From positions 1 to 64,000 of the forward strand of contig NZ_CANMEZ010000001.1 in assembly GCF_947496985.1 (NCBI RefSeq): a DNA stretch of 64,000 bases. Direction: 5' to 3'. Position 1 is the stretch's first letter. Every line of letters begins with the position of its first letter. The translations under genes and the position numbers were made by a program. The notes beneath the pieces were generated by a model. It was not told where the DNA came from and did not search any database. It saw only the letters and a program-made list of their open reading frames with translations. Shown here in pieces: positions 1 to 64,000 of the stretch. The stretch is from an uncultured Kordia sp. (GTDB lineage: Bacteria; Bacteroidota; Bacteroidia; Flavobacteriales; Flavobacteriaceae).

Positions 1-87
1 CGACCAAACTCGACCAAACTCGACCAAACTCGACCAAACTCGACCAAACTCGACCAAACTCGACCAAACTCGACCAAACTCGACCAA
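1..87. repeat. 10-bp tandem repeat array
   Basis: Eight perfect copies of CGACCAAACT are followed by a partial copy (CGACCAA, 81-87). The array runs off the left edge of the window, so its full length is unknown. The unit is far more GC-rich than the AT-rich DNA that follows. There are no spacers, so it is not a CRISPR array. It lies about 275 bp upstream of the first ORF and may mark the edge of a mobile or repetitive region. Confidence 0.95.
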
Positions 88-361
88 TGTTATTTTTTTT
101 CTATTAATCTTTGAAAATGATTAATAAATGAAGTTTTAAAAATAAAATGATAAAAGCAACGATCTAAAAAATAATATAATTCTCTTCTAAATAAAAATTG
201 TAAGATTTTAACTATTAATTAAGCTTTTGGTAGTTGGACTTAGTTTTTATTTTTTGTAATATGAAGAAATATGATTTCAGCTAATTTTACAAAGATCAAA
301 AAGAGGATTACTAATTGTTGCAAACAAATAGTAGTAAATAATACTATCGTAGTTCCTTTAA
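88..361. other. AT-rich non-coding stretch
   Basis: Together with the repeat this makes about 360 bases without a gene. I see no convincing ORF, RNA gene or terminator. It presumably carries the promoter of the small ORF and recombinase downstream, but no clear TAnnTTTG element stands out. Confidence 0.5.
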
Positions 362-562
362 ATGAAAGATGTAAAAGACATATCAGCATTAAAAGTAATA
401 TCTATTGAAGAATTAAAAAGCTTTGATGGACTTGCTGATATATCTAATGAAGAAGCTGAACACATCATACATACATTAAAAGAACTATCACTAATAACAC
501 ACAACATTATTACCGAGCATGGACAATCTTCAACAATTTCAGAGCTTCGCAAAGCAGAATAA
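362..562 (+). CDS. small protein of unknown function upstream of recombinase
   Basis: A 66-residue, rather acidic, soluble-looking protein with Ile/Leu/Glu-rich segments that would form helices. There are no cysteines, signal peptide or membrane segment. Its 3' end overlaps the start of the serine recombinase by 44 bp in another frame, which suggests co-transcription and translational coupling. The position invites the idea of a regulator or accessory factor of the recombinase, but I recognise no domain. The start ATG follows an AT-rich leader, and no other Met near the start competes. It could still be a chance ORF. Confidence 0.55.
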   Translation: MKDVKDISALKVISIEELKSFDGLADISNEEAEHIIHTLKELSLITHNIITEHGQSSTISELRKAE

Positions 563-2111
563 AAAAGGGGTAATCACAAAAAATGAAGCCGTAATCTACA
601 CGAGGGTTTCTGGTTCTAAGCAAGAAGACAATACAAGTCTTGAAAGTCAAAATATACAATGTACACAATATGCATCTCGACTTAAACTGACTATTAAACA
701 ATATTTTGGCGGTACGTATGAAAGTGCGAAAACTGATGATAGAAAACAGTTTAAAAAAATGATTACTTATGTGAAGAAGCATAGAATCGCTTTTATCATT
801 GTATATAGTATTGACCGTTTTTCGCGCGCAGGTGCAAGTGCAATAACCATTGTTGAAGAACTCAAAAAAATTGGAATCAATGTACTTTCTGTTACTCAGC
901 CTGTTGATGTGGAAACCTCTACAGGAATGTTTTTTCAAAATCTTAATTTACTATTCAGTAAATACGATAATGATCAAAGACGTGATAAAACCATCATGGG
1001 AATGCGTCAACGTCTTCTAAATGGGTATTGGATGGGAAAAGCGCCACTTGGATATAAAAATGCTAGAGATGCGAATAACGCTCCAATTATTGTTTTTGAT
1101 GAAAATGCTAAGTATATAAAAAAGATATTTCTATGGAAGCTCAACGAAAGTCTTTCGAATAAGCAAATACTAGATAAGTTAAGTTTATATGGTATAAAGC
1201 TTTATAAACAAAAATTGACTAACATTTTAAGAAATCCAGTGTATTGTGGTTTGATAGCACATAATCTTTTAGATGGAGAAATTATAAAAGGAAAACACAA
1301 AGGCATTATAACTAAAGATACGTTTTTAAAAGTAAATAATATTAATACGGGAACTGGTTATAAACAACACAAAGCAAATGACAATTTACCGCTTAAAGGC
1401 GGTTTTATTAAATGTGCTAAGTGCGAAAAACCATTAACAGGATATATTGTTAAAAAGAAGAATATCCATTATTACAAATGTGGAACTATTGGTTGTGGTT
1501 GTAATAAGAATGCAAACAAAATGAATCAGCTGTTTTTAAATATTCTTGAAAAGTTTCAGTTGGACAAAAAATTAGTAGCACCTTTGAAACTACAGCTTAA
1601 ATATACTTTCCAATATTTCAACAAATCAAATAAGGATAATGCAGCAACTCTAAAATATAATTTAAAGACTATTAAAGAAAAGTTTGAAAAGATTCAAGAG
1701 AGATACGCAATAGGCGAAATTGACACGGTTATTTACAATAAATTTTCTAAAAAGTTCAGCGAAGAAATGGACAAAATAGAAAACGAAATTAACAAAACTT
1801 CTTTTGAAAAATCGAACCTTGATTTTTACATAGATAAATCAATAAATTTAATTTCTAATTTACACAATATGTGGAACTTATCTGATTATACGCAAAAACA
1901 ACAACTTCAAAATTTGTTGTTCCCTAACGGAATTCTTTACGATAAAGAAAATGATACTTGTCGAACCCTTAAAACAAATTCAATCTTGGAATTAACTAAC
2001 TCTCTTTCAGTGATTTTGAACCAAAAAAATAGCGGACAAAAAAACAATAATGTTAATTTGTCCGCTTTAGTAGCGGGAACTGGACTCGAACCAGTGACCT
2101 TCGGGTTATGA
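519..2111 (+). CDS. large serine recombinase (integrase)
   Basis: A 530-residue site-specific recombinase of the large serine family. The N-terminal resolvase domain contains the nucleophile in Y-T-R-V-S (Ser31) and the SLESQ and Y-S-I-D-R-F-S-R motifs. A recombinase domain follows (around 170-290, with G-K-A-P-L-G-Y), then a zinc ribbon (C-A-K-C ... Y-K-C ... G-C-G-C, about 300-335) and a lysine-rich coiled-coil tail. Such enzymes integrate and excise mobile elements. The last residues, V-A-G-T-G-L-E-P-V-T-F-G-L, are encoded by the reverse complement of the 3' part of a tRNA-fMet gene, and the stop codon is within that copy. The start at 519 overlaps the preceding small ORF; the next Met is inside the catalytic domain, so this start is favoured. 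It is probably functional, since the catalytic and zinc motifs look intact. Confidence 0.93.
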   Translation: MDNLQQFQSFAKQNKKGVITKNEAVIYTRVSGSKQEDNTSLESQNIQCTQYASRLKLTIKQYFGGTYESAKTDDRKQFKKMITYVKKHRIAFIIVYSIDRFSRAGASAITIVEELKKIGINVLSVTQPVDVETSTGMFFQNLNLLFSKYDNDQRRDKTIMGMRQRLLNGYWMGKAPLGYKNARDANNAPIIVFDENAKYIKKIFLWKLNESLSNKQILDKLSLYGIKLYKQKLTNILRNPVYCGLIAHNLLDGEIIKGKHKGIITKDTFLKVNNINTGTGYKQHKANDNLPLKGGFIKCAKCEKPLTGYIVKKKNIHYYKCGTIGCGCNKNANKMNQLFLNILEKFQLDKKLVAPLKLQLKYTFQYFNKSNKDNAATLKYNLKTIKEKFEKIQERYAIGEIDTVIYNKFSKKFSEEMDKIENEINKTSFEKSNLDFYIDKSINLISNLHNMWNLSDYTQKQQLQNLLFPNGILYDKENDTCRTLKTNSILELTNSLSVILNQKNSGQKNNNVNLSALVAGTGLEPVTFGL

Positions 2112-2112
2112 G
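2068..2112 (+). repeat. 45-bp tRNA-derived direct repeat, copy 1 (putative att site)
   Basis: These 45 bases are identical to 7022-7066, which is the 3' part (from the anticodon loop onward) of the intact minus-strand tRNA-fMet gene plus three flanking bases. Identity stops sharply at 2113/7067. The 5' half of the tRNA is absent on the right of this copy, so it is a fragment and not a second gene. It overlaps the recombinase's 3' end, as expected for the attachment site of an element that integrates into a tRNA gene. Confidence 0.85.
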
Positions 2113-2249
2113 TTCATCTAAGGAATTGCGCCCTCTGATTATCAATTAATTAACCCTACTCTATTCTGCTAAAATTCTCAAATCGTATTCAGAAACGTAT
2201 TCGATTTTCTGATTAATACTTTTTCAAATATAATAAAAAACTATATTCT

Positions 2250-2525
2250 TTAGATATCATCCAACAACTCTAATTTTAATAATCTAAAAATAATAAAATC
2301 ATCATCATCTAAATCATTAATAATTTCTTCGTAGGTTATGCTAAAAGTTTTATTCAACATAGAACCATCTTGTAGATTAAATTCTTGTAATACACTTTTT
2401 GAAATTTCTTCAAAAATTATTTTTTCTTCAAAAGAAAAAACAAAGGTATAATATCCATTACTATAATTAATAAAAATACCTTCTTCGCTCTTAGTCTGTT
2501 GTGTTTCATAATAGCTCATAAGCAT
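2250..2525 (-). CDS. hypothetical protein
   Basis: About 91 residues from the ATG at 2525, which begins just after the Nudix stop at 2533; a longer frame reaching back to 2579 would overlap the Nudix gene by 47 bp and is less likely. The protein is acidic, with a run of aspartates near the C-terminus, and has no signal peptide or membrane helix. I do not recognise the family. It is the last gene of the minus-strand series beginning with the arginine decarboxylase and lies inside the interval bracketed by the 45-bp repeat. Confidence 0.55.
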   Translation of the reverse strand: MLMSYYETQQTKSEEGIFINYSNGYYTFVFSFEEKIIFEEISKSVLQEFNLQDGSMLNKTFSITYEEIINDLDDDDFIIFRLLKLELLDDI

Positions 2526-2532
2526 CAAATTT

Positions 2533-2949
2533 TTAATTAGCACTTCCGCGTTGTGTAAAGAAAAAGCGTTCCAAAGCATTCTTATCAGAAACTCCTAAAT
2601 ACTGACATGCTTCTATCCAATTTACCCATTCTAAAGCAGTAAATTTATGAGGCTCGCGTAATAAAAACGTTTTCTTTATATCCTTTAAAATAAAATAATG
2701 TCTAGTTAGTGTTGGCTTTTTATTGAATATGCTACAAAATGTTGAAATGTATTGAAAATCGTTATAGTTTAAGTGCACTCCAACTTCTTCAAAGGTTTCT
2801 CTTATTAAACAAGATTCGGGAGTTTCCCCTTTTTTAGAAAAACCACCAATAAGACCATATTCTTTTTTATCTGTATTTTTTCGTAATACCAAAACTTCTA
2901 AATTACTTACTATAAGTAATCTCGATTTTTCTTTATGTTTCTTTTTCAT
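2533..2949 (-). CDS. NUDIX hydrolase
   Basis: A 138-residue single-domain Nudix protein. The signature GX5EX7REUXEEXGU is complete: G-F-S-K-K-G-E, seven residues, then R-E-T-F-E-E-V-G-V at about residues 36-58. Family members hydrolyse nucleoside diphosphates linked to another moiety and need a divalent metal bound by the glutamates of this box. The substrate cannot be predicted. It starts one base after the stop of the preceding acidic small protein gene (2951), which implies one transcript with the polyamine genes, although no functional link is obvious. Confidence 0.85.
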   Translation of the reverse strand: MKKKHKEKSRLLIVSNLEVLVLRKNTDKKEYGLIGGFSKKGETPESCLIRETFEEVGVHLNYNDFQYISTFCSIFNKKPTLTRHYFILKDIKKTFLLREPHKFTALEWVNWIEACQYLGVSDKNALERFFFTQRGSAN

Positions 2950-2950
2950 T

Positions 2951-3232
2951 TTAATTCATATCATCAATGAAATCATTTTCATTTCTGCTTACGTCATCAT
3001 CTATGTCATTTTTATCATCTTCATAATTTTCGATTGAATCAGCCAGTTTTTTACTGACTTTTACTAAATATACAGTATCATCTGTTCGGACTTCTACAGC
3101 TTCAATGATTTCATTTTTAGCATTTTTAAATTTTATGATATCCAAATCATCATAACCATCAGGATATTTTTCTACTAAAAGATTTAATATTCTTTGTGTT
3201 AATTTTTGATAATCTACAATAACTCTTTTCAT
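2951..3232 (-). CDS. conserved small acidic protein, unknown function
   Basis: A 93-residue protein with a folded-looking N-terminal part (about 1-65, alternating strands and helices, including V-D-Y-Q-K-L and V-Y-L-V-K-V-S) and a very acidic Asp/Asn-rich C-terminal tail. No signal peptide or membrane helix is present. It lies 13 bp downstream of the deoxyhypusine-synthase-like gene and 1 bp upstream of the Nudix gene, so it is probably part of the same operon. I believe similar proteins accompany this polyamine cluster in other flavobacteria, but I cannot verify this. Confidence 0.65.
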   Translation of the reverse strand: MKRVIVDYQKLTQRILNLLVEKYPDGYDDLDIIKFKNAKNEIIEAVEVRTDDTVYLVKVSKKLADSIENYEDDKNDIDDDVSRNENDFIDDMN

Positions 3233-3245
3233 TACTTGGTAGGTT

Positions 3246-4217
3246 TTACATGTTTAATAAATAGGCAAAGATTAATGGTGCAACAATGGTAGCGTCACTT
3301 TCTATAATAAATTTTGGAGTATCGATATCTAATTTTCCCCAAGTAATTTTTTCATTAGGAACAGCTCCTGAGTAGGAACCATAACTTGTAGTAGAATCTG
3401 ATATTTGACAGAAGTAACTCCAAAAAGGTGTATCTTCCCGTTCCATATCCTGATACAACATTGGTACTACACAAATAGGAAAATCACCTGCAATACCACC
3501 GCCAATTTGAAAGAAACCAATTCCATTTTCTGAATTATCGGTATACCAATCTGCCAAAAAGGTCATATATTCAATTCCTGATTTCATAGTAGATGCTTTC
3601 AATTCGCCTTTCAGAACATACGAAGCAAAAATATTCCCCATGGTGCTGTCTTCCCAGCCTGGAACTACCATTGGTAAGTTTTTTTCTGCAGCAGCATACA
3701 TCCATGAATCTTTTAAATCAATTTCATAGTATTCTTCTAAAACTCCTGATAGTAACAGCTTATACATAAACTCATGTGGAAAATAGCGTTCTTCATTTTC
3801 TTCTGCTTCTCTCCAAATTTTAAAAATATGTTTTTGCAAGCGGCGAAATGCTTCTTCTTCAGGAATGCAAGTATCAGTGACTCTGTTGAGCCCTTTTAAT
3901 AATAATTCCCATTCGTCTGAAGGTGTCAAATCTCTATAATTTGGTACTCTTTTGTAATGAGAATGTGCTACCAAATTCATGATATCCTCTTCCAAATTAG
4001 CTCCTGTACATGAGATAATATGGACTTTGTCTTGCCGAATGATCTCTGCAAATATCTTACCTATTTCGGCTGTACTCATTGCTCCAGCTAACGAAACTAG
4101 CATTTTTGATTCTTGCTGTAATTGTGCCTCATATCCTTTGGCGGCATCTACCAAAGCTGCTGCATTAAAGTGTAAAAAGTGGTTTTCTATAAAGTTTGAT
4201 ATAGTTCCTTTATTCAT
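3246..4217 (-). CDS. deoxyhypusine synthase-family protein, probable homospermidine synthase
   Basis: About 323 residues from the ATG at 4217 (M-N-K-G-T-I-S-N-F, the usual start of this family). The frame extends to 4277 but would then overlap agmatinase by 68 bp. Eukaryotic deoxyhypusine synthase moves the aminobutyl group of spermidine onto a lysine of eIF5A; bacteria lack that substrate, and bacterial homologues are thought to act on free polyamines. The catalytic lysine is preserved in I-T-W-G-K-L near residue 295. The ATG overlaps the agmatinase stop (ATGAATAA), which indicates translational coupling. Since flavobacteria typically accumulate homospermidine, and agmatinase upstream delivers putrescine, homospermidine synthesis is the most plausible role. 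This is inferred from context. Confidence 0.85.
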   Translation of the reverse strand: MNKGTISNFIENHFLHFNAAALVDAAKGYEAQLQQESKMLVSLAGAMSTAEIGKIFAEIIRQDKVHIISCTGANLEEDIMNLVAHSHYKRVPNYRDLTPSDEWELLLKGLNRVTDTCIPEEEAFRRLQKHIFKIWREAEENEERYFPHEFMYKLLLSGVLEEYYEIDLKDSWMYAAAEKNLPMVVPGWEDSTMGNIFASYVLKGELKASTMKSGIEYMTFLADWYTDNSENGIGFFQIGGGIAGDFPICVVPMLYQDMEREDTPFWSYFCQISDSTTSYGSYSGAVPNEKITWGKLDIDTPKFIIESDATIVAPLIFAYLLNM

Positions 4218-5151
4218 AGTCATCTGTGTCTTTAAATTTTGAAATTTTAGAAAAAGGTGGGGTAACTTTAAAATCATCTACATTTTCATCTTCTTGAGTT
4301 TCCAAGAATTTATAAGAAAGCATTTTGTAATACAGTTTAGCTGCTAAAAACTCAGAACGCTTATTATTTTTTTCTGGGCATAATTCTACAATATCAAAAC
4401 CGACTACATTTTTTTCTTCAAATACTATTTTCAAAAACTCTAAGGTTTCATACCATAGTAAACCACCAGGTTCAGGCGTTCCAGTTCCAGGCATAATTGA
4501 AGGATCTAAAGCATCTAAGTCAAAGGTGATAAATACATTATTGGTAAGTAAATCAATCACATTATCCATCCAATACTCATTGGTTGCCATATTGTGTGCA
4601 AAAAATACTTTCTCCGCGTTCATTACTCGTGTTTCTGCAATATCCATGCTTCGAATTCCAACTTGCACTAAATTGCTAGTCTGACTTGCCTCGTAAACTG
4701 CACAAGCATGGTTACAACTGCTTCCTTCGTATTCTTTACGTAAATCGGCATGTGCATCAATATGCAATACCGTAAGACTATTAAAACACTCATTAAATGC
4801 TCGTATACTACCAATTGAAATAGAATGCTCACCGCCAAAAAGCGTAACAAATTTATTTTTGTTTATGTAATGTTTTGCGGTTTTGTGAACAGCTTCTACC
4901 ATAGCTTCAGGAGAACTATTTTCGGTAACAGATTCTGCTAAATAAATTCCTTTCTTATATACTTCCGTGTCTGTTTCTATATCATACAACTCCATATTTT
5001 CTGATGCTTCCAAAAAAGCGCCTGGTCCTTTATCTGCTCCTTTTTGCCAAGTACTTGTTCCGTCATAAGGAACAGGAATCAATACGATTTTTGCGGTATC
5101 TAGCTTTGCATATGATTCTGGGATTCCTGCGTAAGTTTTATTCGTTGTCAT
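4210..5151 (-). CDS. speB: agmatinase (ureohydrolase family)
   Basis: A 313-residue ureohydrolase that would hydrolyse agmatine to putrescine and urea. All manganese-binding motifs are intact: G-G-E-H-S, D-A-H-A-D-L-R and F-D-L-D-A-L-D-P. The start overlaps the end of the arginine decarboxylase by 14 bp and its stop overlaps the next gene by 8 bp, so the three genes form a tightly coupled unit. An arginase or formimidoylglutamase activity is formally possible, but the neighbouring arginine decarboxylase makes agmatine the obvious substrate. Compare the degenerate relative at 15604-16773. Confidence 0.92.
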   Translation of the reverse strand: MTTNKTYAGIPESYAKLDTAKIVLIPVPYDGTSTWQKGADKGPGAFLEASENMELYDIETDTEVYKKGIYLAESVTENSSPEAMVEAVHKTAKHYINKNKFVTLFGGEHSISIGSIRAFNECFNSLTVLHIDAHADLRKEYEGSSCNHACAVYEASQTSNLVQVGIRSMDIAETRVMNAEKVFFAHNMATNEYWMDNVIDLLTNNVFITFDLDALDPSIMPGTGTPEPGGLLWYETLEFLKIVFEEKNVVGFDIVELCPEKNNKRSEFLAAKLYYKMLSYKFLETQEDENVDDFKVTPPFSKISKFKDTDDYE

Positions 5152-6541
5152 TGTATCCTAAAATTTTTAAAAATTCTTCTGCCTTTTGTTGCTCTGCAAA
5201 AAGCTGTGTTGTGATATTTCCTTCGTTGTCTTTTTGTATTAATATTCGTTTGGGTTGTGGAATTAAACAATGTTGCAAACCTCCATAACCACCAATTGTT
5301 TCTTGATAAGCTCCTGTGTTAAAAAATCCTATGTAGAGTGGTTCGTTTTTATCATATTTTGGTAGATATATAGCGTTTACATGTTGTTCACTGTTGTAAT
5401 AATCATCGCTATCACAAGTAAGCCCTCCTAAAAGCACTCGTTCATATTCGTTATACCAACGGTTGATAGGTAGCATGATAAAACGCTTATTAATTGCCCA
5501 AGTATCAGGTAATGTTGTGATGAATGAAGAATTGATCATATTCCATTTTTCTCTATCATTTTGCTGCTTTTGATATAAAACTTCGTAAACAGCTCCACTA
5601 CTTTCACCAACTGTGAAGCTCCCAAATTCAGTAAAAATATCTGGCACATCTACACGAGCTTCTTGGCAAACTATGTTTACTTGATTGATAATTTCATCAA
5701 CCATATATTGATAATCATAATTGAAGGCTAACGAATTTTTTATGGGAAAACCGCCTCCGATATTCAAAGCAGTAAGCGTAGGACAAATCTTTTTGAGTTT
5801 CGCATATACTTTTAAACATTTATGTAATTCGTTCCAATAATACGCTGTATCGCGAATACCTGTATTGATGAAAAAGTGTAACATTTTTAGTGACACATTT
5901 GGTTTATCAACAATTTGTTCTTTGTAGAATTTGACAATATTTTTATAACCTATTCCTAGTCTACTCGTGTAAAATTCAAATTTAGGTTCTTCTTCTGATG
6001 CGATGCGAATACCAATATCAAATGTGGTATGAATTTGTTCGTTGAGTAGTTTTAATTCCTCATAATTATCAACTACAGGAATACAATTATAGTGTCCATT
6101 ATTAATTAATGTCGCAATATTATGAATGTATAAATCACGTTTAAATCCATTACAAATAATATAGGTATCATCTTTTATTTTACCCAGTTTTTTAAAATGG
6201 TTAACAATGTCAATATCGAAAGCAGATGATGTTTCTATATGCACATTGCTTTTTAGTGCCTCATTAATTACATAGTTAAAATGAGAACTTTTAGTACAAT
6301 AACAATAGTGATACTTTCCTTGATAATTATGTATGTCCATTGCTTTTTTAAACCACTTCTTTGCTCGTTGAATATTGTGTGAGATTTGTGGTAAATATGT
6401 AAATTTCAATGGAGTTCCATAGGTTTTAATTAACTCCATTATGTCAATACCATGAAAGTGTAAATTCCCTTCATGTAAAGCATATTCGTCTTGTGGAAAG
6501 TAATAAGTTTGATCCACAAGATCAATATATTTTGTTTTCAT
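5138..6541 (-). CDS. speA: arginine decarboxylase (PLP fold III)
   Basis: A 467-residue pyridoxal-phosphate enzyme of the alanine-racemase-fold decarboxylase group. The PLP-binding lysine is in Y-C-Y-C-T-K-S-S (about Lys84), the phosphate-binding glycine loop is G-G-G-F-P near residue 255, and the substrate-site motif C-D-S-D-D lies near 390. It is much shorter than the E. coli SpeA (about 658 residues) but has the usual length of the Bacteroidota form. It would convert arginine to agmatine. It is the first gene of the minus-strand operon, and a 22-bp perfect palindrome lies 45-66 bp upstream of its ATG. Confidence 0.9.
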   Translation of the reverse strand: MKTKYIDLVDQTYYFPQDEYALHEGNLHFHGIDIMELIKTYGTPLKFTYLPQISHNIQRAKKWFKKAMDIHNYQGKYHYCYCTKSSHFNYVINEALKSNVHIETSSAFDIDIVNHFKKLGKIKDDTYIICNGFKRDLYIHNIATLINNGHYNCIPVVDNYEELKLLNEQIHTTFDIGIRIASEEEPKFEFYTSRLGIGYKNIVKFYKEQIVDKPNVSLKMLHFFINTGIRDTAYYWNELHKCLKVYAKLKKICPTLTALNIGGGFPIKNSLAFNYDYQYMVDEIINQVNIVCQEARVDVPDIFTEFGSFTVGESSGAVYEVLYQKQQNDREKWNMINSSFITTLPDTWAINKRFIMLPINRWYNEYERVLLGGLTCDSDDYYNSEQHVNAIYLPKYDKNEPLYIGFFNTGAYQETIGGYGGLQHCLIPQPKRILIQKDNEGNITTQLFAEQQKAEEFLKILGYNDNE

Positions 6542-6585
6542 ATATGATCCTTACAATAAATTAAAATGTATGTATAAGAGTATGT

Positions 6586-6607
6586 CTTTAAAGTAATTAC
6601 TTTAAAG
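6586..6607. promoter_or_regulatory. 22-bp perfect palindrome upstream of speA
   Basis: The half-site CTTTAAAGTAA is followed directly by its exact reverse complement. It lies 45 bp upstream of the speA start codon. A perfect dyad of this length without a loop is the form of an operator for a dimeric regulator rather than of an RNA terminator. No matching regulator gene is identified nearby. Confidence 0.55.
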
Positions 6608-6982
6608 TTTCTAGTCTATATGTGTAATGAATTTCAGACTCTTAATGGTCTTAATAGCAAGGTGACGACAAGTGTTGCGTCAATATATTTTAATATGTAG
6701 TTTTTAACGGAAGTTAGCTCAATATTTCGGTTACTTATCCCATAAGCAGCTGTTGGATTTGACTTCCTAATTTCCAAAAGCCCGAAACTAAAAACACGTT
6801 TCATAATGCTTGGCTAAATGCTAGAAGCAAATTAGTATAAAAAAAGAAAAACACAAAAATTATTTTACTTAATTTTTTAAGAAAGAAGTCTTTATTTTAA
6901 GCGATCAAGACATTAAGTTAATAGTGATTCCTACAAAACTGTATTCACTTTTGTATTCATTTTGAAAAAATCGTCGGGTTAC
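6608..6982. other. intergenic stretch between speA promoter region and tRNA terminator
   Basis: About 375 bases without a convincing gene on either strand. It lies inside the interval bounded by the 45-bp repeats, next to the tRNA-side copy. I see no further repeat or RNA structure. Confidence 0.5.
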
Positions 6983-7013
6983 AAAAAAAGCCTCCACATT
7001 TCTGTGAAGGCTT
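6983..7013 (-). terminator. intrinsic terminator of tRNA-fMet transcript
   Basis: An 11-bp stem (left arm AAGCCTCCACA, right arm TGTGAAGGCTT, one G-T wobble) with a four-base loop. Read on the minus strand it is followed by a run of seven T. It begins about 10 bp past the tRNA 3' end. Confidence 0.85.
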
Positions 7014-7021
7014 GATTTATC

Positions 7022-7097
<76 letters not shown>

Positions 7098-7155
7098 ATA
7101 TTGGATTGCAAATATACAACCATTTTTGATTCTACCAACAAAAAGATAAACTTTT

Positions 7156-7338
7156 TTATTGTTCTATATTTCTTGCTTGAAATCCACTAACATCACCTTC
7201 TTCACTAACCACCTCTAATTCAATTGGATTACAGCAAATTTCGCAATCTTCAATGTATTTTTGAGTCGATACAGAAGTATCAATTAACATGGAAATTTCT
7301 TCCCAACAGTAGGGACATTGAAAGAAATGTTCGTTCAT
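7156..7338 (-). CDS. CPxCG-motif cysteine-rich small protein
   Basis: A 60-residue protein with two cysteine pairs, C-P-Y-C near residue 8 and C-E-I-C-C near residue 32, forming a likely small zinc ribbon. It belongs to the small CPxCG-related family, whose function is unknown. Its ATG lies 1 bp after the ABC-F stop, so the two are co-transcribed. The first motif reads C-P-Y-C-W, so the glycine of the name motif is not kept. Confidence 0.8.
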   Translation of the reverse strand: MNEHFFQCPYCWEEISMLIDTSVSTQKYIEDCEICCNPIELEVVSEEGDVSGFQARNIEQ

Positions 7339-7339
7339 T

Positions 7340-9253
7340 TTAGCTTAATTCATCCATTTGTTCTTGTAATTCTTCCCAATCCACCATTAAATCCTCTAAG
7401 GTTTTCTTTTTACCTTGATACATAGCGAAGAAATCTGGCTTTGCAATGGTTTCTTCATAATTAACCGCCAACTCCATGTCAATGTCTTTGATTTCTTTTT
7501 CTAAATCAGAAATAGCACGTTCAATTTTATTGAGTTTGTTATTAAGTGATTTCAGCTTTTTCTGAGCTTCGTAGGATTGTTTTGTATCTTCATTTTTTAT
7601 GACTTCTTTCTTTATAACCGTACGCTTCTCAACTTCTCGCAAATCAGCTACTTTTCGTTCTTCTAAGTAATAATTGATATCTCCTAGATACTCTTTAATC
7701 CTTTGGTCTTTGAATTCGTATACTTTGTTTGTTAAGCCTTGTAAAAAGTCACGATCATGCGAAACGAGGATTAATGTTCCTTCAAAGTTTTGCAATGCCG
7801 TTTTTAAAACATTTTTCGATTTGATATCTAAATGATTCGTCGGCTCATCCATCACCAATACATTGAAAGGCTGTAATAGCATTTTACACAACGCCAAACG
7901 ATTTCGTTCTCCTCCAGAAAGCACTTTCACTTTTTTGTCAGCTTCTTCTCCTCTAAACAAAAAAGCACCTAACATGTCTCTTACTTTCGGGCGTGTTTTT
8001 TCATCGGCAGCTTCTATCATCGTTTCTTCAACAGTCAATTCACCATTAAGATATTCTGCCTGATTTTGCGCAAAGTATCCTATTTGAACATTATGACCTA
8101 GTTCCAATTTTCCATCATGTGGAATTTCGTTCACAATGATTTTAGCCAGCGTAGATTTACCTTGTCCATTTTGCCCTACAAATGCAATTTTACTGTTTCG
8201 CTCCACAAATAAATCAATGTTTGATAATACTTGCTTTTCACCATAGTGTTTGGACATATTTTCTCCTTCTACTACTACTTTTCCTGGTTGAATTGACACA
8301 GGAAATTTAATCGTCATTACACTATTATCATCTGCATCTACTTCTATACGATCAATTTTTTCAAGCTTTTTAATCAACGATTGCGCCATAGAAGCTTTGG
8401 ATGCTTTTGCTCTAAATTTCTCAATGAGCTTTTCGGTATGTTGAATGTGTTTTTCTTGATTTTTTTGTGTCGCCAATTGTTGCTCTCTAATTTCTTGACG
8501 TAATACTAAGTATTTTGTATACGGTTTGTTGTAATCATAGATTCTTCCTAATGAAATTTCAATAGTTCTATTCGTTACATTATCTAAAAACATTTTATCA
8601 TGCGAAACAATGATAACAACACCCGGAAACGTTTTTAGAAATTGTTCTAGCCAAATGATCGATTCAATATCTAAATGGTTTGTAGGCTCATCTAAAAGTA
8701 AGATATCATTTTTCTGAAGTAAGAGTTTTGCCAGTTCAATTCGCATACGCCAACCACCTGAAAATGTATCTGTTTTTTTGTCAAAATCTTCGCGCTTAAA
8801 ACCCAAACCTTGTAATACTCTTTCGGTATCACCTTTGTAATTGTAACCGCCTAATATTTCATACCGCGATGTAAATTCACTTAAGTTTACAATAAGTTGA
8901 TTGTAGGTTTCACTGTCATAATCTGTTCGTTCTGATAGTTGATGATTTATTTGATCTATTTTGAGTTCTAGTTCGCGAATTTCCTCAAAAGCTTCATAAC
9001 TTTCATCTAACACCGTTCTTCCTTGAACAAATTCAATATCCTGCTTTAAAAAACCTATTGCTATGTCTTTATCCGTTGCAATTTCTCCTTCATCAGGTTC
9101 GTTATCTTTGGCAAGAATTTTTAAAAGTGTTGATTTTCCTGCACCATTTTTCCCTATTAAACCAACCCGATCGCCAGCATTAAGACGAAAAGCAATGTCT
9201 TTGAATAAGTATGTTCCGCCAAAGGCAACAGCGATATTATGAATATTTATCAT
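7340..9253 (-). CDS. ABC-F family ATP-binding protein
   Basis: A 637-residue protein with two tandem ABC ATPase domains and no membrane helices. The first domain has Walker A G-K-N-G-A-G-K-S-T near residue 35, signature S-G-G-W-R-M-R and Walker B L-L-L-D-E-P-T-N-H-L-D. The second has G-Q-N-G-Q-G-K-S-T, L-S-G-G-E-R-N-R and V-M-D-E-P-T-N-H-L-D. A linker rich in charged residues joins them, and a C-terminal coiled coil (about 560-637) follows. ABC-F proteins bind the ribosomal E site and modulate translation. The layout is closest to the Uup/YheS-type housekeeping members; a resistance role is possible but not suggested by context. Confidence 0.9.
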   Translation of the reverse strand: MINIHNIAVAFGGTYLFKDIAFRLNAGDRVGLIGKNGAGKSTLLKILAKDNEPDEGEIATDKDIAIGFLKQDIEFVQGRTVLDESYEAFEEIRELELKIDQINHQLSERTDYDSETYNQLIVNLSEFTSRYEILGGYNYKGDTERVLQGLGFKREDFDKKTDTFSGGWRMRIELAKLLLQKNDILLLDEPTNHLDIESIIWLEQFLKTFPGVVIIVSHDKMFLDNVTNRTIEISLGRIYDYNKPYTKYLVLRQEIREQQLATQKNQEKHIQHTEKLIEKFRAKASKASMAQSLIKKLEKIDRIEVDADDNSVMTIKFPVSIQPGKVVVEGENMSKHYGEKQVLSNIDLFVERNSKIAFVGQNGQGKSTLAKIIVNEIPHDGKLELGHNVQIGYFAQNQAEYLNGELTVEETMIEAADEKTRPKVRDMLGAFLFRGEEADKKVKVLSGGERNRLALCKMLLQPFNVLVMDEPTNHLDIKSKNVLKTALQNFEGTLILVSHDRDFLQGLTNKVYEFKDQRIKEYLGDINYYLEERKVADLREVEKRTVIKKEVIKNEDTKQSYEAQKKLKSLNNKLNKIERAISDLEKEIKDIDMELAVNYEETIAKPDFFAMYQGKKKTLEDLMVDWEELQEQMDELS

Positions 9254-9293
9254 ATGTGTGACAAAAGTTACAATGTTTCTAAAAAGGAAGTCT

Positions 9294-9301
9294 TATTTTT
9301 G
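9294..9301 (+). promoter_or_regulatory. TAnnTTTG-type -7 element (DUF983 gene)
   Basis: TATTTTTG, 35 nt upstream of the ATG at 9336, matches the Bacteroidota -7 consensus. A clear TTG -33 element at the right spacing is not visible. Confidence 0.4.
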
Positions 9302-9335
9302 TATTTCGTAAGACTCGCTATAAATATTTTTACAA

Positions 9336-9725
9336 ATGTTAAAAAAAGGATCGAAATTATATAGTATTTTAACGGGAAGTTGCCCAAAATGTCATAATGA
9401 ACGTATGTATGAGGAGAAAAATCCGTACAAGCTCGCCAAGACATTGAAAATGCATGAAACTTGTGCACATTGTGGAACTCGTTATAAGATTGAACCTTCT
9501 TTTTTTTACGGCGCTATGTATGTGAGTTATGGAGTAGGAATTGCGTTTGCAGTTGCTGCTTTTGTTGTTTCAAGATATTTTATTGGCACTGAGTTACTGA
9601 CTTCCTTTTTTGCGATCATGGGAACGCTCATTTTCTTTATGCCAGTTATTATGAGGTTGTCTCGAAATATTTGGATCAACCTTTTTATGTCTTATGATAA
9701 GAGTTTGAATAAAAAAGATGCTTAG
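9336..9725 (+). CDS. DUF983 family membrane protein
   Basis: A 129-residue protein of the DUF983 family. Two CxxC pairs (C-P-K-C near residue 17, C-A-H-C-G near 44) form a likely zinc-binding N-terminal domain, followed by F-F-Y-G-A-M-Y and two transmembrane helices (about 62-80 and 86-105). Function is unknown. It is divergent from the ABC-F gene and its stop codon overlaps the stop codon of the convergent FAD oxidoreductase by four bases. Confidence 0.85.
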   Translation: MLKKGSKLYSILTGSCPKCHNERMYEEKNPYKLAKTLKMHETCAHCGTRYKIEPSFFYGAMYVSYGVGIAFAVAAFVVSRYFIGTELLTSFFAIMGTLIFFMPVIMRLSRNIWINLFMSYDKSLNKKDA

Positions 9726-10777
9726 TTTGCGTTGTACAGATCTTCAAAACGCTTGATGTTAACATCACTTGGTAATTCTTTTTGACACGCTAAGTGGTCA
9801 TATAGTTGTTTTGCAATTGTTGGACCAACCATAACACCACGTGTTCCCAAACCATTTAATACAATTAAGTTTGAATGCACAGGATGCATTCCTATTAATG
9901 GTCTTCTATCAATGACTGTTGGACGAATTCCTGCTACCTGATCAATAATTTCATAATTACAGTTAATAAGCTTAGAAAGCTTCTCTATAAGCTCTAATCT
10001 TGCTTTTTCTGTAATTGCATGCGTTTTATCTTTCCAATCATAAGTTGCACCAACCGTATAGATATCATCTCCTTGTGGAATAAGAAAAACAGAAGATTTT
10101 AAGACATAATCAATTTTTAAATCTGGTGCTTTAATGAATAACAATTCACCTTTGGTTCCTTTTAAAGGCAAATAGTCAAAGTATGGGTTAGATTTGGCTC
10201 CGAAACCTTCACAAAAGATTATTTTTTTTGCTTTTATATCTTGATAGCTTACCGATTTTTTTTCTATAGTTAGCCTATTATATTGAAAACGCTCTTTTTT
10301 GATTGCATTTTTTTGGCTTAAATATTCACGATATGACGTTAGTAGTTTTCGTGTATTTACTCTTCCCGTTTTTTTTACTTTTCCTAATGCGAAAGGTGCT
10401 TCAACTGCTTTGTTTTTATTTTGAATCAATGTCGCATCTAGATATTTGGATAGCTTAGGTTTGTCTGAAGCTTCAAACCACATATTTTGTTCTTCTATTG
10501 CTGAAAATCTTCGAACTACAGAAATTTTCTCATCAAAAGCTGTTGCTAGTTTTCTTTCTAATCGCTCGTAAAAAGGCAAAGCTATTTCTAGTTGTTCATC
10601 TGCATTCCAAGCTGGTGTAAATCGTTTTAGAATTACTGGATTATATAATCCCCCAGCAACTGTGGAGGAATGCTGTGAATTATCTTCATATACAATAAAT
10701 TCTTTTCCTGCTGCTTCTAATTCTTCACAAAAAGCAATTCCCGCTAAACCTAATCCAACAATTATATAATCTACCAT
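9722..10777 (-). CDS. FAD-dependent oxidoreductase (DAO fold)
   Basis: About 351 residues from the ATG at 10777, which puts the dinucleotide-binding motif directly at the N-terminus (V-D-Y-I-I-V-G-L-G-L-A-G). The start at 10801 would add eight residues within the upstream hairpin and is less likely. The protein has the fold of D-amino-acid oxidase / MnmC C-terminal domain enzymes, with a typical C-terminal G-L-G-T-R-G-V-M-V-G-P motif binding FAD. The substrate is unknown; a tRNA-modification role like that of MnmC is one option. It follows the gldN terminator. Confidence 0.82.
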   Translation of the reverse strand: MVDYIIVGLGLAGIAFCEELEAAGKEFIVYEDNSQHSSTVAGGLYNPVILKRFTPAWNADEQLEIALPFYERLERKLATAFDEKISVVRRFSAIEEQNMWFEASDKPKLSKYLDATLIQNKNKAVEAPFALGKVKKTGRVNTRKLLTSYREYLSQKNAIKKERFQYNRLTIEKKSVSYQDIKAKKIIFCEGFGAKSNPYFDYLPLKGTKGELLFIKAPDLKIDYVLKSSVFLIPQGDDIYTVGATYDWKDKTHAITEKARLELIEKLSKLINCNYEIIDQVAGIRPTVIDRRPLIGMHPVHSNLIVLNGLGTRGVMVGPTIAKQLYDHLACQKELPSDVNIKRFEDLYNAN

Positions 10778-10791
10778 AGTGCAAAAATAAA

Positions 10792-10817
10792 AAACGCTCA
10801 CTAAATAGTGAGCGTTT
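10792..10817 (-). terminator. intrinsic terminator after gldN
   Basis: A perfect 12-bp stem (AAACGCTCACTA and its complement) with a two-base loop between gldN and the FAD oxidoreductase. On the minus strand it is followed by a T-rich tract. It should end the gldKLMN transcript about 25 bp past the gldN stop. Confidence 0.85.
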
Positions 10818-10840
10818 GTATTGTTATTGTTATGAATGTG

Positions 10841-11734
10841 TTAGTAATTCCACATGTCTTGTTCTCTTCCTCTGATCTTATCTTTGATACGTTCAGATTC
10901 TAATAACTGCATGAGTGAGTTTTCACGGACATATTCCTTGACGAGCCTATCACCTTGAACATTTTCTTCTTTATAGATGATCCCATTAAAGCGTCGTGCA
11001 TTTAATAAGTGATCAAAAGATAATGGCTTGGCGGCATTACGATCATTGAAGGCTTTTGCTTCATGAAGTATTTCTCTAACATCTGGATAGAATACCCAAA
11101 ATAGCTCAACTAAGTCTTGTTCTCCGTCAAGATCTATAAAGTTTACATCTGGTGCAACTGGTGCAATAGCAAGCAATCTGAATTTCAACTCTCCTTGACG
11201 CTTATCAAAATACCAAACACCTTTTACATGGTATTCTTCGATATCTGCTGAAGTTAAATCTCTAACATTGATATATTCATCAGATAGCTTTTCACCTGCA
11301 TTCAATTGTTCCTTACCGACATCGGTAGTATCAACTTTTCTAAGTGTAGCTTTGATGTCTTCATATGTTCTCTTAGCTGTAAAGTTTCCATCTCCATATA
11401 CTGTTTTGATCTTTCCGCTTTTCACGTTTGTCAATAATACATCATATAAAGAACGTCTATCATTACGCATTCCAGTAGTATCTATCGGATAATACAATGG
11501 GAAGTTTACTCTTTCATCAAGATCAATGATTTCCCATGTTGTTGCTGACCAAAGAATATCTCTATCATCAACGTATCCATAAGGTAATGGACCATCGTTA
11601 TCTGCATCTTTTTGAGCTTGTGTTTTCACTCCAATCTCTGAAGGGTTTTTGGCATTCAATAAATTAGCTTGCGCCAAAACACTTCCTGATACGAATAGTG
11701 TTAGTACTCCAATATATAAACTTCTCAAATTCAT
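10841..11734 (-). CDS. gldN: gliding motility / T9SS protein GldN
   Basis: A 297-residue periplasmic protein with an N-terminal signal peptide (hydrophobic to about residue 19, cleavage after V-L-A-Q). It shows the GldN pattern including Y-G-Y-V-D-D-R-D-I-L-W-S and W-E-I-I-D-L-D-E-R-V-N-F-P-L-Y-Y-P. GldN (PorN) joins GldK in the periplasmic ring of the type IX secretion system near the outer membrane. It is the last gene of gldKLMN, 19 bp after gldM, and a strong terminator follows. Confidence 0.95.
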   Translation of the reverse strand: MNLRSLYIGVLTLFVSGSVLAQANLLNAKNPSEIGVKTQAQKDADNDGPLPYGYVDDRDILWSATTWEIIDLDERVNFPLYYPIDTTGMRNDRRSLYDVLLTNVKSGKIKTVYGDGNFTAKRTYEDIKATLRKVDTTDVGKEQLNAGEKLSDEYINVRDLTSADIEEYHVKGVWYFDKRQGELKFRLLAIAPVAPDVNFIDLDGEQDLVELFWVFYPDVREILHEAKAFNDRNAAKPLSFDHLLNARRFNGIIYKEENVQGDRLVKEYVRENSLMQLLESERIKDKIRGREQDMWNY

Positions 11735-11753
11735 AACAAATTATTAATTAATT

Positions 11754-13325
11754 TTAGTTTGTAATTTCAATAATTACAGGCGAAACTTTTTTAACGAAAT
11801 AACCTGAGTTTGTAGCAAGTTTTGCGTTAATATCAAAAACCTGAACAGTTTGCCCTCTTTTTGCTCTAGTTAAAGCTGCTTTAGCTCTACTATCTAATCT
11901 ACTTCCATTTACTTTGATAGTTGGTTGACCTGGCACTTTAAAGCTAAATCCATTTACTTTCAATTTTAAGTCAAAGTCAAAATCTTCTAAGATAGCTCCA
12001 ACTGTAACTTTAGCTAAATTGCTTTTGCTCATTTTTAAAGTTCCGTATTCACCTCTTACAGTTCCAGTTGGACGAGGAATATCTTTTACTCTAAAAACAG
12101 CTTTGTCACTTGATGTAGATCCATCATCTAATTTCGCACTTACATTGATAGTAACTTCTCTTCCAGCGCCTGGCTTCATCATATACTTTCCGTTTCCAAC
12201 TTTAGATAATCCTGGTGCATTTGCAGTTACTTTGTTATCAGGAACTCCTGCAAAAGAGATTGTCATTGGGTTTGAAACTCCACGGTATACAACGTTCATT
12301 TTATCAGCTGAAATTGTAGCTGAGTTTGGACGTGGTACTACTACATAGTTTGCAGCAATAGGAATTTTCAATTCTTTACTATTCTCAATAAATGTAAATT
12401 CACCTTTGATTTCGTGCTCACCTACATTACCAACATTAAAGTCTAAAGTAGCAGCTCCACTTTCATCGATAGCTTCTCCCAAATTGATTTCGCTTCCTTG
12501 AACAACTAATTTTGTTGGTGGAACGTTTGCGTATTTACCAATTACTACTTTTCCTTGGAATTTTTCTCCTGCAAAGAAAGCAGATTTATCAGCTAGTACT
12601 ATAGCTTTATAGTTATTTAAAGTTGTAGCTTCTGATACAATGTTTCCTAAGAAAAGGCTAAACATGTTTGCCTCATTAACTTTAATGTCATTTTGCATTG
12701 CAGTTAATTTAGTGTATGAAGCAATAGCTGGGAAACCTTGATAGTTATAAGCTAACCAATCAATTTTTTTACCATCTTTATTTTCAACTTTTTCAGTACT
12801 GAATGTTTTATCAAATACATCAGCTCTACCTCTATAACTTTCGTCAGTAGCCAAAATTTCTTTGATTTCAGTTTTGTATGCTTCAATATTATCCATTACT
12901 TCTTGACCTTTTTTAGTCAATCTGTCACCTGTAAACCAAGCTTCGTCTAATATATCAGTTTTATCCATTGCTTCAAAAGGAAGTTTTCCTGTTTCAGGAT
13001 CTACTTTATATCCTCCCTTGTTTAGCAATTCAGTCTTTAATGTTTCAAGATATTTATATAATTTATCTGAAGCAATTTTTACTTGCTGCGCTCTTGCTGC
13101 AGGAACTTTGAATTCTTTTGGGTTTTCAGTTCCTTTTGTTTCAAGCTCTTCTAGTAGTTTGTCATTTCTATCGGTAGTTGCAACGTTTGCATCCGCAAAC
13201 TTAGCTTCCATTAATCCGAAAGCCGAAAGTACTTCTTTTGACATATTCATTGCCATCATTGCGATGAAAACCAAATACATCAAGTTAATCATTTTCTGCC
13301 TTGCAGATGCTTTTCCTCCTGCCAT
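11754..13325 (-). CDS. gldM: gliding motility / T9SS motor protein GldM
   Basis: A 523-residue protein with one transmembrane helix near the N-terminus (about 15-35, within N-L-M-Y-L-V-F-I-A-M-M-A-M-N-M) and a long periplasmic part of beta-rich domains that reaches toward the GldKN ring. With GldL it forms the proton-driven motor that powers type IX secretion and gliding. Length and order are standard. It is 40 bp downstream of gldL. Confidence 0.96.
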   Translation of the reverse strand: MAGGKASARQKMINLMYLVFIAMMAMNMSKEVLSAFGLMEAKFADANVATTDRNDKLLEELETKGTENPKEFKVPAARAQQVKIASDKLYKYLETLKTELLNKGGYKVDPETGKLPFEAMDKTDILDEAWFTGDRLTKKGQEVMDNIEAYKTEIKEILATDESYRGRADVFDKTFSTEKVENKDGKKIDWLAYNYQGFPAIASYTKLTAMQNDIKVNEANMFSLFLGNIVSEATTLNNYKAIVLADKSAFFAGEKFQGKVVIGKYANVPPTKLVVQGSEINLGEAIDESGAATLDFNVGNVGEHEIKGEFTFIENSKELKIPIAANYVVVPRPNSATISADKMNVVYRGVSNPMTISFAGVPDNKVTANAPGLSKVGNGKYMMKPGAGREVTINVSAKLDDGSTSSDKAVFRVKDIPRPTGTVRGEYGTLKMSKSNLAKVTVGAILEDFDFDLKLKVNGFSFKVPGQPTIKVNGSRLDSRAKAALTRAKRGQTVQVFDINAKLATNSGYFVKKVSPVIIEITN

Positions 13326-13365
13326 GTCTAATTAGTTTTTTAGTTAATTAAAATTATATTACTAA

Positions 13366-13998
13366 TTAGTTTTTATTCATAGCAGATAACATTCCACCGT
13401 ATACACCATTTAATGATGAAAGGTTTGATGCTAATGATTGCATTTGCTCTTTTAATTTAGCCGCGTTTTCTACCGCTTCTTCATTGATTGCAGCTTGACG
13501 GTTAGCACTATCCATTTGTACTTTGTAAAGGCTATTTAAAGATTCCATTTGCGCAGCAGCTAAAGACATTTCCTCACTATATTTTTTAGTAGAAGCAATT
13601 GCGTCAACTGTTGGAGAGATACTTTTTGCAGCTCCTTCAAAGTTACGGATACTTGACCCTAAGCTTGACATTAATTCTCCGTCAATTTTTGCATCTTTTA
13701 ATAAGTTATCTAATTTTTTAGATAATAATCCTTCTGCATCAGTAGCTTCTTGCTTTTTAGCTTTAGCTTTTGCAGATCCTCCAGATAATTCTGGATATAC
13801 TAGAGACCAATCTAGGTCATCTTGTTGTCTTTCGAAGGCTGAATATGTAAATACTAGTGCTTCTACAATCATTCCAAGCGTTAAAATTTCACTTCCGTAA
13901 GGCCAGTGTTGAATTTTAAATAGTGCTCCTACAATTACAATTGCCGCTCCAAGTCCATATACCATGTTCGTTAGCGTGATCTTGCCATTCTTTGCCAT
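13366..13998 (-). CDS. gldL: gliding motility / T9SS motor protein GldL
   Basis: A 210-residue inner-membrane protein with two N-terminal helices (about 10-28 and 36-54) around the K-I-Q-H-W-P-Y-G-S-E-I-L motif. The second helix carries the conserved membrane glutamate (G-M-I-V-E-A) implicated in proton use. A cytoplasmic helical C-terminal domain follows. GldL forms the pentameric stator around the GldM helices. It is the second gene of the cluster. Confidence 0.96.
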   Translation of the reverse strand: MAKNGKITLTNMVYGLGAAIVIVGALFKIQHWPYGSEILTLGMIVEALVFTYSAFERQQDDLDWSLVYPELSGGSAKAKAKKQEATDAEGLLSKKLDNLLKDAKIDGELMSSLGSSIRNFEGAAKSISPTVDAIASTKKYSEEMSLAAAQMESLNSLYKVQMDSANRQAAINEEAVENAAKLKEQMQSLASNLSSLNGVYGGMLSAMNKN

Positions 13999-14078
13999 AA
14001 TAATCTAATTTTTAGTTTAGTGTTTAGTTAATAAAATTTAAGTGTTGGGTTTACCTATTAGTTTTGTTGAATTCTGAA

Positions 14079-15452
14079 TTATCTTTTTCCTGAGCCTACA
14101 ACATCAGTTCCCATATAACTTTGAACTGTTCTGAATCCGATGTAACTTCTTGCAGAGTCTCTGTATTCGAAATCTCTAGTGTTTACTTGTAAGAAGTATT
14201 CAACATCTTTCCATGATCCTCCACGAATTACTTTACGCTTGTTTAGCGTATCGTTTACGTTAGGACTCATTGTAGACATGTATTCGTATGAACTAGGATC
14301 ATAAGATGACGCTGTCCATTCGGCTACGTTACCTGCCATGTTGTATAAGTTGAAATCATTTGGCTCATAAGCATCAGCTTCTACGGTATATAATGCTTGA
14401 TCTGCCGCGTAATCTCCTCTTAATGGTTTAAAGTTTGCTAAGAAACATCCTCTATCATTCATGGTGTAGTAGTTACCCCAAGGATATGTTGCTCCTTCGA
14501 GTCCACCTCTTGCAGCGTATTCCCACTCTGCTTCAGATGGCAATCTGAATTTATTGATTTGATGACGTTTTCTTTCTCTTCTGTAGATATTCTTTTTTAA
14601 TGTTCTCCACTCACAGAATGCTTTTGCTTGTTTCCAAGTAACACCTACTACTGGATAGTCATTGTATGCATCATGCCAAAAATAGTCATTGTGCATAGGC
14701 TCATTATATGAGTATTCGAAATCTCTAATCCAAACAGTTGTATCTGGATATATTTCTAAGTTCTCGCTTTTTATGAAGTCTGAACGCTTTAAACCTGTGT
14801 TTCTTGTGTTTTTAGCAGCACTTTCGATATCCATCCATCTGTATTGGAATCGTATCTTTGTCCAGTCGATAGTACGCTGTCCATTATATGCCTCTGCTTC
14901 AGGAAGATAAATAGAATCCATCACCTCAGCATAAAACTCATCTGGAATTTCAGAGAAATCCCAAATTAAATCTACATCTCGGTTAAGGCGTCTACCTTCA
15001 TAACCAGTAGGGCCAAGTCCTGCATAATTTTCTAGAGTATACTTTTCCCAAGCTGTCCTACCTGTAGAATCCGCATCTTTAAAAGCGTATTTTGCGATTC
15101 CATCTTCATTAGGATCTGTTTTACCTTCTTCATCAGCTAATATTGCTAATTTAGTACGGATTATAGAATCTCTAACCCAATATACAAATTCTCTGTATTC
15201 GCTGTTAGTGATTTCTGTTTCATCCATATAGAATGAAGGGACAGTAACTGTTTTTGTGGGTGCATTTTTGGTTTGAGCAATGTCGTCATCAGATTTACCC
15301 ATGATGAACGATCCACCAGGGATTAGAGACATACCATAAGGCTTCTCAGGATGCCATTTTTTTCCTTTGACACCGACTAGCTCACCTCGATCTTTAGAAC
15401 CACAGCTATAAAGAAATGCTAAAACGGCTGTTAATACAACAATCTTTTTCAT
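14079..15452 (-). CDS. gldK: gliding motility / T9SS lipoprotein GldK
   Basis: A 457-residue lipoprotein. The signal peptide ends in F-L-Y-S-C-G-S (Cys17 lipidated). The rest has the formylglycine-generating-enzyme (sulfatase-modifying) fold, with P-G-G-S-F-I-M-G, D-E-T-E-I-T-N, R-L-P-S-E-A-E-W-E-Y-A-A-R-G-G and R-G-G-S-W. GldK (PorK) has no known FGE activity and builds the outer-membrane-associated ring with GldN. It is the first gene of the cluster. The 80-bp gap to gldL is the largest within it. Confidence 0.96.
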   Translation of the reverse strand: MKKIVVLTAVLAFLYSCGSKDRGELVGVKGKKWHPEKPYGMSLIPGGSFIMGKSDDDIAQTKNAPTKTVTVPSFYMDETEITNSEYREFVYWVRDSIIRTKLAILADEEGKTDPNEDGIAKYAFKDADSTGRTAWEKYTLENYAGLGPTGYEGRRLNRDVDLIWDFSEIPDEFYAEVMDSIYLPEAEAYNGQRTIDWTKIRFQYRWMDIESAAKNTRNTGLKRSDFIKSENLEIYPDTTVWIRDFEYSYNEPMHNDYFWHDAYNDYPVVGVTWKQAKAFCEWRTLKKNIYRRERKRHQINKFRLPSEAEWEYAARGGLEGATYPWGNYYTMNDRGCFLANFKPLRGDYAADQALYTVEADAYEPNDFNLYNMAGNVAEWTASSYDPSSYEYMSTMSPNVNDTLNKRKVIRGGSWKDVEYFLQVNTRDFEYRDSARSYIGFRTVQSYMGTDVVGSGKR

Positions 15453-15603
15453 ACGGAATTATTGAGGTTAATACGTTTTTTATAGATTTTAAGGGCGTAA
15501 ACCTATCTATTTATTTTCAAAAAAACAATTTTTTATTCTAAAAACTAATGGTTTTAAATCGCTTTTTTTAAATATCAATTTAAGGTTTTCTTAACACGCT
15601 TAT

Positions 15604-16773
15604 TTAATTTATACTTTTTTTATACGCCATCCACCATCTTTCAGGGATAATTTGATTGCATGCATTCAAATAATCTTGGTGTGTGCAAGGTAATAACGTA
15701 TGTCTTTTTAATTTATTATTCAAACTTGAAATAAATGGTATTTCTATCCACCATCTTTCAGTCTTATTACTTTTATAGAAGATCATCTCTTCTCTATCAT
15801 TTGGCACAATATACTTCAAATAGTCGTCTTTTGAGGTAAAAGGGTAATCATTTACTCGATAATTAACACCTTCTACGAAATACCAGATCATTTGCGCTAT
15901 TAACATTGCTGTAATTTCTTCGTCTTTCGAATTTTTGTATTCAAAGATTCCAAACGATGAAACTTTATCACTTATTCCTGCATAACGACTGATTGCACAG
16001 ATTTCTTTTCCATCCAATCCATTTGGTGATGTATTTTGATTTCCACTTACTTCAGAAGCTTTTACAGCTGATAAATCAATTCCGACAATATCGGCATCAC
16101 GTGTAATAGGTTCCACAATACTTATATCATTTGACACATGACCTAAACGATACGCATCAAACAATAGTTTTTGCATCAAGTCTATTTCTTCTTGTGAATT
16201 GAAATAGGTTTGATATCCAATATTACTATAATTGAACAGATTGTGCGGCGCTTCCATGATAATTTTCCCCATATACGTATGGTTACTTACCGATTGCGTA
16301 ACAGCTCCAAAATCAAACTTACTATCTACATTTACCATATTCACCATTTGCTCAAGATTGTCGTACGCTCTGTACATTGCATACATTAAATCTTGACTTC
16401 CTCCAATAATGATAGGAATGATATTGTTTTTTAGTAACGGCTCCATTATGGTTTTTAAAGCCGCATATGTATCCGTTACAGACGCTCCTTTTTCTAGATT
16501 TCCTAAATCCACAATTTTTTTACTCCAGTTTCCTGGAAATAAGCCGTAAAGTGCTTTCCTAATTTCTAATAGATCAAGTCCTTCACCAAGGTAATTGACA
16601 TCACTACGATTTTCTAGCACTCCTATAATTGCAAATTTTGCTTTGGCAACCGCTTCTGGGATTCCTCCTTTAGAGGTATGTACTTCTATTTGGTTTCCTA
16701 ACGCTTGATTTGGCAATAACTCATTGTGAGCCATTAATAAATCATTGACAGGCGATAAAAATTCGAATTCCAT
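15604..16773 (-). CDS. arginase-fold protein lacking metal ligands (probable pseudoenzyme)
   Basis: A 389-residue relative of arginase/formimidoylglutamase. The three metal motifs are recognisable but changed: G-G-S-Q-D (124-128) where the family has GG-x-H, D-S-K-F-D (150-154) where it has D-A-H-x-D, and G-I-D-L-S-A-V-K-A (231-239) where it has S-x-D-x-D-x-x-D-P. Thus two histidines and two aspartates of the Mn site are lost, and catalysis by the family mechanism is unlikely. The ATG overlaps the topA stop (TAATG). It lies between topA and gldK, which makes a role linked to secretion or gliding possible. Databases may label such proteins formimidoylglutamase; I would not. Confidence 0.8.
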   Translation of the reverse strand: MEFEFLSPVNDLLMAHNELLPNQALGNQIEVHTSKGGIPEAVAKAKFAIIGVLENRSDVNYLGEGLDLLEIRKALYGLFPGNWSKKIVDLGNLEKGASVTDTYAALKTIMEPLLKNNIIPIIIGGSQDLMYAMYRAYDNLEQMVNMVNVDSKFDFGAVTQSVSNHTYMGKIIMEAPHNLFNYSNIGYQTYFNSQEEIDLMQKLLFDAYRLGHVSNDISIVEPITRDADIVGIDLSAVKASEVSGNQNTSPNGLDGKEICAISRYAGISDKVSSFGIFEYKNSKDEEITAMLIAQMIWYFVEGVNYRVNDYPFTSKDDYLKYIVPNDREEMIFYKSNKTERWWIEIPFISSLNNKLKRHTLLPCTHQDYLNACNQIIPERWWMAYKKSIN

Positions 16774-19274
16774 TATTTTTTAGCTTTTGCTTTTGCCTTA
16801 GGTTTTGCTTTTGCTTTCGTTTTTTTCTTTGGAGCTTTTTCCTCTATCATCTTTTGAACTTCTTCTAAGGTCAATTTTGTAGCATCAACTGTTTTTGGAA
16901 GTTCTATTTTTATTTTTCCTTTGAGAATATTACTTCTTCCCCAACGTGCTTTTTCTACTCGAATTCCTTCTGCTTCCCAATTATGAATAACTTTATCGCG
17001 TTCTTTTTGCTTTTTGTCTTCTATGAGCTCTTCAATATCTGCTTGCGAAAGATTATCGAAATCGTATTTTTTGTTCACATTAATAAAAATACCATTCCAT
17101 TTTAGGAAAGGTCCAAAACGACCAACACCTTTGGTTACATGATGTCCTTCATAGTTTGCAATTGGCGCATCTGCTTTTTCACGAGCTATAATTAATTCCA
17201 TAGCTCTATCCATTTCTACACTTAGTGGATCTTCTCCTTTATCTAATGAAATGAATTTTTTACCAAATTTCACATATGGACCATAGCGTCCATTGTTTAC
17301 CTCAACAGTTTCTCCTTTGTATTCTCCTAATGTTTTTGGCAATTGAAATAAATCCATTGCTTCCTCATAGGTAATGGTGTTTAATTGTTGATCTGGGCTT
17401 AGACTTGCAAAGCGTGGTTTTTCTTCATCATCTACAGTTCCTATTTGAACCATTGGTCCAAATTTCCCTAAACGCACACTTACTTGTTTTCCACTTTCTG
17501 GATCAACTCCTAAGATACGCTCTCCTGATTCTCGTTCGGCATTTTCTTTTACGTCTTCTACTTTTGGATGAAAGTCTTTGTAGAAACCTTTCATCATGTC
17601 TTTCCATTCTTCATTACCTGATGCAATATCATCAAAGTCCTGCTCTACTTTTGCCGTGAAGTTATAATCTAATATAGAAGAGAAGTTTTTCACCAAGAAA
17701 TCATTTACAATCATTCCTATATCTGTTGGTACTAATTTCCCTTTGTCCGAACCTACTTTTTCAGTCAGTTCTTTTTCAATAATCTTATCTCCTTTTAATA
17801 CAAGTTGCTCATAGTTTCTTTCCACACCTTCAACAGTTCCTTTTTCTATGTAGCCTCTGTTTTGAATGGTAGAAATTGTTGGCGCGTACGTAGACGGACG
17901 TCCAATCCCTAGTTCTTCTAATTGTTTTACCAATGAAGCTTCCGTGAATCTGTATGGAGCTTTTGTGTAACGCTGTGTTGCAGAAATGAATTCGTTTGTC
18001 AGTTGCTCACCTACTTTTAAAGCTGGCAACATTCCGTCTTGTTCTTCATCTTCATCATCTTTCCCTTCAAGATATACTTTTAGGAAACCTTCAAATTTTA
18101 ACACTTCTCCATTTGCTGTAAAACGCTCTCCATGTGTATTTGCTTCAATTTTAGCATTGGTACGCTCTAATTTTGCATCACTCATTTGCGAAGCTAAGGT
18201 ACGTTTCCAAATCAATTCGTATAAACGAACCTGATCGTATTCGGCATTTACCGAATGGTTTTCCATATTGGTTGGACGAATTGCCTCATGCGCTTCTTGT
18301 GCTCCTTTTGCTTTGCTTTTATAGTTTCTTGGATGACTGTATTCTTCTCCATACGAACGAATAATTTCTGCCTGAGCGGCATTTTTTGCATCGTTAGATA
18401 AGTTTACACTATCCGTTCTCATATAAGTAATCAAACCGGCTTCATACAATCGTTGTGCAAGTGTCATTGTTTTACTTACGGAGAAGTATAGCTTTCGCGA
18501 TGCTTCTTGTTGTAAGGTTGATGTGGTAAATGGTGCTGCTGGTGATTTTTTTGCTGGCTTAGTTTCTAAGTTTGCAATTTTGAAGTCTGCTCCTACATTT
18601 TTAGCTAAGAAATCTTTAGCTTCTTGATGTGTTGGAAATGTTTTATTGAGTCTTGCTTTGAATTTTTTTCCTTGAGAATTTAAAAATTCTGCTGCAACTT
18701 TAAATGATACTTGTGGTTTGAAATCTTGAATACTTCGTTCACGTTCTACGATTAAACGCACTGAAACCGATTGTACTCTTCCGGCAGATAATCCGCCTTT
18801 TACTTTTCTCCAAAGTACTGGCGACAATTCATATCCTACTAATCTATCTAAGATTCTTCGGGCTTGTTGCGCATTTACTAAGTTATAGTCAATATCTCTA
18901 GGATTATCAATTGCTTTTAGAATTGCCGTTTTGGTAATTTCATGAAAAACAATTCGCTTTGTACGTTCTGGCGATAGCTTTAATGTTTCAGCCAAATGCC
19001 ATGCAATCGCTTCTCCTTCACGATCCTCATCACTAGCGAGCCAAACCATTTCTGCTTTCTTCGCTAAATCCTTTAATTTTTTTACAACTGATTTTTTATC
19101 ATCAGACACTATATATTGAGGCTCAAAATCGCCGTCTACATTTACACCTAATTCTTTGGATGGTAGGTCTGCAATATGCCCGAAACTCGATTCTACCTTG
19201 AAGTCTTTTCCTAGAAATTTTTCAATCGTTTTCGCTTTTGCAGGTGACTCTACAATTACCAGATTCTTTGCCAT
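16773..19274 (-). CDS. topA: DNA topoisomerase I
   Basis: An 833-residue type IA topoisomerase that relaxes negative supercoils. The N-terminal Toprim domain begins V-I-V-E-S-P-A-K-A-K-T-I and has the D-x-D-x-E metal site (D-E-D-R-E-G-E-A-I-A-W-H). The catalytic tyrosine is in G-L-I-T-Y-M-R-T-D-S near residue 283. In place of E. coli-type zinc fingers, the C-terminus has three repeated G-R-F/Y-G-P motifs (within about 590-740) and a Lys/Ala-rich tail. It overlaps the next gene by one base. Confidence 0.97.
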   Translation of the reverse strand: MAKNLVIVESPAKAKTIEKFLGKDFKVESSFGHIADLPSKELGVNVDGDFEPQYIVSDDKKSVVKKLKDLAKKAEMVWLASDEDREGEAIAWHLAETLKLSPERTKRIVFHEITKTAILKAIDNPRDIDYNLVNAQQARRILDRLVGYELSPVLWRKVKGGLSAGRVQSVSVRLIVERERSIQDFKPQVSFKVAAEFLNSQGKKFKARLNKTFPTHQEAKDFLAKNVGADFKIANLETKPAKKSPAAPFTTSTLQQEASRKLYFSVSKTMTLAQRLYEAGLITYMRTDSVNLSNDAKNAAQAEIIRSYGEEYSHPRNYKSKAKGAQEAHEAIRPTNMENHSVNAEYDQVRLYELIWKRTLASQMSDAKLERTNAKIEANTHGERFTANGEVLKFEGFLKVYLEGKDDEDEEQDGMLPALKVGEQLTNEFISATQRYTKAPYRFTEASLVKQLEELGIGRPSTYAPTISTIQNRGYIEKGTVEGVERNYEQLVLKGDKIIEKELTEKVGSDKGKLVPTDIGMIVNDFLVKNFSSILDYNFTAKVEQDFDDIASGNEEWKDMMKGFYKDFHPKVEDVKENAERESGERILGVDPESGKQVSVRLGKFGPMVQIGTVDDEEKPRFASLSPDQQLNTITYEEAMDLFQLPKTLGEYKGETVEVNNGRYGPYVKFGKKFISLDKGEDPLSVEMDRAMELIIAREKADAPIANYEGHHVTKGVGRFGPFLKWNGIFINVNKKYDFDNLSQADIEELIEDKKQKERDKVIHNWEAEGIRVEKARWGRSNILKGKIKIELPKTVDATKLTLEEVQKMIEEKAPKKKTKAKAKPKAKAKAKK

Positions 19275-19378
19275 ATATTGATTTTTCAGAGTACAAAAGT
19301 ATGTAGATTTTTAAAAACGGACACATTTTTTTGTATTTATACTTTTTTTACACTGTCCAAAAATCACTTTTTTAGCGT

Positions 19379-20548
19379 TTAAAAATCATATTTAACACCA
19401 ATGATAAATCCGCCGTATTTCTTGTCTCCAAGGTAATTTACATACGGCGAAAGTTCATACTTAAAAATAAGTCCAATATTTTTATAATTGATTCCCGTAC
19501 TTAACCCATAATTGATTTTTTGATCAAAAAAGCTTCTGACTTTGTCGTTAAAAAATTCATTGTTTGGCGAATATATTTCATAACCAAGGTACACACCAGC
19601 TTCTACACTGTAGTCACCAAATTGCTTTTCAATGTTTGAAAACAGGTTGAAACTCACTTCTCCTTTGGTGAAATTAAGGTTGTCTTTTTTTAAACGCAAT
19701 GTTCGCAATTGCAATGCTCCACCATAATTGAATGAGTAATCGTTTTTGAGTTCTCTTGTAATTTCATAAGAGAGCTCAACTATATATGATTGTGTAATTC
19801 TATAATCGTTTGCTGTAGCAAATCCGTTGAGACCTATCATTATATCTGTATTTTCATAAAAGTTTGGCTTCTTTTTACGTTTTCGCTTTTTCTTTTTACG
19901 TTTCTTTTGAAGTGTTTCCGGAACAATTAATTCCCAAGTATAGGTTTGTAAACCTTTTGCTACCGACAAAATTTCTTCATTTTCACTTGCTAATGAGATT
20001 TCATTCGTACTATTAAGTGAATCTGAATTTAATTTTTTACTCCCATTATATATGGTATTGTTTTTTGTATCGCTTCCGCGCGAATTTACTTTTGAAGTCG
20101 ATTCCACAATACCACTTCCATTGCCTTGTAGCTTGTTTGCTGACTGATTGCTGTGTCGAACTCCATCATTTGTCATCAACGCGTCTTTTTCAGCTTGACT
20201 GATATTAGTTGAAACCGTACCTGTATCTGAATTCGAAACCGAAGTCGCGTTTGAATCTGAAGAAGAACCTGAATCCGAAATAGCACTTTGCGTATTTCCA
20301 GATTTTGGCTGCTCCGTATTTTTATTCGTTATGGAATTAGCATTTATTTCTGAGTTGAAATTGATTGCTTTGTATATTCCAACCGAACTCATTCCCACAA
20401 AGAATAGTAATAACAGAAAGAATCTACGTTTTTTCTTTTTGCGTTGTAGCTTTTCTTTAACAATGTCCCATCCATTATTGGAAGGCGTTGCTTCACGACC
20501 CGAAAGTTCACTCTTTACAAGTGCGTCTATGTAATCAAAATCTTCCAT
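19379..20548 (-). CDS. membrane-anchored outer-membrane-barrel-like protein, possible anti-sigma factor
   Basis: A 389-residue protein in three parts. Residues 1-42 are a charged cytoplasmic-type segment of the kind found at the start of flavobacterial anti-sigma proteins. A single transmembrane helix follows (about 43-61). Then comes a Ser/Asn/Thr-rich region (65-200), a strongly basic patch (around 213-227), and a C-terminal beta-rich region ending in V-K-Y-D-F, like PorT-type barrels. It overlaps the sigma factor gene by 14 bp, which supports a sigma/anti-sigma pair. A barrel and an inner-membrane helix in one chain is topologically odd. Confidence 0.7.
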   Translation of the reverse strand: MEDFDYIDALVKSELSGREATPSNNGWDIVKEKLQRKKKKRRFFLLLLFFVGMSSVGIYKAINFNSEINANSITNKNTEQPKSGNTQSAISDSGSSSDSNATSVSNSDTGTVSTNISQAEKDALMTNDGVRHSNQSANKLQGNGSGIVESTSKVNSRGSDTKNNTIYNGSKKLNSDSLNSTNEISLASENEEILSVAKGLQTYTWELIVPETLQKKRKKKKRKRKKKPNFYENTDIMIGLNGFATANDYRITQSYIVELSYEITRELKNDYSFNYGGALQLRTLRLKKDNLNFTKGEVSFNLFSNIEKQFGDYSVEAGVYLGYEIYSPNNEFFNDKVRSFFDQKINYGLSTGINYKNIGLIFKYELSPYVNYLGDKKYGGFIIGVKYDF

Positions 20549-21128
20549 TGGACTTTTTTGTTGTTAATTGTTCTTTTAATAATTTTCTTGCTCTGAATAA
20601 GCGCGTCTTTGAAGTTGCCTCAGGAATTTTTAAGAGTTCCGAGATTTCTTTGTGTGAATACCCTTCTATTGCATATAAATTGAAAACCAGCTTGAATTCC
20701 ACAGGAAGCTCCATGACCAGTCGTTGTATTTCAGAAACTTCTGCTACTGGTTTTTGATATGTTTTTTGATGTTCTAATATGGCATCACTTTGATCTGAGA
20801 TTAGGAATTTCTTTTTTCGCAGAAATGATAGGCTTTCGCGAATCATGATTTTACGCACCCAACCTTCAAAACTTCCTTCTTGTTTGTATTTTTTGATATT
20901 GAAAAAGACTTTTACAAAACCATTATTCATGACTTCTTCCGCCATGGATCGATCTGATATAAAATTGAGACAAGCTCCTAACATTTTGGGCGCGAGCGCT
21001 TCATAAACTGCTTTTTGCACCAGTTCATCATTAGCTCGCAACCCATCAATGTTATGTATTTCTTTTTTAGTTTTTCCCAAAAATGGTTGACCTATTTGAT
21101 TGTTTTGTATTTTGATTACTTTTAACAA
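20535..21128 (-). CDS. ECF-type RNA polymerase sigma factor
   Basis: A 197-residue sigma-70 family protein with region 2 (about 30-100, including A-E-E-V-M-N-N-G-F-V-K-V-F and F-E-G-W-V-R-K-I-M) and region 4 (about 125-185, including G-Y-S-H-K-E-I-S-E-L-L-K-I-P-E and T-S-K-T-R-L-F-R-A-R-K). There is no in-frame ATG before region 2. The best start is the TTG at 21128, which overlaps the upstream lipoprotein stop by 7 bp and so suggests translational coupling. It overlaps the barrel-like gene downstream by 14 bp. Confidence 0.88.
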   Translation of the reverse strand: MLKVIKIQNNQIGQPFLGKTKKEIHNIDGLRANDELVQKAVYEALAPKMLGACLNFISDRSMAEEVMNNGFVKVFFNIKKYKQEGSFEGWVRKIMIRESLSFLRKKKFLISDQSDAILEHQKTYQKPVAEVSEIQRLVMELPVEFKLVFNLYAIEGYSHKEISELLKIPEATSKTRLFRARKLLKEQLTTKKSNGRF

Positions 21129-22183
21129 CTGATCGACTGAATTTCGATTGGAATTAAGATAAATTCCGTACTCATAGTATAGTCAATACGAACATATATA
21201 ATTTGCACATTTGTTGTGTTTTGATATGAGCTTAAAGATAATGGATTGGATTGACTGTTTGCATCTACTTCACTTTCGTAAAAAGCAATTGTATCATCCA
21301 TCGTTAATTCATCCAAATCATTTATTTCTATAATACAAGGTATGTATTCTTCAAATACAAATTCTGAAATTTCAGAACCTACAACGTCTTCACATTCTAC
21401 AAAAACCAATTCTGTACAGTAATTTTCCTCTTCACATTCTTGCGTAAGCGTAAATACAATATCATCATTTGTTAAGTTCATGATATTATCTGGCAACACT
21501 TCAGTTTTCCAATCAAAACTCCAATCATCTGCAGTATCACTTGTTTCTTCAAACGCCATGTTAATGTGCAATTCATCTTCAATAAAGTATACAATTCGAG
21601 TTCCTTCAAACACTGCTCCATTATTATAGAATTTAAACGTTCCGTCTTCTGCAATATCAAAAACAGCATTTTCATAGGTATCAACAGTATCATCTTCATG
21701 CGAAACCACCCAAACACATTCTTGTAATAATTGACGACAATTACCCGCCACAACAAGTTGTTCCTCTAGAACACAATCATCAATAGCTTGTTTTAATTCT
21801 TCTTTATTTTGAATTAAAAATTCTTCCCCATTTTCAAGTTGACTTTGAATTGGAAAACTGATTCCGATACTGTTTCCATCCGTAATACCTTCTAACACAT
21901 AACTAAATTGTGAATCACTAGAAATTACATGCTGCGCCACAACTCCTACGATATCGTTATATTCTAATAGTGTAAAAGAATAGATAAATTTGATACAGGT
22001 TATTTCTTTTTCAGCATCTTCATCTGCCACACGTGTTATGAGATCAAACAGTTCTGACTCTTTTTCGATTAGATTGACAAGATCTACTGTTCCAACTTCT
22101 TCGTTATCATCTAAATCTGAGCAAGAAAAAGTGATCATTCCTATCAGTACACATAATCCAATTTTTAAAATATTTTCTTTCAT
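21122..22183 (-). CDS. putative lipoprotein of unknown function
   Basis: A 353-residue acidic protein. The N-terminus is a lipoprotein signal ending in I-T-F-S-C-S-D-L-D-D (Cys21), and the acidic residues after the Cys fit the flavobacterial signal for surface display. The rest is rich in Glu, Asp and Ile with several cysteines (for example C-R-Q-L-L-Q-E-C-V-W-V-V) and is probably beta-rich; I do not recognise a family. It is the first gene of a three-gene overlapping cluster with a sigma factor and a possible anti-sigma factor, so it could be a sensor or target of that circuit. Confidence 0.75.
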   Translation of the reverse strand: MKENILKIGLCVLIGMITFSCSDLDDNEEVGTVDLVNLIEKESELFDLITRVADEDAEKEITCIKFIYSFTLLEYNDIVGVVAQHVISSDSQFSYVLEGITDGNSIGISFPIQSQLENGEEFLIQNKEELKQAIDDCVLEEQLVVAGNCRQLLQECVWVVSHEDDTVDTYENAVFDIAEDGTFKFYNNGAVFEGTRIVYFIEDELHINMAFEETSDTADDWSFDWKTEVLPDNIMNLTNDDIVFTLTQECEEENYCTELVFVECEDVVGSEISEFVFEEYIPCIIEINDLDELTMDDTIAFYESEVDANSQSNPLSLSSYQNTTNVQIIYVRIDYTMSTEFILIPIEIQSISC

Positions 22184-22411
22184 AATTAAAGGTATTGTTA
22201 ATGTTTATTTATCATATAGATGCACGAATAGTGAAAAGGTTCCATAAAAACATGAGAAAATTTTAATCTGAATTAAAACCAACTACTTATTTTGCTTTTT
22301 TGCGGTGCTTTTTCACTTCATCATTTAACATTACATCCTTTTCCATGACCGCTTTTCAGTTCACTCTATTAGAATAGACGTTATGCGAAAGAAAAAGGTT
22401 CCCGAAGTATG

Positions 22412-22441
22412 TAAAAAAAGCCTATCTTTTTTTGATAGGCC
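22412..22441 (-). terminator. terminator hairpin that includes a stop codon
   Basis: Stem GCCTATC / GATAGGC with an A/T loop and a T-run on the minus strand. The last codons and the TAG stop of the membrane protein gene (22422) lie inside the hairpin, so termination is built into the end of the reading frame. Confidence 0.7.
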
Positions 22442-23246
22442 TTTTATAATCGTGTAGTTTTTGAATAATCAAGTCTGTTTTTTCCTGATATGAATCGATG
22501 GGTTTTTCATCGTCAAACTCAATAATGTGTTTATAAATAAAGTATAAAGGAAGATTTATCAAAGTCATTGTAAACACAAACCCGAATCCACAAAGAATAA
22601 CACCTGCAATCATAGATATAAAACCTACAATAAGCATAAATCCTATAGACAGTAACCATTTTTCAGTTCCTAACTGAAACCCAAGACTGATAATTTCTTT
22701 TGCTTTCAACTCTGGATTAAAAGCAAGAATGACAATAAAAAAAGCAATTGGAACACTTAAGTATACTAAAGGAATGTATGACAAGTAGTATACAGAAGGA
22801 ACAATGATTGCTGCTGATAAAGCACCTAACATAAATAGTTTTGAAAAATATTTTCTTTTTAAGAAATAGTAATAATCATAGTACCCCTGTTTATTATGGT
22901 CTTTCATTTTACATATTCTGCAAAACGCTGCCGAAACTGCTATAAAAACAGCACTTACAAGCACAAAAAATAATCCTCCAAATATATAGGAAACGATACG
23001 CATTCTTTCATCATTAGAAAGATGGAAATCTGTATAATCTGATGTTATTCCTAAAAAAACAAGCGTAGTTGTGTATGGAATAAAACATACAATTCCCACT
23101 ACTATTGAAAATAATACGATTAACAAACTACCTAAAACTCCTTGCCCCCAAGCCTTGGTAAACAAAGTTCCTGACTCACTTGCGATAGTTTCAAAAGACA
23201 AGTCTTTTGCATATTCTATTTTTTCCGATAACAGCTCTTTATTCAT
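22422..23246 (-). CDS. multi-pass membrane protein of unknown function
   Basis: About 274 residues from the ATG at 23246 (M-N-K-E-L-L-S-E-K); the frame reaching back to 23267 would start upstream of this more typical start. About six hydrophobic helices are visible, with an amphipathic, charged N-terminus and a basic C-terminal tail. Cysteines around C-R-I-C lie on the loop after the third helix. I recognise no enzyme motif. It is a single-gene unit, divergent from miaB, ending in the hairpin described separately. Confidence 0.75.
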   Translation of the reverse strand: MNKELLSEKIEYAKDLSFETIASESGTLFTKAWGQGVLGSLLIVLFSIVVGIVCFIPYTTTLVFLGITSDYTDFHLSNDERMRIVSYIFGGLFFVLVSAVFIAVSAAFCRICKMKDHNKQGYYDYYYFLKRKYFSKLFMLGALSAAIIVPSVYYLSYIPLVYLSVPIAFFIVILAFNPELKAKEIISLGFQLGTEKWLLSIGFMLIVGFISMIAGVILCGFGFVFTMTLINLPLYFIYKHIIEFDDEKPIDSYQEKTDLIIQKLHDYKRPIKKR

Positions 23247-23362
23247 ATATTTATTTCTGTAGCACACAAAAGTAATAGAATTATTGGAAGTTGTACAAGC
23301 TACACATTTAAGATCGAAAAGTTATTTAACATGTCATTATGTCATATATTTTGAAATAATCC

Positions 23363-23370
23363 TATCTTTG
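23363..23370 (+). promoter_or_regulatory. TAnnTTTG-type -7 element (miaB)
   Basis: TATCTTTG, 42 nt upstream of the miaB ATG, matches the Bacteroidota -7 consensus. A TTG lies upstream, but its spacing is too short for a standard -33 element. Confidence 0.4.
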
Positions 23371-23412
23371 CATCTTAATTGATAGTAAACTACCATTCAG
23401 ATTACAGAATAA

Positions 23413-24858
23413 ATGGAGAAGATAATAGACGAAAGCAAACAAGGCGAAAGTATTGTTTTAGCACAAAAACCTGAAAATACACGAAAACTATATATAGAAA
23501 GTTATGGTTGTCAGATGAACTTTGCAGATAGTGAAGTTGTAGCATCTATTCTTGCAAAAGAAGGTTTTAATACAACAGATCGTTTGGAAGAAGCTGATTT
23601 GGTTTTGGTAAACACATGTTCTATTCGTGATAAAGCCGAACAAACAGTTCGTAAACGTCTTGAAAAATACAATGCTGTCAAACGACACAATCCCAAAATG
23701 AAAGTTGGTGTATTAGGATGTATGGCAGAACGCTTAAAAAGCAAGTTTTTAGAAGAAGAAAAGATTGTAGATATGGTTGTTGGACCTGATGCCTACAAAG
23801 ACTTACCTAATTTAGTACAAGAAATTGACGAAGGTAGAAATGCTGTGAATGTAGTTTTATCAAAAGATGAAACCTATGGTGATATTTCTCCTGTACGATT
23901 GAACACAAATGGAATTACAGCCTTAGTTTCCATCACAAGAGGTTGTGATAATATGTGCACTTTTTGCGTGGTTCCTTTTACACGTGGACGTGAACGTAGC
24001 CGTGATCCACAATCTATTATTGAAGAAATTCAAGATCTTTCAGACAAGAACTTTAAAGAAGTTACATTATTAGGTCAAAATGTAGATAGCTTTTTATGGT
24101 ATGGAGGTGGTTTGAAGAAAGATTTTGACAAAGCTTCTGAAATGCAAAAGGCAACTGCGGTAGATTTTGCAAAGTTGTTAGATATGGTTGCCACTCGGTT
24201 TCCAAAACTTCGTGTTCGTTTTTCAACTTCTAATCCACAAGACATGCATGAAAATGTATTTCATGTAATGGCAAAACATAGAAATATTTGCAAGCACATT
24301 CATTTACCCGTACAAAGCGGAAGTGATCGTATTTTAAAAGAAATGAATCGTTTGCATACGCGCGAAGAGTATTTTGCGTTAATAAATAAGATTCGTGAAA
24401 TATTACCAAACTGCGGAATATCGCAAGATTTAATTGCTGGTTTTCCAACCGAAACAGAACAAGATCATCAAGATACACTTTCTTTAATGGAATATGTAAA
24501 GTATGATTTTGGGTATATGTTTACATATTCGGAACGTCCAGGAACAATGGCTGGAAGAAAAATGGATGATGATATTCCAGAACCTACAAAAAAACGAAGA
24601 CTTGCAGAAATTATTGAACTGCAACGAAAACATAGCGCTTACAGAACACAATCACATCTTAATACCGTAAAAGAAGTACTAATTGAAGGAACTTCTAAAA
24701 AATCAGACGCGCATTGGATGGGAAGAAGTTCTCAAAATACAGTGGTAGTATTTCCAAAAGAGAATTATCAACTTGGCGACTTTGTAAATGTAAAAATTCA
24801 TGAGTGTACTTCTGCAACATTAATTGGAGAAGCTATTGAGCATTCAGAGAACAATTAA
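23413..24858 (+). CDS. miaB: tRNA-2-methylthio-N6-dimethylallyladenosine synthase
   Basis: A 481-residue radical SAM methylthiotransferase that converts i6A37 to ms2i6A37 in tRNAs reading UNN codons. The N-terminal MTTase domain carries the three cysteines of the second cluster (C33 in Y-G-C-Q-M-N, C69 in N-T-C-S, C103 in L-G-C-M-A-E-R). The radical SAM motif is C178-x3-C182-x2-C185 in [12 protein letters not shown]-terminal TRAM domain follows. It begins the long plus-strand run, which reads on into two lipoprotein genes and the sigma-54 activator. Confidence 0.96.
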
Positions 24859-24903
24859 ATAATAATAAAACAGCAATAAATCATCAAAAAACAATATAAT
24901 ATA

Positions 24904-25851
24904 ATGAAAAAGACACTTTTAATAACTTCAATCGTAGTAGCTTTTTTTTGCTTTTCATGTGAGGATGAACCAATAGATTTTGAAGTTGAAGTAACAAATC
25001 CGACGAATCCAACAGATCCTACAGACCCAACTGATCCTACAGACCCGACTGACCCAACAAATCCAACTACAAATACCTTATCATCTTACACGTATGATGT
25101 AACTTCAAACTTGCCAATTCTTGGTGAACTGATAACAAACACAGATTTCAATATTACTGGAGGCGTTGTAACTTCATTGGATATAGAATTAATACTAGGT
25201 GGCGTAACAACTCCTGCTTTTGGAGTGTATACACGTGATGGAAGCGGTAGAATTGTTCGATTCAACGCAACTGCTAGCGGAACACCTTCCGAAACAACAA
25301 CCATTAATTACACTGGAGATAATATTACTGAAATAGTATATGAAGATTTAGCAGATCCTACTGAAAATCACACATATAATTTTGCGTACAGCGGAACTAT
25401 GGTTACTAGAACAACCGTAGGTTCTGACGAAAGAATTGAATACACATTTAACTCTAACAGTCAATTAATTTCAGTAGAATCGTTTACAGGAACAACAAGT
25501 ACACAATTAGAAACATTGACTTATGCTAATGGAAATTGTGTATCTGCAACAACTACTGGAACGAATCCAGGATCATATACACTTTCGTACGATTCATTCA
25601 CAAATCCTTCAAAAGCTGTTTTTAATGATCAGTTTTTATTTAACATGTTTAATATAGATTATGAAGATGAAGTAGCTAATTCGCTTGCCGTTTTTCATAG
25701 TACAAATAACTGGACAGGAGTTCAAGACACTGGACAAAACGTGACGTTTGATATTACTTATGATGCTAATAACAATATCACAACAAGAAGTGGAACTTTC
25801 GATTTAGGTGATGGCTTTCTGTTTACATTAAACGAAGCATTTCAATATTAA
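24904..25851 (+). CDS. lipoprotein with Pro-Thr-Asp repeat linker (paralogue 1)
   Basis: A 315-residue lipoprotein. The signal ends in F-F-C-F-S-C-E-D-E-P (Cys19). A linker of repeated P-T-D / P-T-N units (about 32-55) leads to a beta-rich domain with the pattern T-Y-x-x-x-G-N and V-Y-E-D-L-A-D, which resembles YD-repeat-like strands. The C-terminus is N-E-A-F-Q-Y. It is clearly paralogous to the next gene (same signal, same linker type, same end). Acidic residues after the lipidated Cys suggest surface display. No enzymatic motif is seen. Confidence 0.8.
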   Translation: MKKTLLITSIVVAFFCFSCEDEPIDFEVEVTNPTNPTDPTDPTDPTDPTDPTNPTTNTLSSYTYDVTSNLPILGELITNTDFNITGGVVTSLDIELILGGVTTPAFGVYTRDGSGRIVRFNATASGTPSETTTINYTGDNITEIVYEDLADPTENHTYNFAYSGTMVTRTTVGSDERIEYTFNSNSQLISVESFTGTTSTQLETLTYANGNCVSATTTGTNPGSYTLSYDSFTNPSKAVFNDQFLFNMFNIDYEDEVANSLAVFHSTNNWTGVQDTGQNVTFDITYDANNNITTRSGTFDLGDGFLFTLNEAFQY

Positions 25852-25897
25852 TCATACAAATTAAAAAACATGTATAACTCATAAAAATATAAGTCCA

Positions 25898-26890
25898 ATG
25901 AAAAAAACGTTCCTATCCACAGCAATTGTATTGGCATTTTTGTGTTTTTCATGTAATAACGAACCTGTTGATTTTGAAATTGTAGTTGAAGAAATTCCAA
26001 CTAATGGAACTCCGACAGATCCAGATCCTGGCAATCCAACTGATCCAGATCCAGGAACTCCGACGGATCCAAACCCTGGAAATAGCAATCAATTATCAAA
26101 TTACACGTATGTAAAAGAATTTACTGCTGCTGGGAACGACACTTCTTTTGATACAGATTTCAACATTAACAATCAAAATCAATTTACCTCTCAAGACACA
26201 AGTCTTACGCTTTTTGGGACAACCATAAATGCGAATGCTGCCGTAATAAGAGATCAAAATACGAAAGTAATCGGCGTAATTACCAGAGTTGACGGAACTA
26301 TTATCAATAGAGCGTCTGTAACCTATAATGTTGGAAAAATTGCTGACATTACCTATGAAGATTTACAAGATGCTACTGAAGATTTTGTTTTTACGTTTAC
26401 ACATTTAAATAATGAAGTAACGCGCACTAAAGAAGGAACTATTTACAGTACAAAATTTACATTTAGCAATAACAACAGACTTATAAAAAGAGAAACAATG
26501 GAAAGTGGTGTCATTGTTAAAACTGAAAATATTACCTACGATAGTAATGGAAATTTAATCATGTCTGAAATTACTGGACAAAATCCAAACACGTATACAT
26601 ATACGCATGACAATACTGTAAACCCACTAAGTCTAACTATGAATGATTTGTATGGTTTTTTAATATTTTACGATGAATATGACGATCAATACGAACACTG
26701 GCAAGCAATGGTGTACAGTAACAATAATGTAACTGCTGTGACAACTACGCAAGGACCTTCTAACTTAGACGTTCAATATGACGCTAGCAATAGAATCATT
26801 AGCAGAAGTGGAACTTTATTTTCATCATTACCTAATATTTCTAATGATGTCACCATTACCATTAGCGAAAACTTTCAATACATAAATTAA
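25898..26890 (+). CDS. lipoprotein with Pro-Asp repeat linker (paralogue 2)
   Basis: A 330-residue lipoprotein, signal ending L-C-F-S-C-N-N-E-P (Cys19), followed by a linker made of P-T-D-P-D-P-G-type units. The beta-rich domain shares I-T-Y-E-D-L-Q-D-A-T-E and the ending S-E-N-F-Q-Y-I-N with paralogue 1 (24904-25851). The pair looks like a local duplication inserted between miaB and the sigma-54 activator gene, with gaps of 46 bp and 20 bp. Function is unknown; a surface or adhesin-like role is only a guess. Confidence 0.8.
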   Translation: MKKTFLSTAIVLAFLCFSCNNEPVDFEIVVEEIPTNGTPTDPDPGNPTDPDPGTPTDPNPGNSNQLSNYTYVKEFTAAGNDTSFDTDFNINNQNQFTSQDTSLTLFGTTINANAAVIRDQNTKVIGVITRVDGTIINRASVTYNVGKIADITYEDLQDATEDFVFTFTHLNNEVTRTKEGTIYSTKFTFSNNNRLIKRETMESGVIVKTENITYDSNGNLIMSEITGQNPNTYTYTHDNTVNPLSLTMNDLYGFLIFYDEYDDQYEHWQAMVYSNNNVTAVTTTQGPSNLDVQYDASNRIISRSGTLFSSLPNISNDVTITISENFQYIN

Positions 26891-26910
26891 AAAAACAACG
26901 CACGAAAAAC

Positions 26911-28164
26911 ATGGAATCCATACAAGCTATAAAACAACGTTTTGGAATCATCGGAAATGACGCTGGACTAAATCGTGCTATTGAAAAAGCAATTCAAGTA
27001 GCACCCACAGATATTTCAGTACTTGTTACTGGTGAAAGTGGTGTTGGAAAAGAAAGTATTCCAAAAATCATACATTCATTATCACACAGAAAACACGGAA
27101 AGTATATTGCTGTAAACTGCGGCGCTATTCCTGAAGGAACTATTGACAGTGAACTATTTGGACATGAAAAAGGTGCCTTCACAGGTGCCACTCAAACTAG
27201 AAATGGATATTTTGAAGTAGCTGATAATGGAACTATATTCTTAGATGAAGTTGGAGAATTACCACTAACAACACAAGTTCGTTTGTTACGTGTTTTAGAA
27301 AATGGAGAATTCATAAAAGTAGGTTCATCCAAAGTACAAAAAACCAATGTCCGCATCGTAGCCGCTACAAACGTAAACATGTTTGAAGCTATTAAAAAAG
27401 GAAAATTCAGAGAAGATTTATACTATCGTTTAAGTACTGTAGAAATACTTCTTCCACCGTTACGAGCGCGAAAAGATGATATTCATTTATTATTTAGAAA
27501 GTTTGCATCTGACTTTGCCATGAAGTACAAAATGCCTTCTATTCGTTTAGATGAAAACGCTACTGAAATGTTAGTAAAATATCGCTGGAGCGGAAATATT
27601 CGTCAATTACGAAATGTGGCCGAGCAAATTTCTGTATTAGAAGAAAACAGGTCTATATCTGCTGAAACATTACATCAATATTTACCAAATACAACTGGTA
27701 ATTTGCCTGCAGTAGTAGAAACGTCTAAAAGTGAAAGTGACTTTAGTTCAGAACGTGAGATATTATACAAAGTGCTTTTTGATATGAAAAGTGATTTAAA
27801 TGATTTAAAAAAACTCACTATGGAACTCATGCAAAATGGAGTTTCGCAAAAAGTACAAGAAGAAAACGAAAGTCTAATTCAGAAAATATATGGAAACGAA
27901 GAAGAAAGTGAAGTATTTCATTCAGAAGAAGAAAATGTAAAATTATTACCAATTGCACCTGAAGTTACTGTAGTTTCAGAAGCAGATAAGTATCATTTTG
28001 CAGAAGAAATTGAAGAAGAAGAAACACTTTCATTACACGACAAAGAACTGGAACTCATCAAAAAAGCACTAGAACGCAACAAAGGAAAACGTAAAGCTGC
28101 AGCGAGTGAGTTGGGGATTTCAGAACGTACTTTATATAGAAAAATTAAACAATTTGATTTATAA
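26911..28164 (+). CDS. sigma-54 dependent transcriptional activator
   Basis: A 417-residue AAA+ enhancer-binding protein. Walker A is G-E-S-G-V-G-K (41-47), the sigma-54 contact loop is G-A-F-T-G-A (88-93), Walker B is T-I-F-L-D-E (108-113), and the R-fingers lie in F-R-E-D-L-Y-Y-R-L. An acidic linker (about 260-370) separates this from a C-terminal Fis-type helix-turn-helix (A-A-A-S-E-L-G-I-S-E-R-T-L-Y-R-K-I). There is no N-terminal receiver or sensor domain, so control must come from expression or a partner. It lies 6 bp upstream of lptE in an envelope-biogenesis context. Confidence 0.93.
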   Translation: MESIQAIKQRFGIIGNDAGLNRAIEKAIQVAPTDISVLVTGESGVGKESIPKIIHSLSHRKHGKYIAVNCGAIPEGTIDSELFGHEKGAFTGATQTRNGYFEVADNGTIFLDEVGELPLTTQVRLLRVLENGEFIKVGSSKVQKTNVRIVAATNVNMFEAIKKGKFREDLYYRLSTVEILLPPLRARKDDIHLLFRKFASDFAMKYKMPSIRLDENATEMLVKYRWSGNIRQLRNVAEQISVLEENRSISAETLHQYLPNTTGNLPAVVETSKSESDFSSEREILYKVLFDMKSDLNDLKKLTMELMQNGVSQKVQEENESLIQKIYGNEEESEVFHSEEENVKLLPIAPEVTVVSEADKYHFAEEIEEEETLSLHDKELELIKKALERNKGKRKAAASELGISERTLYRKIKQFDL

Positions 28165-28170
28165 AATTAC

Positions 28171-28674
28171 ATGAAACATATTAAAACATACATTACCGCT
28201 GTTATTATTTCACTTTTAGTAGTTAGTTGTAAATTTTACAACTTTACAGGAACAGGTGACTTAAATGCAGAAACATACCAAGTAAATTTCTTTCAAAACA
28301 ATGCTCCTATTATTGAACCTGGACTGGATAGAGATTTCACAAATGCTCTACAAGATTTAATTCAAAATCAAACAAGTTTAACATTAGTTCGTTCCAATGC
28401 AGACTTAGTATATGAAGGTGAAATTGTAGAATATAGAGTTTCTCCAATGAGCGCAACTGCAAACAATACAGCAGCACAAAACCGTTTAACAATTGGCGTA
28501 CAAGTTCGTTTTACACACAACAACAGACCTGATGATGATTTTGATCAGCGCTTTTCATTTTTCTATGATTATCCAGCGTCTTCACAATTATCTGCTGTAC
28601 AAAGTGTTGCTTTTCAAGAAATATTTGACCGTTTAACACAAGACATCTTTAACGCTAGTTTAGCAAACTGGTAG
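28171..28674 (+). CDS. lptE: LPS assembly lipoprotein LptE family
   Basis: A 167-residue lipoprotein, signal ending V-V-S-C-K-F-Y-N-F-T-G (Cys20), with the LptE-like pattern F-x-N-x-A-P-I-I-E-P-G-L, F-T-x-A-L-Q-D-L-I, D-L-V-Y-E-G-E-I-V-E-Y and Q-D-I-F-N-A at the end. LptE plugs the LptD barrel and helps deliver LPS to the outer leaflet. It starts 6 bp after the sigma-54 activator and ends 4 bp before the next gene. Confidence 0.88.
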   Translation: MKHIKTYITAVIISLLVVSCKFYNFTGTGDLNAETYQVNFFQNNAPIIEPGLDRDFTNALQDLIQNQTSLTLVRSNADLVYEGEIVEYRVSPMSATANNTAAQNRLTIGVQVRFTHNNRPDDDFDQRFSFFYDYPASSQLSAVQSVAFQEIFDRLTQDIFNASLANW

Positions 28675-28678
28675 CCAT

Positions 28679-29662
28679 ATGAACATCTCTGATTTTACAT
28701 ACATACTAAAAAACCCTGCGTACATTAATGCTGCGCAAACCGATGCCATTGCAGCAATCACTAAAGATTTCCCATACTTTCAAGCGGCGCGCATTGTACA
28801 TTTAAAAGGACTAAAAAATCAAGATAGTTTCAAATACAATCAAAGTTTAAAAGTAGCTGCTGCACATACAACAGATCGTAGTATTCTATTTGATTTCATT
28901 ACATCTGAAATATTTGAGCAACATGAAACATCAAATACAATTCAAGAAGCGCAAAGCAATTCGAATGCAGTTGATATTAACGAAATTCCTATTGAAGTTG
29001 AAGAAGTAAAAGTTGATAAAAATCTCCGTATGGAAGATGCTATCAAAACAAAAATCCAAGAAGCAAACGCTATTCTTGATCCCGATCTATTTCAACCAAA
29101 AATTGATCCTACTCCTATTACAGAAGTCATAGCTGAAACAAAAGAAGTAGAAAAGCCAGTTTTTAAAGAAATAATTATTCCTGAAAAAGCGGCTTCTCCT
29201 GAAGAAACATTGAAGCTTGGAAAACCGCTTCAATTTGAGAAAAAAGAAAAGCATTCTTTTTCAGAATGGTTGCAACTTGCAAACTTCAAGCCCATTGATC
29301 GTTCTAAAAAAATTGAACAAGAGGAAGTAGAGAAAGAACCTAAAATAGTTGAAAACGAGTCAAATTCTGCTGCAGCGGAAAGCGAAAAAGACAAAAGATT
29401 TGACCTGATAGACAAGTTTATAGCTACAAATCCAAAAATAAAACCGAAGCCAACACTTGAAAAAACAGTCAACCTAGCAAATAGCACAACCGTTGACCAG
29501 TCTATCCTCATGACGGAAACGTTGGCAAAAGTATATTTAGAACAAAAGAAATATAAAAAAGCAATTAAAGCATATAATATTTTAATTTTGAAATATCCAG
29601 AAAAAAGTGGTTTCTTTGCAGACCAAATTCGAGCAATAAAAAAAATACAACAAAATAATTAG
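28679..29662 (+). CDS. hypothetical protein with C-terminal TPR-like repeat
   Basis: A 327-residue, highly charged protein without signal peptide. The N-terminal 90 residues look folded and helical (Y-I-N-A-A-Q-T-D-A-I, F-P-Y-F-Q-A-A). The middle (about 95-270) is Glu/Lys-rich and probably disordered. The C-terminal 45 residues, T-L-A-K-V-Y-L-E-Q-K-K-Y-K-K-A-I-K-A-Y, form a TPR unit. It sits between lptE and secG, and is conserved in flavobacteria in this place as far as I recall. Function is unknown; the TPR suggests a scaffold role. Confidence 0.75.
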   Translation: MNISDFTYILKNPAYINAAQTDAIAAITKDFPYFQAARIVHLKGLKNQDSFKYNQSLKVAAAHTTDRSILFDFITSEIFEQHETSNTIQEAQSNSNAVDINEIPIEVEEVKVDKNLRMEDAIKTKIQEANAILDPDLFQPKIDPTPITEVIAETKEVEKPVFKEIIIPEKAASPEETLKLGKPLQFEKKEKHSFSEWLQLANFKPIDRSKKIEQEEVEKEPKIVENESNSAAAESEKDKRFDLIDKFIATNPKIKPKPTLEKTVNLANSTTVDQSILMTETLAKVYLEQKKYKKAIKAYNILILKYPEKSGFFADQIRAIKKIQQNN

Positions 29663-29668
29663 TACAAA

Positions 29669-30022
29669 ATGACTTCAACTTATTACATATTTATAATCTT
29701 AATCCTTATTGTAGCATTTTTATTAATGTTAGTAATAATGGTTCAAAACCCAAAAGGTGGAGGATTATCTTCTTCTTTTGGAGGTGGTGGAAATCAACAA
29801 ATTGGTGGAGTTCAAAAAACAACCGATTTCCTTGATAAAAGCACTTGGGCTTTAGCAACTATCTTAATTGGTTTAATTTTAGTAACAAACTTCACAAACC
29901 TGAGCAGTGCTAACGGTAAATCAAAAGTAGCAGGAGATGCAGTTCCTACAACAGAACAAACAACACCGCCAGCTGATACAAACACAAATTCAACAGAAGG
30001 AACAAATACTGACGGACAGTAA
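29669..30022 (+). CDS. secG: preprotein translocase subunit SecG
   Basis: A 117-residue protein with two transmembrane helices (about 4-22 and 53-73) joined by the hallmark loop M-V-Q-N-P-K-G-G-G-L-S-S-S-F-G-G-G. SecG assists SecYE/SecA in protein export across the inner membrane. A Thr/Pro/Asn-rich tail follows the second helix. It starts 6 bp after the TPR protein gene, and a strong terminator follows. Confidence 0.93.
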   Translation: MTSTYYIFIILILIVAFLLMLVIMVQNPKGGGLSSSFGGGGNQQIGGVQKTTDFLDKSTWALATILIGLILVTNFTNLSSANGKSKVAGDAVPTTEQTTPPADTNTNSTEGTNTDGQ

Positions 30023-30044
30023 TTTTTTCCAATCATATCACATA

Positions 30045-30079
30045 AAAAAATGCCAGCTTGTCAGAAGCTGGCATTTTTT
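30045..30079 (+). terminator. intrinsic terminator after secG
   Basis: A 15-bp perfect stem (core ATGCCAGCTT) with a five-base loop and flanking A/T runs. It lies 22 bp past the secG stop and separates the miaB-secG run from groES. Confidence 0.88.
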
Positions 30080-30174
30080 ATTTCAATTTGTCAGTATTCA
30101 CAAAATGGCATAGTTTCTGACTACTTCCTATTCGTAAAAAATAACATAATTAATCAAATAAAATAGTTAACAAA

Positions 30175-30453
30175 ATGAGCAAAGTTAATATCAAACCACT
30201 AGCGGATAGAGTTTTGATTGCCCCGTTGCCAGCAGCAACACAAACTGCTTCAGGGCTTTACATTCCAGATTCAGCGCAAGAAAAACAACAACGTGGAACT
30301 GTTGTAGCTGTTGGTTCAGGTAAAAAAGACGAACCAATGACGGTAAAAGTTGGCGATACGGTTCTTTATGGAAAATTTTCTGGATCTGAAATCAAGTATG
30401 AAGGAGCTGATTACATTATCATGAGAGAAGACGACATTTTAGCAATTATTTAA
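30175..30453 (+). CDS. groES: co-chaperonin GroES
   Basis: A 92-residue GroES with P-L-A-D-R-V-L-I, the mobile loop (A-A-T-Q-T-A-S-G-L-Y-I-P), R-G-T-V-V-A-V-G-S-G, G-D-T-V-L-Y-G-K-F-S-G and the terminal D-I-L-A-I-I. It caps GroEL during protein folding. It is followed by groEL after 86 bp. No CIRCE inverted repeat is seen upstream, so HrcA control is not supported. Confidence 0.97.
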   Translation: MSKVNIKPLADRVLIAPLPAATQTASGLYIPDSAQEKQQRGTVVAVGSGKKDEPMTVKVGDTVLYGKFSGSEIKYEGADYIIMREDDILAII

Positions 30454-30532
30454 TACGCTATTGCACTTTAAAAGTCGTTATCAGAAAAAACAAAATAACT
30501 ATAGTCAATTAGAAAGTATTGGCTAACAACTA

Positions 30533-32177
<1,645 letters not shown>

Positions 32178-32200
32178 TTATAACACATATATAAACACGC

Positions 32201-32234
32201 AAAAGCCTTGAAAATTAATTTTTCAAGGCTTTTT
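32201..32234 (+). terminator. intrinsic terminator after groEL
   Basis: A perfect 14-bp stem (AAAAGCCTTGAAAA and its complement) with a short A/T loop, 23 bp past the groEL stop. Confidence 0.85.
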
Positions 32235-32250
32235 GTATTTTAATCAACTC

Positions 32251-32300
32251 ACTCATCAAAATATCCATTTCACTCATTGAAAAAGTCAGTTTACTCATTG
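32251..32300. repeat. three 21-bp-phased ACTCAT repeats
   Basis: ACTCAT occurs at 32251, 32272 and 32293, exactly 21 bp apart; the last two extend to ACTCATTG. Two helical turns of spacing would place three sites on one face of the DNA. They lie about 160-205 bp upstream of the next gene (32458) and downstream of the groEL terminator. The regulator is unknown. Confidence 0.45.
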
Positions 32301-32457
32301 TAACACTAAAGTTTATACGATTTAAAATATCTTTAAAACAATCAATACTACTTATTAACACCAATAAATTCCCCTAAAGAGAAGAAGTTTGATTTCAAAA
32401 CCATGCATGTAATCAAAATATTCCATAAAATGCTAACACTAAAACCAACATATTACC

Positions 32458-34839
32458 ATGAAAAGAATTTTACTCTCGCTATCATTCTTGCTATTACTAC
32501 CTTCTTTTTCACTGTTTGCTCAGACAGAAAAAAACACCGCTGAAGATCGTTATGCAGCATATTTTAAACTTCCTCGCGAAACTATCTTTCTTCATTTAAA
32601 CAAAACCACCTATTTATTTGGAGAAGAAATATGGTTTAAAGGATATGCGTATGATCAGAAAAATCAATTGACTTCAAAAGCTACTACAAATTTTAATGTT
32701 GGAGTTTACGATACAAATGGAAAAGAAGTTAAAAGAGCTTTGTTTAAAGGAGAAAATGGCTTTACCAAAGGAAACTTTCTAATTGACTCTACATTTGTTT
32801 CCGGAACTTATTACATAAAAGCATCGACCAATTGGATGAAAAATTTCCAAGATGATGGCGCATATATTCAAAAAATTGAAATCTTTGGAAATAAGATCGC
32901 AACCAACAACAATGATAAAGCAACCGAAAATGAATATGATTTTCAATTTCTACCAGAAGGCGGACATATTGTTGCAAACACAAAAAACAATATTGGGTTT
33001 AAATTCATTGACACCAATGGAAAAGGCATAGCTGCTAAAGGAAGTGTCTTTGATGAAAACAATGAAGAAGTCACTAAATTTAAAAGTAACATTTTAGGAC
33101 TTGGTAAATTTTTATTTCAACCAGAGATCAATAAAAAATATACTTCAAAAATTACGTTAGCTTCAGGAGAAACTATTGAACAAGAAATTCAAGCCAGTAA
33201 AAGACAAGGCATTTCAATTATCATGAACAATCTTTTTCCAGATAGAACTATTATTACACTAAATACAAATGCAGAAACACTAGAAAACTATAGTGATACA
33301 AAATATAAACTATTAATTCATCAAAGTGGAAAACTTAAAAAAATAAATTTCACATTTGACCAAGGAATTTCAAAAACGATCACTATTCCTAAAAAAGAAT
33401 TATTTAAAGGAATTAACACAGTTACATTATTTGACGAAAACGAACAACCAATTTTAGAACGTTTATTTTTCAATGCATTTGACATAAAAGAAGCTGCTGT
33501 CGCTATATCAAAATTAAATACAATTAATGACTCAATCATTCTATCTGTAAAAGAACTAAACCTAGATACAAATGCTAATATTAGTATTTCCGTATTGCCA
33601 GAAGAAACAGAAAGCTACGCACCAAACAACACCATAATTTCAAGCTTTGCTTTAAAACCTTATTTAAAAGGAACTGTTGAAAATCCTGAATATTATTTTA
33701 CAAAACTTGATAGAAAACACAAATACGAACTAGATATTTTATTACTCACACAAGGTTGGAGTAAATACAATTGGGATGCTATTTTCAAAAATCCCCCAAA
33801 ACAAATACATCAATTTGAAAATGGAATTACTATTAGAGGGAAAGTTAACGCTCCTACTTCGGGCATAGATCGATTGTTTTTATACTCCACTAAAAACCAT
33901 TCAGCTCAGTTTGTCAACTTAAACAAAGATCAATCATTTACCATTAATAACTTTTTCATTGAAGAAGGCGAACAAGTTCGTTTTTCGTATCAAAACAAAA
34001 ATGGTAAATTTAAAAAACCAAGCTTGTTTATATCGTACACGGTAGCAAATAAAGAAGATAATATCAGTAGTGTTATTAATACACTATCTTCTTTTAAAAC
34101 CAAATCTGACAGATCTAATCTTACTAGCACTAAAAACTTTTTTCCCGACGATTCAGAAGAACTAGAAGTAGTGATGTTAGAAACTACAAAAAATAAAAAG
34201 AGTAGAGAAAATCTCGACCCTGTTTTGACAAATGCAACAGCTCTTGACGTCAATGTAGAAAGCTACACACAATATCCTTTTGTAACTGATTATATCATAA
34301 ATAAAGGGTACCGGTTTTTTAAAGATAGTCTTGGAGTATTTCATCTAACGAATCGAACTACGCTCTCTTTTCAAGCAGAAACTACTCCACTTGTATTTAT
34401 AGATGATGTTCCAGTGACAAACATTCTCATACTAGAATATTTACGAACGGGAGATGTTGAGAAAATTATTGTTGACAGAACAGGATTTGGTTATGGAATA
34501 CGTGCTGCTGGTGGTGTTATAAAAATTTACATGCGTAAAACAGCATTATATCAAGATGAAAAAGGCAGAGCTAGCATTTCCAACACGAGCACTGCTCCTT
34601 TTTCATTTCAAAAAGCTAAGGAATACTACGCCCCAAAATATAATAGTTATACAAATAGTTCATTCAAAAAATATGGTGTAATTTCTTGGATTCCAGAATT
34701 GGTTTTAAATAAAAACGAAACAACAACATTCAAAGTTTTTAATACACGTACAAAGCGTGTAATTGTTTTTATAGAAGGAATCGCCAAAGATGGAAATCTA
34801 ATTTCTCAGAAACAAATTATTGACTTAACTAAAGGTTAA
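32458..34839 (+). CDS. large exported MG2/plug-domain protein (copy 1)
   Basis: A 793-residue protein with a signal peptide (cleavage near S-L-F-A-Q). The N-terminal part has an alpha-2-macroglobulin MG2-like strand pattern: R-E-T-I-F-L-H-L-N-K-T-T-Y-L-F-G-E-E-I-W, then S-G-T-Y-Y-I-K-A-S-T-N-W-M. Further Ig-like segments follow. The region about 610-700 resembles a TonB-receptor plug (L-V-F-I-D-D-V-P-V-T-N, V-E-K-I-I-V-D-R, G-V-I-K-I-Y). No C-terminal barrel follows, so it is not a complete receptor. It is nearly full-length similar to the next gene. Probably a periplasmic or outer-membrane-associated protein; function unknown. Confidence 0.82.
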   Translation: MKRILLSLSFLLLLPSFSLFAQTEKNTAEDRYAAYFKLPRETIFLHLNKTTYLFGEEIWFKGYAYDQKNQLTSKATTNFNVGVYDTNGKEVKRALFKGENGFTKGNFLIDSTFVSGTYYIKASTNWMKNFQDDGAYIQKIEIFGNKIATNNNDKATENEYDFQFLPEGGHIVANTKNNIGFKFIDTNGKGIAAKGSVFDENNEEVTKFKSNILGLGKFLFQPEINKKYTSKITLASGETIEQEIQASKRQGISIIMNNLFPDRTIITLNTNAETLENYSDTKYKLLIHQSGKLKKINFTFDQGISKTITIPKKELFKGINTVTLFDENEQPILERLFFNAFDIKEAAVAISKLNTINDSIILSVKELNLDTNANISISVLPEETESYAPNNTIISSFALKPYLKGTVENPEYYFTKLDRKHKYELDILLLTQGWSKYNWDAIFKNPPKQIHQFENGITIRGKVNAPTSGIDRLFLYSTKNHSAQFVNLNKDQSFTINNFFIEEGEQVRFSYQNKNGKFKKPSLFISYTVANKEDNISSVINTLSSFKTKSDRSNLTSTKNFFPDDSEELEVVMLETTKNKKSRENLDPVLTNATALDVNVESYTQYPFVTDYIINKGYRFFKDSLGVFHLTNRTTLSFQAETTPLVFIDDVPVTNILILEYLRTGDVEKIIVDRTGFGYGIRAAGGVIKIYMRKTALYQDEKGRASISNTSTAPFSFQKAKEYYAPKYNSYTNSSFKKYGVISWIPELVLNKNETTTFKVFNTRTKRVIVFIEGIAKDGNLISQKQIIDLTKG

Positions 34840-34852
34840 CAACAAACAGCTC

Positions 34853-34885
34853 AAAAACTCCGAAAAGCAATTTTTCGGAGTTTTT
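34853..34885 (+). terminator. intrinsic terminator between the MG2/plug paralogues
   Basis: A perfect 14-bp stem (core AACTCCGAAAA and complement) with a five-base loop and T-run, 14 bp past the stop of copy 1. It indicates that the two copies are separate transcripts. Confidence 0.85.
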
Positions 34886-34957
34886 GTTTTATTTAACATT
34901 TCCATAATTTTTTTGTGGTATTTTTAATACCTAATTAAAACTGATCATTTTTTTAGT

Positions 34958-37315
34958 ATGAAACGTATTTTACCGCTACTAACTTTCCTTCTATTATTTT
35001 CTTTTTCGTTGTTTTCTCAAACCGATACGACAGTTGAAGATAGCTATACTGAATATTTCAAATTACCTCGAGAAACTCTCTTTTTACATCTAAACAAAAC
35101 TTCCTTTTTAGCTGGTGAAGAAATATGGTTTAAAGGATATGCATATGATCAGAAAAATCAATTAACTTCAAAAGCTACTACAAATTTCAATGTTGGAATT
35201 TATGATGCAAATGGAAAAGAAGTCAAAAGAGCTTTATTTCAAGGAGAGAATGGTGTTACTAGAGGAAATTTTTTAGTTGACTCTACGTTTGTTTCAGGAA
35301 CTTACTATATCAAAGCAGCTACCAATTGGATGAAAAATTTCCAAGATGATGGTGCATACATTCAAAAAATTGAAATCTTTGGAGATAAAATCATAGGTAA
35401 CAACGAAGAAGCTACCAAAAATGAATATGACTTTCAATTTTTACCTGAAGGCGGACATATTGTTGCAAATGCAAAAAACAATATTGGGTTCAAAGTTGTC
35501 AATGCCAATGGAAAAGGAGTAAGTGCTACGGGAATTATATTCAATGAGAAAAATGAAGAAGTCACAAAATTCAAAAGTAATACTTTAGGACTTGGAAAGT
35601 TTTTGTTTCAACCCAAAGTGAATGAAAAATATACTTCAAAAATCACCTTAGCGACAGGCGAAACTATTGAGCAAAAAATTCAAGCTACCGGACGACAAGG
35701 GATTACAATTATTATGAATACGCTATTTCCAGATAGAGCTATCATTACATTAAATACAAATGAAGAAACACTAAAAAATCACAGCAATACTAAATACAAG
35801 TTATTAATTCACCAAAGTGGAAAACTAAAAACAGTAAGCTTCACATTTGATCAAGGAATTGCAAAAACGATTACAATTCCTAAAAACGAATTATTTAAAG
35901 GAGTTAATACAGTTACACTATTTGATGAAAATGAACAACCAATTTTAGAACGTTTATTTTTCAATGATTTAGGCATCAAAAAAACGAATGTTTCTGTATC
36001 AAAATTGAACAAAGTAAACGATTCCATCATACTTTCTGTAAAAGAATTAAATTTAGATGAAGAAGCTAATATTAGTGTTTCTATGTTGCCAGAAGAAACA
36101 GAAAGTTACACTCCAAATAATACTATCATTTCAAGCTTTCTATTACAACCTTATGTAAAAGGAATTATTGAAAATCCTGAATATTACTTTACCAATTTTG
36201 ACAGAAAACAAAAATATGAATTAGACATTCTATTACTCACTCAAGGTTGGAGTAAATACAATTGGGATGCTATTTTCAGAAATCCACCAAAGCAACTACA
36301 TCAATTTGAAAACGGAATCACGATCAAAGGAAAAGTAAATTCTCCAGCTTCTGGAATCAAAAAATTATTTTTGTACTCTACTAAAAATCACCAAGCACAA
36401 TTTATAGAATTAAATGAAGATCAAACATTTACCCTAAGAAATTTCTATTTAGAAGAAGGTGAAGAAATTCGTTTCTCTTATCAAGATAAACGTGGGATTT
36501 TCAAAAAACCTAGAATGTATGTTACGTTTAGCGTTACGAATAAAGAAAATAGCTTAGACCCTGAAATTGAAGCCCAAAAAGTAATCGACACCAAAGTTAT
36601 AGCGCCTAATTTCGATCTTTCAAAAGAATTTTTCCGCGAAGATTCTGTAGAATTAGATGCCATTGTACTAGAAACAAAAAGAAAAAAACGAGAAGAAGAT
36701 CCGATTGCTATCAATGGTAAGTTTAAAAGAGTGGACGTACAAACATATGCGCAATTTCCATTTGTTGCGGATTATATACAGAATAATGGGTACAGAGTTA
36801 CCGAAAGTTTTGGACAACTAAACATTACTACACGTAACAGAATAAGCTTTCAAGGTGTTACTTCTCCTCTAGTTTTTCTGGATGACATGCCGCTTACGAA
36901 TTTCAACATTCTATACAATTATTCAATGGCAAACGTAGAAAAGATTTTAATTGACAAAAGTGGGTTTGGATATGGACTTCGAAGCGCTGGTGGTGTTATT
37001 AAAATCTATACTCGTACAACTCCTTTATACAAAGACAAAGATGGAAAGTCTGATATTTCAAATGGAACAGCAGCTCTTTTTGCCTTTCAACAAACCAAAG
37101 AATACTACGCTCCTAAGTATAATAATTATGGAGATAGTACATTTAAAAAGTATGGTGTAATTTCTTGGATTCCTGAGCTCATCTTAACGAAAAACGAAAC
37201 AACAACGTTTAAAGTTTTTGACACGCGTACAAAGTTTGTGACTGTTTTTATTGAAGGTATTACCAAAGATGGAAATCTAATCTCTCAGAAACAAACTATT
37301 AATCTTAGAGAATAA
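34958..37315 (+). CDS. large exported MG2/plug-domain protein (copy 2)
   Basis: A 785-residue protein aligned over almost its whole length with copy 1 (32458-34839), with the same signal peptide type, MG2-like N-terminus, and plug-like region (L-V-F-L-D-D-M-P-L-T-N, V-E-K-I-L-I-D-K, G-V-I-K-I-Y). The main divergence is in the stretch about 535-620, before the plug. The gene is a tandem duplicate, separated by its own terminator and promoter region, and so may be differently expressed. Function is unknown. Confidence 0.82.
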   Translation: MKRILPLLTFLLLFSFSLFSQTDTTVEDSYTEYFKLPRETLFLHLNKTSFLAGEEIWFKGYAYDQKNQLTSKATTNFNVGIYDANGKEVKRALFQGENGVTRGNFLVDSTFVSGTYYIKAATNWMKNFQDDGAYIQKIEIFGDKIIGNNEEATKNEYDFQFLPEGGHIVANAKNNIGFKVVNANGKGVSATGIIFNEKNEEVTKFKSNTLGLGKFLFQPKVNEKYTSKITLATGETIEQKIQATGRQGITIIMNTLFPDRAIITLNTNEETLKNHSNTKYKLLIHQSGKLKTVSFTFDQGIAKTITIPKNELFKGVNTVTLFDENEQPILERLFFNDLGIKKTNVSVSKLNKVNDSIILSVKELNLDEEANISVSMLPEETESYTPNNTIISSFLLQPYVKGIIENPEYYFTNFDRKQKYELDILLLTQGWSKYNWDAIFRNPPKQLHQFENGITIKGKVNSPASGIKKLFLYSTKNHQAQFIELNEDQTFTLRNFYLEEGEEIRFSYQDKRGIFKKPRMYVTFSVTNKENSLDPEIEAQKVIDTKVIAPNFDLSKEFFREDSVELDAIVLETKRKKREEDPIAINGKFKRVDVQTYAQFPFVADYIQNNGYRVTESFGQLNITTRNRISFQGVTSPLVFLDDMPLTNFNILYNYSMANVEKILIDKSGFGYGLRSAGGVIKIYTRTTPLYKDKDGKSDISNGTAALFAFQQTKEYYAPKYNNYGDSTFKKYGVISWIPELILTKNETTTFKVFDTRTKFVTVFIEGITKDGNLISQKQTINLRE

Positions 37316-37320
37316 AAAAA

Positions 37321-37761
37321 TCAAACCCCTTCATTCTTAATCTTACGCTGGTAATAAAAAGCAGGCAATAAAATCAACACAAAAAGTGGCTGAATCAAAA
37401 AGCGACGGATATAAAATGTAAGTAAATAATCTTCGGACAAATTATGTTGAATGAAGTAAAAATACATGGCAACTAAAATTACAAACGCAACTACATACAA
37501 TCCTGTGCACAATTTAAGCACATGCTTATTTTCAAATGCAACATAGATAATTGCTAAGGAGATGAGCATATTTAGTCCATATCGAAATATATGATTCACG
37601 AAAAGTAACCAAGCATTATAATCTGGAATATTAGCTTGTAAATAATCATGTCTAAAGAAGTTCAAAAACGGATCATAAAAAAGTTCATTCTCAAAAGCTC
37701 TTATCAGAACTAAAATTCCGAAAAGAAAACCTACAATTATATATTTCCAAATCTTTTTCAT
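37321..37761 (-). CDS. exosortase F system-associated membrane protein
   Basis: A 146-residue protein with four hydrophobic helices (about 8-24, 48-75, 82-100, 118-138). It matches the small membrane protein regularly encoded next to XrtF in flavobacteria, with F-Y-D-P-F-x-x-F-F, F-R-Y-x-L-N-M-L-I-S and F-Y-Y-Q-R-K. It starts 9 bp after the xrtF stop, so the pair is an operon. Role is presumed accessory to the exosortase. Confidence 0.85.
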   Translation of the reverse strand: MKKIWKYIIVGFLFGILVLIRAFENELFYDPFLNFFRHDYLQANIPDYNAWLLFVNHIFRYGLNMLISLAIIYVAFENKHVLKLCTGLYVVAFVILVAMYFYFIQHNLSEDYLLTFYIRRFLIQPLFVLILLPAFYYQRKIKNEGV

Positions 37762-37770
37762 GAATCAAAA

Positions 37771-38298
37771 CTACTTTTTTGAAAACTTTTTAACCCAAAA
37801 CATCCATAACAGAAACACCATTCCGTAAATAATTGTCGGAAATACAATATGATGCAACATGTATTCGTATTCAGGAAAACGGTACAATCCAATTCCTAAA
37901 ACAACAATTCTCAACAGGTTTGCTGTGTACACACAAATACTTCCAATAACGGCAAACAGAATTGTATTTTTCAAATTTCCTGTAAAAGCAATCACAAACG
38001 TGATGAATAAAATTAATACGCTTATAGAATTACAACCTTCTACAATTCGCCCAACATAAGTATCATTTACAAGTAATTTCATTGTCGGTTCTGTTTCATG
38101 CAGCATCACTTTTGAATCGTATCCAAATACATCAATAATAGCTACTGTTTGATCAGCTACTATACGTGTAATTCCATCAGGAATTCCATCAAAATTTGAC
38201 AAATACAAACTGTACACAAACGTAAAAAGAATGTATACAACGAAGAATTTTAACACAAATCCTAGTGCTGATTTATATCGAAGAATAGTTTCTAACAC
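37771..38298 (-). CDS. xrtF: exosortase XrtF
   Basis: A 175-residue polytopic membrane cysteine transpeptidase of the exosortase/archaeosortase family. The catalytic triad is visible: Cys89 in V-E-G-C-N-S-I-S, Arg130 in A-N-L-L-R-I-V and His150 in L-H-H-I-V-F-P. Exosortases cut a C-terminal recognition signal and transfer the protein to an envelope anchor. The short length fits XrtF. No protein in this window shows an obvious matching sorting tail besides the T9SS type, so the substrate is unknown. Confidence 0.88.
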   Translation of the reverse strand: MLETILRYKSALGFVLKFFVVYILFTFVYSLYLSNFDGIPDGITRIVADQTVAIIDVFGYDSKVMLHETEPTMKLLVNDTYVGRIVEGCNSISVLILFITFVIAFTGNLKNTILFAVIGSICVYTANLLRIVVLGIGLYRFPEYEYMLHHIVFPTIIYGMVFLLWMFWVKKFSKK

Positions 38299-38438
38299 AA
38301 TTCAAATTAAAAATTGAACTCTTACAAACTTACAGCAAAAGCCATTGAAAAGCTCACATTTTCCATAAATTTTGTTCAATTCACTTTGGAAACAATTTTA
38401 TTCGATAAACGGAGAAAGATTTTTATACTTTTTTCGAC

Positions 38439-38446
38439 TATTTTTG
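38439..38446 (+). promoter_or_regulatory. TAnnTTTG-type -7 element (fRMsr)
   Basis: TATTTTTG, 22 nt upstream of the ATG at 38469, matches the Bacteroidota -7 consensus. No clear -33 TTG is seen. Confidence 0.42.
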
Positions 38447-38468
38447 CAAGCATTAAAAATTAGAACAC

Positions 38469-38927
38469 ATGACATTTGCAACATATAAACCACAAGTAAC
38501 CGAAATTTTAGCCAACGAAACACTTTCTGTAGACGATCGTATGACAAAAGTATGCGAATTATTACAAGAAAATTTTGATCATTATGATTGGGTTGGTTTT
38601 TACTTCAAAAATGGTGACAAACCTGAATTAAAACTAAGAGCATTTGCAGGTGAACCAACAGATCATACCATTATTCCATTTGGAAAAGGAATTTGTGGAC
38701 AAGTAGCCGTTTCTAACGAAAACTTTTTAGTTCCTGATGTAAAAGCACAAGATAACTATATTGCTTGTAGCATTTATGTAAAGGCAGAAATTGTAATTCC
38801 ATTGTTTGTAAACGGAGAAAATATTGGACAAATTGATATTGATTCACACACGCCAGATCCTTTTACCAAAGAGGACGAAGAATTCTTAGAATTCATCAAT
38901 GCAAAAGTTGCTGAGATTCTTTCTTAA
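38469..38927 (+). CDS. free methionine-(R)-sulfoxide reductase (GAF domain)
   Basis: A 152-residue single GAF-domain protein. The sequence Y-D-W-V-G-F-Y, G-K-G-I-C-G-Q-V-A (Cys76), D-N-Y-I-A-C (Cys100) and I-G-Q-I-D-I-D-S-H fits fRMsr, which reduces the free R-epimer of methionine sulfoxide using these cysteines. It acts in the cytoplasm in oxidative-stress repair. It is a single gene, divergent from xrtF. Confidence 0.88.
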   Translation: MTFATYKPQVTEILANETLSVDDRMTKVCELLQENFDHYDWVGFYFKNGDKPELKLRAFAGEPTDHTIIPFGKGICGQVAVSNENFLVPDVKAQDNYIACSIYVKAEIVIPLFVNGENIGQIDIDSHTPDPFTKEDEEFLEFINAKVAEILS

Positions 38928-39157
38928 TCTGGAAACAAAAAAATATTACCCGAAAAATATGCATCGGTGAAAATGAAAAATAGAATACTCACTTTCTTTT
39001 GCAAAACACAAATTTAACCACCAAAAAATTCACATAAATCGATTCGTATAGATAAATAAAAAATGAATATTTCTCCTTTTAAAGTATCTACCTCAAAATA
39101 AGTTGATTTTATATATTTTTTCTTTCAATAAGAAGGTGTTTTTTTAGTGTTAATTAT

Positions 39158-39165
39158 TACTTTTG
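39158..39165 (+). promoter_or_regulatory. TAnnTTTG-type -7 element (purH)
   Basis: TACTTTTG, 36 nt upstream of the purH ATG at 39202, matches the Bacteroidota -7 consensus. This also argues for the later start codon, because the frame's first ATG at 39163 would overlap the element. Confidence 0.45.
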
Positions 39166-39201
39166 CAGCTTCACAACAACACAATTAACAACGTAACTCT
39201 A

Positions 39202-40734
39202 ATGAATTCCCTAAAACAAGCAAAATCAGCTTTAATTTCGGTATTCAACAAAGATGGATTAGCTCCAATTGTTGAAAAACTACACGCTTTAAACATTACC
39301 ATTTATTCCACAGGTGGAACAGAAAAATTTATCAAAGATCTTGGTATTCCTGTCGTTCCTGTTGAAGATGTAACATCTTATCCTTCCATTTTGGGTGGAC
39401 GTGTAAAAACATTACATCCAAAAGTTTTTGGTGGTATTTTAAATCGTCAAAACAATGAAAGTGATGTTGCTGAATTAGCTCAGTACGAAATTCCACAACT
39501 TGACATTGTTATTGTTGACTTATATCCTTTTGAAAAAACAGTTGCTTCTGGAGCTCCTGAACAAGATATTATTGAAAAAATTGATATTGGAGGAATCTCT
39601 TTAATTAGAGCGGCTGCTAAAAATTTTGCAGATGTACTTTGTGTATCTTCAGTAGACGATTATGAAAGTTTCCTAAGCTTATTAGAAGCTCAAGAAGGTT
39701 CTTTCTCTGTAGCAGATAGAAAAGCGTTTGCCGCGAAAGCATTCAATATATCTTCACATTACGATACTGCAATTTTCAACTACTTCAATCAAGATCATGC
39801 AATTCCTGCATTGAAAGTGAGTGAAACTAAAGGAAAAGTGTTACGTTATGGAGAAAACCCACATCAAAAAGGATTTTTCTTTGGAAACTTTGATGAAATG
39901 TTTGATAAGCTTCACGGAAAAGAATTAAGTTACAACAACTTATTAGATGTTGACGCAGCTGTAAACTTAATGAACGAGTTTACAAACGACGATCCAACAT
40001 TTGCCATCTTAAAACATAACAATGCTTGTGGTTTTGCAACACGCCCTACTATTCATCAAGCATATGTAGATGCTCTGGCTGGTGATCCAATTTCTGCGTT
40101 TGGAGGAATTTTAATTTCAAACAAAAAAATTGACAAAGCAACCGCTACAGAAATTCATAAATTATTCTGCGAAGTTGTCATTGCTCCAGAATATGATGTA
40201 GATGCGTTGGAAGTTTTAAAAGGAAAGAAAAACAGAATCATCTTAATTCAAAACGAAGTAGCCTTACCAAAAATGCAGGTTCGTACGTGTTTAAATGGCG
40301 TATTACTTCAAGATAAAGATGCAAAAACAGATACGCTGGAAGGTTTAGCATATGCTACTGAAACCAAACCAACGGATGCACAAATAGAAGATTTATTATT
40401 TGCTTCTAAATTATGTAAGCATACAAAATCAAATACAATTGTTTTAGTAAAAAACAAACAATTATGCGCAAGCGGAACAGGACAAACAAGTAGAGTTGAT
40501 GCTTTGAATCAATCTATCGTAAAAGCGAATAGCTTTAACTTTGATTTAAATGGAGCAGTCATGGCGAGTGACGCATTTTTCCCATTTCCTGATTGTGTAG
40601 AAATAGCCAATAACGCTGGAATAAATGCCGTAATTCAGCCAGGTGGATCTATAAAAGATCAATTAAGTATCGATTATTGCAACGCAAACAATGTAGCAAT
40701 GGTATTTACAGGCACAAGACACTTTAAACATTAA
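39202..40734 (+). CDS. purH: bifunctional AICAR formyltransferase / IMP cyclohydrolase
   Basis: About 510 residues from the ATG at 39202 (M-N-S-L-K-Q-A-K-S-A-L-I-S-V), the normal PurH start; the frame is open from 39163 but those 13 residues are not family-like and overlap the promoter element. It catalyses the last two steps of purine synthesis. The N-terminal MGS-like cyclohydrolase domain has S-T-G-G-T-E-K and G-G-R-V-K-T-L-H-P-K-V-F-G-G-I-L; the transformylase domain has L-R-Y-G-E-N-P-H-Q and the K-H-N-N-A-C-G motif. The end is A-M-V-F-T-G-T-R-H-F-K-H. Confidence 0.96.
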   Translation: MNSLKQAKSALISVFNKDGLAPIVEKLHALNITIYSTGGTEKFIKDLGIPVVPVEDVTSYPSILGGRVKTLHPKVFGGILNRQNNESDVAELAQYEIPQLDIVIVDLYPFEKTVASGAPEQDIIEKIDIGGISLIRAAAKNFADVLCVSSVDDYESFLSLLEAQEGSFSVADRKAFAAKAFNISSHYDTAIFNYFNQDHAIPALKVSETKGKVLRYGENPHQKGFFFGNFDEMFDKLHGKELSYNNLLDVDAAVNLMNEFTNDDPTFAILKHNNACGFATRPTIHQAYVDALAGDPISAFGGILISNKKIDKATATEIHKLFCEVVIAPEYDVDALEVLKGKKNRIILIQNEVALPKMQVRTCLNGVLLQDKDAKTDTLEGLAYATETKPTDAQIEDLLFASKLCKHTKSNTIVLVKNKQLCASGTGQTSRVDALNQSIVKANSFNFDLNGAVMASDAFFPFPDCVEIANNAGINAVIQPGGSIKDQLSIDYCNANNVAMVFTGTRHFKH

Positions 40735-40742
40735 AAATTTTA

Positions 40743-40750
40743 TACCTTTG
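40743..40750 (+). promoter_or_regulatory. TAnnTTTG-type -7 element (mreB operon)
   Basis: TACCTTTG lies 51 nt upstream of the mreB ATG and just past the purH stop. It matches the Bacteroidota -7 consensus and suggests a separate promoter for the rod-shape operon. Confidence 0.42.
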
Positions 40751-40801
40751 TATTTCATACTTAATGACTTACAAAACGTATACAAACAGCAGATATAACA
40801 C

Positions 40802-41830
40802 ATGGGATTTTTTGATTTCTTAACAGAGGAAATAGCAATAGATTTAGGAACCGCAAACACATTGATCATTCATAATGACAAAGTTGTTGTAGATAGTCCT
40901 TCTATTGTCGCCAGGGACAGGATGTCGAATAAAATCATTGCCGTCGGACAGGAAGCTGCTCGTATGCAGGGAAAAACCCATGAGAACATCAAAACGATTC
41001 GTCCATTAAAAGATGGAGTTATTGCAGATTTTGATGCTTCTGAAAAAATGATTAGTCTGTTTATAAAAAATATTCCAGCGCTTAAAAAGAAATTATTTCC
41101 ACCATCACTTCGTATGGTAATTTGTATTCCTTCAGGAATTACAGAAGTAGAAATGCGAGCTGTAAAAGAATCTGCTGAGCGCGTAAACGGAAAAGAAGTT
41201 TATTTGATACACGAACCAATGGCAGCTGCCATTGGTATCGGTGTCGATATCATGCAACCAAAAGGAAACATGATTGTTGATATCGGAGGTGGTACTACAG
41301 AAATTGCTGTTATTGCTTTGGGAGGAATTGTTTGTGACAAATCTGTAAAAGTAGCAGGTGATGTATTTACCAACGATATCGTATACTACATGCGTACACA
41401 ACATAACTTATATGTTGGAGAGCGCACGGCTGAAAAGATTAAAATTCAAATTGGAGCAGCAACCGAAGATTTAGAAGTTCCGCCAGAAGAAATGTCGGTT
41501 CAAGGACGTGACTTACTAACTGGAAAACCTAAGCAAGTTCAGATTTCATATCGTGAAGTTGCTAAAGCCTTAGACAAGTCAATCCTTCGTATTGAAGACG
41601 CAGTAATGGAAACCTTATCACAAACACCTCCTGAATTAGCGGCTGATATTTACAACACAGGTATCTATCTTGCTGGTGGTGGATCCATGTTACGTGGTTT
41701 AGACAAGCGTCTTTCTCAAAAAACAGATTTACCTGTATATATTGCCGAAGATCCATTACGTGCCGTTGTACGTGGAACAGGAATTACCCTGAAAAACCTT
41801 AGCAAATTCAAAAGTGTATTGATCAAATAA
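40802..41830 (+). CDS. mreB: rod shape-determining protein MreB
   Basis: A 342-residue bacterial actin homologue. The phosphate loops I-D-L-G-T-A-N-T and D-I-G-G-G-T-T-E-I, and the adenosine motif L-A-G-G-G-S-M-L-R-G-L, are present. MreB filaments lie under the membrane and guide the elongasome. It is the first gene of mreB-mreC-mreD-mrdA-rodA. Confidence 0.97.
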   Translation: MGFFDFLTEEIAIDLGTANTLIIHNDKVVVDSPSIVARDRMSNKIIAVGQEAARMQGKTHENIKTIRPLKDGVIADFDASEKMISLFIKNIPALKKKLFPPSLRMVICIPSGITEVEMRAVKESAERVNGKEVYLIHEPMAAAIGIGVDIMQPKGNMIVDIGGGTTEIAVIALGGIVCDKSVKVAGDVFTNDIVYYMRTQHNLYVGERTAEKIKIQIGAATEDLEVPPEEMSVQGRDLLTGKPKQVQISYREVAKALDKSILRIEDAVMETLSQTPPELAADIYNTGIYLAGGGSMLRGLDKRLSQKTDLPVYIAEDPLRAVVRGTGITLKNLSKFKSVLIK

Positions 41831-41845
41831 GAACATATATAGTAC

Positions 41846-42670
41846 ATGCAACAGATTCTTAATTTTCTGATAAAGAATAAAAACTTTATTCTCTTTATGC
41901 TGTTGCTGTTTATTTCGCTAGTTTTTACAATTCAATCACACTCATACCATAAAAGTAAATTTATTAATTCTGCCAATTGGCTTACAGGAGGAATTTACGA
42001 ACAAGCAAATGGTATTTCATCCTATTTTTCATTAAAATCTGAAAATGAAAAACTAGTAGAAGAAAATCGCAGGTTAAAAAGTTTACTTTATAGCAAAGAA
42101 GACAGCTTAGACACTATTCAATTCATAGATAGTATTTCGTTTGGTACTGATTATGTATTTCGTGCTGGAAAAATTATTAAAAACAGTTATTCAAAGCTTG
42201 ATAATATCATTTTAATCAACAAAGGAAGCTCAGATAGTATTCAAACAGATATGGGAGTCGTAACACCAAACGGAATTATTGGTGTTATAGACAGAGTTGG
42301 CGGAAGTCATGCAACCGTAATTAGTATTTTGCATTCAGCTTCAAGTATTAATGCACAACTAAAGAGTAATAGTGATCATTATGGTTCTTTATCATGGGAT
42401 GGGAAAAATCCAAACATTGTACAATTAGGCGATGTAGAAAAATTAGCTACTTTTGAAGTAAATGATACCATCACCACAGGAGGACATTCCACTTTTTTCC
42501 CAAAAGGAATTCCAATTGGAACGATAAAAGATTTTAAATTGGATACAAAAGAAAATCTGTATACCATTAACGTACAATTATTTAATGATATGACTAGTTT
42601 AGAGAATGTATATATCATTGAAAATTTACATCGAGAAGAAATAGATAATTTATTAGCACCTGAAAATTAA
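41846..42670 (+). CDS. mreC: rod shape-determining protein MreC
   Basis: A 274-residue periplasmic scaffold protein. One N-terminal transmembrane helix (about 13-31) is followed by a coiled coil (about 55-80, N-E-K-L-V-E-E-N-R-R-L-K-S-L-L) and the two beta-barrel MreC domain, with N-K-G-S-S-D-S-I, G-V-V-T-P-N-G-I-I-G-V-I-D. It links MreB to the penicillin-binding protein. Its stop directly abuts the mreD ATG. Confidence 0.94.
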   Translation: MQQILNFLIKNKNFILFMLLLFISLVFTIQSHSYHKSKFINSANWLTGGIYEQANGISSYFSLKSENEKLVEENRRLKSLLYSKEDSLDTIQFIDSISFGTDYVFRAGKIIKNSYSKLDNIILINKGSSDSIQTDMGVVTPNGIIGVIDRVGGSHATVISILHSASSINAQLKSNSDHYGSLSWDGKNPNIVQLGDVEKLATFEVNDTITTGGHSTFFPKGIPIGTIKDFKLDTKENLYTINVQLFNDMTSLENVYIIENLHREEIDNLLAPEN

Positions 42671-43177
42671 ATGAGTTCCGTTGTTTTTTGGAATACTGTT
42701 CGGTTTGTCATAGCCGTTTTGGTACAAGTTTTAATTTGTAACCACATAGACTTTTTGGGTTATATAAACCCAATGGTGTATATCTATTTCATTTTACTAT
42801 TTCCTTTTAATTCCAACAGAAGTTTATTTCTTGTGTTAGCATTTTTATTAGGCCTAACTATTGACATGTTTTCTGATTCTGGAGGCGTTAATGCAGCTGC
42901 TTGTGTTATTATTGCATACATACGACCTTTTGTATTGCGTTTTGCTTTTGGTATCAGTTATGAACATCAATCGATCAAACTAGAAAATACTGCATTTGGA
43001 CAACGAATGGTGTATATTACTATCCTAATTTTTACGCATCACTTCTTTTTATTTTTATTAGAAATATTTAACATTTCAAACATACTTCTCGTATTGAGAA
43101 ACACGTTATTCTTTGGTATCTTTACAATGCTAGTCATTACATTATCAATAACTCTTTTTAGTCGAAAAAATTCATGA
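42671..43177 (+). CDS. mreD: rod shape-determining protein MreD
   Basis: A 168-residue membrane protein with about five helices. The weakly conserved family is recognised by P-M-V-Y-I-Y-F-I-L-L-F-P and G-L-T-I-D-M-F-S-D-S-G-G-V-N-A-A-A. It begins immediately after the mreC stop and its end overlaps the PBP2 start by 4 bp. Confidence 0.88.
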   Translation: MSSVVFWNTVRFVIAVLVQVLICNHIDFLGYINPMVYIYFILLFPFNSNRSLFLVLAFLLGLTIDMFSDSGGVNAAACVIIAYIRPFVLRFAFGISYEHQSIKLENTAFGQRMVYITILIFTHHFFLFLLEIFNISNILLVLRNTLFFGIFTMLVITLSITLFSRKNS

Positions 43178-45057
43178 GAAAGCTGCTGTTATACCTTGTT
43201 GTTATTTCCGTTGGAGCAATCTATACAGGAAGGCTTTTGTATTTACAAGTATTGAATGAAAATGTAGTTGCTACCGATATTACAAATGATAGCGCTATTA
43301 AAACAGAATATGATTATCCGCAACGTGGATATGTGTATGATAGAAATGGTGTATTGCTTGTCGCGAATCAACCTTCGTATGATGTAATGGTGATTCCGCG
43401 TGAAGTAAAGGAATTTAATATTCCTGAGTTTTGCAAATTACTTAAAATCACGGAAGAAGAATATCAAAAGAAAATTGAAAAAGCGAAACGGTATTCTTGG
43501 CGAATTCCCTCTGTATTTGTAGCACAAATGGCAAAACAAGATTATGCATATCTTCAAGAAAAAATGCACCGTTTTAAAGGATTTTACATTCAAAAACGTT
43601 CTCTAAGAAGCTACCAAACCGCCGTTGGCGCTAATGTTTTAGGGTTTATTAGCGAAGTAAACAATGCTGATTTAAAAAAAAATACATACTATCAATCTGG
43701 TGAATTGATTGGTAAAACTGGAATTGAAAAATCATACGAAAATGAATTACGTGGAATTAAAGGTGTAAAATACATTCAAAAAGACATTCACAATAAGGTA
43801 TTAGGTTCGTATAAAAATGGACGCTATGATACGCTTGCGGTAAACGGAAGAGACATTCAAATAACCATTGACAGCAAACTACAAGAATACGGAGAAAAGC
43901 TAATGATTAATAAACGTGGTGGAATTGTTGCTATTGAACCATCTTCTGGTGAAATTCTCGCCTTAGTTTCTGCACCAAGCTACAATCCTAATTTATTAGT
44001 GGGTCGTGAGCGATCTAAGAATTATAGTGCTTTATATTATGACTCCATTAGAAAACCAACATACGATAGAACATTATTAGCCCAATATGCACCTGGGTCA
44101 CCTTTTAAAACATTAAACGCATTAGTAGCCTTACAAGAAGAAGTAATTACACCACAAACAACGTTTAGATGCCGTCATGGATATGTATATGGGCGTAGCG
44201 GGCGAAAAATGGGGTGCCATTGTGGAAGTGGAAATAGAAATGTAATTAATGGTGTTGCCAAATCTTGTAACGCATATTTTGCAAACGCGTACAGACAAGT
44301 TGTTAGTAAGTACGATTCACCACGTGAAGGAATGAATGTATGGAGTAATCATATCAAAAGTTTTGGTTTAGGTGATTATTTTAATAATGATTTATCTACT
44401 GGCCGAAAGGGAAGAATTCCATCGGGAGATTATTATACAAATACTTATTTCAAACATGATAAATGGCATGTATTAAATACAATTTCAAATGCTATTGGAC
44501 AAGGACATGTAGAAATGACACCAATTCAATTGGCACACATGACCGCTACCATTGCAAATAGAGGTCACTATTTCACACCTCACATTATCAAAACTATTGA
44601 CAATAAACCTATTGACAATGATCATTTTACAAAACCAAAATACACAACTATTGATAAAGAACATTTTGAACCTGTAATTCAAGGAATGCATGATGTATTT
44701 AGCATGAAAAAAGGCGGAACAGCTCGCTTTTTAAATGTACCTGGTGTTGAAATTTGTGGAAAAACTGGAACTGCAGAAAACTTTGCGATTATAGATAGTG
44801 TACATACACAACTAACCGATCACTCTATTTTTGTAGCTTTTGCGCCTAAAGACAATCCTAAGATTGCCATTGCTGTATTTGTGGAAAACGGATATTACGG
44901 CGCACGTTGGGCTGGAAAGATTTCTAGTTTAATGATTGAACAGTACTTGAAAGGCGAAATCACCTTAAAAGCCATGGAGAAACTCGTATTAGAAAAGAGT
45001 TTAGAAGATGAATATGCAAAGCCTTTAAGCGGAAAACCTTTTACCATTAATGAGTAG
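43174..45057 (+). CDS. mrdA: penicillin-binding protein 2 (elongasome transpeptidase)
   Basis: A 627-residue class B PBP. One N-terminal membrane helix is followed by the pedestal domain (R-G-Y-V-Y-D-R-N-G, G-K-T-G-I-E-K-S-Y-E) and the transpeptidase domain with S309-P-F-K, S364-C-N and K-T-G-T-A. It crosslinks peptidoglycan during lateral growth, working with RodA. A cysteine/histidine cluster between the first two motifs (C333, H335, C348, H349, C350, C365) could bind a metal. It overlaps both neighbours by a few bases (4 bp with mreD, 8 bp with rodA). Confidence 0.95.
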   Translation: MRKLLLYLVVISVGAIYTGRLLYLQVLNENVVATDITNDSAIKTEYDYPQRGYVYDRNGVLLVANQPSYDVMVIPREVKEFNIPEFCKLLKITEEEYQKKIEKAKRYSWRIPSVFVAQMAKQDYAYLQEKMHRFKGFYIQKRSLRSYQTAVGANVLGFISEVNNADLKKNTYYQSGELIGKTGIEKSYENELRGIKGVKYIQKDIHNKVLGSYKNGRYDTLAVNGRDIQITIDSKLQEYGEKLMINKRGGIVAIEPSSGEILALVSAPSYNPNLLVGRERSKNYSALYYDSIRKPTYDRTLLAQYAPGSPFKTLNALVALQEEVITPQTTFRCRHGYVYGRSGRKMGCHCGSGNRNVINGVAKSCNAYFANAYRQVVSKYDSPREGMNVWSNHIKSFGLGDYFNNDLSTGRKGRIPSGDYYTNTYFKHDKWHVLNTISNAIGQGHVEMTPIQLAHMTATIANRGHYFTPHIIKTIDNKPIDNDHFTKPKYTTIDKEHFEPVIQGMHDVFSMKKGGTARFLNVPGVEICGKTGTAENFAIIDSVHTQLTDHSIFVAFAPKDNPKIAIAVFVENGYYGARWAGKISSLMIEQYLKGEITLKAMEKLVLEKSLEDEYAKPLSGKPFTINE

Positions 45058-46342
45058 AGAAGTAAAATTTATAAAGAAAATTGATTGGCTTTCCATTCTC
45101 ATCTACTTTTTGTTAGTTGGAATTGGCTGGATTAATATTTACTCTGCTTCTGTAACAGATGCTTCTACTGGTTTCCTTGATATGAATGAACTCTACGGGA
45201 AACAATTAGTATTCATCATTACAAGTGTAATCTTGATTATTCTGATACTTTCCATTGAGGCTAAATTTTATGAACGATTTTCCAGTATTATATACATTGC
45301 AGGATTGCTGAGTTTGCTTGGTGTTGTCATTTTTGGTAAAAACATAAATGGTGCTACTTCTTGGTATGCGATTGGAAGTTTCACTTTGCAGCCTTCCGAA
45401 TTCGCTAAAGCAGCAACGGTATTAGCATTAGCAAAGTTTCTGAGTGATATTCAAACCAACATCAACAACTTTAAGCATCAGCTGATTGCTTTTGCTATTA
45501 TACTAACGCCTCCTGTACTTATTATGCTTCAACCAGATGCTGGAAGCGCTATGGTATATATGGCGTTCTTTTTCGTAATGTATCGTGAAGGTTTACCTGC
45601 TATTTATTTATGGATTGGGCTCACATTAGTTTTACTATTTATTATCACGCTAAAATTAGGGCTCATTATAACAATTATACTATCCTTGGTTATTGGTTTA
45701 GCTTGTATTTTTATATTCTTTCGAAAGCAATTAAAACGCCAACGAAGAACATCTTTAGCGATTACCTCTTTGATAGCCGCTATTAGCTTTATTCTTGCTG
45801 TAAATTATATCTTTTATAATGTATTTCAACAACACCATCGTGATCGTTTTACACTTGTTTTAGGTTTAGAAAAAGACCCTGTAAAGCTTGAAAAAATGCG
45901 AAAAACATTTGGTTTCAATACAAATCAATCTGAAATTGCCATTGGTTCAGGAGGCTTTAAGGGAAAAGGTTGGTTGAAAGGAACACGTACCCGTGGAGAT
46001 TTTGTTCCTGAACAAGATACCGATTACATTTTTACAACAGTTGGTGAAGAATGGGGTTTTATAGGAAGTTTTGTCGTCATTTTCCTTTTTGTCACTTTAC
46101 TGTTGCGGATTCTCAGCAGAGCCGAACAACAAAAAAACAAGTTTAGTCGCGTTTATGGTTATAGTGTCGCCGCCATATTATTTTTCCACTTTGCCATCAA
46201 TATAGGAATGGTAATTGGACTTTTTCCAACAGTTGGAATTCCATTACCTTTTTTCAGCTATGGAGGTTCTGGACTTTGGGGGTTTACTATTTTACTTTTT
46301 ATATTTATTAAGCTTGACGCGAATCGAATTAATGAGTGGTAA
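45050..46342 (+). CDS. rodA: rod shape-determining protein RodA (SEDS glycosyltransferase)
   Basis: A 430-residue SEDS-family polytopic protein that polymerises lipid II with PBP2 as partner. Motifs include N-I-Y-S-A-S, L-Q-P-S-E-F-A-K, Q-P-D-A-G-S-A, F-V-P-E-Q-D-T-D-Y-I-F and V-G-I-P-L-P-F-F-S-Y-G-G-S. It is the last gene of the operon; its ATG overlaps the PBP2 end by 8 bp. Confidence 0.95.
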   Translation: MSREVKFIKKIDWLSILIYFLLVGIGWINIYSASVTDASTGFLDMNELYGKQLVFIITSVILIILILSIEAKFYERFSSIIYIAGLLSLLGVVIFGKNINGATSWYAIGSFTLQPSEFAKAATVLALAKFLSDIQTNINNFKHQLIAFAIILTPPVLIMLQPDAGSAMVYMAFFFVMYREGLPAIYLWIGLTLVLLFIITLKLGLIITIILSLVIGLACIFIFFRKQLKRQRRTSLAITSLIAAISFILAVNYIFYNVFQQHHRDRFTLVLGLEKDPVKLEKMRKTFGFNTNQSEIAIGSGGFKGKGWLKGTRTRGDFVPEQDTDYIFTTVGEEWGFIGSFVVIFLFVTLLLRILSRAEQQKNKFSRVYGYSVAAILFFHFAINIGMVIGLFPTVGIPLPFFSYGGSGLWGFTILLFIFIKLDANRINEW

Positions 46343-46454
46343 ACACTCAAAAACCAAGCAATACTTCCCTCTAAATGTTAAGTAAGGACTTCCCGTAAAG
46401 ACTTTATTTTAGCTTTTTGTACTTTTTATATGAATTTAACCAAAAAAGAAAATC

Positions 46455-46616
46455 ATGTTAAAAAGTATTTCAAAATTAGGAACAGAATTAAGCAAAACTC
46501 AACAACGAAACATTACAGGTGGCATGTGGCCAAGAACCGCTACAGAATGCTATAATTGTGGAGGAGAATGGCACGCACCACTATGTGCATTACCGTATAA
46601 TTCACCTTGTGCGTAA
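46455..46616 (+). CDS. double-glycine-leader cysteine-rich peptide precursor (53 aa)
   Basis: A 53-residue ORF too short for normal gene calling. The N-terminal 23 residues form a Gly-Gly leader of the bacteriocin/natural-product type (M-L-K-S-I-S-K-L-G-T ... Q-R-N-I-T-G-G). The 30-residue core after the GG contains four cysteines (C32, C35, C44, C52), plus W-P-R and G-G-E-W-H, so two disulfides are possible. An A-rich leader precedes the ATG, and a perfect terminator follows 8 bp after the stop, which supports a real transcript. The next gene encodes a C39-like/VKOR/thioredoxin protein. It could be a bacteriocin, a signal peptide or another secreted peptide. Confidence 0.82.
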   Translation: MLKSISKLGTELSKTQQRNITGGMWPRTATECYNCGGEWHAPLCALPYNSPCA

Positions 46617-46624
46617 ACATCAGA

Positions 46625-46650
46625 AGCGAACTTCGGTTCGCTTTTTTTTT
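46625..46650 (+). terminator. intrinsic terminator with TTCG loop after peptide gene
   Basis: A 7-bp stem AGCGAAC / GTTCGCT with a TTCG loop, then a run of nine T after the stem. It lies 8 bp past the peptide stop. Expression of the next gene therefore needs readthrough or its own promoter in 46651-46792. Confidence 0.9.
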
Positions 46651-46792
46651 AAGAATTGTTATCAATTTATAAATTGAACACTTCAAAATCTTAAAAAACC
46701 TCTTTCATACTATCTACCTCAAAAATACTTTCTATATTTAGCTAACTATAACCAAAAAATTAATTTCCCCTACCAAAATTGAAATGAATTAG

Positions 46793-48355
46793 ATGGAACA
46801 CATTATACTTTCTCTACTTAAAACAAATGGCTATTTAGGCATCGATAGCGAACGACTGAATTTGCAATTATTATCACATCATGAGTACCCAAGTTTAAAA
46901 TCAATTACAGATACATTAGATTATTTTGAAATTGACAACTTAGCTGCAACTGTACCAAAAGAAGCATTATCAGAAATGCCAAATTCCTTTTTAGCATTGA
47001 TTAATTCTGAAAGTGGTGATGATGTCGTACTTGCCGAAAAAAAACGCGGTATGGTTCATATTTCACTGCCTGATGATACTAAAGAAAAACTAACAGAAGA
47101 GGCCTTTACGAATCGCTGGACAGGAACTATTATTGCTGTTGAAGAAGTTGAAAAAGTTGTTGACACACAATCTATCAAAGCAGCACTTCCTTATTTTATT
47201 GTAGCCATTGTAGCTTCTGTAAATGTGATATTTAACTTTAGTTTGCCATACTTGTTATATACAGCTCTTACGCTTGTTGGCTTATACATTAGTGTTTTAA
47301 TTATTAGAGAAGATTTAGGAATAAAAAGTAAAGCCGTTGCCAAAGTTTGTGGTGCCATTTCTAAGAATAGTGATTGTGGCGATGTTATTACTACTAAGGG
47401 AAACTTACTCTTCGGATTCATTTCTTTAAGTGATGCTTCGTTTGTATTTTTCTCTGCTTTATTCTTAATATTATCATCTATAGGATTTCACCAAAGTACG
47501 TTACTCACTTTATCTTTAGCAGGAATTCCTATTGTTTTATACGCAATTTACAGACAAGGAATCATACTTAAAAAGTGGTGTGCACTCTGTTTACTAGTTG
47601 CCGGAATTTTAGTTTTACAAACAGGATTGTTAGCAAGCACTTTTTCTTATGAGTGGATACTTGATTGGATATATATTACAAAAGCTGCTGGAATTTTTGC
47701 TTTAATTTATATTGCTTGGAACTATTGTAAAACGTACTGGGAAAGTCATGAAAAACTAGGAAATACTGAACGCGACTTCTTAAAGTTTAAGCGTAACCCT
47801 GAGTTGTTTAAAACCATGCTTCAAGAACAATCTGTTTTGAACCCGAACGTAATTCCCGAACCTTTACGTATTGTTTTTGGAAATCCAAATGGCGCAATAC
47901 AATTACAAGGTGTTACCAATCCGTTATGCGGATTTTGCACGGCTGCTTTTGAATCGTATGATAAATTGTTAAGTTCGTATGGAAATGATATTCGTATGGA
48001 ATTCATTTTTAACGTACCCAAGAAAGCTGAAAATAAGAGCACAAAAATTGCAGCTCGTTTAGTTGATTTGTATCAGCAAGATCCTAAAAAATCATACACC
48101 GCTTTAAAAGAATGGTTTGCCAATAGAGATATTGATGAATGGCATAAGAAATTTGGTTTTTCAGAAAACGCAATGGTAACACAAGTTTTGGACGCACATA
48201 ATGAATGGTCTAATATTAATGATGTACACTATACGCCAGCAAGTATTTTGAATAATAATTTCTTCCCTAAAACATATGAAATAAAAGATTTACCACTATT
48301 TATTCAGGATATGATTTTGGAAACACAACAAGATTCTGAAGAAACTGTTTCATAA
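46793..48355 (+). CDS. C39-like / VKOR / thioredoxin fusion membrane protein
   Basis: A 520-residue fusion. Residues 1-125 follow a C39 peptidase pattern (S-L-K-S-I-T-D-T-L-D-Y-F, W-T-G-T-I-I-A-V-E) but contain no cysteine, and the catalytic-His position reads G-D-D-V-V-L, so it cannot be an active protease. Residues about 130-320 are a vitamin-K-epoxide-reductase membrane domain with loop cysteines C186/C195 and active-site W-C263-A-L-C266. Residues about 335-500 are a thioredoxin/DsbA-like domain with C379-G-F-C382. Such VKOR-Trx fusions form disulfides in exported proteins. The degenerate C39 domain may bind the GG leader of the peptide encoded just upstream. Confidence 0.88.
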   Translation: MEHIILSLLKTNGYLGIDSERLNLQLLSHHEYPSLKSITDTLDYFEIDNLAATVPKEALSEMPNSFLALINSESGDDVVLAEKKRGMVHISLPDDTKEKLTEEAFTNRWTGTIIAVEEVEKVVDTQSIKAALPYFIVAIVASVNVIFNFSLPYLLYTALTLVGLYISVLIIREDLGIKSKAVAKVCGAISKNSDCGDVITTKGNLLFGFISLSDASFVFFSALFLILSSIGFHQSTLLTLSLAGIPIVLYAIYRQGIILKKWCALCLLVAGILVLQTGLLASTFSYEWILDWIYITKAAGIFALIYIAWNYCKTYWESHEKLGNTERDFLKFKRNPELFKTMLQEQSVLNPNVIPEPLRIVFGNPNGAIQLQGVTNPLCGFCTAAFESYDKLLSSYGNDIRMEFIFNVPKKAENKSTKIAARLVDLYQQDPKKSYTALKEWFANRDIDEWHKKFGFSENAMVTQVLDAHNEWSNINDVHYTPASILNNNFFPKTYEIKDLPLFIQDMILETQQDSEETVS

Positions 48356-48390
48356 TTTTCTTAACTTGATACAATAAAACAACTACACGT

Positions 48391-48774
48391 ATGGAAAATT
48401 TAAACAAAGAAAGGCACGGATGTGTTACAACATGGTTAATTTTTATGATCATTGCAAACTCAATTACTGCAATTTTATATCTTTTTGCTGGAGATATGAT
48501 TTCTCAAAATTTCCCTGGCGAAATTTCTACAACAACAATTATTCTTTTAGGAATAATGGGAATCATTAATATAGTCTTCGCCATTCTCCTATTAAACTGG
48601 AATAAAATTGGGTTTTGGGGATTTTTAGTCGTAAGTATCGCTGGATTATTTATTAATCTAAGTCTTGGATTAGGTATAGGACAATCATTATTAGGACTTA
48701 TTGGAATCATAGTCTTATTTGGAGTTTTACAAATTAAGAAAGACAATGTAAGCGCTTGGGATAACTTAGATTAA
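48391..48774 (+). CDS. small four-helix membrane protein
   Basis: A 127-residue protein with four hydrophobic helices (about 12-32, 46-65, 72-91, 95-112). No catalytic motif is seen; a single cysteine is at residue 11. It lies 35 bp after the VKOR fusion gene on the same strand and ends at a shared convergent terminator, so it is likely co-transcribed. An immunity or accessory role for the peptide is conceivable but unsupported by homology. Confidence 0.75.
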   Translation: MENLNKERHGCVTTWLIFMIIANSITAILYLFAGDMISQNFPGEISTTTIILLGIMGIINIVFAILLLNWNKIGFWGFLVVSIAGLFINLSLGLGIGQSLLGLIGIIVLFGVLQIKKDNVSAWDNLD

Positions 48775-48816
48775 AGTTAGGCCAATATTATATAATCAAA
48801 ACATCATAAAATATAT

Positions 48817-48860
48817 AAATTCTGAGTAGACTCAATTATGATTGAATTTACTCAGAATTT
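48817..48860. terminator. bidirectional terminator between convergent genes
   Basis: A 20-bp stem with two mismatches and a TATG loop, left arm starting AAATTCTGAGTA. A/T tracts flank both sides. It lies between the small membrane protein and the CPBP protease. Confidence 0.8.
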
Positions 48861-48873
48861 TAATTATATATTA

Positions 48874-49809
48874 TTAATTAATAGCATTTTCTATGATATA
48901 AGGATGCACGAAACTAGTGTACCTTTTAAATTTCTTCCAATACAAAATCAACAGTATCGCAATTATGTCAAGTCCTATAAATAGAATACTTCCTTCAGGC
49001 CCAAAAACACCACCTGTAAGCAAGTTGTTAGGCATTTCTACACTGATTATAGATGTTTTTGCAATATTACCACTAATAGGAAAACCGAAAATAGCACCTT
49101 GAAAAAGATTCCATGAAAAATGCATTCCTATAGACATACCTAATCGACCAGTTATTAAAAAAGGCAAACACAGCATCATTGCATCTAAACCTAAATTTAT
49201 AGTAGATATAATAGTCGCACCTTCATTTCCTGCATGAGCTATACCGAATAAAGGCGCAATTATAATGAGGATTAAAAGCGCTCGTTTCTTGGCATCTTTC
49301 TTAAGAATTCGTAAAGCTTCATATGCAATATAAAATAGAAAAGCTCTAAAGAATATTTCTTCCACACTGCTTCCTACTATTAATCCGAACATTTCAGCAA
49401 AAAAACCTGTCCAAAAAGAATAATCAAAAGTATAATTTGAAGAATTGACCGCAAAGAAATCTACTATTTTTAAATTCCCAGTGAGATCCATTATTAAGAA
49501 AAATAAAGAAAGTTGAACAACCGAAATGATGAATCCAAAAAAGAATTCTTTCAACCATACTTTATTAAACTTCAATCCATATTTTTTAAAAGATGACTTC
49601 TCTAAAAATTTTATCTGTATCAACAAACTGAATACAACAGACATCAAATATATAGAAGCAGAAATAATTCCTCTTAAAAGGCTTTGACTTAAAACTTCTT
49701 GCAACACTAATTGCAAAGGAATATTTACTAAAAAGGTGATTAACAAAAAGAGGATTAATCGCCATATAGGACGAATTTTATCTTTTGAATTGAAAATAAT
49801 TTTGTGCAT
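48874..49809 (-). CDS. CPBP family intramembrane glutamic protease
   Basis: A 311-residue polytopic protein. The CPBP (CAAX/Abi) motifs are intact: E150-E151-I-F-F-R155, F-G-I-A-H192 and H230-F-S-W-N234. Family members cut substrates within the membrane; in bacteria many serve bacteriocin self-immunity or peptide maturation. It is convergent to the VKOR fusion/small membrane protein pair, so proximity to a GG-leader peptide is suggestive, but its own promoter is separate. Confidence 0.88.
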   Translation of the reverse strand: MHKIIFNSKDKIRPIWRLILFLLITFLVNIPLQLVLQEVLSQSLLRGIISASIYLMSVVFSLLIQIKFLEKSSFKKYGLKFNKVWLKEFFFGFIISVVQLSLFFLIMDLTGNLKIVDFFAVNSSNYTFDYSFWTGFFAEMFGLIVGSSVEEIFFRAFLFYIAYEALRILKKDAKKRALLILIIIAPLFGIAHAGNEGATIISTINLGLDAMMLCLPFLITGRLGMSIGMHFSWNLFQGAIFGFPISGNIAKTSIISVEMPNNLLTGGVFGPEGSILFIGLDIIAILLILYWKKFKRYTSFVHPYIIENAIN

Positions 49810-49906
49810 GCTTAAATTGCTTTTTAATGATTGATGATAAATTAAATCGCAAGGTAAGTCTGTTAGTTTTTTTAAAATAGAATGAAATTAGCCACTTATA
49901 TAAAAA

Positions 49907-50689
49907 TTAGAATTTTCGGATATGCTTTGGATTGTAACCGACATACATTTTGAATATGCGAATCATATGACTATGGTCTGAAAAGCCACAAGCAAAAGCT
50001 ATTTCTGTAATTGACATTTGTGTATGAAGCAAAAAATATAATGCTTTCCGAACCTTAATTTTTCTCATATAATCGCCCAATGAACCATTGAAATATTTTT
50101 TAAAATACTTCGAAATCGTCACTGGATGTACATTTAAAATAAGAGCCAATTCATCTAAAGAAATAAATTCATTCCACCGATCTTCAATTATTTCTTTAAG
50201 CTGTTTTACCCAAATTGGCTTATGAGAAGATGTTTTAGTATTCGCAAATAATGATTTTAACAAAAGTTGGATTGAATTTGCAGTATAAGAATCATTCACT
50301 TGCAATTCGTTATAGATGTATATTAAATCCAAGTAGGCTTCAACACTTCTATTTTCTGATAAATTCAAATCATTAAAATTTACTTCATTTTTAGAAAAGA
50401 AATCATTTTTCAATTCTAAATTAAGGTTTTTGGAAGGAAAGGATGTAAATCTATTTCTATGAATTTCCCCTTGATTATACACCATTATTTTTCCGGAAGA
50501 CACTTGTGTATCTTGTTTTTTTCTAGATTCTAAATTTCCTCCTTGAAGAATTAAAGATAGATGTATATCTTCATGAGAGTGCCAGTCTTCTGAAACAGGT
50601 TTACTATAATTAACCAAAGAAATAGAACAAAAATCCAAATGAAACTTCTCATTTGTTGTCCCTAAAAAAGTATTATATTTTAATTCCAA
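49907..50689 (-). CDS. AraC family transcriptional regulator
   Basis: A 260-residue regulator. The N-terminal cupin-like part has W-H-S-H-E-D-I-H-L-S-L-I-L-Q-G-G and H-R-N-R-F. The C-terminal AraC DNA-binding domain (about 165-260) has two helix-turn-helix units, L-D-E-L-A-L-I-L-N-V-H-P-V-T-I-S-K-Y-F-K and I-T-E-I-A-F-A-C-G-F-S-D-H-S-H. The ligand is unknown. It sits between the CPBP protease and a nuclease, all on the minus strand but with separate gaps, so its target is not obvious. Confidence 0.9.
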   Translation of the reverse strand: MELKYNTFLGTTNEKFHLDFCSISLVNYSKPVSEDWHSHEDIHLSLILQGGNLESRKKQDTQVSSGKIMVYNQGEIHRNRFTSFPSKNLNLELKNDFFSKNEVNFNDLNLSENRSVEAYLDLIYIYNELQVNDSYTANSIQLLLKSLFANTKTSSHKPIWVKQLKEIIEDRWNEFISLDELALILNVHPVTISKYFKKYFNGSLGDYMRKIKVRKALYFLLHTQMSITEIAFACGFSDHSHMIRIFKMYVGYNPKHIRKF

Positions 50690-50749
50690 TGTTTATTTTC
50701 AAGTTTGCAGTTAATGTAGTGTGACCAAGTCTTTTTTTACAATAAAAAT

Positions 50750-51595
50750 CTATCGGAAACTCCATTGCTTGTAACTTGTAGAAGCTTCCAACTTCTTTTC
50801 TTTTGCATCGTCTAATTCTGGAAAGAAGTCAATTCCAGTACGCTCTTCTATTTCATCTATAGATACTACAAATTCGTATAAAGGTTTGTCTACATCTTTG
50901 TGTGGCATTAAAAAAGCAATCGTTTTGGTTTGTCCGTTTGTATTATCAAGTAATATTTTATAAAAATAATTTGGCACAGCAACTTCTTCGCTACCGATCG
51001 TTTTTAATCCTTTTTCTAAAATACCGCCTGTTACCACATACACACCATCATATTTTTTTGCCCAATACCGCACTTTTTGCTCTAATTTATTCCAAAGACC
51101 TGCATTGAATCCATGTTTTTGTGGCGAAATATTACTCGTTAAAAAGGTTTCTGTAAATGCTGCTTTGGTATATTTTCTATCAGCTGCAGGACATAAATGT
51201 CCACGATCATAGCCAGACTTCTTATAGTTTCTCCAATGTGCAGATTCTGTTTTTACAGCATTATCTACTTCAAAATACGGACGTTTAAAGTCTGTGTATA
51301 CAACCTGATTTTTCTTTAATTCATAGGCAACCCATTCTGCTTGCTCAAACGCTTCATGATATGATAATGAATAACCTTCATGATGAACTACTTGCCCTGT
51401 TGTAGAACTTGGTAAATAGTATGCATTGGTTAGTTCTTTCGGATTGCTATTGGTGGTTTGCGTTCGACTTCCGTGAATTTCATCATTTGGATCGTATGTA
51501 CTTTTCTCTGTGAGCTGATCACCATATTGTTCATACATGATAAAAGCTGCTCCAACAAGTAATACTAATAGTGGGTATATTTTTTTTCTTTTCAT
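50750..51595 (-). CDS. DNA/RNA non-specific endonuclease (NucA type)
   Basis: About 281 residues from the ATG at 51595 (an earlier TTG at 51610 is less likely). A signal anchor (residues about 5-21) is followed by the beta-beta-alpha-metal nuclease domain with the catalytic motif Y-D-R-G-H-L-C-P-A-A-D (histidine as general base) and the downstream N-I-S-P-Q-K-H-G-F-N metal-binding asparagine. It would degrade DNA and RNA outside the cytoplasm, perhaps for nutrient scavenging. Confidence 0.9.
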   Translation of the reverse strand: MKRKKIYPLLVLLVGAAFIMYEQYGDQLTEKSTYDPNDEIHGSRTQTTNSNPKELTNAYYLPSSTTGQVVHHEGYSLSYHEAFEQAEWVAYELKKNQVVYTDFKRPYFEVDNAVKTESAHWRNYKKSGYDRGHLCPAADRKYTKAAFTETFLTSNISPQKHGFNAGLWNKLEQKVRYWAKKYDGVYVVTGGILEKGLKTIGSEEVAVPNYFYKILLDNTNGQTKTIAFLMPHKDVDKPLYEFVVSIDEIEERTGIDFFPELDDAKEKKLEASTSYKQWSFR

Positions 51596-51634
51596 TTTGA
51601 CTTTGCTCAATGTAGCGTTTTTTTGCTCTTAAAA

Positions 51635-52744
51635 TTAGTTTTTCACGTCAAGTGCATCGCGTAATGCATTTCCAACCAACATAAACGCCATTACTAAACT
51701 CATAATAGCAACTCCTGGAATGATTGCCAAATATGGTTTTCCAAGAATGATATAACTATAATGATCTTTTATCATTGCTCCCCAACTTGGCATTGGTGGT
51801 TGTGCTCCTATTCCTAAAAAGCTCAATCCGCTTTCTATTAAAATTGCTGCCGCAAAGTTAGCCGCCGAAATTACAATTACAGGCGCCATAATGTTTGGCA
51901 ATATATGCTTAATGATGATTCTGAAATCGTGATATCCTAACGCGCGTGCAGCTGTTACATATTGCATACGTTTTACACTTAACACTTGTCCACGCACAAT
52001 TCGGGCAACCTCAACCCACATCGTTAATCCTACCGCTACGAAAACCTGCCAAAATCCTTTCCCAAGTGTTAACGTAATTGCAATCACTAATAGTAACGTT
52101 GGTATTGACCAAGTAACATTGATAATCCACATGATCACTGCGTCTACTTTCCCTTCAAAATAACCAGCTAATGCTCCTAATGAGATTCCTATAAGTAATG
52201 ATATAAATACCGCTACAAAACCAATTGTGAACGATATTCGCATTCCAATAAGCATTCTACTGAGAACATCTCTTCCGTATTTATCAGTTCCTAAACGAAA
52301 TGTTTTTTGTTGAATGTATTGTGTTAAAATTTCACTAACAGTTTTCAACTCAGGAAATGAAGTGAGAGGTATCTCTTTTTCAATTCCTTCAATAACACCA
52401 TCTGTATATTCGGTAATAAAGAAGGTATTATTTTCTATTCGGTAATTTGAAATTGGAATTTCTGTCGCCGTGTTTTCTTTTCCAAAAAAGAGTGTACTTA
52501 AAAAGCTTTCCTCAATTTGTTCTTTTGATGGAATTGTCAACATTTGAACTGAGAATCCGGGTTTTTTCGAATGAATGGATAAATGCATTTGATTTGCATT
52601 TTTGGTATCATCTGGTGTAAACAGATAAGCAAAAATTACAACGAATGCACAAATTGCAATAAAGCCAAAACTCAAAACGCCCCAAAAATTCTTTTTGAAT
52701 TTCTGGAGCGCTAATTGTGCTAATGAATTTGAGTTTCTACTCAT
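51635..52744 (-). CDS. oligopeptide/dipeptide ABC transporter permease (OppC/DppC type)
   Basis: A 369-residue permease, longer than the usual 300 because of an insert of about 90 residues after the first helix (about 50-145). The conserved C-terminal half has L-G-T-D-K-Y-G-R-D-V-L-S-R, five further helices, the EAA-like loop (A-A-R-A-L-G-Y-H-D-F-R-I-I-I-K-H-I-L-P-N) and F-L-G-I-G-A-Q-P-P-M-P-S-W-G. Its partner permease, ATPases and binding protein are not in this window. It is 14 bp downstream of the prc gene, so it is co-transcribed with a periplasmic protease that may supply peptides. Confidence 0.9.
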   Translation of the reverse strand: MSRNSNSLAQLALQKFKKNFWGVLSFGFIAICAFVVIFAYLFTPDDTKNANQMHLSIHSKKPGFSVQMLTIPSKEQIEESFLSTLFFGKENTATEIPISNYRIENNTFFITEYTDGVIEGIEKEIPLTSFPELKTVSEILTQYIQQKTFRLGTDKYGRDVLSRMLIGMRISFTIGFVAVFISLLIGISLGALAGYFEGKVDAVIMWIINVTWSIPTLLLVIAITLTLGKGFWQVFVAVGLTMWVEVARIVRGQVLSVKRMQYVTAARALGYHDFRIIIKHILPNIMAPVIVISAANFAAAILIESGLSFLGIGAQPPMPSWGAMIKDHYSYIILGKPYLAIIPGVAIMSLVMAFMLVGNALRDALDVKN

Positions 52745-52758
52745 TAATATCTTTTAAA

Positions 52759-54885
52759 TTATCCTTTTACAACAGCTCTTTTTTGTTTTTTGATGTTGTT
52801 TATTTGGATATCACTTAATACGTTAATTGCTTCTTCAACATATACGTCTTTTGCTAAATCTTCATGCCAAGCTTTACGTTTTCTTTGTAAAGAAGAATCT
52901 TTTTTCATTAATAATTCTTCGTATGGCAATGATGTGAATACTAGTTTTGTATCATAATCAGAAAGTGCTTTGAAACGTTTTGCATAGTCTTCATCTTCTT
53001 CAACTTCTTTTCTATACGTTGCATAGTTTAATGGATATTCGTTGTCTTCACGACGTTCACTAATCCATTTTGCATTTTCTTCAATTAATTTCAATTGCGC
53101 ATTGTTTGCCATACGCGCTTTACTTTTCTTGATTGTTTCTTCGTATCCAATATATCCATCCCAAACATCATAGTTTGCTGGGTCAATTCGATCCCAAGGT
53201 AATGGATTTTCCTGATCTTTTTCACCTATGTCAATAAAACTATATTTATCAACTACAACAACGTCACTTTTTACACCTTCTAATTGTGTCGATCCACCAT
53301 CAATTCTGTAGAATTTCTGTGTTGTTAATTTTAAAGCACCAACATTGGTATCGCCACCTCTAATGAATCTGTTTAAGTCTACAACGTTTTGCACTGTTCC
53401 TTTTCCATAGGTTTGTTTGCTTCCAATAACTACAGCTCTTTTGTAATCTTGTAAAGCTGCCGCTAGAATTTCCGAAGCAGATGCTGATAATTCATTTACT
53501 AAAACTACTAACGGTCCATCCCATTGAATACGGCTATCTTCATCACTTAATACTTCTTTACCATCAATAGAACTTTTCACTTGTACAATTGGTCCATCTT
53601 TGATAAAGAATCCTGCCATATCAACTACAGTTTTTAACGATCCTCCTCCGTTATTTCTAAGATCAATTACCAAACCTTCCATACCTTCGCTTTTGAGACG
53701 CTCAATTTCTTTTTTCACATCACTTGCAGCATTTCTGTTGTTATAATCTTGAAAATCAACATAGAATTTTGGTAAGTTAATCACTCCAAATGTTCTTTGA
53801 TTTTTCTTTACAACTGCTGATTTCGCATAGGTTTCTTCTATTTCAACCAAATCTCTTTTGATTGTAATCACATCAATGGAACCGTCAACTTTTTTCATTG
53901 TTAAGGTTACTTTCGTTCCTTTTGGCCCTTTGATTAGCTTTACAGCATCATCCAAACGCATTCCTACAATATCAACTGGCTCTTCACCTTCTTGTGCTAC
54001 TTTTAGGATAACATCTCCTGCTTCAATTTTTTTACTTCTCCAAGCTGGTCCACCAGAAATTACTTCAAATATTTTTGCGCCTTCTGTACGTTTTTGCAAT
54101 CTAGCTCCAATTCCTTCTAAAGTTCCTGACATACTCATATCAAAACGATCTTTGTCTTCTGGTGCTAAATACGATGTATGCGGATCAAATTCTTCTACAA
54201 TTGTATTTACATAAATGCTAAACCAATCTTTACGTTCCAAATCATCCATTAAGTCAAAAAACTCAACATATGTTTTTGAAGTAGACTCACGCGCTTCTTT
54301 TTCCAAAGCAACTTCATTTTTAATTTTGTGAGACTTATCTTCTTTCTTTTTATTTTGTTCGATTTCAAGTTTGATGTCGTAATTTGCTAAGGTTGAAAAT
54401 TTCAATTCTTTTCTCCAACGCTCTTTTAATTCTTGTTCATTAGTAGCAAACGCCATTTTTTCATAATCACGATTGATGCTTTCATCAATTGTAAAATCGA
54501 ATGGGCTACCTAATAACTCTTCTTGAAACTTTTTTGCCTCCATCATTCTTTTCTCTAATCTCGTATGTACTAGATTAAAGAATTTCACACCAGGTTCTTT
54601 GATTTCATCATCAATTTTATCCTTATATACTTCAAACTCTTCAATATCTGAAGCTAAAAAATAACGTTTCATTGGATCTACTGCTCCAATAAAGTCATTG
54701 TATACATTTTCAGAAAACTCATCATTGATATCTTGCGGATCAAAATGCCATCTATTTAATACATATGATATTAAGTCGACTAGAGTTTTATCTTTTTCTG
54801 GGTCATCAAATGACTTTTTCGCAAAGCTGCAAGACACCATTGCAAAAACTAATAGTGCCACTAAGTATATTTTATTCCTTCTCAT
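52759..54885 (-). CDS. prc: carboxy-terminal processing (tail-specific) protease
   Basis: About 708 residues from the ATG at 54885, which begins a lipoprotein-like signal (A-M-V-S-C-S); the frame from 54927 adds 14 residues before it. An N-terminal TSP domain (about 40-220) precedes a PDZ domain (L-E-G-I-G-A-R-L, G-D-V-I-L-K-V) and the S41 protease core. The Ser/Lys dyad is in S-A-S-A-S-E-I-L and G-S-K-Q-T-Y-G-K-G-T-V-Q. It acts in the periplasm on C-terminal tails. Confidence 0.93.
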   Translation of the reverse strand: MRRNKIYLVALLVFAMVSCSFAKKSFDDPEKDKTLVDLISYVLNRWHFDPQDINDEFSENVYNDFIGAVDPMKRYFLASDIEEFEVYKDKIDDEIKEPGVKFFNLVHTRLEKRMMEAKKFQEELLGSPFDFTIDESINRDYEKMAFATNEQELKERWRKELKFSTLANYDIKLEIEQNKKKEDKSHKIKNEVALEKEARESTSKTYVEFFDLMDDLERKDWFSIYVNTIVEEFDPHTSYLAPEDKDRFDMSMSGTLEGIGARLQKRTEGAKIFEVISGGPAWRSKKIEAGDVILKVAQEGEEPVDIVGMRLDDAVKLIKGPKGTKVTLTMKKVDGSIDVITIKRDLVEIEETYAKSAVVKKNQRTFGVINLPKFYVDFQDYNNRNAASDVKKEIERLKSEGMEGLVIDLRNNGGGSLKTVVDMAGFFIKDGPIVQVKSSIDGKEVLSDEDSRIQWDGPLVVLVNELSASASEILAAALQDYKRAVVIGSKQTYGKGTVQNVVDLNRFIRGGDTNVGALKLTTQKFYRIDGGSTQLEGVKSDVVVVDKYSFIDIGEKDQENPLPWDRIDPANYDVWDGYIGYEETIKKSKARMANNAQLKLIEENAKWISERREDNEYPLNYATYRKEVEEDEDYAKRFKALSDYDTKLVFTSLPYEELLMKKDSSLQRKRKAWHEDLAKDVYVEEAINVLSDIQINNIKKQKRAVVKG

Positions 54886-55121
54886 AAACGCTCGGATTTT
54901 CACACATTTTATATTTTTCATTCGCATTAATTAGCGTGTTATTCATTTTAAATTTGAGTACTTCTGGGGTAATCGATGCTAATTATTTTAATTTTCCACT
55001 AAAATAACGAAAAAACCATGCCATTTTTTAACAATCTTACTAATTTTTTGTTAAACCCGAAATACTATACATGTAATTAGTAAATTGCGTACTTTAGCAT
55101 TCGAAAAAGAAGTATTTTTTT

Positions 55122-55901
55122 ATGGATGAGAAACCTCTAATTTTAGTTACCAACGATGATGGTATTACCGCGCCAGGTTTACGCGCACTAATCGACGTTA
55201 TGAATGAACTGGGCGATGTTATTGTTGTTGCTCCTGATAGTCCACAAAGTGGAATGGGACATGCAATTACCGCTAATTCAACAATTTATTGCAATGCCAT
55301 TACTATTGATGATGGCCCACAAATTGAATATTCAAGCTCTGGAACTCCTGTTGATTGTGTAAAGTTAGCCGTGAATGAAATTTTAAACCGTAAGCCTGAC
55401 ATTTGTGTTTCAGGAATTAATCACGGTTCTAACTCTTCTATTAATGTAATTTATTCAGGAACCATGAGTGCCGCTGTAGAAGCTGGTATTGAAGGAATTC
55501 CTGCTATTGGATTTTCATTATTAGATTATGATTGGGAAGCCAATTTTGAAGCTACCAAAAGTTATGTAAAAACAATTACCTCTAAAGTACTAGAACATGG
55601 CTTACCTGAAGGTGTCGTTTTGAACGTAAATTTTCCTAAATTGAAAGAAAAAGAAATTAAAGGAATTCGTATTTGCAGACAAGCAAAAGCGTATTGGGCA
55701 GAAGATTTTGATAAACGTACTAATCCGCATGGACGTCAATATTACTGGCTTTCTGGAAAATTTGTAAGTCAAGATAAAGGTGAAGATACGGATGAATGGG
55801 CTTTGGCTAATGGATATGTTTCCTTAGTTCCTGTTCAGTTTGATTTAACAGCGCATCACGCTATTCAGAAACTTAATAGTTTAGGATTTAATGAAAAATA
55901 A
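55122..55901 (+). CDS. surE: 5'-nucleotidase SurE
   Basis: A 259-residue SurE with the N-terminal metal site V-T-N-D-D-G-I-T-A-P-G, S-G-M-G-H-A-I-T, S-G-T-P-V-D-C-V, S-G-I-N-H-G-S-N and S-G-T-M-S-A-A-V-E. It dephosphorylates nucleoside 5'-(and 3'-)monophosphates. It is the first gene of a plus-strand cluster and overlaps the next gene by 11 bp. Confidence 0.95.
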   Translation: MDEKPLILVTNDDGITAPGLRALIDVMNELGDVIVVAPDSPQSGMGHAITANSTIYCNAITIDDGPQIEYSSSGTPVDCVKLAVNEILNRKPDICVSGINHGSNSSINVIYSGTMSAAVEAGIEGIPAIGFSLLDYDWEANFEATKSYVKTITSKVLEHGLPEGVVLNVNFPKLKEKEIKGIRICRQAKAYWAEDFDKRTNPHGRQYYWLSGKFVSQDKGEDTDEWALANGYVSLVPVQFDLTAHHAIQKLNSLGFNEK

Positions 55902-56184
55902 AGAAATTATTATTGGAATTGTTGTTGGAATGCTTTCAACAAGCATTGGAACACTTTTGTATTTACTTTACATTGCTTCACAACGAAACGCTTCTTTTGG
56001 CGCTATTTGGGACTTTGCAATTTCAACTGGCGAAATTAGTTCTGTAGTTGTATACGGAGCTGCCTTAAACTTTTTAGCCTTTTTTGGTTTTTTAAAGTTT
56101 AATAAAGAAGCACGAGCAAAAGGTGTTTTGATTGTTACAATTATTACTGCCATTATTGTTTTATCGCATAAATTACTCTTTTAA
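55891..56184 (+). CDS. small membrane protein between surE and lpxB
   Basis: A 97-residue protein with three hydrophobic helices (about 5-27, 47-68, 77-95). No motif is recognised. It overlaps surE by 11 bp and ends 6 bp before lpxB, which indicates tight co-expression with the lipid A gene. Function is unknown. Confidence 0.78.
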   Translation: MKNKEIIIGIVVGMLSTSIGTLLYLLYIASQRNASFGAIWDFAISTGEISSVVVYGAALNFLAFFGFLKFNKEARAKGVLIVTIITAIIVLSHKLLF

Positions 56185-56190
56185 TAAGTT

Positions 56191-57300
56191 ATGAAGTACT
56201 ACATTATTGCAGGAGAAGCTTCAGGAGATTTGCATGGTTCTAATTTGATGAAAGCAATTGCAAAGCAAGATCCGAATGCTGATTTTCGATTTTGGGGCGG
56301 CGATTTGATGCAAGACGTCGGTGGTACTTTGGTAAAACATTATAAGGAACGTGCTTTTATGGGGTTCATTGAAATTATTATGAATCTTCGTAAGATTTTG
56401 GGCATGATGTCTTTTTGCAAAAAAGATATTGCTTCCTTTCAACCTGATGTCCTTATTTTGATTGATAATTCTGGCTTTAACCTTCCTATTGCAAAATGGG
56501 CAAAAAATGAAGGCTTTACCACTAATTATTATATTTCTCCGCAAGTTTGGGCTAGCCGACCTGGCAGAGTGAAGAATATTAAACAGTATGTTGATAAGAT
56601 GCTTGTGATTCTTCCTTTTGAAAAAGAGTTCTATAAAAAATATGACTACGATGTGCATTTTGTAGGACATCCATTGTTAGATTCTATTGCAGATAGACCA
56701 AAAGTTGATTACGAAGCATTTAGAACTACACATCAATTAGATGATAGAAATATTATTGCATTATTACCTGGAAGCAGAAAGCAGGAAATTAAAAAAATGC
56801 TTTCTGTGATGTTGTCTGTTGTAAATGACTTTCCAGAATATCAATTTGTAATTGCTGGTGCGCCAAGTCAGGAAAGAGCTTTTTACAATCAATTTATAAA
56901 TGATTCTGATGTAAAATTCATCAATAATAAAACCTATGATTTACTAAGCATTTCCCATGCAGCATTGGTTACTTCTGGAACAGCAACGTTGGAAACTGCC
57001 TTATATAAAGTACCACAAGTTGTTTGCTATAAAGCCAATGCAATTTCGTACCATATTGCAAAACGAATTATTACACTAGATAAGTTTATTTCGTTAGTGA
57101 ATTTAATTATGGACAAAGAAGTGGTGAAAGAGTTGCTTCAAAACGATTTAAACACTAAAAATCTAAAAACTGAATTGGCTAAAATTTTAGATGATACACA
57201 TCGCAAAAAAGTATTTGCAGATTATTACGATTTGGAACAAAAGCTAGGTGGGAAAGGCGCGAGTGAGAACGCTGCAAAGTTAATTGTTGAAAAAAATTAA
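56191..57300 (+). CDS. lpxB: lipid-A-disaccharide synthase
   Basis: A 369-residue GT-B glycosyltransferase making the lipid A disaccharide from UDP-diacylglucosamine and lipid X. The N-terminus is I-I-A-G-E-A-S-G-D-L-H-G, with Y-I-S-P-Q-V-W-A-S-R-P-G-R, F-V-G-H-P-L-L-D and L-L-P-G-S-R-K-Q-E-I. The gene belongs to surE-orf-lpxB-NlpC/P60. Confidence 0.95.
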   Translation: MKYYIIAGEASGDLHGSNLMKAIAKQDPNADFRFWGGDLMQDVGGTLVKHYKERAFMGFIEIIMNLRKILGMMSFCKKDIASFQPDVLILIDNSGFNLPIAKWAKNEGFTTNYYISPQVWASRPGRVKNIKQYVDKMLVILPFEKEFYKKYDYDVHFVGHPLLDSIADRPKVDYEAFRTTHQLDDRNIIALLPGSRKQEIKKMLSVMLSVVNDFPEYQFVIAGAPSQERAFYNQFINDSDVKFINNKTYDLLSISHAALVTSGTATLETALYKVPQVVCYKANAISYHIAKRIITLDKFISLVNLIMDKEVVKELLQNDLNTKNLKTELAKILDDTHRKKVFADYYDLEQKLGGKGASENAAKLIVEKN

Positions 57301-57312
57301 GTAAATTACCAT

Positions 57313-57831
57313 ATGATTAAAAAATTACTATTCCTTCTCCTTGCTTTTTCTGTATTGTCTTGTGGCTCTTCCAAGAAAACAGCTTCTAAACGAAGAGTTG
57401 TAAAAACGAAAACGACCAAAACCCGCACAAGCACTAAACGATCTTCTAGCAAATCGCATGCAATTGTTGCTACAGCTTTAAAGTATAAAGGAACACGTTA
57501 TAAATATGGCGGAACTACTAAAAAAGGAATGGATTGTTCTGGTTTAATGTATGTTGCCTTTAAAACACATCAAGTATTGCTACCTAGAGTTTCGTATGAG
57601 CAAGCAAAACGTGGTAAAAAAATTAGCAAATCATCCGTTAAAAAAGGAGACTTATTATTCTTCCGAACAAATAAAAATAAAAAACGAATCAATCATGTTG
57701 GTTTGGTTGTAGAAGCTAAGAAAGGCGTAATCAAGTTTATTCATTCTACAACTTCAAGAGGCGTGTTGGTTTCTTCTTTGGACGAACGTTATTGGAAAAA
57801 TGCTTTCGCAGAAGCGCGTCGTGTACTATAA
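57313..57831 (+). CDS. NlpC/P60 family lipoprotein (peptidoglycan hydrolase)
   Basis: A 172-residue lipoprotein. The signal ends in V-L-S-C-G-S-S (Cys17). A Lys/Arg/Ser/Thr-rich linker (about 20-48) follows, then the C40 domain with Y-K-Y-G-G-T-T-K-K-G-M-D-C75-S-G, catalytic H128 in N-H-V-G, and H144. It cleaves peptide stems of peptidoglycan. It follows lpxB after 12 bp, and its 3' end lies 4 bp from the convergent T9SS cargo gene. Confidence 0.92.
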   Translation: MIKKLLFLLLAFSVLSCGSSKKTASKRRVVKTKTTKTRTSTKRSSSKSHAIVATALKYKGTRYKYGGTTKKGMDCSGLMYVAFKTHQVLLPRVSYEQAKRGKKISKSSVKKGDLLFFRTNKNKKRINHVGLVVEAKKGVIKFIHSTTSRGVLVSSLDERYWKNAFAEARRVL

Positions 57832-57835
57832 TTTT

Positions 57836-60133
57836 TTAATTAATTAGTATTTTTTTCATGAATTGCTTCGTTTCTGTTGTTACTTTCATGAAATAAATTC
57901 CGCTTTTTAACTTTGATACCTTCAACGAAACATTCATACCTTCCATATTTTTCTGCAGCACTTGTTTTCCTTGTACATCATATAATTCAATTATTGCTTT
58001 TTCATTTGTATGAAATGAAATATGCAGAATATCGTTTGCAGGGTTTGGATAGGTAGTAATATGTATGTCATCAACTTCAGCAACAGAAAGCAATTCTACA
58101 AATGTTGTTTCGAAGGTATTTGTGATGACAGGCGCATTAAAGTCAAAATAGATTCCTGCTTCTCCTGGAATCATATCTCCAATAGCATAACCCATTTTAG
58201 GTTTTATTTTAAAAAATACAAAACCATTGCTTCCTTCGGCGTCAAACATTTCAGCAGGTAAATTGATATTATTAAATCGCCAAGTTAATTCGCTCGCTGT
58301 TCTTTCTACTTGAAAATAATGGCTCGCTGTGATCATTTCAAAAGTAGTTTCGTCAAGTTCTACATCTAAGGTTTCTTCTATTCTGACATTTACAGCTTCG
58401 GCAGTTCCTAAATTTTGAAAACGAATAGTATAGTATAAATAATCTTGCGAAGAAAAATCTTCATGAATAATTTCTGGACCATGTGATTCTGTAATATCAT
58501 TTGGATCCCAAGAACCTACAACTGTTTCTGATAATAGGAATGTATTATTTGTTGCAATAAAATCATTTGTATCACTTGTATATGTAAATATATTGGTCAT
58601 AATTTCTCCTAAAGCTACATTGGCAGGGCACAATAATTCTACAATTATTATTTCTGTGTCAAAAGGGGAAAGATTCACAAAGTCTATTGTAATTCCTGTC
58701 GCTGTATTTGTAACTATATAATTTGGATTTATAATTAGGGTACTATTAAAAGTTAGTGCATCATCAATGTCTAATGTTACTGTGCCAGCTGCAATTGTTG
58801 TTGCTGAATTATTCTTGATGATAAGTCTATTTTGATAGGTAAATCCGGGTCTTGGAGGATGTACACTATTTATGAGAATAACTTCTACATCTTCACATGC
58901 TTGCTGAACTGTTATTGGAAAATCGACATTTTCAATTCCTCCAGCATTTACACTAACATCATTAATTGTTGGTATTGTTACATCATAACAATTTTCATAA
59001 TCAATCGGTAAACTATATGTAAAATCATATGTATCTGTAGGATCTTGACTTGAAATTGTATAATTATAACTAGCTGAACCATTATTTGTGATTCCATCAT
59101 TATTTACTTCATATGAAACTATTACAAAAGGAAAGAAAGCTTCGCCTGAATCGTGTATAGAATTTGCGTTTTCATCTAAAAAACTACGTACATTAATAAT
59201 TCCTATCGCTGGCTGAGAAGCACTACAATACGCTCTAAATTGTAGTGGTATAAAGTTATCGGTATCACACGAAGTTACACCGTCTGATTGTAATTGCAGT
59301 AAAAGTGAATCTCCAGAAGATTCTACTAATAAACCTGTGACATCTCCATTATTTCCATATCCATTATATATTACTGTACCCGTATTAGTATTAGAATCAT
59401 AAATTATAATTTCATCGTAGCTATTTTCTACCGTACCTGCTAAAAACTCTAACGTAATTGGCGAGCCATTTGAACTTCGAAAGCGAAATTCTGTTTGATC
59501 ATCGTTGGTATAACAATACGTAGTAATTATTGAAGGTTGATCACAATCTACAACAATATACGTTAAGACTTTTAGCGTAAAGCTTGCAATGCTTACACAA
59601 CTTGTAATAAGGTCTTCCACACGCGCATGTACTATTTGCGGGTTTGATATATTGGTATAACTTGTTGGGTTTACAACTGGATTCGTATTGTTAGTAGCAT
59701 CCAACAAGTTTTCAAAAAATATAACTTGCACATCCGTATTTCCTCCTATAATTACTGGTATTGTTGCTGTAAGATTAAATACTTCAAAGTCACCTCCGTC
59801 TGCACTTTCTAACTCAATAACTCCTGGATTATTTACTACTGGGACAGCTACAAATGTTACTACTATAGCATCCGAAGATAGCATTCCATTAATTACAGCA
59901 GTTGCTTCATATATACCATTTTCCGAAATTAAAAGTATAGCATTAGTTTCGCTTACTAGTATTTGTCCATCTTTACTCCATTGATAGGAAGTTGCATCTT
60001 GTGTTGTGGCATCTAATGTAATGGTTTCGCCTTCGCAGGTTTCAATATCATCTCCTAAATCAACTTCTTGTGAAAATCCTGTTGTTGTAAAAACAAAAAA
60101 AACAAGTACTATATATAATATATTGGTTTTCAT
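57836..60133 (-). CDS. secreted protein with T9SS type A sorting domain
   Basis: About 765 residues from the ATG at 60133 (a signal peptide begins M-K-T-N-I-L-Y-I-V-L; the frame from 60157 adds 8 residues). An Ig/PKD-like N-terminal module (G-D-D-I-E-T-C-E-G-E-T-I-T-L) is followed by CUB-like and DUF11-like beta modules and the W-D-P-N-D ... Y-T-I-R-F-Q-N-L-G-T domain that often precedes sorting signals. The last 75 residues are a type A sorting domain (T-Y-P-N-P-A-N-D ... G-I-Y-F-M-K-V ... K-K-I-L-I-N). It is a likely substrate of the GldKLMN system. Whether it is an adhesin or matrix protein is not known. Confidence 0.9.
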   Translation of the reverse strand: MKTNILYIVLVFFVFTTTGFSQEVDLGDDIETCEGETITLDATTQDATSYQWSKDGQILVSETNAILLISENGIYEATAVINGMLSSDAIVVTFVAVPVVNNPGVIELESADGGDFEVFNLTATIPVIIGGNTDVQVIFFENLLDATNNTNPVVNPTSYTNISNPQIVHARVEDLITSCVSIASFTLKVLTYIVVDCDQPSIITTYCYTNDDQTEFRFRSSNGSPITLEFLAGTVENSYDEIIIYDSNTNTGTVIYNGYGNNGDVTGLLVESSGDSLLLQLQSDGVTSCDTDNFIPLQFRAYCSASQPAIGIINVRSFLDENANSIHDSGEAFFPFVIVSYEVNNDGITNNGSASYNYTISSQDPTDTYDFTYSLPIDYENCYDVTIPTINDVSVNAGGIENVDFPITVQQACEDVEVILINSVHPPRPGFTYQNRLIIKNNSATTIAAGTVTLDIDDALTFNSTLIINPNYIVTNTATGITIDFVNLSPFDTEIIIVELLCPANVALGEIMTNIFTYTSDTNDFIATNNTFLLSETVVGSWDPNDITESHGPEIIHEDFSSQDYLYYTIRFQNLGTAEAVNVRIEETLDVELDETTFEMITASHYFQVERTASELTWRFNNINLPAEMFDAEGSNGFVFFKIKPKMGYAIGDMIPGEAGIYFDFNAPVITNTFETTFVELLSVAEVDDIHITTYPNPANDILHISFHTNEKAIIELYDVQGKQVLQKNMEGMNVSLKVSKLKSGIYFMKVTTETKQFMKKILIN

Positions 60134-60342
60134 GGCAGTAACTGGTTGGCTATACATGATAAAAATACTCTTTTTAAAAATATTCTTACACGTAAAAGTT
60201 TAAATTTTGTATTTTTCAAAAACTGGTTTGTATTTATTATTGATTTTACAACGCTTATTAACTTTACACTACGCTTACATAAAATGTAGTTTGTAAGCAC
60301 TTTTTATTCCCTACTTTATTCCACATAAAGAATATATAGGTT

Positions 60343-62385
60343 ATGAAATTGTTTGATTTTCTCATTACAAAAATCACATTATGTCTGATTTTCGGAATAT
60401 TGATAGGTTATTATATTAATATTCCTGTCAAAACAAGCATTAGTTGTTTTGGCGTTGGATTTTTCTTGTTATGCATTTTTTTTTGGAAAGCACAACGACA
60501 GTTTTTACAAACAGTATCTTTTGGAATGATTGCTTTTTTGACAGCGATCAGTTTGGGAGTTCTAATTGAAAATTTTCATCAAGAGAAGCATCATCATACA
60601 CATTACACACAACTTTTACACACACAAAATAAAACTTCAACTAGTACAATTCAAATTAGAGAAATTTTAAAGTCAACCAATTATTATGATCGATATGTTG
60701 GTGAAATTGTTTTGAAAGATAGCATTCATGTTTCTGGAAAATTATTGATTCACATTCAAAAAGATAGTCTTACAACATCACTTTATGTAGATGATATTTT
60801 ATATACAAATTCAGCACTAAAAGAAGTTCGAAAGCCATTAAATCCAACCAATTTTGATTATAAAACATATTTAAATGATCGGTATATTTTTTATCAATTA
60901 TATTTAAAATCAGTTGATTTTATTACTACAAAAAGTACTTCCAACACTATTTTGGGGTATGCAGCTTCGTTAAGAAATCAGATTCATACTAGTTTACTCG
61001 ATAATAACTTTAAGGCAGATGAGTTGGCAGTTATTGAAGCACTTTTACTAGGGCAACGACAACAGATTTCAAAAGAGTTACAAAACAATTATGCAAATGC
61101 TGGCGCCATTCACATTTTAGCAATTTCTGGCTTACATATTGGGATCATCGTGTTATTATTAAACTTTCTATTGAAGCCTATGACACGTTTTCGTCATGGA
61201 AAAGCATTGAAACTTTTATTCATGATTTCTATTTTATGGAGTTTTGCTATCGTATCCGGATTGTCTGCTTCTGTTGTTAGAGCTGTTACCATGTTTAGCG
61301 CTATTGTAGTAGCAACTCATTTGAAGCGACAGACAAATACGTTTCAAGTATTAATGATTTCCATGTTTTTCTTATTGATTTGCAAACCACATTTTTTATT
61401 TGATGTCGGCTTTCAATTGAGTTACGCTGCAGTTTTTGCAATTGTTTGGCTACAACCGTTATGGAAAAAACTTTGGAATCCGCAATCGTGGTTTTTAAAA
61501 TCATTTTGGAGTTTACTCACCGTAAGTTTGTCTGCTCAATTAGGTGTTTTGCCATTGAGTTTGTATTATTTTCATCAGTTTCCTGGATTGTTTTTTGTAG
61601 CTAACTTGACAATTATTCCTGCACTTGGCATTATTCTAATTACTGGAATTTTGGTTATTACATTATCATATTTTGATATTCTCCCTGAATTTTTAAGTAC
61701 AATTTACAGTTATAGTATTCAACAAATGAATCATTTTATTGCTTGGATAGCTTCTCACAAACAGTTTTTATTGGGCGATATTTTCATAAGCCCATTTCAG
61801 ATGATTGGTTCCTATTTAGTGATTATTGCCTTTGCAAATTATTTCCATCTTCCAAAAGGAAAGTATTTAAAAATTGCTTTGGTAAGTGTTTTGATTTGTC
61901 AAGGTTTGTGGTTTTTCGACCGTTTTCAATATACACCGACACAGAATTCTTTTACCGTGTTTCATCAACATAAAACTTCTGTTTTCGCACGTCAAAACGG
62001 AACAGATTTACAGATTTCCCATGACTTGGATAGTATCGCTTTCGCGAAGAATTATATCGTACAACAACAACGTTCACAACGTTTTTTGACAACTACAATG
62101 GTTGATACACTTCAAAATGTGTATCGTTTACAGAATGATTATTTATTACGAATAGACAGTTTAGGCGTATATGAATCATTAAGTTTTGAACCAAAATATG
62201 TTTTGTTGACACAATCACCAAAGATTAACTTTGAACGCATGATAGAAACCTTAAAACCTGAATTGATTATTGCAGATGGAAGTAACTATAAGAGTTACGT
62301 AGCACGTTGGAAGGTTGCTGCTGCAAAACAAAAAATCCCTTTTCATGTTACGCATGAAAAAGGATTCTTTGTTATTAAATTTTAA
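60343..62385 (+). CDS. comEC: ComEC/Rec2 family competence membrane protein
   Basis: A 680-residue polytopic protein. An N-terminal DUF4131-like region (two helices and an OB-type fold, about 1-180) precedes the competence domain (N-A-G-A-I-H-I-L-A-I-S-G-L-H-I-G; F-D-V-G-F-Q-L-S-Y-A-A-V). The C-terminal region (about 520-680) has the outline of the metallo-beta-lactamase domain but lacks the H-x-H-x-D-H signature. ComEC forms the channel for DNA uptake. A single gene with no other com genes nearby. Confidence 0.88.
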   Translation: MKLFDFLITKITLCLIFGILIGYYINIPVKTSISCFGVGFFLLCIFFWKAQRQFLQTVSFGMIAFLTAISLGVLIENFHQEKHHHTHYTQLLHTQNKTSTSTIQIREILKSTNYYDRYVGEIVLKDSIHVSGKLLIHIQKDSLTTSLYVDDILYTNSALKEVRKPLNPTNFDYKTYLNDRYIFYQLYLKSVDFITTKSTSNTILGYAASLRNQIHTSLLDNNFKADELAVIEALLLGQRQQISKELQNNYANAGAIHILAISGLHIGIIVLLLNFLLKPMTRFRHGKALKLLFMISILWSFAIVSGLSASVVRAVTMFSAIVVATHLKRQTNTFQVLMISMFFLLICKPHFLFDVGFQLSYAAVFAIVWLQPLWKKLWNPQSWFLKSFWSLLTVSLSAQLGVLPLSLYYFHQFPGLFFVANLTIIPALGIILITGILVITLSYFDILPEFLSTIYSYSIQQMNHFIAWIASHKQFLLGDIFISPFQMIGSYLVIIAFANYFHLPKGKYLKIALVSVLICQGLWFFDRFQYTPTQNSFTVFHQHKTSVFARQNGTDLQISHDLDSIAFAKNYIVQQQRSQRFLTTTMVDTLQNVYRLQNDYLLRIDSLGVYESLSFEPKYVLLTQSPKINFERMIETLKPELIIADGSNYKSYVARWKVAAAKQKIPFHVTHEKGFFVIKF

Positions 62386-62416
62386 TATACAACTGAAAGG
62401 ATTTATGAAAATCATC

Positions 62417-62974
62417 CTAGCTTTTGAACTCATATACTAATTCTTTTTGATATTTTTCCCAAGCTTCTTTTGTCTTTACTTCTTTGTATTTATCAGTTTT
62501 AAATAATTTCAAATATATTTCTATTTGTTTTGGCAATAGATATCCTGAAATTGGCGCAATCAATTTAAAGTCTTCATCAAAGAATACCATTGTTGGATAT
62601 GCACGAACACTTAAGTATCGTGCAAATTGATGTTGTGCATTTCGTCTTTTTTTCTTTGCAGGATCATAATTAGGATTCGTAAATGTATTCCCTTCATAGG
62701 TTACACTTGTATCGCCTTCTGCATTGAATTTGATTGCATAATAATTCTCATTGATATATTTTGCTACATCAGGATTTCCAAATGTGTTTTTATCTAGCAT
62801 TTTACATGGACCACACCAAGTTGTATACACATCCATAATGACTTTTCTTGGTTCTTTTTTCATTAATTCTTGCGCTTCTTCCATCGTTACCCAATTGATT
62901 TTTTGCGCGTTCATTGTTGTAATACTTACTAAAAGTAAACTTACAATTGCTATTATATTTTTCATGTTTTTCAA
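62417..62974 (-). CDS. thioredoxin-family protein, periplasmic
   Basis: A 185-residue protein with an N-terminal signal peptide (to about residue 23, N-A-Q). The thioredoxin fold has the redox motif W-C-G-P-C-K near residue 53 and the cis-proline loop R-A-Y-P-T-M-V-F-F. This resembles the DUF255/thioredoxin-like periplasmic reductases of flavobacteria. Redox partner is unknown. A single gene between comEC (convergent) and a POT transporter. Confidence 0.88.
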   Translation of the reverse strand: MKNMKNIIAIVSLLLVSITTMNAQKINWVTMEEAQELMKKEPRKVIMDVYTTWCGPCKMLDKNTFGNPDVAKYINENYYAIKFNAEGDTSVTYEGNTFTNPNYDPAKKKRRNAQHQFARYLSVRAYPTMVFFDEDFKLIAPISGYLLPKQIEIYLKLFKTDKYKEVKTKEAWEKYQKELVYEFKS

Positions 62975-63050
62975 TCTTTATACAGTGTGAGTCGCAAAGA
63001 CTATGCCTTCTTTACGAAAGATCATTATTTACAAATATACGACGTTATTA

Positions 63051-63082
63051 AAAAAGCGCTTTTTGGAAGAAAAGCGCTTTTT
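63051..63082. terminator. bidirectional terminator after POT transporter
   Basis: A perfect 13-bp stem (core AAAGCGCTTTT) with a six-base loop and A/T runs on both sides, located 23 bp past the POT transporter stop on the minus strand. Confidence 0.85.
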
Positions 63083-63104
63083 AATTTATTATATTTTCTT
63101 GATG

Positions 63105-64000
63105 TTATTTTACACCATGCATGAGTTTTTTCAACACTTTATTTAACGCCATTGAAAGAACTCCTATACCTATTGGTAGTAATGTAAATATTAAAAAGAA
63201 CGTACTTAATGAGTATTGTTCTGTAATCTTATCAATCATTCCTCCCATTGTACCTGCAGCTTTTTGCCCAATAGCAATTGCTAAATACCAGATACCGAAC
63301 ATAAATCCAATCATTCTCCCTGGTACTAATTTACTTAAATATGATAATCCTACCGGTGAGATACATAATTCTCCCATTGTATGGAATAAATATGCTAGAA
63401 TTAAGAATATCATACTTACAGATGCTGTTTTTGCTCCTTGAGGAATTCCTAATGTTCCGAATACTAAAATTCCGAATCCAGCACCTAGAAGAATCAACCC
63501 AATACCATATTTCATGGCTGCACTTGGATTGTATTTACTTTCCCACCATTTAGAGAATAAAGGTGCTAATGTGATGATAAAGAATGAATTTAAAATTCCA
63601 AACCAACTTGCACCAACTTCTGTAGTTTCTTTACTAAATTCTGCATTTACTTTGTAAAAAACCACATACCATAAAAAGGCAAATGTTAACGCTAAAACGA
63701 TATTAGAATACGGAATTTTACTGTATGTTTTCTTAAATAACAAGTATAAAACCCAGGTAATTATTGCCAATGGAACAACCGTTAATATTAAATCAATAAT
63801 TTTAAAAATCATTGCAGAATTCCCAGTGAGTGAACGTTGTGTAAAATCTCTAGCAAATAAAGTCATAGACCCTAACGCTTGCTCAAAAGCCGCAAAGAAT
63901 ACAACTGTAAATAAACCAAAAATGGAAACCGCTATAATTTTATCCCGTACAACTGATGAATATCTAATGGTTCGTGTTGTAATTAAGAATAGAAATAACA
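63105..64000 (-). CDS. POT family peptide MFS transporter (partial, 5' end outside window)
   Basis: The C-terminal part of a proton-coupled oligopeptide transporter. The reading frame stays open from the ATG at 63866 to the window edge (F-F-A-A-F-E-Q-A-L-G-S-M-T-L-F-A), so the gene starts beyond 64000. At least seven hydrophobic helices, a conserved M-G-E-L-C-I-S-P-V-G-L motif and a K-K-L-M-H-G-V-K end fit the POT family. It would import di-/tripeptides. Confidence 0.88.
   Translation of the reverse strand, partial: LFLFLITTRTIRYSSVVRDKIIAVSIFGLFTVVFFAAFEQALGSMTLFARDFTQRSLTGNSAMIFKIIDLILTVVPLAIITWVLYLLFKKTYSKIPYSNIVLALTFAFLWYVVFYKVNAEFSKETTEVGASWFGILNSFFIITLAPLFSKWWESKYNPSAAMKYGIGLILLGAGFGILVFGTLGIPQGAKTASVSMIFLILAYLFHTMGELCISPVGLSYLSKLVPGRMIGFMFGIWYLAIAIGQKAAGTMGGMIDKITEQYSLSTFFLIFTLLPIGIGVLSMALNKVLKKLMHGVK

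Follow-up and report, generated by a model that had tools for sequence, protein, structure and literature searches.

The window, that is the whole stretch of DNA analysed here, comprises 64,000 nucleotides from an uncultured Kordia sp. (assembly GCF_947496985.1, contig NZ_CANMEZ010000001.1, positions 1-64,000, forward strand). A short gene on the plus strand (46455..46616), recognised by ORF reading, a leader model, and tblastn homologues, encodes a 53-aa precursor peptide of the GG-leader type. Its 23-aa leader (46455..46523, +), read against 223 distinct leaders of relatives, carries L-12, Q-7, I-4, G-2, and G-1 and fits the double-glycine type, with hydrophobic residues at -12 and -4 and GG at -2/-1. 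The 30-aa core (46524..46613, +) contains four cysteines in a pattern common to relatives (C..CGGEW..PLC.LP..SPC), which recurs, by eye, in Kordia, Leptobacterium, Flavobacteriaceae R38, and a Tenacibaculum MAG. The ORF scored E 7.9e-9 against the leader model in a search of its own genome, its own leader being one of the 40 rows from which the model was built. No Pfam or NCBIfam model matched the peptide over cut-off, and nine further peptides compared with NCBIfam (two queries approximate), six of which were also compared with Pfam, gave sub-cut-off matches only; PF14406 and TIGR04194 were among the sub-cut-off matches of the tested peptides. Directly after the stop codon lies an intrinsic terminator-like hairpin (46622..46645, +) of 10 pairs with a T-run; a terminator scan of the region returned two sites, the second being the identical hairpin read on the minus strand, against 1.0 expected from shuffled sequences, and taken alone is weak support. 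The next gene (46793..48355, +) encodes a 520-aa fusion of a C39-like domain, a six-helix VKOR, and a thioredoxin domain. A sequence-only reading of the window had described the 53-residue ORF, its Gly-Gly leader and four-cysteine core, a terminator of its own, and a gap of 176 bp to the fusion gene, and these were all found in place.

Fusion loci were collected by a scan of one genome per species, in which the six closest fusion sequences served as the query, the wider alignment being too diverse. The best 80 of 166 confirmed matches yielded 79 distinct loci, and the aligned set of 79 fusions used below consists of the window and 78 of these loci (L120 was too short and was left out).

The domains of the fusion were delimited with Pfam, the alignment, and an AlphaFold2 model (pLDDT 87.8, pTM 0.65). 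The C39-like domain occupies residues ~1-120 (46793..47152, +; PF03412, hhalign) and is followed by an extra helix, TM0 (residues 126-147; 47168..47233, +), which was placed by AlphaFold2 and hydropathy and precedes the Pfam VKOR match starting at residue 155. The four-helix VKOR core (residues 151-283; 47243..47641, +) contains C186/C195 and C263/C266 and has PDB matches 4nv6, 6wv9, and 3kp9; its match to PF07884 (E 5e-10, 40 bits against a cut-off of 27.5), together with both cysteine pairs, places the protein in the VKOR family. A long helix that includes TM5 (residues 292-333; 47666..47791, +; AlphaFold2, charge and helix analysis) leads to a DsbA/ScsC-like thioredoxin domain (residues 360-515; 47870..48337, +) with C379-G-F-C382 and T481-P482. 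The Pfam Thioredoxin_4 match was below cut-off (E 0.0027, 18.3 bits against 23.2); profile comparison matched this part to solved DsbA-like proteins (1z6m, 4xvw), and Foldseek to ScsC, DsbA, and BdbD proteins. C186, C195, C263, C266, C379, and C382 were invariant in 79 of 79 aligned fusions (from the best 80 of 166 matches). Both the three-domain architecture and the exact positions of these cysteines agree with what had been read from the letters of the window. Among 26 members searched against NCBIfam, the VKOR model NF011480 matched eight at E up to 0.001, and none of the matched models names the fusion as a whole.

The N-terminal domain is related to the C39 peptidase domains of the exporters and has lost their catalytic residues. 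Pfam Peptidase_C39 matched it at E 2e-5 over profile positions 42-130 only, and residues 34-111 aligned to a profile of exporter C39 domains (hhalign probability 93, E 3.5e-7); Foldseek also returned PCAT1, as a whole chain with an rmsd near 31 A and no ranges, to which little weight is given. The Cys/His/Asp triad was present in 31 of 31 extracted exporter C39 domains (30 from the 40 loci with an exporter, plus that of this genome). No cysteine was found within residues 1-33 of any fusion (0/79 aligned sequences, from the best 80 of 166 matches), histidine stood at the aligned triad position in three of 79 and aspartate in 13, all three residues occurred together in none, and the window fusion has none of them. 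The fusions thus lack the triad of Peptidase C39 and have the composition of a C39-like domain (CLD), namely C39 homology without the catalytic cysteine. Since the triad is absent in every fusion, the domain can at most bind and would not cleave. Such binding is plausible because in LahT the leader docks, through -4, -7, and -12, in a groove ~20 A from the active site (available part of PMC6363468), and a catalytically dead C39 domain could therefore still bind a leader. The 223 distinct leaders of relatives carry L-12 in 222, Q-7 in 216, and I/V-4 in 221; that position -7 is Gln here and not, as in LahT, Leu counts against the leader-guided reading.

Leader ORFs near the fusions were called by a fixed leader pattern, on the same strand, with cysteine, and within 2 kb. 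Absence of the small ORF or of its GG motif beside the fusion in relatives had been named as the observation that would speak against a functional pair; the result was strongly the opposite, such an ORF being present in 64 of 79 loci (best 80 of 166 matches) and missing by this pattern from 15. Within 0-1 kb downstream of the fusions, all 104 GG ORFs shared the strand of the fusion, and the background more than 2 kb upstream was 0-0.07 same-strand GG ORFs per kb. Pattern matches upstream of ten Tenacibaculum loci were rejected as precursors, being a fragment that we take for UvrA, and the corresponding 10 of 152 ORFs within 2 kb were dropped before cysteines were counted. The remaining 142 peptides had 4 (71), 6 (42), 8 (13), 5 (8), 7 (7), or 1 (1) core cysteines, that is, an even number in 126 and an odd number in 16; the kept ORF with one core cysteine (L052) is probably also false. 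At 2-10 kb downstream, 101 of 106 had an even, non-zero number of core cysteines, three an odd number, and two none, and nine matches more than 2 kb upstream, counted apart, comprised three even, one odd, and five without cysteine. Cores were diverse and leaders alike across the fusion loci, and as many as eight peptides lay within 2 kb of one fusion (L104). In locus L089, two very similar GG-leader ORFs without cysteine lie 2.7-3.0 kb upstream of the fusion, which indicates that the leader type is not exclusive to cysteine-bearing peptides.

Close relatives preserve the arrangement seen in the window. Eight Kordia-labelled records carry a fusion 72-84% identical to that of the window, with rodA upstream in all eight, as in the window, and the peptide gene, by tblastn, between rodA and the fusion in seven; it was not found by tblastn in the eighth (L042), is broken in two in L046, and is present twice in L044. 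Among six 53-codon copies of the peptide gene, dS exceeded dN in 15 of 15 pairs, and the core had the higher dN in 12 pairs and the leader in two, with one tie; the 54-codon copy of L044 and the copies in L046 and L047 were left out of this comparison. Kordia usually has the peptide gene upstream of the fusion, and most other loci have it downstream. A ninth Kordia-labelled record, the MAG L059, has a fusion only 38% identical to that of the window and probably belongs to another genus.

Fusion and leader also occur together at the level of whole genomes. Of 299 family genomes, 40 had the fusion, and 43 (at E 0.1) or 34 (at 1e-3) had the leader, both scans being taken to cover the identical 299 genomes since their handles agree. 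At 1e-3, 29 genomes had both, five the leader only, 11 the fusion only, and 254 neither (Fisher 3e-26, ignoring kinship); at 0.1 the corresponding numbers were 32, 11, 8, and 248. The 11 of 40 fusion genomes without a leader match and the five of 34 leader genomes without a fusion at 1e-3 are a counterpoint to any reading in which the leader guides the enzyme. Eight of the 11 fusion-only genomes have a distant type of fusion (best E weaker than 1e-55), so that diverged leaders may be missed there. A scan of the phylum gave VKORs in 33 of 148 genomes, with and without a C39-like domain. One locus (L060), labelled Oligoflexales, encodes peptides, a partial exporter, and a fusion that is Flavobacteriaceae-like, and is probably misbinned.

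Divergence of the leader tracks that of the C39-like domain rather than that of the VKOR or thioredoxin domain. Matrix regression of leader distance on the domain distances (64 sequences) gave coefficients of 0.52 for the N domain, 0.15 for VKOR, and 0.02 for thioredoxin, values as high being reached in 0, 179, and 823 of 2000 permutations, respectively. The N domain exceeded VKOR in 470 of 500 bootstraps and thioredoxin in 493 of 500, and a partial Mantel test on a set thinned to 41 sequences had the same sign (0.23, 0 of 2000 permutations). At 0.557, the N domain has diverged a little less than the other two domains (0.586 and 0.622), a difference that may tilt the regression towards it.

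AlphaFold2 and family hydropathy agreed on six helices in the fusion, of which TM0 is the least hydrophobic, and the loops of side B are short. VKORs without a C39-like domain have, by eye, one helix fewer, the extra helix of the fusion preceding the VKOR core. Six helices put the C39-like domain, the VKOR cysteines, and the thioredoxin domain on one side of the membrane in either absolute orientation. A periplasmic location of the C39-like domain was first suspected from the extra helix; the six-helix model and the charge pattern argue against it. Lysine plus arginine per residue is 0.168 on the side of the C39-like domain, the cysteines, and the thioredoxin domain and 0.035 on the other, and basic density was higher on the former side in 79 of 79 fusions (from the best 80 of 166 matches). 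In 75 of 76 anchored fusions (one equal) and in seven of eight fusions from the phylum set (one equal), more basic residues stand just before the CxxC than in the TM2-3 loop, and this sign was shared by just two of 12 VKORs without C39 from the phylum scan, the other ten being opposite; the 12 include the near-identical pairs L138/L139 and L143/L147. Six of the 18 VKORs without C39, three of the 79 fusions, and one of the nine fusions from the phylum set gave no anchor, and L146 and L148 (two of 29 VKOR loci), whose reading frames had been extracted incorrectly or incompletely, were omitted from the charge test. Basic residues favour the cytosolic side of membrane proteins (the positive-inside rule), so the charge pattern predicts that the shared side is the cytosol, and the three domains are probably all cytosolic. 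The charge rule is statistical; under it, disulfide formation is predicted to occur in the cytosol, before the leader is lost, and this fits the pathway because a leader is present only until cleavage. Given that the cytosol is normally reducing, such oxidation would have to be fast or be followed quickly by export. Two standalone VKORs without C39 (L141 and L151) show the reversed charge sign and are possibly further cytosol-facing VKORs.

The best-surviving alternative, which we nevertheless consider unlikely, is that the fusion has ordinary topology, with all three domains in the periplasm and oxidation after export, and that the C39-like domain binds something other than a leader or a peptide still bearing its uncleaved leader. 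Six helices fit either absolute orientation, and known bacterial VKORs form disulfides outside the cytosol, the one known exception being archaeal. Against it stand the basic residues, which favour the shared side in every fusion and the reverse in 10 of 12 VKORs without C39, the intact exporter C39 domains (31 of 31), which would remove the leader in the cytosol, and the divergence of the leader in step with the N domain.

Export appears to be served from elsewhere in the genome. Besides the window fusion and a second fusion, the C39 matches of this genome, four in all, comprise a 735-aa C39-ABC protein and a C39 protein of 200 aa. Only the window fusion falls inside the 64-kb window, in which, as the sequence-only reading had said, there is no C39-ABC exporter gene; an exporter at another locus, on which that reading expected secretion to depend, does exist, namely the C39-ABC gene at L121 6893-9097 (contig 1, 482892-485096), 0.43 Mb from the window fusion, which adjoins an HlyD-like gene and an eight-cysteine GG peptide. 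Searches with these two genes located C39-ABC in 40 of the 79 fusion loci (best 80 of 166 matches) and HlyD in 34, over spans of up to 10 kb on each side of the fusion, some contigs ending sooner. Matches to the leader, 31 with E no higher than 0.002, occur throughout the genome; 30 were fetched and 26 parsed, of which 23 have an even number of core cysteines. To judge from these matches, the fusion probably acts on many leader peptides encoded across the genome rather than on a single one. Neither DsbB nor any VKOR besides the two C39-like fusions was found in this genome.

The frequent proximity of exporters would also fit a C39-like domain that docks the enzyme on the exporter/substrate complex, the exporter choosing the substrate. 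This is improbable in view of the 39 of 79 loci in which no exporter was found in the spans searched, the leader-specific co-divergence of the N domain, and the distant exporter of this genome, although docking needs no linkage. More doubtful still is a role as reductase or isomerase, in which the enzyme would leave the cysteines free or rearrange their bonds: thioredoxin folds serve both directions and ScsC proteins are the top Foldseek matches, but VKOR-linked thioredoxins run towards quinone in known cases, and the cores have even numbers of cysteines. That the fusion is a general oxidase in a chance neighbourhood with unrelated small ORFs is compatible with the peptide gene's own terminator, given which the two genes need not share a transcript, and can be practically dismissed on the strand-specific association, the even cysteine numbers, the exporters in the loci, and the co-occurrence.

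The reading preferred here draws on what was computed, namely the association and co-occurrence of the genes, the loss of the triad, the invariance of the redox cysteines, the pairing of core cysteines, the prediction of six helices, and the asymmetry of charge: the fusion would be a dedicated, cytosol-facing, leader-guided enzyme that forms disulfides in secreted cysteine-rich GG-leader peptides, to which a probability of roughly 0.6 is assigned. The catalytically dead C39-like domain would hold the GG leader of the precursor while the thioredoxin domain (C379/C382) oxidises the core cysteines pairwise, and electrons would pass, in the presumed direction, from thioredoxin to C186/C195, then to C263/C266, and on to the membrane quinone. 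The six helices would keep the three domains together on the same face of the inner membrane, presumably the cytosolic one, so that the peptide is knotted with its leader still attached; a C39-ABC exporter with HlyD might then cut after the GG and export the peptide. The earlier proposal that one polypeptide binds the leader and oxidises the core is supported in this predicted form. For the fuller statement, in which an inverted-topology, quinone-coupled VKOR with a leader-reading pseudo-peptidase forms the disulfides of hypervariable arrays of knotted peptides before export across Bacteroidota, the chances seem evenly balanced. Variable cores arrayed behind a common leader point to bacteriocins, and the peptides are most likely bacteriocin-like.

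Parts of this arrangement are familiar from other systems. The Synechococcus VKOR-thioredoxin fusions (PDB 3kp9, 4nv5) join, as here, a VKOR core and a thioredoxin-like partner in one chain, with five helices and no known C39-like domain. The VKOR of the archaeon Aeropyrum pernix is reportedly (Hibender, in 2017) active in two compartments; topology would there set the compartment, as proposed here, and it is not known to have a C39-like domain. The bacteroidetocins of Bacteroidales (class IIf) have, as described in the accessible part of PMC6671954, a GG leader, four cysteines in types A and B, a gel shift that points to disulfides, an ABC exporter with a double-glycine peptidase domain, and a thiol oxidoreductase gene whose deletion attenuates activity. 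The window resembles them, in gene content and description, in its GG leader, four cysteines, and thiol oxidoreductase gene. Their oxidoreductase is, in the same part of that source, a separate gene adjoining one for a five-TM protein, in contrast to the single fusion here, and unlike in their gene set the exporter lies 0.43 Mb away in this genome, although it is near the fusion in 40 of 79 loci of relatives. Nowhere does the text of PMC6671954 use the terms VKOR, thioredoxin, or C39. The CLDs of HlyB-type exporters are degenerate C39 domains without the catalytic cysteine that tether substrate (PMC6363468, in the part available); they are joined to an ABC transporter, whereas the CLD of the fusion, which has a weak NCBIfam match to TIGR01846, is joined to a redox enzyme. 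Glycocin and sublancin clusters combine a precursor, a PCAT exporter, and dedicated Bdb-type thiol-disulfide enzymes; in the available part of PMC12457901 these are separate, thioredoxin-like proteins with no leader-reading domain seen, in contrast to the fusion. In the preferred reading the fusion would act in the manner of the thiol oxidoreductases from bacteroidetocin and glycocin clusters. The fusion and its topology were not found in the open-licence papers searched, and may be described elsewhere; the available part of PMC4555120 does not contain the words peptidase, C39, bacteroid, or fusion.

If the preferred reading of a cytosolic, leader-guided oxidase is correct, disulfide formation would be steered by a leader and performed in the cytosol, an unusual place for it, which would explain how bacteria without DsbB, such as this one, secrete disulfide-rich peptides, and such an enzyme could be put to use in laboratory strains to produce knotted peptides. 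The fusion would offer a genome-mining handle for a large peptide family, for which no curated model scored over cut-off in the few members tested.

The second fusion of the genome lies at L122 8209-9786, and an eight-cysteine GG peptide with a different leader type is encoded ~6 kb from it on the other strand (16129-16362). The 200-aa C39 peptidase (L002 1333-1932, contig 7) has the triad motifs by eye and an apparent lipoprotein signal, adjoins an apparent metal-type ABC permease, and is possibly an envelope-located C39 protease. An AraC-like neighbour of the window fusion was found by tblastn in two of 79 loci. After the window fusion (48391-50689) are genes for a 127-aa membrane protein and a 311-aa protein, the latter presumably, by its motif, resembling a CPBP-type membrane protease. 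Neither was found by tblastn in the 79 fusion loci (best 80 of 166 matches), and the segment appears to be an insertion that, of the genomes compared, only this one has, and may serve in self-protection.
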